25,564 nucleotides of DNA from a virus. Shown piece by piece: positions 1 through 25,564 of the stretch (position 1 is the stretch's first letter; each line of letters opens with the position of its first letter). Under the pieces are notes generated by a model. It was given only the letters and a program-made list of their open reading frames with translations. It searched no databases and had not been told where the DNA came from. The stretch lies in the IMG/VR virus record IMGVR_UViG_3300042883_000387, positions 1-25,564 of that record; one strand, written 5' to 3'. The translations under genes were made by a program, and so were the position numbers.

Positions 1-598
1 CTTTCTCGATAAGTTTTAAGTCTAAAGAACCATCGGCTCTAAAGCACTCTAATTTCGAGATTTCAGCATCTAAATTATTTGGTTGCATAACGATTGACAC
101 TTCTCTTAATCCGCCTTTAGTAATTTGGAAATAAGCTTCGTCCATATCATCATCGTCTGCTAAAACATTACCTTCTTTATCTGTCATACAGTATTCGTCT
201 GCATAAGCGCCTACAGAAACACCGCCAACAAGGTTTGGGCTTTCTTTCATAATGGTATATAAGTCTTTACCCATGCTGGTATTTACAAACATCTTACCTT
301 TTGCGTGCATTCCTTCATCATCCATCATAAATTCATACCATTCACCAACTGGCATTGACATATCGTTATGTTGGAAATACATTGGCAAAGGTTTTTCTGA
401 TTTCATAAATTCATCCATCCAATTAGCAAACCCTTCAGCTTTATAATTGAACTTACGGCCATCAGCACCTTCTCTTGGGCCAAAAGTTGTTACTGTCGCT
501 TCAATCACACCACTATAATCGGAAGCTTCATCAGTCTTTACACCTAATTCAACTTTTGATTCAAAAAAATACTTTTCAAAATTTAGTTTATTAATCAT
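1..598 (-). CDS. HK97-type prohead protease, partial (C-terminus beyond the window edge)
   Basis: The reading frame is open from an ATG at 598 to the window edge, giving about 199 residues. Two motifs match the phage prohead protease family (HK97 gp4-like serine protease): 'MYFQHND', with the likely catalytic His, and 'LVGGVSVGAY', with the likely catalytic Ser. A downstream 'REVSIVMQPNN' stretch is also typical. The enzyme trims scaffold and capsid protein during head maturation. It follows portal and both terminase genes in the order normal for HK97-like phages, so a major capsid gene is expected just beyond position 1. GGAG lies about 9 nt before the start. The family call is strong; the C-terminus is not visible. 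Confidence 0.88.
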   Translation of the reverse strand, partial: MINKLNFEKYFFESKVELGVKTDEASDYSGVIEATVTTFGPREGADGRKFNYKAEGFANWMDEFMKSEKPLPMYFQHNDMSMPVGEWYEFMMDDEGMHAKGKMFVNTSMGKDLYTIMKESPNLVGGVSVGAYADEYCMTDKEGNVLADDDDMDEAYFQITKGGLREVSIVMQPNNLDAEISKLECFRADGSLDLKLIEK

Positions 599-701
599 TG
601 ATTGGAACTCCCTTATTTTTCATTCCGTTAGTTTCAACAGGTTTAGGTTTTCTCTTTTTAGCCTGTTGAGTTAATTTGTCGAGTAGCTCTTTTAATGTCA
701 T
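591..701 (-). CDS. 36-aa basic small protein between portal and protease
   Basis: This short ORF starts at the ATG inside the TAATG that ends the portal gene and stops inside the start of the protease gene, so it fills the gap exactly. The peptide begins MTLKELLDKLTQQAKKRK and is Lys-rich, with a predicted amphipathic helix at the N-terminus. I do not recognise it. The paired overlaps are what translational coupling would look like and argue that it is translated. It could be a small head accessory protein, or merely a spacer whose translation couples portal to protease. Confidence 0.5.
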   Translation of the reverse strand: MTLKELLDKLTQQAKKRKPKPVETNGMKNKGVPIND

Positions 702-2110
702 TAGGCTTTTCCTGCCTGACCTGTTTTGCCAACGCTAGAAGTGTTGCCACCGCCACCCGTATCTTGCGGTGAAGTGCCACTAATAGGTCTAGCTTGTTTT
801 GATGTATCTTTTAATTCGTCTGCGCCTTCAAAGTTTTCTTTGCCAAGATATTCTCGCGCTTCATTAGGTGTGATTATACCATTATTCACACCTGCTACGG
901 CATAATTCATTTGATCTAGCGGTGCGCCTTTTAAAAAGTTTTGAGTTTGGAATTCAATACAGAGGTTTGGGTAGCCATTTAGTAAAGATGACTTAAACTT
1001 TTGCTGAATATTAACAATCATTGGATACATTGTTGATTTATAAAATTCATCAAGCATAGTTTGAGTATTATTATATTTGCTATCACCAATTCCTAACATA
1101 GATGGCGGAACGCCAAATAAACCACAGATACGCTTCATTGTTTGTTCTTTTAATGCGCGTGCATCAGCATCTTGAAGTGTTAGCATATTTAATGGCATAT
1201 ACTTCATGCCGTTATCTAACAACATACCTTGACCTGGTTTAGATAAGTCGGTTGATTTAGAACCTGTAAGAGAAGTCCATGCTTCTTTTAATCTTGCGGC
1301 TATTTCTTTAAATTTAGCATCAGGAATAACTTGGTCTGTAACAAACATGCCACTTGGTTTAGCACCATTAAGCATAATAAAGTTTGAATAGAGGTCAATA
1401 TCTTGATCAAGCGATACAAGTTCGGTAGCTAAAATGCCTTTATTAAAACCAGCCGAACCTTGCCAAGCCATTTCACTTGCATGAATAACTTGGAAATAAT
1501 CTAATGGCTCATCCTTATTAAATCCGTAAGTGCTAGTCGATAGCCTGTATGTAGGATACCGCGTAGGCGTGATTTGAGCGGTTATTAAGGTGGAATCCAA
1601 AAGATACATTTCCATTGGGGTTAGCGTAGAGTTAGTTTGCTCTTTGCGCCATAAAGCAGTAAAGGTTTCACCCGAAAGGTCATACCACATTGACCATTGA
1701 TACCAAAATTCGTATGCAGATTGATAGTTATTAGGATTGTTTAATAAATAATAAACTGCTTTTGCTTTAGCTTTATCTCTAGCTGAAACATTAGGATCAG
1801 TAACCGCATCAACTAGCTTACCATTTTCATCATAAGCCATAATCTTAATAGGTAATTGAGCTAATGCTCTAGCTTTAGCATTTACGCAAGCCATAACAGT
1901 TGAGTTGCGTGATAGCATAGACATATCGACTACGCGACCAGCCGCATTCACAGAACTTGTAGTTACATATAATAATTGATTATTTGATTGATTTTTTTGG
2001 CCTTGAACATTGCGTAAGATGTTGTTTCCTAACGCAGTTTGGCCAAATAATGTATTACTTTCTGATGCGTTTTTGTTTGATTTTCTTTTGAAAATATCTG
2101 TTATAGCCAT
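701..2110 (-). CDS. Portal protein (HK97 family)
   Basis: The 469-residue product matches the usual length and organisation of HK97-family portals. 'VMACVNAKARALAQLPIKI' is near the N-terminus, 'YEFWYQWSMWYDLSGETFT' is in the wing region, and 'ICGLFGVPPSMLGIGDSKYN' is the signature before the stem/crown helices. The C-terminus is low-complexity (Gly, Ser, Thr). Portal forms the dodecameric ring at one head vertex through which DNA is pumped and to which the tail connector binds. The start has a good Shine-Dalgarno (AAAGGA). The gene lies 9 nt downstream of terL and overlaps the next small ORF by TAATG. Confidence 0.93.
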   Translation of the reverse strand: MAITDIFKRKSNKNASESNTLFGQTALGNNILRNVQGQKNQSNNQLLYVTTSSVNAAGRVVDMSMLSRNSTVMACVNAKARALAQLPIKIMAYDENGKLVDAVTDPNVSARDKAKAKAVYYLLNNPNNYQSAYEFWYQWSMWYDLSGETFTALWRKEQTNSTLTPMEMYLLDSTLITAQITPTRYPTYRLSTSTYGFNKDEPLDYFQVIHASEMAWQGSAGFNKGILATELVSLDQDIDLYSNFIMLNGAKPSGMFVTDQVIPDAKFKEIAARLKEAWTSLTGSKSTDLSKPGQGMLLDNGMKYMPLNMLTLQDADARALKEQTMKRICGLFGVPPSMLGIGDSKYNNTQTMLDEFYKSTMYPMIVNIQQKFKSSLLNGYPNLCIEFQTQNFLKGAPLDQMNYAVAGVNNGIITPNEAREYLGKENFEGADELKDTSKQARPISGTSPQDTGGGGNTSSVGKTGQAGKA

Positions 2111-2119
2111 ATTTTTCCT

Positions 2120-3778
2120 TTATAAGCTTCTAAAGCCAAACGCACTAGAAACAAATGGGTTATCCAATGAGCAATGCATAGCGATAATAAGCGCTATTAT
2201 ACCATCAACCTTTGCTGATTTATCAGCTTCATTCTTGCGAATCTTAATATTGCCATTCACATCTTCATAAACTTCGCAATTACCTAATTGCCATCCTACA
2301 AACGGATTACCACTGTGTTTAATTTGATGTTGCATAATTAATTTTTCAGTATGCTTGGATGGATTATTTAAAACGGCCATACCCTGTCCTACTTTTTTGA
2401 CAGGAATACTGTAATCATACAATCTAGCTACTAAAGAAGCGGCATTATAAGCATCATACCCTACTTCCTTAACATTATAAAGCGTTGCTTGTTGTTTTAT
2501 ATATTCAGATATTTCTCGATCATCCATAACATTGCCTTCGGTAATCTTTAAAATACCTGATCGAACTGCTTGATCAAAGATTGGTCGGTAATGAGTTGGG
2601 ATTAATTCTAAACCTTCTTCGGGTAAAAAGAATTGAAAGTGGGCATAGTAATCTTCTTCCGAATATCTTTTTAATACACATACTGCATTTAAGTCGCGAG
2701 TGGCCGCCAAGTCGAAACCAACAAAGACTGCTTCAGGATCAGTTTTATCTTCACCAATAGAATCATCCCAATATTGTCTATCAATCCATGCGGTATTCGC
2801 ACTAACATAAATGTTAAGTGTCTTACATAAAAATTCATTAAGTGCCGCAGGTTTTAATTTAGCTTGTTCGCATCGTTCTTTAATTGCATCTTGATAAACA
2901 GATATGCCATGCATAGGGTTTGCTTTAGCCCAAGTTTTTTCATCTCGCCAATCGTCTGCTGGATCAAGTCCATATAGCAGGCCAAACCATTTAGGATTAT
3001 CAGGTGCTTCGCCATGAAGCATAGCTTCAAAAGCCATTAAGTCCTCATAGAATTTAGTTTCTTTAGTAAACGATGCGGTAGTGATATAAATCCTTAACGG
3101 ATTTTTTCGGGCCACCATGCCTGAATGGATTACTTCAATAGAATTACGATCAACAATCTGTGCGGCTTCATCTATGATAGCGCATGATGCATTCTTACCA
3201 TCGCCTGATTTTTTATTGTCGCGAGAAAGTGCTTTAAATACAGTTTGAGCATCATTGGTTTTTCCAATCTCATATTTGGAAACTCGATAGCAAGCTTTCA
3301 ATTCTTCAGGCATTGATTCAATCATAGAACGAGCGGCATCAAAAACAATCATTGCTTGATCTCGATTGGTTGCTAAAGTAAATACCTCTGCGCCAGCTTC
3401 GTTAAATATTAATTCATACAAACCAATGACGGCGGTTAATGTGGACTTACCTGCTTTTCTAGGAATATAAACAATGACATCAGTTGTCATTCTTTTATCG
3501 TGATCTTTTTTGTGGCGGAATCCATAGATGCCACATATAAGCATTATTTGAAAAGGTTGCAGTTCTATTTGTTGGCCAGCATCAGGGCCTTTAGTGTGTT
3601 TAAGAACAGAAACAAAATTTAAAACATGATCAACATATTCAGGAATAAATTCAAACTCCCATTGCTTATCTTCCATAAAGTTTAGGAAGCGTTGGCAAGC
3701 AAGCTGAATATTTTTGCAAACTTCTATATTACCTTTAACAACATCGTTGGCATATTTAATGCCTATCTTATAATCCAT
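2120..3778 (-). CDS. terL: Terminase large subunit (packaging ATPase/nuclease)
   Basis: This 552-residue protein is a Terminase_1-type large terminase. The ATPase has a Walker A-like 'PRKAGKSTL' at about residues 106-114 and a Walker B 'CAIIDEAA' near 200. The nuclease half begins with 'FVGFDLAATRD' near 350, carrying a metal-binding Asp, and has a later acidic site around 'VGYDAYNA'. The enzyme pumps DNA into the prohead and cuts the concatemer. Its ATG overlaps the terS stop (TAATG), which is what coupled translation looks like. All key motifs are present, so the gene looks functional. Confidence 0.95.
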   Translation of the reverse strand: MDYKIGIKYANDVVKGNIEVCKNIQLACQRFLNFMEDKQWEFEFIPEYVDHVLNFVSVLKHTKGPDAGQQIELQPFQIMLICGIYGFRHKKDHDKRMTTDVIVYIPRKAGKSTLTAVIGLYELIFNEAGAEVFTLATNRDQAMIVFDAARSMIESMPEELKACYRVSKYEIGKTNDAQTVFKALSRDNKKSGDGKNASCAIIDEAAQIVDRNSIEVIHSGMVARKNPLRIYITTASFTKETKFYEDLMAFEAMLHGEAPDNPKWFGLLYGLDPADDWRDEKTWAKANPMHGISVYQDAIKERCEQAKLKPAALNEFLCKTLNIYVSANTAWIDRQYWDDSIGEDKTDPEAVFVGFDLAATRDLNAVCVLKRYSEEDYYAHFQFFLPEEGLELIPTHYRPIFDQAVRSGILKITEGNVMDDREISEYIKQQATLYNVKEVGYDAYNAASLVARLYDYSIPVKKVGQGMAVLNNPSKHTEKLIMQHQIKHSGNPFVGWQLGNCEVYEDVNGNIKIRKNEADKSAKVDGIIALIIAMHCSLDNPFVSSAFGFRSL

Positions 3779-4257
3779 TATTTTTTAACTTGTGGCCCTT
3801 GTAGTAATCTTCCGATCATTGAATTAGTATTTAGATTAGTGCTTGTTTTATTTAATCTTCCTTTTGGTGTTAATCCTAATTCATTCATTAAAACAACAAT
3901 TAATTTTAAAGATTCTTTGCGAATAGAAACATAAGGCGATGGCCCAATAGTCTTTCCGTCATTAAAGCTTGTTACTAAACCTTCAACGGCAATATGACGA
4001 TTGCAATCTATGTAAGTATCAATCTGATCTGCAAGCATGGCCAATGCATGTTTATCTTGATCCGAACCTAAACCATAAAGATCATAAAGATAGTTAGAAG
4101 TTTCTAAAACAAATTTTGGTTTATTCCAAGCGTCAGGATTATCCATCCACTCTGCTTGAGGAATTCTTGTGCGTAAATTTTCAGGCAAGGGAATTCCCAT
4201 GTTTTCGCCTTTTGTTCCTTTAACTATGTGAAGTTCGGGTGGAAGTTTAGCGGTCAT
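3778..4257 (-). CDS. terS: Terminase small subunit (P27-like)
   Basis: The product of about 159 residues sits directly upstream of terL and resembles the P27-family small terminase. It has an N-terminal Pro-rich segment, a helical middle ('LYDLYGLGSDQDKHALAML') and a C-terminal 'LVVLMNELGLTPKGRLN'-like ending in the form 'MNELGLTPKGRLN'. It should bind the packaging site and present DNA to TerL. I chose the ATG at 4257 over the in-frame GTG at 4266. The run AAGGGGGGG lies about 8 nt before the ATG, and this ATG shares its A with the stop of the preceding GIY-YIG gene. The family call is by similarity and context. Confidence 0.8.
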   Translation of the reverse strand: MTAKLPPELHIVKGTKGENMGIPLPENLRTRIPQAEWMDNPDAWNKPKFVLETSNYLYDLYGLGSDQDKHALAMLADQIDTYIDCNRHIAVEGLVTSFNDGKTIGPSPYVSIRKESLKLIVVLMNELGLTPKGRLNKTSTNLNTNSMIGRLLQGPQVKK

Positions 4258-5090
4258 TATAGACACCCCCCCTTAAAAACCCCTTTTGTGAAAGATTGGT
4301 TTCGCGCTTGCTCGTTCTGATTGCCCAAAAACATTAAGATATTCAATGACTTACGCTTATCAGCTTCCTTTGCATCTAAATAAGCACGCTTAACTATTTC
4401 AATATCTTTAGAATATTTAATATGTTTTCCTTTATATTGTGCATGCCATCTACCACTAGGATGCCATGATATGCCAGGCAATCCTAACTTATTGTTTGGA
4501 TGAGCTTTGCGTTCTTTAGTTATGTCTTGTGTCCATTTAGGTATAACGCTTCTAATTAATTCTAATCTAACTCTTTTAGCGTAAGCGTTACACTTTATAG
4601 CATATCCATTAGCTTCAGATTCTCTGCGTTTAGCAATCCCTTTAGCTAATCTATTAATAGTTATAGGATCATTCAAGTTAAGCCATTCAATGCGCCTTCT
4701 ATTAGCCAATCCACCCTCGTATGTATTAACTATATCGCCACCTTGTGCTACATTCCATCCTATATTAATAGTAGGTCTTAACTTCTTCTCTATCTCTTGG
4801 CAATATTCTCTATGATCTGTAGCTAATATAACCTCAAATATAATATCTTTATACTTGTTAATAGCACGATGCACAGGTAACGATCCGTCTTGTCTAGCGT
4901 CTAACTTATGGTGATACCATCGTTTAGATACTTGCTTATTGGTAATACCTACATAACCTTCAGTAAATATATCTGTATGTTCGGGCTTATGAATCCAATA
5001 AACAACTGATGATCCAACAGGCTGAAGATGATGACCTTTATATCCTTTAAGGTATTTAAAGTGATTAATATTAGTAGCGTGTTTAGTCAT
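4257..5090 (-). CDS. GIY-YIG homing-type endonuclease, AP2-like C-terminus
   Basis: The 277-residue protein has an N-terminal GIY-YIG-like nuclease domain: 'VVYWIHKP' (GIY strand), 'EGYVGIT' (YIG strand) at about residues 44-50, then 'KRWYHHK' with the conserved Arg. 'CQEIEKKLRP' follows, with the conserved Glu, and 'NIGWNVAQGG'. Near residue 215 'GISWHPSGRWHAQYKGKHI' looks like an AP2/integrase-type DNA-binding module. This is the plan of a mobile homing endonuclease that cuts and copies itself into unoccupied alleles. It lies between the DUF6378-like gene (8-nt overlap) and terS (shared TAATG), suggesting precise insertion at the 5' end of terS. A second GIY-YIG gene is at 21495-21986. Confidence 0.85.
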   Translation of the reverse strand: MTKHATNINHFKYLKGYKGHHLQPVGSSVVYWIHKPEHTDIFTEGYVGITNKQVSKRWYHHKLDARQDGSLPVHRAINKYKDIIFEVILATDHREYCQEIEKKLRPTINIGWNVAQGGDIVNTYEGGLANRRRIEWLNLNDPITINRLAKGIAKRRESEANGYAIKCNAYAKRVRLELIRSVIPKWTQDITKERKAHPNNKLGLPGISWHPSGRWHAQYKGKHIKYSKDIEIVKRAYLDAKEADKRKSLNILMFLGNQNEQARNQSFTKGVFKGGCL

Positions 5091-5355
5091 GTTTGATTTG
5101 CCCTAACTCGCCTGCTAATGCGGCGTAGCCACACATATCAATAGCGTTATCAACATAAGATGGATTGCCTTTGTATCTAGCTATCTTTAGTAGTGTCATT
5201 AATATTGCAACATCTTGAGGTGTGATTGGATGATTAAGATAGGCCGACCATAATCGACCAATGTTTGCAAAGTTGTTCTCTGCTTGTCCATGAGTAGCCT
5301 GTCGGTCTTTACTTATATACTCATTAGCAGTTCTTAATATTTCTGTCTTATCCAT
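5083..5355 (-). CDS. DUF6378-like small phage protein
   Basis: This 90-residue helical protein carries a recognisable phage pattern: 'KDRQATHGQAENNFANIGR', then 'LWSAYL', 'ITPQDVAILMTLLKIAR' and 'YVDNAIDMCGYAALAGEL'. It matches proteins annotated DUF6378, which resemble all-alpha MazG-like folds. Whether it hydrolyses nucleotides is unknown, and I do not assign an enzyme activity. A strong ribosome-binding site (AGGATAAGACA then ATG) lies just after the lysozyme stop. The 3' end overlaps the GIY-YIG gene. Confidence 0.75.
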   Translation of the reverse strand: MDKTEILRTANEYISKDRQATHGQAENNFANIGRLWSAYLNHPITPQDVAILMTLLKIARYKGNPSYVDNAIDMCGYAALAGELGQIKHD

Positions 5356-5364
5356 TGTCTTATC

Positions 5365-5847
5365 CTATGTCATTAGTAAATTATATTCATCTTGCCTACG
5401 CTTAACTAATCCGTTTAACACTTTACCACCACCACGATTATATTTCAATAGCGATGCGCCCGCCATATCCTTATCACCGCGTAACAAAGCAGAGCGAACA
5501 GTAGAGCGTTGTAGTAATCCTGTCCCGCAATTAAAAGCGAAGGAGCATAAGGCGCTAAACATTCCTTGAGTGAATCGATAAGACACAGGGAATAACATAG
5601 TAACTCCTCTTTCAAATCGTGCAAGGTCTTTAATAAGTAAATCATTTATTTCTTCTTTGCTCCATACTCTGTTATGTTCTGCTTTTAGTGGATATGCTTT
5701 TCGTTGTGCTAATGGCAATCTTGCCTGTTCGGGATATAAGACATGGCCGTAACCAATCGTATAAATTAAAGCAGGGCATAGGTAAGGCCTATTATAAAAG
5801 CCCTCATATTTTTTTATAATTGCTAAACCTTTATCGCATATCTTCAT
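5365..5847 (-). CDS. Endolysin, GH24 phage lysozyme
   Basis: The 160-residue product is a T4/P22-type lysozyme that cleaves the N-acetylmuramic acid-N-acetylglucosamine bond of peptidoglycan at lysis. The catalytic E-8aa-(D/C)-5aa-T arrangement is intact: Glu15 in 'KYEGFYNRPYLC', Cys24, and Thr30 in 'YTIGYGH'. The C-terminal half shows the family pattern 'FTQGMFSALCSFAFNCGTG' and 'GLVKRRQDEYNLL'. There is no N-terminal signal-anchor, so export depends on a holin, and a holin-like membrane protein lies immediately upstream with an ATGA overlap. The Glu-Cys-Thr form is a known variant of Glu-Asp-Thr. Confidence 0.92.
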   Translation of the reverse strand: MKICDKGLAIIKKYEGFYNRPYLCPALIYTIGYGHVLYPEQARLPLAQRKAYPLKAEHNRVWSKEEINDLLIKDLARFERGVTMLFPVSYRFTQGMFSALCSFAFNCGTGLLQRSTVRSALLRGDKDMAGASLLKYNRGGGKVLNGLVKRRQDEYNLLMT

Positions 5848-6326
5848 TTTTTAAACGCTTGTGTGCCAAACCAAAATGAAACAACTGAAGCCCATATAAT
5901 TTGTGTTTCGTCATCCCATAATAAATTCATAGCTATTTGGAAATCAACACCTGTGCGAATGGCATAAAAGAAACCAAACACTTCTACAAAAACTAACAAA
6001 CTAAATAATCCATAAGTAATTACAGGCCTTACTAAAGCTCTAATATTTACTACCCATCTTGATGCGCCTTTAGATATTTCAATATCATGTTGATATAAAG
6101 CATTGCGCTCTTGCGCTTGTGCTTCTACTTGAGATTGTTCTAAATGTATTTCTTCTACTTTAGCTTGAGCAATATAACCTCGTTCTGCCATTTGCAATTC
6201 TTTTTCTGTTTGAAGCTTTGACATCTCAATCTCATGCTTCTTATCAGAGCGATCCTGAAAAAAGTTAAGAATGTTTGGCAATCCGCCACTAAAGAATGAT
6301 AGTAAAGATGATATAAGGGTAAGCAT
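5844..6326 (-). CDS. Three-TM holin-like membrane protein
   Basis: The 160-residue protein has an N-terminal hydrophobic stretch ('MLTLISSLLSFFSGG'), then a long charged coiled-coil (about residues 28-85, rich in E, K and Q), then two membrane segments: 'VRPVITYGLFSLLVFVEVF' and 'TQIIWASVVSFWFGTQAF'. This order resembles the 3TM holin-like proteins of gene transfer agents and phages. Its position directly before the lysozyme, overlapping by 4 nt, supports a lysis role. A second, smaller holin candidate lies at 17198-17359, so which one times lysis is uncertain. Confidence 0.7.
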   Translation of the reverse strand: MLTLISSLLSFFSGGLPNILNFFQDRSDKKHEIEMSKLQTEKELQMAERGYIAQAKVEEIHLEQSQVEAQAQERNALYQHDIEISKGASRWVVNIRALVRPVITYGLFSLLVFVEVFGFFYAIRTGVDFQIAMNLLWDDETQIIWASVVSFWFGTQAFKK

Positions 6327-6327
6327 T

Positions 6328-6741
6328 TTAATTTCCTATTGGGTTAGTCATTGATTTTTGTATAGCTTTCATTTGAGTGTTTAAGCCATCTATTTGAGCT
6401 TTAACTTCAGAACGAACGCTTGATAATGAAGCTTCTACTTCTCTTTGTGATCCACGAGCAATAGCTGAAGTTTCACGAGCCAATGCAATAGCGTCTGATG
6501 CCTTCTCGTTAATTCTAATGCTTGAATCTTGAATAGCTAGTAAACGCTCTTGTTGAGCTTTCATTTGTATCTCTAATGCTTGCACTTTGCTTTCATCGTA
6601 TGAATCAACGACCGAACGCATTTTGTTGAAAGTCGTAATTCCGTAATAAATCGGCGTTCCTACGACTGCTATAAGCGTTGAACCTATCAAAAATACTTGT
6701 TTCAGTGATAAGCCCCATATAAATTCCTTGTTGAAGTCCAT
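6328..6741 (-). CDS. TM plus coiled-coil protein, i-spanin-like
   Basis: About 137 residues. One N-terminal transmembrane helix ('VFLIGSTLIAVVGTPIYYG') precedes a long heptad-rich region (about residues 45-130, with 'QALEIQMKAQQERLLAIQ' and 'SVRSEVKAQIDGLNTQMK'). That topology, next to holin and endolysin genes, fits an inner-membrane spanin subunit, but no lipobox-bearing partner was found, so the role is inferred from shape and context only. AGGA lies 8 nt before the chosen ATG at 6741; the ATG at 6747 is too close. Its first 137 nt overlap the 3' end of the secreted Cys-repeat gene upstream. Confidence 0.6.
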   Translation of the reverse strand: MDFNKEFIWGLSLKQVFLIGSTLIAVVGTPIYYGITTFNKMRSVVDSYDESKVQALEIQMKAQQERLLAIQDSSIRINEKASDAIALARETSAIARGSQREVEASLSSVRSEVKAQIDGLNTQMKAIQKSMTNPIGN

Positions 6742-7567
6742 AATCATTTTCCTGCGTTAAATTATAAGAATCAACCATATTAGGTTGAGTTAAATTGTTT
6801 GGGCTTTGTAATAAAGCCAAACTTAAAACTATTCCTAATCCAGGAATAATCTCTGTATCTTTCTTATCCTCTGATTTGGTATCTTCTTTTTTAGATTCGC
6901 TTTTGACTTCGCTTGTAGTGCTATTTAATGCGTTACTAAATGTCTGCACAATATCTGTCTGTGCAATTACAGATTCGGTTATCGTAGGCGTAACACTTGT
7001 GTTGAGTATCCCGCTTGGATTCACAGGGCTTATTACACTCACAGGGCTTGTTACATTGTCCTGATTGTCTAATGTCATCTTGCAAGTATTGGATGTTTCC
7101 GACCATGCAGTCCAAGTTGGCAAACCATACGGATCGGAGCATTGTGAAGCTCTTAATTCCGTTATTAATCCTTCGTATCCACTCGCGCATGATAAAGTCC
7201 TTGTTTCTGTCGCTGATATACAAGTTGGCGGATCAGCTACACAATTATTTGAGCTATCTTGCCAAGCCGACCAACTACTCGCGCTACAAGTATAATACCT
7301 AACTTGATTTAATGCACCTGAATAATTAACGGGGCATGATAAAGTTCTAGTTTCTGTAGCGTCTGTGCAAACAGGTTGAATGTAAGGTGCGCATATTGGA
7401 TCATTAGGATAATAAGGACACCAATATCCTGTAAGCGCAGTTGCTTCATCTATGTCATAGCATTGTAAATTTGTTATGTATCCATTTTGATCAGGAACAT
7501 AAGTGCAATACCAAGCATGAGCATTACTGCTTATCAGCAATAACAGGAAGCTTAAAATCCGAACCAT
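6605..7567 (-). CDS. Secreted Cys-rich repeat protein with two TSP1-like repeats
   Basis: I start this protein of about 320 residues at the ATG at 7567, because the peptide then opens with a clean signal sequence (MVRILSFLLLLISSNAHA). The upstream in-frame ATG at 7621 would bury it. Two tandem Cys-rich repeats follow at about residues 67-109 and 116-162, each 'C..ATETRTLSC...Y.G' ending 'W.AW...SN.C', reminiscent of thrombospondin type 1 modules. A Ser/Thr-rich and then Lys/Asp/Glu-rich linker leads to a hydrophobic stretch ('IIPGLGIVLSLALLQ') and a polar tail. Function is unknown; export to the periplasm or surface is likely. The 3' end overlaps the next gene by 137 nt. Confidence 0.7.
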   Translation of the reverse strand: MVRILSFLLLLISSNAHAWYCTYVPDQNGYITNLQCYDIDEATALTGYWCPYYPNDPICAPYIQPVCTDATETRTLSCPVNYSGALNQVRYYTCSASSWSAWQDSSNNCVADPPTCISATETRTLSCASGYEGLITELRASQCSDPYGLPTWTAWSETSNTCKMTLDNQDNVTSPVSVISPVNPSGILNTSVTPTITESVIAQTDIVQTFSNALNSTTSEVKSESKKEDTKSEDKKDTEIIPGLGIVLSLALLQSPNNLTQPNMVDSYNLTQENDYGLQQGIYMGLITETSIFDRFNAYSSRRNADLLRNYDFQQNAFGR

Positions 7568-7985
7568 ATAACTTATAGAATCTTTCAGGGTATCGTTTAA
7601 ACCAAGCGCGTCTAGCAACATCGCCTAAAGCGCCGCCAAAAGGGCAAGGGCTAGATGCCATTTCCATTGCTTCCCATGTAGCTTCATCTTGACACATTAA
7701 ACTTACCGCACTAACTTTTAATCCTAAATTAGATAAAGTTTCAGCCTTAACTATTCTTGCGCAGTTTTCATCTTCTACTGTAAATCCACCGCTAATAGAC
7801 ACAACACCTGTGTTAGCTCCGCCACTTACCCCTGTTTTACAAATCTTGGGATTCATAGTAGAAATAGAAGGCGCAATGGCTGAAGGAACAGGCATGCCTT
7901 TCATATTTGTAGTGATATTAGTATCGGCCGCAAATACTTGGTTAGAAATAATAAGCGCCAATATAAATGTTATAACTTTATTCAT
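7524..7985 (-). CDS. Secreted phage protein of unknown function
   Basis: The 153-residue product begins with a standard signal peptide (MNKVITFILALIISNQVFA, then ADT). The mature part has Cys residues in 'NPKICKTGVSGG', 'DENCARIVKAETL', 'SLMCQDEATWEAM' and 'SSPCPFGGALGD', so disulfide-stabilised folding in the periplasm is plausible. I recognise the layout as a recurrent uncharacterised phage protein but cannot name a function. The start shares TAATG with the stop of the SprT-like gene, and its end overlaps the Cys-repeat gene by 44 nt. Two successive secreted proteins upstream of the lysis genes suggest a joint envelope role. Confidence 0.75.
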   Translation of the reverse strand: MNKVITFILALIISNQVFAADTNITTNMKGMPVPSAIAPSISTMNPKICKTGVSGGANTGVVSISGGFTVEDENCARIVKAETLSNLGLKVSAVSLMCQDEATWEAMEMASSPCPFGGALGDVARRAWFKRYPERFYKLYGSDFKLPVIADKQ

Positions 7986-8332
7986 TAAAACTCCTTTACA
8001 TCAAGTCCAATATAAACATCGCATACTCTTTTTGCTAATTTCTTAAATCTTTCTTCATGCTGATCGTAATCGTCATATCCATTATGAAATAAATAAACAT
8101 GGCAACACTCATGTAACATAGTTACAAATATCTTATCCCAAGTATCACACATCTTATCTATTTCAATTCGCATAGGATGAGTATGAAAATATCCCATTAC
8201 TTCATTTGTATTTATTACAGAAAATGTTATGCGATGAGCTTGGGGCATACCGCGCATTTCATTAAATGGTGGCAATGATGATAATGCTTTATATATTTTG
8301 CGCAGATTTTGTTTCGTTAAGAGCTTGGCCAT
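7985..8332 (-). CDS. SprT-like zinc metalloprotease domain protein
   Basis: The 115-residue protein contains the HExxH zinc motif as HECCH (residues 74-78) within 'VTMLHECCHVYLFHNGYDD', followed by a third candidate ligand in 'QHEERFKKLAKRV' (His92). This matches the minimal SprT/SprT-like metalloprotease domain; cellular relatives such as SPRTN cleave DNA-bound proteins. The C-terminal Zn ribbon of full SprT is absent. In a phage it might remove host proteins from DNA or process a virion protein; neither is shown here. The gene overlaps the HNH gene upstream by 44 nt. Confidence 0.72.
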   Translation of the reverse strand: MAKLLTKQNLRKIYKALSSLPPFNEMRGMPQAHRITFSVINTNEVMGYFHTHPMRIEIDKMCDTWDKIFVTMLHECCHVYLFHNGYDDYDQHEERFKKLAKRVCDVYIGLDVKEF

Positions 8333-8726
8333 AGTCTGCGTCTGTATAAGTAATCAATCCATTAGGTGAATAATATAAATATTTGCCGTCATTTTCTTCT
8401 TGTGTTTTTAATGTATGATGTGGCACGCATAAACTTTGAAACAAATTATTCTTAAACTTATTAGCATCTTGCCTATGCGGAAATATATGATCAATCGCAA
8501 CCGCTTCAATAACTCTGCCTTCTAAAAGACAAGCCTGGCATAAAGGCGCTTTACTTAATTGAGCTATTCTTTGTTTTTTCCAATAAGCCGTAGAATAAAG
8601 TTTACTGTTATCTTTATCTTTTTGAGTTTTTTCGCCGCCATGAATACTACAAAAGGCAGAGCGACTTGTTTTAAGATTATTGCAACCTAATTCGCGACAT
8701 TTATCACTAACAGGCGTATAAGGCAT
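8289..8726 (-). CDS. HNH endonuclease
   Basis: The 145-residue protein has an N-terminal zinc-knuckle-like segment (Cys10, Cys15, Cys26, His29) and a classical HNH core. This consists of 'PLCQACLLEG' (Cys63/Cys66), 'AIDHIFPHRQD' (Asp79-His80 and His84), an Asn in the following helix, and 'LCVPHHTLKT' with the last His. Free-standing HNH proteins of this size in HK97-like phages often assist terminase in cutting packaging sites. Here it is about 4 kb from terS, so it may instead act in recombination. The metal-binding and catalytic residues are intact. Confidence 0.85.
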   Translation of the reverse strand: MPYTPVSDKCRELGCNNLKTSRSAFCSIHGGEKTQKDKDNSKLYSTAYWKKQRIAQLSKAPLCQACLLEGRVIEAVAIDHIFPHRQDANKFKNNLFQSLCVPHHTLKTQEENDGKYLYYSPNGLITYTDADYGQALNETKSAQNI

Positions 8727-8738
8727 AATCTAATTTTA

Positions 8739-9029
8739 TCATATTTGACCTTCTAAAACTGCTAAAGTTTGTCGTAAAAGTTCTGATTCTGATCCATACT
8801 TTGCTTCAAAAGTCTTTTGACCTGCATGGAGCGCCACACCAAACCCGCCATTTTGATGATGCAAAGGACATAAAGGGATAGCCATACTCCAATGGCTACG
8901 CATAGCCAATCCAGCCCCATGCCGTATGTGGTGAATATGTGGAGCTGAATAACCAAACCCAAGATTGCGACATACAATGCAACCAATTTGAGATAACTTT
9001 TCATAGTGTCTTTTTTCATCCTTATTCAA
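8739..9029 (-). CDS. Ref-like RecA-dependent nuclease
   Basis: The 96-residue product shows the zinc/His pattern of the P1 Ref family: 'GCIVCRNLG' (Cys17/Cys20), 'HIHHIRHG' (His31, 33, 34), 'IPLCPLHHQNGGFGVALHAG' (Cys54, His57, 58, 68) and 'FEAKYGSE'. Ref of phage P1 is an HNH-type nuclease that cuts inside RecA-made D-loops. The start is TTG at 9029: AGGA lies 7 nt upstream, and the codon sits inside the end of the preceding gene. No in-frame ATG is available. It neighbours a NinB-like gene, consistent with a recombination cluster. Confidence 0.78.
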   Translation of the reverse strand: MNKDEKRHYEKLSQIGCIVCRNLGFGYSAPHIHHIRHGAGLAMRSHWSMAIPLCPLHHQNGGFGVALHAGQKTFEAKYGSESELLRQTLAVLEGQI

Positions 9030-9393
9030 TCGACCATCCTAGCTGGGCAAAATAACTTTCAATATTCTGTATGTAAAATGTAAATTCATCGATTGTAAGA
9101 TCACTCGTTGAGCGAACATAAGGCACTTGAACTCCATTAATAGTTTTCTGTTCAGATAAGAAAAGATGCCCACACAAAAGATGCACTTCCATAGGTAAGT
9201 AACCTGTGAAGTTACTAATGCTTTTATATAACCTGCCCCACAAAAACTTATTTGCTTCAATCGACCTCTTATTGCCATCAACCTTTTCTTTGATCGTAAC
9301 TTGAGGTGTCTTTCCTTCTTTGATTAATTCTTCCAAATAAATCTGAAGTTGCGGAAGGTTTTGCTGACTGACTATCCATTCTCTGTGCTTCAT
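9022..9393 (-). CDS. NinB-like recombination protein
   Basis: The 123-residue protein resembles NinB-type phage recombination proteins: 'KTPQVTIKEKVDGNKRSIEA', then 'NKFLWGRLYKSIS', and a C-terminal 'VRSTSDLTIDEFTFYIQNI' followed by 'FAQLGWSIE'. Lambda NinB binds DNA and works with annealing proteins. The ERF annealing protein at 14068-14610 could be its partner, though in a separate operon. The first 116 nt overlap the preceding gene in another frame; both frames look like real protein. The function is by similarity only. Confidence 0.6.
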   Translation of the reverse strand: MKHREWIVSQQNLPQLQIYLEELIKEGKTPQVTIKEKVDGNKRSIEANKFLWGRLYKSISNFTGYLPMEVHLLCGHLFLSEQKTINGVQVPYVRSTSDLTIDEFTFYIQNIESYFAQLGWSIE

Positions 9394-9547
9394 CTTTTAA
9401 TTCCTGTGCGTTATCGTGTATTTTAATCATCTTATGTCCATCCCATAATACAAATCTATTTGCGCCATCCGCAAGTATGTATTTAGATATATAAAAATTA
9501 TTGCGCTCAATGCAATATTTACTGACTTTGCTCCATTTATTTTGCAT
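9278..9547 (-). CDS. Hypothetical protein
   Basis: I start at the ATG at 9547, where AAGGAAG lies 6 nt upstream and the start overlaps the stop of the helicase-loader-like gene. The 89-residue product has an N-terminal block ('WSKVSKYCIERNNFYISKY', 'ILADGANRFVLWDGHKMIK') that reads like a compact domain. A charged low-complexity tail covers the 116-nt overlap with the NinB-like gene. I do not recognise it. The overlap raises the possibility that the tail is only tolerated sequence rather than functional. Confidence 0.6.
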   Translation of the reverse strand: MQNKWSKVSKYCIERNNFYISKYILADGANRFVLWDGHKMIKIHDNAQELKDEAQRMDSQSAKPSATSDLFGRINQRRKDTSSYDQRKG

Positions 9548-9965
9548 GTATAGCTTCCTTTGCGAATTCAAGTGAGATTGCTGGATAATTTTTTGGGTTA
9601 GCAATAATTCTATGCGCCCAAGCTCTCATATCTTTTAGCTTCTTATCTTCAATCTTATTGTCTTTAACAAATCTATTTACATTTGCCGCATATACCGCAT
9701 TTTCTTCTTTAGATAGTTTTGGTGCTTCTAGCCTGGCAAATTCAATTGGCTTTTCCCTGCATAATTGCAAGATGTCAAAAATACTGGGAAAGAATTTACT
9801 ATTATCAATATGCTTATCAAAAGCTTTAGTAACAATACTAAATTCAAACTTCTCAAGCTTATAAAACCAAACCCTTAAAGTGTTCTGATCTAATGGTTGT
9901 TTTTGATAGATTGATGCAAGTGTATCCATCATAGATTTAAAACTTATCTTGTCATTAATATTCAT
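9537..9965 (-). CDS. Helicase-loader-like replication protein (G39P-type)
   Basis: About 142 residues. The N-terminal two-thirds ('MMDTLASIYQKQPLDQNTLR', 'VWFYKLEKFEFSIVTKAFDK', 'SKFFPSIFDILQLC') follows the pattern of phage helicase loader/inhibitor proteins such as SPP1 G39P: a small helical domain with W...L and 'FPSI.DI' landmarks. It would load the host or phage replicative helicase at the origin. I chose the ATG at 9965 (AGG 5 nt upstream) over the GTG at 9971. The DUF1376 gene with iterons at 12129-12161 lies upstream in the same block and could provide origin recognition. Confidence 0.6.
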   Translation of the reverse strand: MNINDKISFKSMMDTLASIYQKQPLDQNTLRVWFYKLEKFEFSIVTKAFDKHIDNSKFFPSIFDILQLCREKPIEFARLEAPKLSKEENAVYAANVNRFVKDNKIEDKKLKDMRAWAHRIIANPKNYPAISLEFAKEAIHAK

Positions 9966-10245
9966 AATCACCTAAAACATGAAAATTAAAATTAGCATAA
10001 ACAAATTGTGGTAATGATCCAAATTTATAAGCACATTTACGAACTATATCGTCATATTTATTTTCTTTATTAGGCTTTATGCCTTTAAGCTTATAATATC
10101 GCTTTAATACTTCAGTTGCTATGTGCCATCCTGTAGGTTTATAGCCTAACATCATTCCGCTTTTTACATTGTTAATACTACCTTTTTGTCTTATCCAATA
10201 ATACAAAGGTATTTCTGTGTTTCTTTCTCTATCTTCTCTTATCAT
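9955..10245 (-). CDS. Hypothetical protein
   Basis: The 96-residue basic protein has 'IPLYYWIRQKGSINNVKSG', 'GWHIATEVLKRYYKLKGIK' and an aromatic C-terminus ('FVYANFNFHVLGDYEY'). I do not recognise it. The start has an excellent ribosome-binding site (AAAGGATAAGAT then ATG). The end overlaps the start of the helicase-loader-like gene, so it is probably co-translated with the replication block. The alternation of helical and aromatic stretches suggests a small folded DNA-associated protein, but this is only an impression. Confidence 0.65.
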   Translation of the reverse strand: MIREDRERNTEIPLYYWIRQKGSINNVKSGMMLGYKPTGWHIATEVLKRYYKLKGIKPNKENKYDDIVRKCAYKFGSLPQFVYANFNFHVLGDYEY

Positions 10246-10256
10246 ATCTTATCCTT

Positions 10257-10400
10257 TCATTTAGCCATCATATACAAGCCAACATTTCCAAGCGCGTAAC
10301 CAAAATAACAAACACTCATTCCATTATTACCAAGATAAAACTGTTCAATGCTAATATATGAATAGATAAGCCCTGTAATAATAATTAATATATGGCTCAA
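10257..10400 (-). CDS. 47-aa two-TM small membrane protein (TTG start)
   Basis: No ATG opens this frame. The best start is TTG at 10400, which overlaps the stop of the preceding 63-codon gene (TTTGA) and has GAG 8 nt upstream. The peptide has two hydrophobic helices: 'HILIIITGLIYSYISIEQF' and 'VCYFGYALGNVGLYMMAK', with a 'GNNGM' turn between them. Similar 'GNtGM...GYa.aNvGl' small membrane proteins recur in phages without known function. It sits in a run of tiny membrane peptides with coupled starts. Confidence 0.6.
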   Translation of the reverse strand: MSHILIIITGLIYSYISIEQFYLGNNGMSVCYFGYALGNVGLYMMAK

Positions 10401-10588
10401 AATAATGGCTCGTCTGTTATTAGATCAAATACATTTTCTTTTGGCGGAGCTGGTAATTTTTCAATTCTATGATTACCTCTGTGCAATATATAGCATTCGG
10501 CTTCATGCTTTGTTCTAAATCTGCGAATTGGCTCACCTAGATCATCAAAGACTTGATAGCGAAATAAGACTTCCATTGTGTAACTCAT
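10397..10588 (-). CDS. Hypothetical 63-aa protein
   Basis: A soluble-looking protein with 'VLFRYQVFDDLGEPIRRFRT', 'KHEAECYILHRGNHRIEKL' and a Pro-rich end ('PAPPKENVFDL'). The layout (beta-strand pair, then an A/E-rich helix with Tyr and Arg-Gly) suggests a small alpha/beta fold. I do not recognise the family. The ATG at 10588 overlaps the stop of the upstream 34-codon membrane peptide (ATGA), which supports this start over the internal ATG at codon 5. Confidence 0.6.
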   Translation of the reverse strand: MSYTMEVLFRYQVFDDLGEPIRRFRTKHEAECYILHRGNHRIEKLPAPPKENVFDLITDEPLF

Positions 10589-10689
10589 CTTATAAATGCT
10601 AATTCTAACACTAAAGACATTCCAAGCATTAAGCCAATAAATCCGCCAATTAATAATATTATGATTGCAAATTCTAAAATTTTAACCAT
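10585..10689 (-). CDS. 34-aa single-TM peptide
   Basis: ATG at 10689 with GGGAAG about 7 nt upstream; the stop overlaps the start of the next gene by ATGA, and the start overlaps the stop of the upstream 38-codon peptide. The peptide is one membrane helix ('ILEFAIIILLIGGFIGLMLG') with a short polar end. The overlaps on both sides are the main evidence that it is translated. The function is unknown; tiny phage membrane peptides may affect host envelope proteins or superinfection. Confidence 0.5.
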   Translation of the reverse strand: MVKILEFAIIILLIGGFIGLMLGMSLVLELAFIR

Positions 10690-10798
10690 TAAATTCTTCC
10701 CATAAAAAATATAAGACGAGTGCAACGACCAAAAATAAAACCGCCCACAAAAGAAAAGCTACAACTTTAAAGACCAACCACAAATTTGCTAGAATCAT
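10682..10798 (-). CDS. 38-aa single-TM peptide
   Basis: ATG at 10798 with a GAGA-type weak ribosome-binding site. The start lies within the end of the 72-residue gene at 10767-10985, and the stop falls inside the start of the next membrane peptide. The sequence is a single long hydrophobic helix ('VVAFLLWAVLFLVVALVLYF') flanked by Lys at the N-side and 'WEEFNG' at the C-side. The function is unknown. The chain of coupled overlaps with neighbours supports expression. Confidence 0.48.
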   Translation of the reverse strand: MILANLWLVFKVVAFLLWAVLFLVVALVLYFLWEEFNG

Positions 10799-10985
10799 AT
10801 TTTTTCTCAATTCCATTAATTGTTTTAGATTCACCCGCTACTAATTGAGTGATTGTAAGATTATGGCGCTTACCCTTGAGGTCGCGCATCCACTCCAGGC
10901 TATCAGGCTCAAAGAATGAAATCATCTTCCAAACTATTTCGCCATTATGCCCCGTTTCTTCTATCAACCATGCTTTAGTTTCCAT
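10767..10985 (-). CDS. Hypothetical 72-aa protein
   Basis: A small soluble protein ('KAWLIEETGHNGEIVWKMIS', 'FFEPDSLEWMRDLKGKRHNL') with a beta-rich start and a charged middle. I do not recognise it with confidence. It starts after a standard leader of this genome (AAAGGATAAGACAAT then ATG), 6 nt after the upstream stop. It belongs to the leftward block between replication genes and the SleB-type hydrolase. Confidence 0.6.
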   Translation of the reverse strand: METKAWLIEETGHNGEIVWKMISFFEPDSLEWMRDLKGKRHNLTITQLVAGESKTINGIEKKYDSSKFVVGL

Positions 10986-10991
10986 ATTGTC

Positions 10992-11210
10992 TTATCCTTT
11001 GAGTTTTTCTAATATAACCTTTGCATTTCTAACACAAGGTATTTCGTCATATCTTGGATCACCTTGAGTTAAGCCTTCTACCATCCAATCTAAAGCTTCA
11101 ACAAGCTCATTAACATCTCTAGCCAATGCTTTTCTATACTCAAGATCAGTTTGAGTTTGTCTGTGGACTTTTAAAAGCCATTCTTTAGTATCAGGTTCTT
11201 TATTCTTCAT
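10992..11210 (-). CDS. Hypothetical helical 72-aa protein
   Basis: The sequence is largely helical and charged ('TQTDLEYRKALARDVNELVE', 'ALDWMVEGLTQGDPRYDEI', 'VRNAKVILEKLKG'). No catalytic or metal motif is visible, and I do not recognise it. Its ATG lies inside the last codons of the upstream gene (11-nt overlap), consistent with coupled translation. Confidence 0.6.
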   Translation of the reverse strand: MKNKEPDTKEWLLKVHRQTQTDLEYRKALARDVNELVEALDWMVEGLTQGDPRYDEIPCVRNAKVILEKLKG

Positions 11211-11469
11211 TTTGATTAATTAATCTAACGCTTTTAAGTTTACGAGTATTGCCATCAAATACAAATTCTACATTGCATCGACTAGCGCGTCTTTTATTTG
11301 TGGCCGCACAAAGGCCAACTTTATCATAATGTCTTAAAAATACCGAATAGGGAGCTATTACATCTTCAATCGGTGCTGGTCTAGTTTTTGCTACTTCTTG
11401 AACATTGAGTTCGCCATTTAACTGACGAACCCAAGTTTCTAAATTACTCATTGTTGTATCTTGTGTCAT
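11200..11469 (-). CDS. Hypothetical 89-aa protein
   Basis: The product has an N-terminal helix ('METWVRQL'-like: 'NLETWVRQLNGELNVQEV'), a middle 'PYSVFLRHYDKVGLCAATNK' and a C-terminal strand pair ('NVEFVFDGNTRKLKSVRLI'). AAGGA lies 7 nt before the ATG at 11469, so I prefer it to the internal ATG at codon 7. I do not recognise the family. It lies immediately downstream of the SleB-type hydrolase. Confidence 0.6.
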   Translation of the reverse strand: MTQDTTMSNLETWVRQLNGELNVQEVAKTRPAPIEDVIAPYSVFLRHYDKVGLCAATNKRRASRCNVEFVFDGNTRKLKSVRLINQNEE

Positions 11470-11478
11470 GTCTTTTCC

Positions 11479-11835
11479 TTAATAAAAAATATGATTTGCT
11501 ATAGCTATCTTAACTTCTTTTTGTCTTGCCCAAAAAGGTTTTGCCATTTGTTTCGTATGAAACCATTTTGCACCCTTTGTTGGATCATCTATCCTTTTTT
11601 CTAAAATCGCTTTTGCAAGCGGTTCTAAATAAGCTATTTGTGTTTTACTTGGCATTCCATAATCAAGAAACTGATATTGAGCTGGTTGCTTCATTACTTC
11701 ACAAATAGTTTTCGGATAATTTGGATCGGCTTTGCGGTTAATCGCAGTATAAGCAACTGCAACTTTTCCCATATCAGGTTCACCCCTTGCTTCACCAAAC
11801 ATAATTGCTGATAGACATAAGATTTCATTTATCAT
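11479..11835 (-). CDS. SleB-type cell wall hydrolase
   Basis: The 118-residue protein matches the Hydrolase_2/SleB domain: 'LSAIMFGEARGEPDMGKVAV' with the catalytic-type Glu in 'GEARGE', 'AINRKADPNYPKTICEVM', 'QYQFLD' and C-terminal 'GAKWFHTKQMAKPFWARQK'. SleB proteins are lytic transglycosylase-like enzymes acting on peptidoglycan. It lacks a clear cleavable signal peptide and is only the catalytic domain. It is the second wall hydrolase in the window, besides the GH24 lysozyme about 6 kb away, and might act in entry or in lysis. Confidence 0.82.
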   Translation of the reverse strand: MINEILCLSAIMFGEARGEPDMGKVAVAYTAINRKADPNYPKTICEVMKQPAQYQFLDYGMPSKTQIAYLEPLAKAILEKRIDDPTKGAKWFHTKQMAKPFWARQKEVKIAIANHIFY

Positions 11836-11843
11836 CTTTCTTC

Positions 11844-12494
11844 CTAAAATGTTACTGATACGGACTGCTCATCCAAGAAACGATGCTGATTTAAATAAGT
11901 GCTAGCATTTGGAATAAACTGTCCACCCTTCTCAAACCATTGCTTGCTTTCTTTTTGCCAAGCTAAAGTTTTAAGAACATCTTGTAAATTAGGTCTTATC
12001 TTATACCAAGATTTTCTTGCGGCTTCTTTACCGACCTTTTTTGGATACTCTTGCCAAAATATATCAAAATCGGATGATATATCTATATGGTTATTAGTTA
12101 TTGGTTCTTGGTTATTAGTTATTAGTTGGTTGAACATCCGTTGAACGCCCGTTGAACGCCCGTTGGAATTCGCCCGTTTCTCGGCACTCTTACGACCTGC
12201 CGCCGCCGCAGAATCTATCCGTTCGTGATAGAATTTAATCTCATTATCACACCTTCTTTGAATAAAACCAGCTTCAGTTTCCACAAAGAAATCTTTAAGC
12301 ACATTTTTAATAGCATCCTTTTCATCTTGTGTCCTCGCAGTTAGTAATCGGAATATTTTGTCTATATCTAATGGAAGTGGTTCTTCATTAAGATAATATT
12401 GATCTAATAGTTGATGGTAACAACCATGTTCGAGCAGAGTTAAATGGCCTGTGTCTGCCCTGTAGTCTGATATATTGTGCTGATAGTAATGCAA
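11844..12494 (-). CDS. DUF1376 (YdaU-like) replication protein
   Basis: The 216-residue product has the DUF1376 N-terminus ('YYQHNISDYRADTGHLTLLE', 'HGCYHQLLDQYYLNEEPLPL'), a linker with the iteron-encoded residues, and a C-terminal module 'FDIFWQEYPKKVGKEAARKS' to 'IPNASTYLNQHRFLDE'. That combination is typical of phage replication initiator-like proteins filling the lambda O position. The start is TTG: GAAGGGA lies about 7 nt upstream and no suitable ATG exists. The linker-coding DNA holds three tandem 11-bp repeats, as in phages whose origin lies within the initiator gene. Confidence 0.8.
   Translation of the reverse strand: MHYYQHNISDYRADTGHLTLLEHGCYHQLLDQYYLNEEPLPLDIDKIFRLLTARTQDEKDAIKNVLKDFFVETEAGFIQRRCDNEIKFYHERIDSAAAAGRKSAEKRANSNGRSTGVQRMFNQLITNNQEPITNNHIDISSDFDIFWQEYPKKVGKEAARKSWYKIRPNLQDVLKTLAWQKESKQWFEKGGQFIPNASTYLNQHRFLDEQSVSVTF
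12089..12161. repeat. Iteron cluster with AT-rich direct repeats, candidate replication origin
   Basis: Three directly adjacent 11-bp units, GTTGAACATCC, GTTGAACGCCC and GTTGAACGCCC, occupy 12129-12139, 12140-12150 and 12151-12161. Next to them, the 14-mer GGTTATTAGTTATT occurs at 12089 and again at 12110, 21 bp apart (about two helical turns), in AT-rich DNA. All of this lies inside the DUF1376 gene. Iterons one helical turn apart, plus an AT-rich neighbour, inside an initiator-like gene is the arrangement of the lambda origin. The origin role is inference. Confidence 0.5.
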
Positions 12495-12540
12495 TTAGTT
12501 TCCCTTCTTTTATCTTGTCTTTTTTATTATTAAACGAATT

Positions 12541-12897
12541 CTATGATTCGTGCAAGTATTTTTGTATTATTTTTTGAGCTTCCTCAAACCCATATGCCAC
12601 TTTCGCACCATAACCCATTGATTCTGCTAGATTAAGGAAGTCTATTTGATTTTGTTGTAATCTTGCACTTTTATCGGCTTTCATCTCTAAAAATAGGCCA
12701 TGAAGGCCATTTGCTGGAATCATAAGAAACAAATCGGATACCCCTGCGGTTACCCCCTCTTGTTTAAGTTTAATAGCAGTTCCGATGTGCCTAGCGCCGC
12801 CATTTGGTATAGCAAACAGGCATTTTGCCATTAATGGATATTGAAGCCTAAACCATTTAATAAGCAAAGTCTGTGCCAAGTGTTCGTTATTTTTCAT
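12541..12897 (-). CDS. VRR-NUC domain nuclease
   Basis: The 118-residue protein fits the VRR-NUC family of PD-(D/E)XK nucleases: 'FAIPNGGARHIGTAIKLKQE', 'GVTAGVSDLFLMIP' (Asp55), 'GLFLEMKADKSARLQQNQ' (Glu71, Lys73, Gln82) and a C-terminal 'GYGAKVAYGFEEAQKII'. All catalytic residues are present. Stand-alone phage VRR-NUC proteins probably cut branched DNA such as Holliday junctions. It is the first gene of the leftward middle block and faces the rightward operon across a 94-bp divergent intergenic region. Confidence 0.88.
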   Translation of the reverse strand: MKNNEHLAQTLLIKWFRLQYPLMAKCLFAIPNGGARHIGTAIKLKQEGVTAGVSDLFLMIPANGLHGLFLEMKADKSARLQQNQIDFLNLAESMGYGAKVAYGFEEAQKIIQKYLHES

Positions 12898-12916
12898 AAA
12901 TATATTTAAAAAATGT

Positions 12917-12944
12917 TTGACATGATTTTTAAAAGGTATATATT
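12917..12944 (+). promoter_or_regulatory. Sigma70-like promoter of the rightward operon
   Basis: A consensus -35 TTGACA at 12917-12922 is followed after 16 bp by TATATT at 12939-12944. It lies about 50 bp before the first rightward ATG (12992) and should be read by host sigma70 RNA polymerase, which fits early expression. I could not identify an equally good leftward promoter in the same divergent gap. Confidence 0.7.
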
Positions 12945-12991
12945 AACACCTAGCAACACACTTTTATTAACGAAACTTTAAGGAAACTAAA

Positions 12992-13294
12992 ATGACTAAA
13001 GCAACTATCAAAATCGAAAACAACACTTTAACAGTTAGTTCAACTCAATTTGTTAAGGATATCGTTGTAACAAATCCTCATAAAGAAGTTCTTTTTTACA
13101 GAATTCAAGAATTAATTGGTGATGAGCCATTTATGCAATGGGAAATTATTGGCGGTCTTACTGAAGCTGATATTGATTATATTTGGGCTTCTTTGGATGA
13201 TGATGAAGTTGCATTGGCTCGCAAAGCAGGCATTAAAAGCTATAATGAATTTTGGGCATCATTTGGTTATGATAATGAAATGGTGGTTGCATAA
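12992..13294 (+). CDS. Hypothetical acidic 100-aa protein
   Basis: First gene of the rightward operon, with TTAAGGAAACTAAA before its ATG. The protein opens with 'ATIKIENNTLTVSSTQF' and is acidic toward the end ('DIDYIWASLDDDEVALARKA', 'NEFWASFGYDNEMVVA'). I do not recognise it. First genes of phage early operons often act on the host, and its acidity would suit a DNA-mimic or inhibitor, but this is a guess. Its stop shares TAATG with the next gene. Confidence 0.65.
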   Translation: MTKATIKIENNTLTVSSTQFVKDIVVTNPHKEVLFYRIQELIGDEPFMQWEIIGGLTEADIDYIWASLDDDEVALARKAGIKSYNEFWASFGYDNEMVVA

Positions 13295-13551
13295 TGAAAA
13301 CACTATTAACCGCACTATTAATCGCACTCCCGATCATGGCAATCGGGGGTGAATCACCAAAGCTTCGTTATAATTGGGTTGAAAACAAATATAACTACGC
13401 ACCTCAAGATGCCAAGCTTAAATACAATTGGACTGCCGACAAATATGAATTTGTTGCACCTAATTCAAAACTCAAGCATAATTCGCAAAGCGGTAATTAC
13501 GAGTATGTGCAAACACAAATTGATCCTTACAAATCTGAAATAGGGGAATAA
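13294..13551 (+). CDS. Secreted small protein with three 18-residue repeats
   Basis: The 85-residue product has a signal peptide (MKTLLTALLIALPIMAIGG) followed by three tandem 18-residue repeats: KLRYNWVENKYNYAPQDA, KLKYNWTADKYEFVAPNS and KLKHNSQSGNYEYVQTQI, at about residues 23-76. The repeats contain regular aromatic and basic residues. The third is more divergent. It should be exported to the periplasm of a Gram-negative host. I do not recognise the family; export of an early protein suggests an envelope target. Translation is coupled to the upstream gene by TAATG. Confidence 0.68.
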   Translation: MKTLLTALLIALPIMAIGGESPKLRYNWVENKYNYAPQDAKLKYNWTADKYEFVAPNSKLKHNSQSGNYEYVQTQIDPYKSEIGE

Positions 13552-13552
13552 T

Positions 13553-13666
13553 ATGACAACACAAAATAAGAAACTAATTATTTATGCAATTGCTTTTTGG
13601 GCTTACTTTGGCATGTGGCTTTATGTCTTACTACCTTTACTAGACAATTTCTTAAAAGGGGTGTAA
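13553..13666 (+). CDS. 37-aa single-TM peptide
   Basis: ATG at 13553 directly after the stop of the upstream secreted-protein gene, with AGGGGAAT upstream; the stop at 13664-13666 is 1 nt before the next ATG. The peptide has a short basic N-terminus (MTTQNKKL), one membrane helix ('IIYAIAFWAYFGMWLYVLLP') and a polar C-terminus. The function is unknown. Exact packing between neighbours and a good ribosome-binding site support it as a gene. Confidence 0.6.
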   Translation: MTTQNKKLIIYAIAFWAYFGMWLYVLLPLLDNFLKGV

Positions 13667-13667
13667 T

Positions 13668-14042
13668 ATGACGAAGAATCAACAAGTTACGGGGGCAAGT
13701 ATGTCTGACCAGCAACGAGAGATGCAACACAAGATTCATATTCAAACTATGATGAATCCTGATCCTGACTTTTTGGATTTAGAACCTCATATATCTTTGC
13801 AAGAACTAATTGAACATCATATTACTTTTAATGCTGAAGTCTTTTCTGATTTTTACGATGAGATTGAAGTTCAAAATCAAGTAAAGAATATTCTTTATGA
13901 TCGTAATGATGATAAGTTAGGCCGCATTAAAGATGTTTATGATGCGGAAATTAAAAGAATTGCAAAGTTTATAGCTGAAAACTATGAAACAAATAGTTTT
14001 GCTAAATGGGCTTATAACGATACAATATCGCATGTAATTTAA
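13668..14042 (+). CDS. Hypothetical 124-aa protein
   Basis: The protein is acidic and helical, with 'SDQQREMQHKIHIQTMMNPD', 'LDLEPHISLQELIEHHITF' and 'DKLGRIKDVYDAEIKRIAKF'. I do not recognise it. AAGGGGTGTAAT precedes the ATG at 13668; an internal ATG at codon 12 is an alternative start. It sits between tiny membrane and secreted proteins and the ERF gene in the rightward operon. Confidence 0.62.
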   Translation: MTKNQQVTGASMSDQQREMQHKIHIQTMMNPDPDFLDLEPHISLQELIEHHITFNAEVFSDFYDEIEVQNQVKNILYDRNDDKLGRIKDVYDAEIKRIAKFIAENYETNSFAKWAYNDTISHVI

Positions 14043-14067
14043 CGAAACTTTTTTAGGACAAGATAAG

Positions 14068-14610
14068 ATGAAAACTTCCGAAAGCATCAAACAGATAGCT
14101 GAAGCTTTAGTATCTGCGCAAAAAGAAATTAGATTTGCCGCTAAAGATTCTACTAACCCTCATTTTAAATCCAAGTATGCCAATATTAATTCAGTTATTG
14201 AAGCGGTTAAGAAGCCACTTAATGATAATGGTATTGCAATACTCCAATCATTAAGCCCATCAGACGACAATAAACTCCATCTAACAACTCGATTACTCCA
14301 TAGTTCGGGCGAATGGATTGAGGATACTGCCGTCTGTCCTATTCAGAAACAAGATCCGCAAGGATTGGGATCAGCGATTTCTTATATTCGCCGATACTCC
14401 ATATCTAGTCTTTGCGCTCTTTATGCCGATGATGACGATGGTCAATCCGCCGCGCTTAATGCCGCAGATTATCTTCAAAAAATTGCTCATTCCGAAACTT
14501 TAGAAGAACTTCAGGCTAATTATAATTTTGTAATGGGTGAAGTTAAGAATGATCGCACTCTATCTAAAATGGTAATAGAAGCTAAAGATAAAAGAAAGGC
14601 GGAGCTATGA
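14068..14610 (+). CDS. erf: ERF-family single-strand annealing protein
   Basis: The 180-residue product matches the ERF superfamily, phage annealing proteins that pair complementary single strands in RecA-independent recombination. Landmarks are 'ALVSAQKEIRFAAKDSTNPH', 'FKSKYANINSVIEAVKKPL', 'NGIAILQSL', 'LTTRLLHSSGEWIED' and 'DPQGLGSAISYIRRYSISSL' followed by 'DDDDGQSA'. It probably works with the YqaJ-type exonuclease three genes downstream, like lambda Red beta with alpha. The leader AGGACAAGATAAG resembles that of several other genes here. Its end overlaps the next gene by ATGA. Confidence 0.92.
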   Translation: MKTSESIKQIAEALVSAQKEIRFAAKDSTNPHFKSKYANINSVIEAVKKPLNDNGIAILQSLSPSDDNKLHLTTRLLHSSGEWIEDTAVCPIQKQDPQGLGSAISYIRRYSISSLCALYADDDDGQSAALNAADYLQKIAHSETLEELQANYNFVMGEVKNDRTLSKMVIEAKDKRKAEL

Positions 14611-14780
14611 TGGAAGGATTAAGAAACAGTAATTTTTACGGAGTGACGCTACCCTATTCCGCGCAAGAATTAATGGCTATAGAAGCCCGTAAAACAAGAA
14701 TAGAAGCTATTAAAAGAGAGCTGGGCGATAAATACTTATTAGCTCCTTTATATGGCAGAATTCAAAGCCCTAAACTATGA
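14607..14780 (+). CDS. Hypothetical 57-aa protein
   Basis: ATG at 14607 overlaps the ERF stop (ATGA) and the stop overlaps the next start (ATGA), with AAAGGCGGAG upstream. The peptide (MMEGLRNSNFYGVTLPY, then 'AQELMAIEARKTRIEAIKRE' and 'YLLAPLYGRIQ') has a basic amphipathic helix in its centre. A second ATG follows immediately at 14610 and could also be used. I do not recognise it. Its place between annealing protein and nucleases suggests an accessory recombination role. Confidence 0.6.
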   Translation: MMEGLRNSNFYGVTLPYSAQELMAIEARKTRIEAIKRELGDKYLLAPLYGRIQSPKL

Positions 14781-15223
14781 ATGGCACTTATTCTTATAAA
14801 CAAAGAAATAATGTCATTAACATAGCGGAAGTATTATTTGAATCATATTGCCAATCAAAAGGATATTTTTATAGAAGATTAGGCTTTGATGAGAAGAACG
14901 ATCCAATTCCTAACTTTTATGACCTTAATACTTTTATTAGAAATATGCCTGATTTTTATATTAACAATAATGGTAAGGCTGGGTTAATAATGGTAAAGGG
15001 AACTGCCAATATTAAAGCTTCAGAAATTAAAATGCTTCCAATGTTTATGGAATGGTATAGCTCTGAAAAATGTCCTTTGCTTTATGCTTTTTGTTTTAAA
15101 GATCACAAACCTTTATTGCTTCATCCTGATAGATTAATAAGTCTTTATGAGCAATCAATAGATCAACAATGGCATGATGGCGTTACTTATAGAAACTTAA
15201 ATTTAAACAAGGAAACTATATGA
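14777..15223 (+). CDS. PD-(D/E)XK-like protein with an atypical active site
   Basis: The 148-residue protein has the shape of a small restriction-fold nuclease: an N-terminal helix ('NVINIAEVLFESYCQSKGYF'), then 'RNMPDFYINNNGKAGLIMVK' and 'MEWYSSEKCPLLYAFCFKD'. In PD-(D/E)XK enzymes the core reads P-D ... E-x-K; here Pro58-Asp59 is followed by Met72-Val-Lys74, so the expected Glu is a Met. It may be inactive or use a migrated acidic residue. It is encoded between ERF and the YqaJ-type exonuclease, with ATGA overlaps. The fold assignment is tentative. Confidence 0.5.
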   Translation: MNGTYSYKQRNNVINIAEVLFESYCQSKGYFYRRLGFDEKNDPIPNFYDLNTFIRNMPDFYINNNGKAGLIMVKGTANIKASEIKMLPMFMEWYSSEKCPLLYAFCFKDHKPLLLHPDRLISLYEQSIDQQWHDGVTYRNLNLNKETI

Positions 15224-15885
15224 AATTAGAAGAAAGAATTATTAGGGATGTAATTCAGGGATCGGAAAAATGGATGGCGCTCCGCATCTCAAAAATAGGT
15301 GGATCAAGAATAAGTGATCTTTTAACTGAAGGTCGATCAGGTGGCGAATCATTAACCCGTAAAAAATATAAGAATGAGCTTATAAGGGAAAATTTAACAC
15401 AAAAAAAATTAGATACTTGGAAATCACCCGCGATGATTAGAGGTATCGAGCTTGAGCCGTTGGCGCGTTCCTGGTATGAAGTTAAGCATAATGTCTTTGT
15501 GGATCAAGTGGCTATTGTTAAACATCCTACAATTGAAAATGCTCAATGCAGTCCTGATGGAATTGTATTTGCTGATAAGCCATATTTAATTGAAATAAAA
15601 GTGCCTGATCCGCAGAACCATTTGGACAACATTTTAACAGGTGGCAAGCAATTAGAACAGTATTACGATCAATGCATGTGGCAATTAGCTTGCATGCCTG
15701 AAATGGAATTTTGTGATCTCATTTCTTTTGATCCCGAACTTACAGGATTAGAAGGATTTGTGAAGCGTATTTATCGAGATGATGAGTATATTAAAATGAT
15801 GGAAGATAAGGTGATCTTATTCTTACAGGAAATAGAAACTACTGTAAATAACTTAAAGGAAATACAAAATGGCAATAACCCATGA
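15220..15885 (+). CDS. YqaJ/lambda-exonuclease-type recombinase nuclease
   Basis: The 221-residue product is a YqaJ-like viral recombination exonuclease. 'VIQGSEKWMALRISKIGGSR' is the family's N-terminal signature, 'MIRGIELEPLARSWYE' supplies an acidic helix residue, and 'CSPDGIVFADKPYLIEIKVP' carries the catalytic Asp113, Glu125 and Lys127. 'YYDQCMWQLACM' is the later conserved Gln helix. It digests double-stranded ends to give single strands for the ERF protein. CAAGGAAACTAT precedes the ATG; the end overlaps the SSB-like gene. Confidence 0.92.
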   Translation: MKLEERIIRDVIQGSEKWMALRISKIGGSRISDLLTEGRSGGESLTRKKYKNELIRENLTQKKLDTWKSPAMIRGIELEPLARSWYEVKHNVFVDQVAIVKHPTIENAQCSPDGIVFADKPYLIEIKVPDPQNHLDNILTGGKQLEQYYDQCMWQLACMPEMEFCDLISFDPELTGLEGFVKRIYRDDEYIKMMEDKVILFLQEIETTVNNLKEIQNGNNP

Positions 15886-16093
15886 TCTAATCGCTAAAAC
15901 AGGCGAGTATGTAAACAAAGAAGGCGAAACAAAAGCTCGCTGGACTAAAGTCGGCGTGGCTATGTCGAATAAACAAGGTGGCACTTCACTTCTCATAGAA
16001 TCTATTCCTGTCAATTTTGACGGCTGGGTAACAATGAGAGAACCTCAACCTAAAGAAGGCGGATCAGAAAGCAAAGCTGACTTACCATTTTAA
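15869..16093 (+). CDS. Small SSB-like protein
   Basis: The 74-residue protein has 'KTGEYVNKEGETKARWTKVG', 'VAMSNKQGGTSLLIESIPV' and a low-complexity tail ending 'SESKADLPF'. The beta-rich core plus an acidic/aromatic 'DLPF' end recalls bacterial SSB tails, where a C-terminal DIPF recruits partner proteins. It lies just after the ERF and exonuclease genes, a usual place for a phage ssDNA-binding protein. The similarity is short and the length is below normal SSB size, so the call is tentative. TAAAGGAAATACAAA precedes the ATG. Confidence 0.5.
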   Translation: MAITHDLIAKTGEYVNKEGETKARWTKVGVAMSNKQGGTSLLIESIPVNFDGWVTMREPQPKEGGSESKADLPF

Positions 16094-16167
16094 TGATTTT
16101 ACTGATGGCGTGAGCCACAATGTAGCCCATAATGATTGTGCAGTATTTATTAATTAAGGGGAATAAT

Positions 16168-16239
16168 ATGTGGACTACACCATCAGCTCAAGAAATGAGA
16201 TTTGGCTTTGAAGTAACAATGTATGTAATGAATAAATAA
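16168..16239 (+). CDS. pqqA: PqqA, pyrroloquinoline quinone precursor peptide
   Basis: The ORF encodes exactly 23 residues: MWTTPSAQEM, then RFGFEVTMYVMNK. This is the length and pattern of bacterial PqqA, as in Klebsiella PqqA with its 'GLEVTLY' core. Glu15 and Tyr19, the two residues that PqqE (with PqqD) cross-links and that become PQQ itself, are both present in 'FEVTMY'. A very strong ribosome-binding site (AAGGGGA, 5 nt before ATG) precedes it and a rho-independent terminator follows within 25 nt. It is the last gene of the recombination operon and no pqqB-E gene is present, so the peptide would have to use host enzymes. PQQ is the cofactor of periplasmic methanol dehydrogenases. Confidence 0.9.
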   Translation: MWTTPSAQEMRFGFEVTMYVMNK

Positions 16240-16261
16240 TATATACATTATATATATAATT

Positions 16262-16285
16262 AAGGGGCTTAACTGCCCCTTTTTT
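16262..16285 (+). terminator. Rho-independent terminator after pqqA
   Basis: AAGGGGC (16262-16268), a six-base loop, GCCCCTT (16275-16281) and a continuing T run form a textbook intrinsic terminator for rightward transcription. On the other strand the stem is followed by AATTATAT rather than a T run, so it should act mainly rightward. It ends the operon that starts near 12944. Confidence 0.9.
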
Positions 16286-16362
16286 ATTGTGTGTATAGTG
16301 TGTATTTAAATGTGTAATATATATCACTTTTTTTGATTTAATTATTAAAGTTTCATGCAATT

Positions 16363-16426
16363 GTTTTCATTCTTTTGTATATAAATCAATGATTTGAGTG
16401 AAAACGGATGTAAAGCATACTTTACA
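16363..16426. repeat. Nested inverted repeats in the convergent intergenic region
   Basis: Three inverted repeats are packed in 64 bp. GTTTTCATTC (16363-16372) pairs with GAGTGAAAAC (16396-16405), with one mismatch that is a G-U wobble in one RNA strand. AAATCA/TGATTT (16383-16388, 16390-16395) lies inside it. TGTAAAG (16409-16415) pairs perfectly with CTTTACA (16420-16426). There is no open frame here. It may terminate leftward transcription, bind a regulator or form a small RNA. Confidence 0.5.
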
Positions 16427-16427
16427 A

Positions 16428-16610
16428 TCAATGAATAATTATTTCAACACCATGTCTTTGATCCCATCTATCTTGATGCCAAAACCATATCCGTCTGTAA
16501 GCTTCTACTCTATCATGTCGTCTTTTGCTTTTGTTTGACACTCTCATTTTTACATAGCGCCTATGCATGCGCGCCATAGCCCATTTAGCATTGCATTGAT
16601 ATACAATCAT
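16428..16610 (-). CDS. Hypothetical very basic 60-aa protein
   Basis: The peptide is rich in Arg, His and Trp ('MARMHRRYVKMRVSNKSKRR', 'RRIWFWHQDRWDQRHG'). I do not recognise it. The ribosome-binding site is weak (GGTG 6 nt before ATG), and the gap to the upstream gene is larger than usual here. It is the last gene of the right leftward block. It could be nucleic-acid binding by charge alone, or not a gene. Confidence 0.42.
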   Translation of the reverse strand: MIVYQCNAKWAMARMHRRYVKMRVSNKSKRRHDRVEAYRRIWFWHQDRWDQRHGVEIIIH

Positions 16611-16628
16611 TTATGACACCATAACATA

Positions 16629-16841
16629 TCACTTAATATAATGATCGCCTGTATTGCTATTAAGGCCAATCATATCAGCCTTATCTTGATCCCATGATGT
16701 TGTTTCATCGGAATCATAATAGCGTTCCTCATAAAGCTTATTCTTTTTATTACCCCAAATCTTTTCATAATTCTCATCATATAAGCTTTTTTGTTTAAGT
16801 TTATTAGTTGATCCTTTACCAGCTTCCGAATATTTACTCAT
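16629..16841 (-). CDS. Hypothetical 70-aa polar protein
   Basis: A highly polar, probably disordered protein ('SEAGKGSTNKLKQKSLYDEN', 'EERYYDSDETTSWDQDKADM'). I do not recognise it. Its ATG lies within the last codons of the HNH-like gene (8-nt overlap), which supports translation. Confidence 0.55.
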   Translation of the reverse strand: MSKYSEAGKGSTNKLKQKSLYDENYEKIWGNKKNKLYEERYYDSDETTSWDQDKADMIGLNSNTGDHYIK

Positions 16842-17193
16842 AGTTTTCTCTCACCCAATTAGAAAAGTTAATTAATTCATCTTTATTAGCAGTAAGCTTC
16901 ATAGCATTAGCTTTAAAAGATATTACCTGAATATTGCCTTTAATGTAACCTTTTGCATTATCTATGCGATCAAGGCTAGGACTTAAATCTCTATTACCAT
17001 CAATTAATTTTTTAATAGGAAGTCCAAGAATAGGACATATTTCAGGAATGACTATATCGGAAATTTCTATATTGAATTCAATACCTTTTTTTAAGGCACG
17101 ATGTCGAGCTAACTGAAAAAGATTTTTCTCTCGGTTCTTGTCTTTCCAAGCCCTTAAATAATCTTTTGTTTTGCTTTTATCTTTTAAGGGCAT
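16834..17193 (-). CDS. HNH-like endonuclease domain protein
   Basis: The product of about 119 residues has a basic N-terminus ('LKDKSKTKDYLRAWKDKNRE') and the C-terminal pattern 'CPILGLPIK', 'PSLDRIDNAKGYIKGNIQVI' and 'SFKANAMKLTANKDEL'. That corresponds to the ID-rid-GY-x-GN-VqviS.raN core of a phage HNH/beta-beta-alpha-Me nuclease group. I chose the ATG at 17193, 4 nt after the holin stop; a TTG at 17229 with AAGGA close upstream is an alternative that would overlap the holin gene. Mobile nuclease or recombination roles are both possible. Confidence 0.68.
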   Translation of the reverse strand: MPLKDKSKTKDYLRAWKDKNREKNLFQLARHRALKKGIEFNIEISDIVIPEICPILGLPIKKLIDGNRDLSPSLDRIDNAKGYIKGNIQVISFKANAMKLTANKDELINFSNWVRENYE

Positions 17194-17197
17194 TATT

Positions 17198-17359
17198 TTA
17201 TTTTTTAAATTTAGAACGCGCCCATTCAAAAATCCTTATGCAATACCAAACTATTGATAAGACTGCCGCAATAGCAGGTAAAAATTTCATAACAGTTCCT
17301 AGAACTGTAACGCCCGAAACTGCATCTAATACATGTTTCGTGTGTTCTTGCATATCCAT
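17198..17359 (-). CDS. Small holin-like protein
   Basis: The 53-residue product (MDMQEHTKHVLDAVSGVTVL, then 'GTVMKFLPAIAAVLSIVWYC' and 'IRIFEWARSKFKK') resembles small phage holins. It has a polar start, a 'VSgvTvlGTv..flP.iAAvLSi.WY.IRI.E' pattern with one or two membrane helices, and a basic C-terminus. Holins open the inner membrane to release endolysin. It lies about 11 kb from the lysozyme. The start has only a weak AAAGAAA ribosome-binding site. Confidence 0.68.
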   Translation of the reverse strand: MDMQEHTKHVLDAVSGVTVLGTVMKFLPAIAAVLSIVWYCIRIFEWARSKFKK

Positions 17360-17374
17360 GACTATTTCTTTCTA

Positions 17375-17560
17375 CTAATTAATGAGATGGCGTTCGAGAG
17401 CCATAAACAAACTGTCGCTAGAAGATATATAGCAGATAGAACCATCAGATAGTAAAATAACCAAATAATTTTTACCATCGTAACTATCAGAGCCAATATC
17501 TTTGATTGTTTTATTTTGTAGAAAATCAAAGTGATCATCAATCGTTTCTATAGAACTCAA
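17375..17560 (-). CDS. Hypothetical 61-aa protein (TTG start)
   Basis: The protein shows alternating strands ('NKTIKDIGSDSYDGKNYLVI', 'LLSDGSICYISSSDSLFMAL') like a small beta-sheet domain. I do not recognise it. The only standard start is TTG at 17560, overlapping the end of the glycosyltransferase gene by 23 nt, and the ribosome-binding site is weak. Coupled translation from the upstream gene is likely if it is expressed. Confidence 0.5.
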   Translation of the reverse strand: MSSIETIDDHFDFLQNKTIKDIGSDSYDGKNYLVILLSDGSICYISSSDSLFMALERHLIN

Positions 17561-18584
17561 GATTGGTTTTTAACCTTTCGTTATCAGGTTCTAATTCTAA
17601 CGCAATTTCACCATGATGTCTTGCTTCACACTTCATATCTAAATAATATGCAGATAAAGCAATAAGATCATGCGGTAATGCACCCCATACATCAGGTCGC
17701 ATTGTATAAACTAAAGCTTTGTCTTTAATGTCTAATGCTTTTAATGCAGCTTCATAACATTCGCGCCACATCTTTTTAGCCATATATGATTCAGCTAATT
17801 CAACATGAGGTTCACGAGTATTAGGTGCTTCTTTACAAGCTTTCTTATACCACTCAATGCCATTCTGACCTAATGCGTCATAGCATTTACCTAACAATCT
17901 CATGGCATAACATCTTTCGTTAGGCCAAGTAGCTTCAGGCATATCTAAATACTTATTTAAAGCCACTACCGCATCAAGCCATTTATGATAGAAGGTTAGT
18001 TCCCTTGCATAATAAAAAGCGTTTCTAGGGCATCTAGGGTCTTCAGTAACCGCCAATAATAATAAATCAAGGTATTGTCCTCTTGATTTACTTGGATCAG
18101 GTTTATGGATCACAAGCAACATATCTGTTTGCGCCCATACTTCAGTAATTCTTTTATCTGCTACTGGATATTCATGGCAAGGATGATGCCAATGATAACC
18201 ATGTCTAGCATGAATTTTTTCATAATAGAAAACTATTCCAACACCCCAATCAAATTTATATCTTAATCGAGTAGTGTTATCTTTCCATACTTTTTCTATT
18301 TCTTCGCGCCAGCCTGGTTGCAGTTCTTCATCTAAATCTAATGATATACAAACATCAAAGTCTTTAGGAATAAGTGCTAATGCCGCATCGCGAGCTTTAT
18401 CAAAGCGCCAAGGGCTGATTGCTATATCATAAACAACCGCACCATGTTTTTTAGATAACTTAATTGTGTTATCAGTTGATCCTGTATCAGCTATTAAAAT
18501 TAAATCTGCATCTTTAGCGGATTCACAAAATCTTTTTACAAATTGTTCTTCATTCTTTGATATGGCATATACCGCTATCTTCAT
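17538..18584 (-). CDS. GT2-family glycosyltransferase with TPR-like C-terminus
   Basis: The 348-residue protein starts with a GT-A fold: 'MKIAVYAISKNEEQFVKRF', 'LIADTGSTDNT' (residues 31-40) and 'VCISLDLDEELQPGW', with the metal/sugar-nucleotide-binding DLDEE at 83-87. The C-terminal part (about 200-345) has TPR-like helical pairs ('WYKKACKEAPNTREPHVELA', 'AALKALDIKD'), as in many phage tail-region glycosyltransferases. It lies 20 nt downstream of the collagen-like fibre gene, with leader AAAGGATAAGATAAG. It could glycosylate the fibre, host surface or DNA; the fibre is favoured by position only. Confidence 0.82.
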   Translation of the reverse strand: MKIAVYAISKNEEQFVKRFCESAKDADLILIADTGSTDNTIKLSKKHGAVVYDIAISPWRFDKARDAALALIPKDFDVCISLDLDEELQPGWREEIEKVWKDNTTRLRYKFDWGVGIVFYYEKIHARHGYHWHHPCHEYPVADKRITEVWAQTDMLLVIHKPDPSKSRGQYLDLLLLAVTEDPRCPRNAFYYARELTFYHKWLDAVVALNKYLDMPEATWPNERCYAMRLLGKCYDALGQNGIEWYKKACKEAPNTREPHVELAESYMAKKMWRECYEAALKALDIKDKALVYTMRPDVWGALPHDLIALSAYYLDMKCEARHHGEIALELEPDNERLKTNLEFYRND

Positions 18585-18604
18585 CTTATCTTATCCTTTA
18601 GTTA

Positions 18605-21010
18605 TTAATATACTAGATCAACTGTAGTTCCTGCCGTTAATCCTGTAGCAAATACCACTTGAGTGCCACTTGTAACTGTAACATCAGTTCCGTTTATCAT
18701 TCTAACACCATTTGCAAATACATTTATCTTGCCTGATGTATATGATGCTGAAGTTGTAAATGTTGTTTGTGAAGCGGTAGCAGTAAACAAATCATAATTA
18801 ACAATGCCTGTGCTTCCTGTTGGGCCTGTCGGTCCGCCCGCGCCTGTATCGCCTTGAATACCTTGTATGCCTTGCACGCCTTGAGGTCCTGTCGGCCCGC
18901 CCGCTCCAGTCGGTCCTACGATTCCTTGCGGCCCAGTTGGTCCGCCTGCACCTGTAGGGCCTATATCACCCTGTGGCCCAGTTGGCCCGATGCCACCCGT
19001 AGCTCCAGCATTTCCTTGAGGTCCAGTTGGCCCTTGTGCGCCAGTATCGCCAGCCACACCCTGAATACCCTGATCACCTTGAGGTCCAGTAGGTCCAATG
19101 TTACCCTGTGGTCCTGTCGGTCCTGTGCTTCCATTTGTTCCTGCCGCACCTGTCGGTCCAATTTCACCCTGTGGTCCAGTTGGTCCTACACTACCTGTTG
19201 GCCCAGTATTTCCAATGTCACCTTGCGGACCTGTAGGTCCTATAATACCTTGTATGCCTTGATCGCCTTGTATGCCTTGCGCTCCAGTTGGACCTTGAAT
19301 TCCTTGTAATCCTGTTGGTCCAGTTGGTCCTATTACACCTTGCGGGCCAGTAGGTCCTGCAACTGTAGAATCTGCACCAGTTGGTCCAGTAAAACCTATC
19401 TCACCTTGAGGACCTGTTGGTCCTATATCACCTTGAATACCTTGTATTCCCTGTATTCCTTGCGGACCTGTAGGTCCTGTGCCACCCGCCGCGCCTGTAG
19501 GTCCTTGCACACCTGTTGGTCCATTTTGTGTATAAGTTACTTGTGTTGCAGTAAGAATAACTGAAGGAGTTAGAGGATAATTACCGCTTGCAGCAATAGT
19601 TTCTAAATAAACATTTGCATTAGTAGTCTGCCAAAATAATTGTATATAATCATTTGCAGTTATTTCAAATACAAAATTGACAGTTAATATTTGTGATGAA
19701 AAAGCGCTTCCTTGTTTATCAGGAACATCATAATGAGAATTAGTATCAGGAATATTTGTGCCATTTTTCTTTAGCCAAACTTGAGTTGTTCCTAAAGCGG
19801 TGCTAGTGTTTGTAAATTGAATAGAAAAAGTAAGGCTATAAGTTCCTGTTTCAGCAAATACAATTCTTGAAGTAGGTGATCCAATAGATACATTATGAGA
19901 ATCAGGATCATAACTATTAAATGTTACTGCGGTTGCAGTATTGATAGTTGCAGATTGAGTTGTAGTATCCCAAAATGATCCCCAGTCAGCTATAGTTCCG
20001 CCCGCGCCTGGATTACCCTGCGCGCCAGTTGGTCCTATAACACCTTGTGGTCCTGTTGGGCCGACAAATCCTTGATCGCCTTGAACTCCTTGTGGCCCAG
20101 TAGGTCCTGTGTTTCCTTGATCACCTTGTGCGCCAGTTGGTCCAATAGCTCCAGTAGGTCCAGCCACAGTTGATGGTGCGCCTTCAGCTCCAGTAGGGCC
20201 TGTTGGTCCAATATTGCCTTGAATACCAGTAGGACCAATATCACCTTGAATGCCTTGAATTCCTTGTATGCCCTGTGGCCCAGTTGGGCCAATATCGCCT
20301 TGAATTCCTGTAGGTCCTGTAGCGCCAATATTACCTTGCGCTCCAGTAGGGCCGACTTCACCTTGAGGACCAGTTGCACCAATTTGACCTTGAGCGCCTG
20401 TAGGCCCAACATTACCTTGAGCGCCTGTAGGGCCAATATCACCTTGCGGTCCTTGAATACCTTGTATGCCTTGCGGACCTGTAGGACCATGATCGCCTGT
20501 ATTGCCTTGAGCGCCAGTTGGTCCAATTAAACCTTGAATACCAGTAGGACCAACACTTCCTGTAGCGCCCTGTGCGCCTGTCGGGCCTGTGTCGCCAATA
20601 TTTCCTTGTGGTCCTGTAGCGCCAGTATCACCTACTGGACCTTCTACACCTTGAATTCCTTGAACACCCTGTGGACCTGTAGGGCCAACATTACCTTGAA
20701 TTCCTTGACTGCCTGTAGGACCAATAGCCCCTGTAGGTCCTATTGCCCCTGTAGCTCCTTGTATTCCTTGACTTCCTGTAGGCCCGACTGCACCTGTAGG
20801 ACCTTGACTTCCTGTAGCGCCTTGAGTTCCTGTAGGGCCTTGAGGACCAGTTGGCCCAACAATAGAAGGACCAGTAGGACCTGTAGGACCAAATCCACCT
20901 TTATCAACATTAAGTTGAATAGTTTGTGGCGGTGTTATTTGAACATTGACATTAGAAGGTGGCGTTACATTGACATCAATGTTATTTTCAGTAACTAAAG
21001 TGATGTCCAT
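18605..21010 (-). CDS. Collagen-like tail fibre with C1q-like insert
   Basis: The 801-residue protein begins with a short non-collagen segment ('[20 protein letters not shown]'), then a long Gly-X-Y region of GPTGPQG/GATGPQG/GIQG triplets. A globular domain of about 150 residues follows ('[20 protein letters not shown]' to '[20 protein letters not shown]') whose strand pattern resembles C1q/TNF or BclA-type trimer domains. A second Gly-X-Y stretch and a beta-rich tip of about 65 residues ('[20 protein letters not shown]', '[20 protein letters not shown]') complete it. It should form a trimeric fibre for host contact. Thr is frequent in the third triplet position, the site glycosylated in some bacterial collagens. 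Confidence 0.88.
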
Positions 21011-21012
21011 AA

Positions 21013-21441
21013 TTAATTAATTACGCCATCTGATCTAACTAGGAATAATAAGAAAACAATTTGATCGTTTGCGGGAGTGCTACCTACTGCTGGAAATGAA
21101 ATTTTAATTCTGCCTGAATAGCCTACGCAATCTTCAGCGTTAATATCTAGTTGAGGATCGTTAGCGGCTAAACCCCAAGCATTAGAATCAAACACTAATG
21201 TAAATATTCCATTAGCATCATCTCTATTTGTAATTGTTAAAGGGATTGAAGTAGGTGTAGGAGTGTAATCTGCTATGTCAAAAGTTAATCCATATCTTGA
21301 ATCTCTGATATTAGATAACTGTCTGCGAATAATTTGGGCATTAATGGTTGTGCCTGTTAGATCAATTGGAAGTCCTGTGTCTTGGTTTTTAAGAACCATA
21401 TTCCAATAACCAGCTTGATTCCATACAAGTTCTTCAGCCAA
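21013..21441 (-). CDS. Phage structural protein, start codon uncertain
   Basis: The 142-residue minimal product is beta-rich ('[20 protein letters not shown]', '[20 protein letters not shown]', '[20 protein letters not shown]') and probably part of the tail or fibre region. The only standard start is TTG at 21441, but the same frame is open upstream to about 21501 and encodes 'AIFNKNTLQQVAGFDNEI', which reads like a genuine N-terminus. The codon in the expected start position is ATA (21496-21498), overlapping the stop of the GIY-YIG gene. The true start may therefore be non-standard. The function is unknown. Confidence 0.65.
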
Positions 21442-21494
21442 GATTTCATTATCAAAGCCCGCTACTTGTTGAAGTGTGTTTTTGTTAAAAATTG

Positions 21495-21986
21495 CTATGA
21501 TGCTACCCTGCCCTTCATCTCAAATGACCATCCATCTTTAGGTGGATAAAATTTATTAGGCATTTTTCTGCCTTTACATTTTCTTATAATTGCGCTTTGT
21601 TCAAGATTATAAGCGTTTGCGGCTTCCTGTGATGTAACAAATTTGCCTTTAGGTGTTATATACCAACCTTTAAAATTAGGTGCATTTTCGCCATATTGTT
21701 CAAAATTAGGATTTTCTTTACCAAGCATTGTGTTATTTCGATAACCACCAATTGCTTTATTTAAACCAATATTTTTTAATGGTCTTAATTGCTTTTCAAG
21801 ATCATAGCAATATTCTTTAGTTGAAACCACAATCTTTTCAACAATTAAATTATTCCAAATAGCTTTAAATTTGTGTTTGTGTTCGCGCAATCTTTTGGCG
21901 AAATTTGGAGTTACACCGACATATCCATCTTTAAATATGTCATTTTGATTTGGCTCATGTAGCCAATATACTGAATAGATAGCCAT
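21495..21986 (-). CDS. GIY-YIG homing-type endonuclease with NUMOD-like C-terminus
   Basis: The 163-residue protein has the GIY-YIG core: 'YSVYWLHEPNQNDIFKDGYV' then 'GVTPNFAKRLREHK', with the conserved Arg, 'YCYDLEKQLRPLKNIGLNKA' with the conserved Glu, and 'IGGYRN'. The C-terminus ('WYITPKGKFVTSQEAANAYN', 'LEQSAIIRKCKG') is a NUMOD1-like DNA-binding segment common in phage homing endonucleases. It shares the 'HEPNQNDIF/HKPEHTDIF..GYVG' insertion with the GIY-YIG gene at 4257-5090, so the two are related. Both lie flush against the start of the downstream gene. Confidence 0.88.
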   Translation of the reverse strand: MAIYSVYWLHEPNQNDIFKDGYVGVTPNFAKRLREHKHKFKAIWNNLIVEKIVVSTKEYCYDLEKQLRPLKNIGLNKAIGGYRNNTMLGKENPNFEQYGENAPNFKGWYITPKGKFVTSQEAANAYNLEQSAIIRKCKGRKMPNKFYPPKDGWSFEMKGRVAS

Positions 21987-22049
21987 GTTTTCCTCACTAG
22001 GTTAATAACGCCCCTATATGCTTACAGAAGGCGAATGGTCTTATCTTAT

Positions 22050-22069
22050 AGGTAAAAAACATTTTACCT
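22050..22069. repeat. Perfect 8-bp inverted repeat
   Basis: AGGTAAAA (22050-22057) and TTTTACCT (22062-22069) form a perfect hairpin with a four-base loop (AACA). It lies in the 100-bp gap between the small conserved protein at 22090-22329 and the second GIY-YIG gene. It could be a weak terminator for leftward transcription or an operator; no long T run follows. Confidence 0.45.
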
Positions 22070-22089
22070 GTATTTTACTTTGTTGCCAA

Positions 22090-22329
22090 CTATTCCGTTA
22101 TTTCAGGCAGTTCAGGTTCTATTGGTTCAGGTTCAATTGGTTTTGGCACACATTCTTTTATTTCAGTATTGTAATACCAAACATCTGCAACACACGCATC
22201 ATCACAATCAACCCAAAACAATGCAGGATTAACTTCAAAAGTTTGTGATGCTACTTCCGCTACGCGATAGCCGCTAGTGCCATCAAAATTTACTATTGGT
22301 TCATTAGAACTAATCAATGCTTTTTTCAT
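22090..22329 (-). CDS. Conserved small phage protein of unknown function
   Basis: About 79 residues: 'MKKALISSNEPIVNFDGTSG', 'YRVAEVASQTFEVNPALFWV', 'DCDDACVADVWYYNTEIKEC', ending in a 'KPIEPEPIEPELPEITE' repeat. Proteins starting MKKALI.. with 'GyRVAeV' and 'FEV..pLFWVDC.D.v.AD' recur next to tail genes of aquatic phages, but no function is known to me. I chose the ATG at 22329 because GGAG lies 7 nt upstream; the longer frame from 22344 lacks one. Confidence 0.72.
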   Translation of the reverse strand: MKKALISSNEPIVNFDGTSGYRVAEVASQTFEVNPALFWVDCDDACVADVWYYNTEIKECVPKPIEPEPIEPELPEITE

Positions 22330-22344
22330 ATTAATACTCCACAA

Positions 22345-22923
22345 TTACAAATAATTATACCACCCTGTTACTATAAATTTTTCTTCAGTTGATGACGCTA
22401 TTCCTCTATGAGTAAATGTCCAGTCCGCAGGAAAAATAACAGTTAATCCTTTTTTTGGTTTTATCTTAATATTTTGATGCAAAAATTCAGTTTCCCCGCC
22501 ATCATTAATATCATTTAAATAAGTCATAAATACTAAATGTCTTGAACCAACAATGCCTTCACCACAATTTCGTTCATAGTGATATTTAAAATATCCGCCG
22601 TTTTTGGGATACCACTGAACATTAATGTTTTCTGCGATTCCCCATTTTGCACCTTCATTACAGTAAGGATATTTTTTTATATATTTATCACAAACCACTT
22701 GTAACTGAAGTGCATATTTATTTGCTAAATCTATGTTTTCTAAAAGATTGCAATCTACACTTAACTTTTCATTTCGATCAACTATTGATTGACCATTCTT
22801 AAAAATACTTCCTTCATGCTTATTGCTAGATTTTTTAATGTAATCAATAATTTCATCACATAACGACAACTCTTCAATCATCCATCCATTGATAAAACTG
22901 TCGTTGTTTTCAATATCAAACAT
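22345..22923 (-). CDS. 2OG-Fe(II) oxygenase (prolyl 4-hydroxylase-like)
   Basis: The 192-residue protein has the double-stranded beta-helix motifs of 2-oxoglutarate/Fe(II) oxygenases. 'INVQWYPKNGGYFKYHYERN' supplies His115-x-Glu117 as iron ligands, 'FMTYLNDINDGGETEFLHQN' is the signature following strand, and 'FPADWTFTHRGIAS' gives the distal His172. Lys182 in 'EEKFIVTGW' is the likely 2OG anchor. Closest in pattern are prolyl-hydroxylase-like enzymes often found near phage tail genes. The substrate is unknown; the collagen-like fibre two genes downstream (past the GIY-YIG gene and structural protein) is a candidate. Confidence 0.88.
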   Translation of the reverse strand: MFDIENNDSFINGWMIEELSLCDEIIDYIKKSSNKHEGSIFKNGQSIVDRNEKLSVDCNLLENIDLANKYALQLQVVCDKYIKKYPYCNEGAKWGIAENINVQWYPKNGGYFKYHYERNCGEGIVGSRHLVFMTYLNDINDGGETEFLHQNIKIKPKKGLTVIFPADWTFTHRGIASSTEEKFIVTGWYNYL

Positions 22924-22924
22924 T

Positions 22925-23656
22925 TTAATATTCTACTATCACAACTCCTGTGCCACCTGCACCGCCAGCAGAATTTACGGCACCACCACCACCGCCGCCA
23001 CCTGTGTTGGCCGCTCCAGCTTGACCAGCAGCAGCAGTTCCACCATGTTTTCCGCCACCTGCACCGCCAAATATAGTATTTCCACCTGCGCCAGCATAGG
23101 TAAAACCAGTTGCCCCGCCACCTGAACCACCAGTTAAATTCAAATTGCCGCCACTTCCCGCGCCACCTGCGCCGCCATTAGCATTACTAGCCGCTCCATT
23201 GCCGCCGCCAGTTGCCGAACAAAATGCACCAAAACTTGATGTTCCACCAGCACCGCCAACTGTTACAGTAACAGTTCCTGCAGGAGTTAATCCAGTAACC
23301 ACTTCAATTGCCGCACCGCCACCACCACCACCGCCAGCGGCTTGATTGGCGCCACCTGTGCCACCACTACCACCGCCACCAACAACAGTAACTTTAGCTT
23401 TAACCACTCCAGTAGGAACAGTAAAAGTGCCGCTTGATGTAAAAACTTGCATATTGCTAAAGCCGCCAGGTGCAGGTGTGACATAAACTAAAGCTGAACC
23501 ATTTGATTCTAAAATTTGACCACTTGTGCCAACTGATGTTAAACCAGTTCCACCATTAGCAATAGGTAGCGTTCCTGTTACCGCAGTTGTTAAGCTAGCT
23601 TGTCCTGAAGTATTTACCTTATTGGCAAATTGACTTAAATTAAATGCTTGTGTCAT
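22925..23656 (-). CDS. Glycine-rich tail fibre/adhesin protein
   Basis: The 243-residue product has an N-terminal fibre segment with the common 'TLPIANGGTGLTSVGTSGQI' motif, then 'MQVFTSSGTFTVPTGVVKAK' and 'VTVVGGGG'. Long polyglycine runs with 'GGAGGTSSFGAF' and 'GGSGGGATGFTYAGAGGN' follow, ending 'GGAGGTGVVIVEY'. This is the glycine-rich domain seen in phage tail-tip adhesins, where polyglycine helices present variable loops to the host receptor. AAGGGG lies before the ATG. It probably serves as a receptor-binding or fibre-tip protein. Confidence 0.82.
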   Translation of the reverse strand: MTQAFNLSQFANKVNTSGQASLTTAVTGTLPIANGGTGLTSVGTSGQILESNGSALVYVTPAPGGFSNMQVFTSSGTFTVPTGVVKAKVTVVGGGGSGGTGGANQAAGGGGGGGAAIEVVTGLTPAGTVTVTVGGAGGTSSFGAFCSATGGGNGAASNANGGAGGAGSGGNLNLTGGSGGGATGFTYAGAGGNTIFGGAGGGKHGGTAAAGQAGAANTGGGGGGGAVNSAGGAGGTGVVIVEY

Positions 23657-23665
23657 CTTTTCCCC

Positions 23666-25564
23666 TTATGCCGCACCTGCGCGAGCGAATGTTTGTTGTT
23701 GAATTATAAAACTTTCTGTTGGTGTATTGGTTAATGTATAGCTATTAGTAGAGGTCGTATAATCCACACCGCCTTCATATAATACACCATTTGCATAAAT
23801 TCCTAAAGCCCCGTTTGTAAAATTAAATGAATAGAAAATTTGTCCTACATTAGCAAAAGTAATGACATTTTGCGGAGTGCCTGTAGGTGTTGTCGTATTG
23901 TTTGCGCTAAATTGAATAATAGTTAAAAGACCATCTGATACGGCTGGAGTAATAGTATAAGTATTGCCTACAATATCATAATCAGAATCAGGCACTATAG
24001 TTCCGTTATAAAAAGGAAGTTCGTAACCTGAAAGAAAATGCCAATCTGTAGGTGTATAAGTTGTGGTTGAAGTTAGTGTTTCTTCAAATCGACTAAATAC
24101 AGGATAACTTGATCCTGAAGCCCTAAAGGTATATATAGGATCGCCAGCCGTTAATCCTGTAGGTGAAGTAGTAAATGTAATAGTTGCCGTTCCGTAATTA
24201 ACACTTGATACAGTATATTGAGTTGGCGTGCCTACATTATCAAAAGTCATAATATCGCCAGTATTAATTAATTGATGGGGCATTTCAGCAATATTCCAAG
24301 TAACATCCGCACCCGATACAGTTGCAACATTAAGATAAGTGTTGTCATAATAATTGCCACTAGATATAGCTCTCATTGAATAAATAGTTATGACATCGTT
24401 TAAAGTAGCGCCTGTGCTTAAAGTGACTGTGCCTGTAGCCCCACCTGTATCTGTATATTCTGTGTCAGATAATAAAAGTCCATTTTGAAATACTAGGCAT
24501 TGACCTTGAATATAAGTTGCGGCACGAGTAACTGAAAAGACTGTTTGGCCGCTTGTCGCATCAAAATAGTCTATCGTCATAAAGAAGTCATCAGGTGTCG
24601 TAAAGCCTACTACTCGACCATAAATATCCACTGTAATCGTTGCGGCTGATCCTGTAAAAGTAGCAGGCCCACCAAAATCTAGGAATTCATCTAAAGACGC
24701 AATTAATTGGCCATTGTTTGTATTAGATACTTTGACTTGACCTGTGCCTGTCGTAGTTGTTCCTGTAGTAATTAATTGACCTGTTTTATTATCAAGATCA
24801 ATAACATTTAAGCCGTCAGGTAAAGCTGACCATAATCTAGGATCAAAGTCTGCAAAAGTAGTTGGCACAAATTGACCTGTGCCTGAAGCAAAATCGGCAA
24901 AGTCTGTATCAAAACTAAACTTGCGACCTGTTCGATTAATAAAGCATAAGAATTTATTAGTGCCAAAAGCAGGATCGGCTAGATACCATTTATAATCTGA
25001 AGGTGTTGTTGATGGACTTGTAGAACTATTATTATAAAGGCCATAATAAAGCCTACCTGTAGGACTTAAACTAAAGTTAGTTAATCCATCAATAGTATCT
25101 GCATAGGCTACAGAAACAAATTTTTCTGTATATTGAAATGTTGTAGGTCGCCATGTAAGTTTAGAAGATGCTAGTGAATAGTTACTATTAGCTAAATTAT
25201 TGACCATGCGAGTAAAGAAATACCAATCGCCTGCGGGTATATTAAATAATTGGACATCAGGCATATAACTATTAACTACATAAGGACTTCCGCCTGGTTG
25301 CACTTCAGTCGTTCCTGCAAATATAAGTTGATCGTCTGTAGGGTATTGATAAGCTGAATAATAGATTTCTGCATATTCAGAAATACCCGCACTTGATGTT
25401 TGTATTCTTAATGTAAATGCAGGATTAGTAATAGATGGAAATTGTGCGGTAATTATAGGCGAATAAACTGTGCCAAAAGTTGTAGGGCTAGAAAGTCCTG
25501 TATTTGGGGCAGGTGTAAATTGAGTAACATTATAATCATCATAAACCGCAGGATTATATTCAGA
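23666..25564 (-). CDS. Large tail/fibre protein, partial (N-terminus beyond the window edge)
   Basis: The frame is open from the stop at 23666 to the window edge (632 codons seen). The in-frame GTG at 25303 is internal, because coding continues upstream as 'IYYSAYQYPTDDQLIFAGTT'. Visible parts are a beta-rich N-terminal region that reads like a fibronectin-type module ('FNIPAGDWYFFTRMVNNLAN'), a middle with 'TWRPTTFQYTEKFVSVAYAD', and C-terminal repeats of the type 'QTVFSVTRAATYIQGQCLVF' then 'QNGLLLSDTEYT' and 'LGIYANGVLYEGGVDYT', resembling short beta-tip domains of phage fibres. It is probably a host-specificity or tail fibre protein. Confidence 0.78.
   Translation of the reverse strand, partial: SEYNPAVYDDYNVTQFTPAPNTGLSSPTTFGTVYSPIITAQFPSITNPAFTLRIQTSSAGISEYAEIYYSAYQYPTDDQLIFAGTTEVQPGGSPYVVNSYMPDVQLFNIPAGDWYFFTRMVNNLANSNYSLASSKLTWRPTTFQYTEKFVSVAYADTIDGLTNFSLSPTGRLYYGLYNNSSTSPSTTPSDYKWYLADPAFGTNKFLCFINRTGRKFSFDTDFADFASGTGQFVPTTFADFDPRLWSALPDGLNVIDLDNKTGQLITTGTTTTGTGQVKVSNTNNGQLIASLDEFLDFGGPATFTGSAATITVDIYGRVVGFTTPDDFFMTIDYFDATSGQTVFSVTRAATYIQGQCLVFQNGLLLSDTEYTDTGGATGTVTLSTGATLNDVITIYSMRAISSGNYYDNTYLNVATVSGADVTWNIAEMPHQLINTGDIMTFDNVGTPTQYTVSSVNYGTATITFTTSPTGLTAGDPIYTFRASGSSYPVFSRFEETLTSTTTYTPTDWHFLSGYELPFYNGTIVPDSDYDIVGNTYTITPAVSDGLLTIIQFSANNTTTPTGTPQNVITFANVGQIFYSFNFTNGALGIYANGVLYEGGVDYTTSTNSYTLTNTPTESFIIQQQTFARAGAA

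Follow-up and report, generated by a model that had tools for sequence, protein, structure and literature searches.

The window, the whole 25,564-nucleotide stretch analyzed here, is an IMG/VR virus record (IMGVR_UViG_3300042883_000387) that is collinear with the cultured phage P19250A, which was isolated on the Methylophilaceae bacterium IMCC19250 of the LD28 clade. Identity between the window and P19250A is 92% for the portal protein, 85% for TerL, 94% for the ERF protein, 73% for the exonuclease, 85% for the SSB-like protein, and 91% for PqqA, the precursor peptide of PQQ. Given this collinearity, the host of the window phage is very likely an LD28-type ("Ca. Methylopumilus") methylotroph. 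The pqqA gene ends a plus-strand block encoding the ERF protein, a 148-aa protein, a YqaJ-type exonuclease, and a 74-aa SSB-like protein, and a convergent minus-strand block faces it. The features around pqqA are as follows:

14068..14610, plus strand: ERF single-strand annealing protein, probably in the same operon as pqqA (comparison with relatives)
15220..15885, plus strand: YqaJ-type exonuclease, used as the anchor for relatives (profile and comparison with relatives)
15869..16093, plus strand: SSB-like gene, 74 aa, immediately upstream of pqqA (the equivalent gene of MW202481 is annotated as a putative SSB)
16154..16167, plus strand: Shine-Dalgarno region TTAAGGGGAATAAT (read from the sequence; motif also in relatives)
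16168..16239, plus strand: pqqA, 23-codon PQQ precursor peptide MWTTPSAQEMRFGFEVTMYVMNK (profile matches, Glu15/Tyr19)
16262..16290, plus strand: intrinsic terminator-like hairpin with its T run, separating pqqA from the convergent operon (sequence and relatives)

The pqqA ORF consists of an ATG, 22 further codons, and a TAA, and its translation, with Glu at position 15 and Tyr at position 19, confirms both the PqqA-length reading frame and the FGFEVTMY core with the two residues in register that a preliminary description of this DNA had pointed out. The profile search proposed there bore out the assignment: the peptide scored 40.3 bits (E = 3e-10) against the Pfam profile PF08042, which has a cut-off of 21.1 bits, and 37.2 bits (E = 1.8e-9) against the NCBIfam profile TIGR02107, which has a cut-off of 20 bits. 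Scored against a PqqA consensus, real copies reached 100 to 125, whereas the best 23-residue segments in 20 shuffles of one related 8.7-kb locus reached 14 to 22, placing the pqqA match far beyond chance. No match at E ≤ 1 was found when the PDB was searched with the peptide. With scores above both profile cut-offs, the E-x-x-x-Y spacing of the residues that become PQQ, and a short stand-alone peptide preceded by a ribosome-binding site and lying within the expected size of about 22 to 25 residues, the window gene is confirmed at the sequence level as a true pqqA.

The ATG of pqqA begins 7 nt after the GGGG of the Shine-Dalgarno-like TTAAGGGG. This ribosome-binding site had been described as very strong; the site is real, but the adjective was slightly generous, since TTAAGGGGAATAAT-ATG offers TAAGG plus two further G and not a complete AGGAGG. 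A Shine-Dalgarno motif lies upstream of 152 of 152 copies, compared with 11% of random ATGs, and of all 103 copies in a further set. Downstream, the hairpin AAGGGGC-TTAACT-GCCCCTT occupies positions 16262–16281, 23 nt past the pqqA stop, and is followed by the T run; terminator-like hairpins are found within 120 nt downstream in 58 of 149 relatives (39%), against 32 of 1,490 random positions (2%). The terminator noted earlier is therefore present, but calling it the gene's own needs qualification: no promoter-like site above chance lies directly upstream of pqqA, which is thus probably the last gene of the ERF–exonuclease–SSB-like operon and probably shares a transcript with the SSB-like gene.

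Conservation was examined with the pattern ATGTGGACNNNNCC...GANNTGMGNTTYGGNTTY, which leaves Glu15 through the C terminus free. At least 120 viral contigs carry this pattern, and all 120 of those listed encode 23 codons with Glu15 and Tyr19, the Tyr19 codon being TAC in 61 and TAT in 60 when the window is included. Tyr19 is likewise present in 47 of 47 contigs with an MKWETP-type N terminus, for which the Tyr19 position was left free. The pN/pS ratio is 0.034 for codons 15–19, 0.12 for codons 15–23, and 0.56 for codons 4, 6, 7, and 8; as judged from these codon comparisons, viral pqqA is under strong purifying selection. Among close relatives anchored on the exonuclease and with enough flanking sequence, pqqA stands about 300 to 335 nt downstream in 23 of 23, and two more such relatives are cut by contig ends. 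Two distant exonuclease relatives (52–53% identity) were also found: in one, pqqA is on the opposite strand at a distance of 1.65 kb, and the other shows none within 942 nt. Loss of the frame, of Glu15, or of Tyr19 was seen in no close relative, so the conservation in related phage contigs on which the preliminary description had staked its reading holds without exception in the pattern-matched contigs and the close relatives.

The gene is widespread in uncultured viruses. A degenerate DNA pattern for FGFEVTMY matched at least 120 IMG/VR contigs, and the subset with Gly codon GGA or GGG, which accounts for 15 of the first 120 contigs listed, by itself matched at least 120; taking both scans as being in the same order, this gives a rough extrapolated lower bound of about 8 × 120 = 960 contigs with the strict motif. 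A complete stand-alone ORF of 22 to 25 codons is present in 142 of the 143 contigs listed from the first two patterns searched, the remaining one being cut by a contig end. Complete scans of IMG/VR returned 47 contigs for the MKWETP-type N-terminal pattern, which resembles the PqqA forms of gammaproteobacterial methylotrophs and methanotrophs, and three for an alphaproteobacterial-type pattern, indicating a strong bias to phages with PqqA of the beta- and gammaproteobacterial methylotroph type. Counting immediate neighbors, because single-linkage clustering had chained nearly all loci together, we found 98 different neighbor pairs of pqqA among 134 loci, which fits repeated, independent gain. 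One terminase family alone matches 22 of the 50 long pqqA contigs. As separate observations, the viral contigs L410 (266 kb) and L412 (18 kb) encode a Methylobacterium-like PqqA (MKWSAPIVQEVCVGMEVTSY...), a form rare outside the beta/gamma type, and L127, L132, and L133 (148–356 kb) carry a stand-alone pqqA of the EITMY type.

TBLASTN with PqqA matched 12 of 50,697 phage records searched. Nine are methylophage isolates from several lineages (P19250A, Venkman, MEP301, MEP401, MEP402, and four Melnitz phages), and the others are one uncultured podovirus and two records named Acinetobacter phage MD-2021a. The latter two were set aside: the match in CAKLQF020000010 adjoins pqqB, pqqC, pqqD, and other bacterial genes and probably reflects chromosomal contamination within the phage collection, and the second record, CAKLQH020000055, is 13 kb long. 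The nine isolates, together with the collinearity of the window with P19250A, place pqqA in bona fide phage genomes. Taxonomy also lists MEP431–434, HIM624-A, phiMB624-A, Venkman EXVC038S, MG-MTP1, and RSA-MFP1; any of these within the searched collection carry no detectable pqqA, and we do not claim that the gene is universal in cultured methylophages. In the regions compared around pqqA, what is in common with the window is limited to pqqA and two other proteins in Venkman, to pqqA and the ERF protein in MEP301, and to pqqA in MEP402 and Melnitz-1. P19250A has the same ORF in the same place, at 28153–28085, with no annotated feature there. The expectation that a 72-nt gene would easily be missed proved correct: five of the nine isolates have no feature over pqqA, and the four Melnitz phages have only a "hypothetical protein," the listed CDS in Melnitz-1 being on the opposite strand. 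PHROGs v4 contains no family matching the peptide, and this short gene, unannotated or called hypothetical in isolates, represents a blind spot of phage annotation.

The phages do not encode the remainder of the pathway. TBLASTN with host PqqB, PqqC, PqqD, and PqqE, positive in host control loci, detected none of these in 322 pqqA-bearing viral loci totaling 2.6 Mb, and the PqqE profile TIGR02109 was exceeded in none of 50 long viral contigs; pqqB-E linked to pqqA as a complete pqq operon was not found in phages, and no viral locus showed a second pqqA copy. Among Methylophilaceae genomes, in contrast, pqqA is present in 149 of 150, with a median of 4 copies and up to 12, many of them scattered orphans, and PqqE is encoded by 96 of 100, nearly always in a single copy. 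These data agree with the earlier proposal that the phage needs no other pqq gene, in that it would supply only the consumed substrate and rely on host enzymes. With about four pqqA copies for one PqqE, the hosts themselves raise pqqA dosage, and multiple copies in cultured strains have been reported before (PMC4109929). Both hosts and phages thus multiply pqqA, as would be expected if the consumed peptide limits PQQ output.

Comparison with Methylophilaceae genomes, another check that had been suggested, showed that the commonest viral PqqA peptide is identical to the commonest host peptide. A gene tree with host pqqA would be uninformative, given the 69 nt, the many identical peptides, and a selection of host sequences biased toward AT-rich codons. 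Identical host peptides and the pN/pS of 0.034 at codons 15–19 provide the homology and purifying selection expected of an auxiliary metabolic gene, and pqqA was most likely acquired from methylotroph hosts. The window peptide shares with Methylophilaceae PqqA its length, Glu15/Tyr19, and the consensus MWTxPxATEMRFGFEVTMYVMNK, and differs in having Ser6 and Gln8 where the Methylophilaceae form has Ala6 and Thr8. Host orphan copies also stand away from pqqBCDE, but the window gene lies in a phage recombination operon without pqqB-E.

PqqA is the consumed component of the PQQ pathway: each cofactor uses up one peptide, whose Glu15 and Tyr19 are cross-linked by PqqE/PqqD and then excised. Because it is the one component consumed, the phage need supply only the peptide. 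We consider it likely that phages keep this true pqqA as a single-gene auxiliary metabolic gene, supplying substrate peptide to sustain PQQ and methanol oxidation. Phage PqqA would be translated in the infected cell and converted to PQQ by host PqqB-E, maintaining or enlarging the PQQ pool as host transcripts dwindle in the course of infection; the activity of PQQ-dependent methanol dehydrogenase and the periplasmic energy supply might thereby be sustained, with a gain in phage fitness. A parallel may be drawn with cyanophages, whose psbA is an auxiliary metabolic gene replacing the fastest-consumed part of the host energy system, the high-turnover D1 protein. In both cases, the phage would provide the fastest-consumed component and the host the rest, but psbA specifies a structural protein subunit, and pqqA a substrate peptide of 23 residues for a RiPP cofactor pathway. 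According to the account in PMC9851590 of a study cited there, a cell-free extract converted 70–80% of added PqqA to PQQ. The identity of the phage peptide as PqqA and its competence as a substrate are well supported; its benefit to the phage is inferred. The roughly four pqqA copies already held by hosts count against a dosage benefit, as does the possibility that methanol dehydrogenase retains the PQQ already bound to it for longer than a short infection lasts. A PQQ-dependent alcohol/methanol dehydrogenase above cut-off accompanies pqqA in one of 50 long contigs only (IMGVR_UViG_3300025120_009955, 72 kb, at about 34.0–35.7 kb); the connection with methanol oxidation is therefore drawn from host biology. 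A search for AmoC, bearing on a link to pmoC phages, gave no match, and its control was likewise silent.

Phage PqqA might instead be made into PQQ for other ends, either as an antioxidant or for release to block a TonB-dependent PQQ receptor and so exclude competing phages. In favor of the latter, PQQ shuts PqqU, a transporter of E. coli, and prevents infection by a phage whose receptor is PqqU (PMC12124388). The concentration of the gene in phages with methylotroph-type PqqA, against three contigs of the alphaproteobacterial type, points rather to a methylotroph-specific need, and we regard these other ends as unlikely. We also know of no PqqU in Methylophilaceae and of no methylophage that targets PqqU, which weighs against receptor blocking. 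It is very improbable that the peptide acts as a decoy, occupying PqqD/PqqE to shut down host PQQ synthesis: a leader-like peptide translated at a high level could conceivably compete for PqqD, but Glu15 and Tyr19, which turnover requires and a decoy does not, vary in none of the 120 contigs listed, nor does Tyr19 in any of the 47 of the MKWETP type, and the commonest viral peptide is the same as that of the host.

We give least credence to the idea that viral pqqA is a passive passenger, or a misclassified host fragment, in which functionless orphan host copies were swept into contigs. The many orphan copies scattered through Methylophilaceae genomes would provide a source, and a bacterial origin is conceivable for some short IMG/VR contigs; against this stand the low pN/pS, the Shine-Dalgarno motif before every copy, the occurrence of the gene in sequenced isolates, its retention in place in all 23 exonuclease-anchored relatives, the match of 22 of 50 long contigs to one terminase family alone, and the diversity of neighbor pairs, which fits repeated gain and retention.

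Viral pqqA itself is already known. A T4-like population from Lake Baikal, VP_266, predicted to be a Methylophilaceae phage, was reported in 2020 to encode PqqA, which was proposed as an auxiliary metabolic gene (PMC7678222). Its representative also encodes methanol dehydrogenase, resembling in this the 72-kb contig described above, whereas the window belongs to a small P19250A-like phage in which pqqA occurs alone, and this stand-alone form spans many lineages and cultured isolates. We found no other report of viral PqqA in the open-access literature searched, and pqqA goes unmentioned in the papers on Venkman, MEP301, MEP401/402, and Melnitz; what is new here is the stand-alone form, its breadth, and its invisibility to annotation. 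With less assurance than for the substrate-supply role itself, we lean toward the broader view that phages in many unrelated lineages, with methylotrophs and related PQQ-makers as hosts, have converged on carrying the consumed precursor peptide of a RiPP cofactor and nothing else of the pathway, that infection of methylotrophs may generally be controlled through PqqA dosage, and that pqqA may be among the commonest methylophage metabolic genes, missed at 72 nt. Should phages feed the PQQ pathway as a rule, they would affect how OM43 and LD28, methylotrophs abundant in aquatic habitats, oxidize methanol. Cultured phage–host pairs with pqqA are available (Venkman and Melnitz on H5P1, MEP301, MEP401/402, and P19250A), making the claim directly testable; the medium of the Melnitz host contained 1 nM PQQ (PMC9004378).

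Elsewhere in the window, a large collagen-repeat protein (PF01391, 18605–21010), a 2OG-Fe(II) oxygenase (PF13640, 22345–22923), and a GT2 glycosyltransferase (17538–18584) are encoded close together on the minus strand, and a collagen-like tail fiber could be the target of hydroxylation and glycosylation by the latter two. Two similar-looking minus-strand ORFs, at 4257–5090 and 21495–21986, are possible homing endonucleases, the second having a subthreshold GIY-YIG match.
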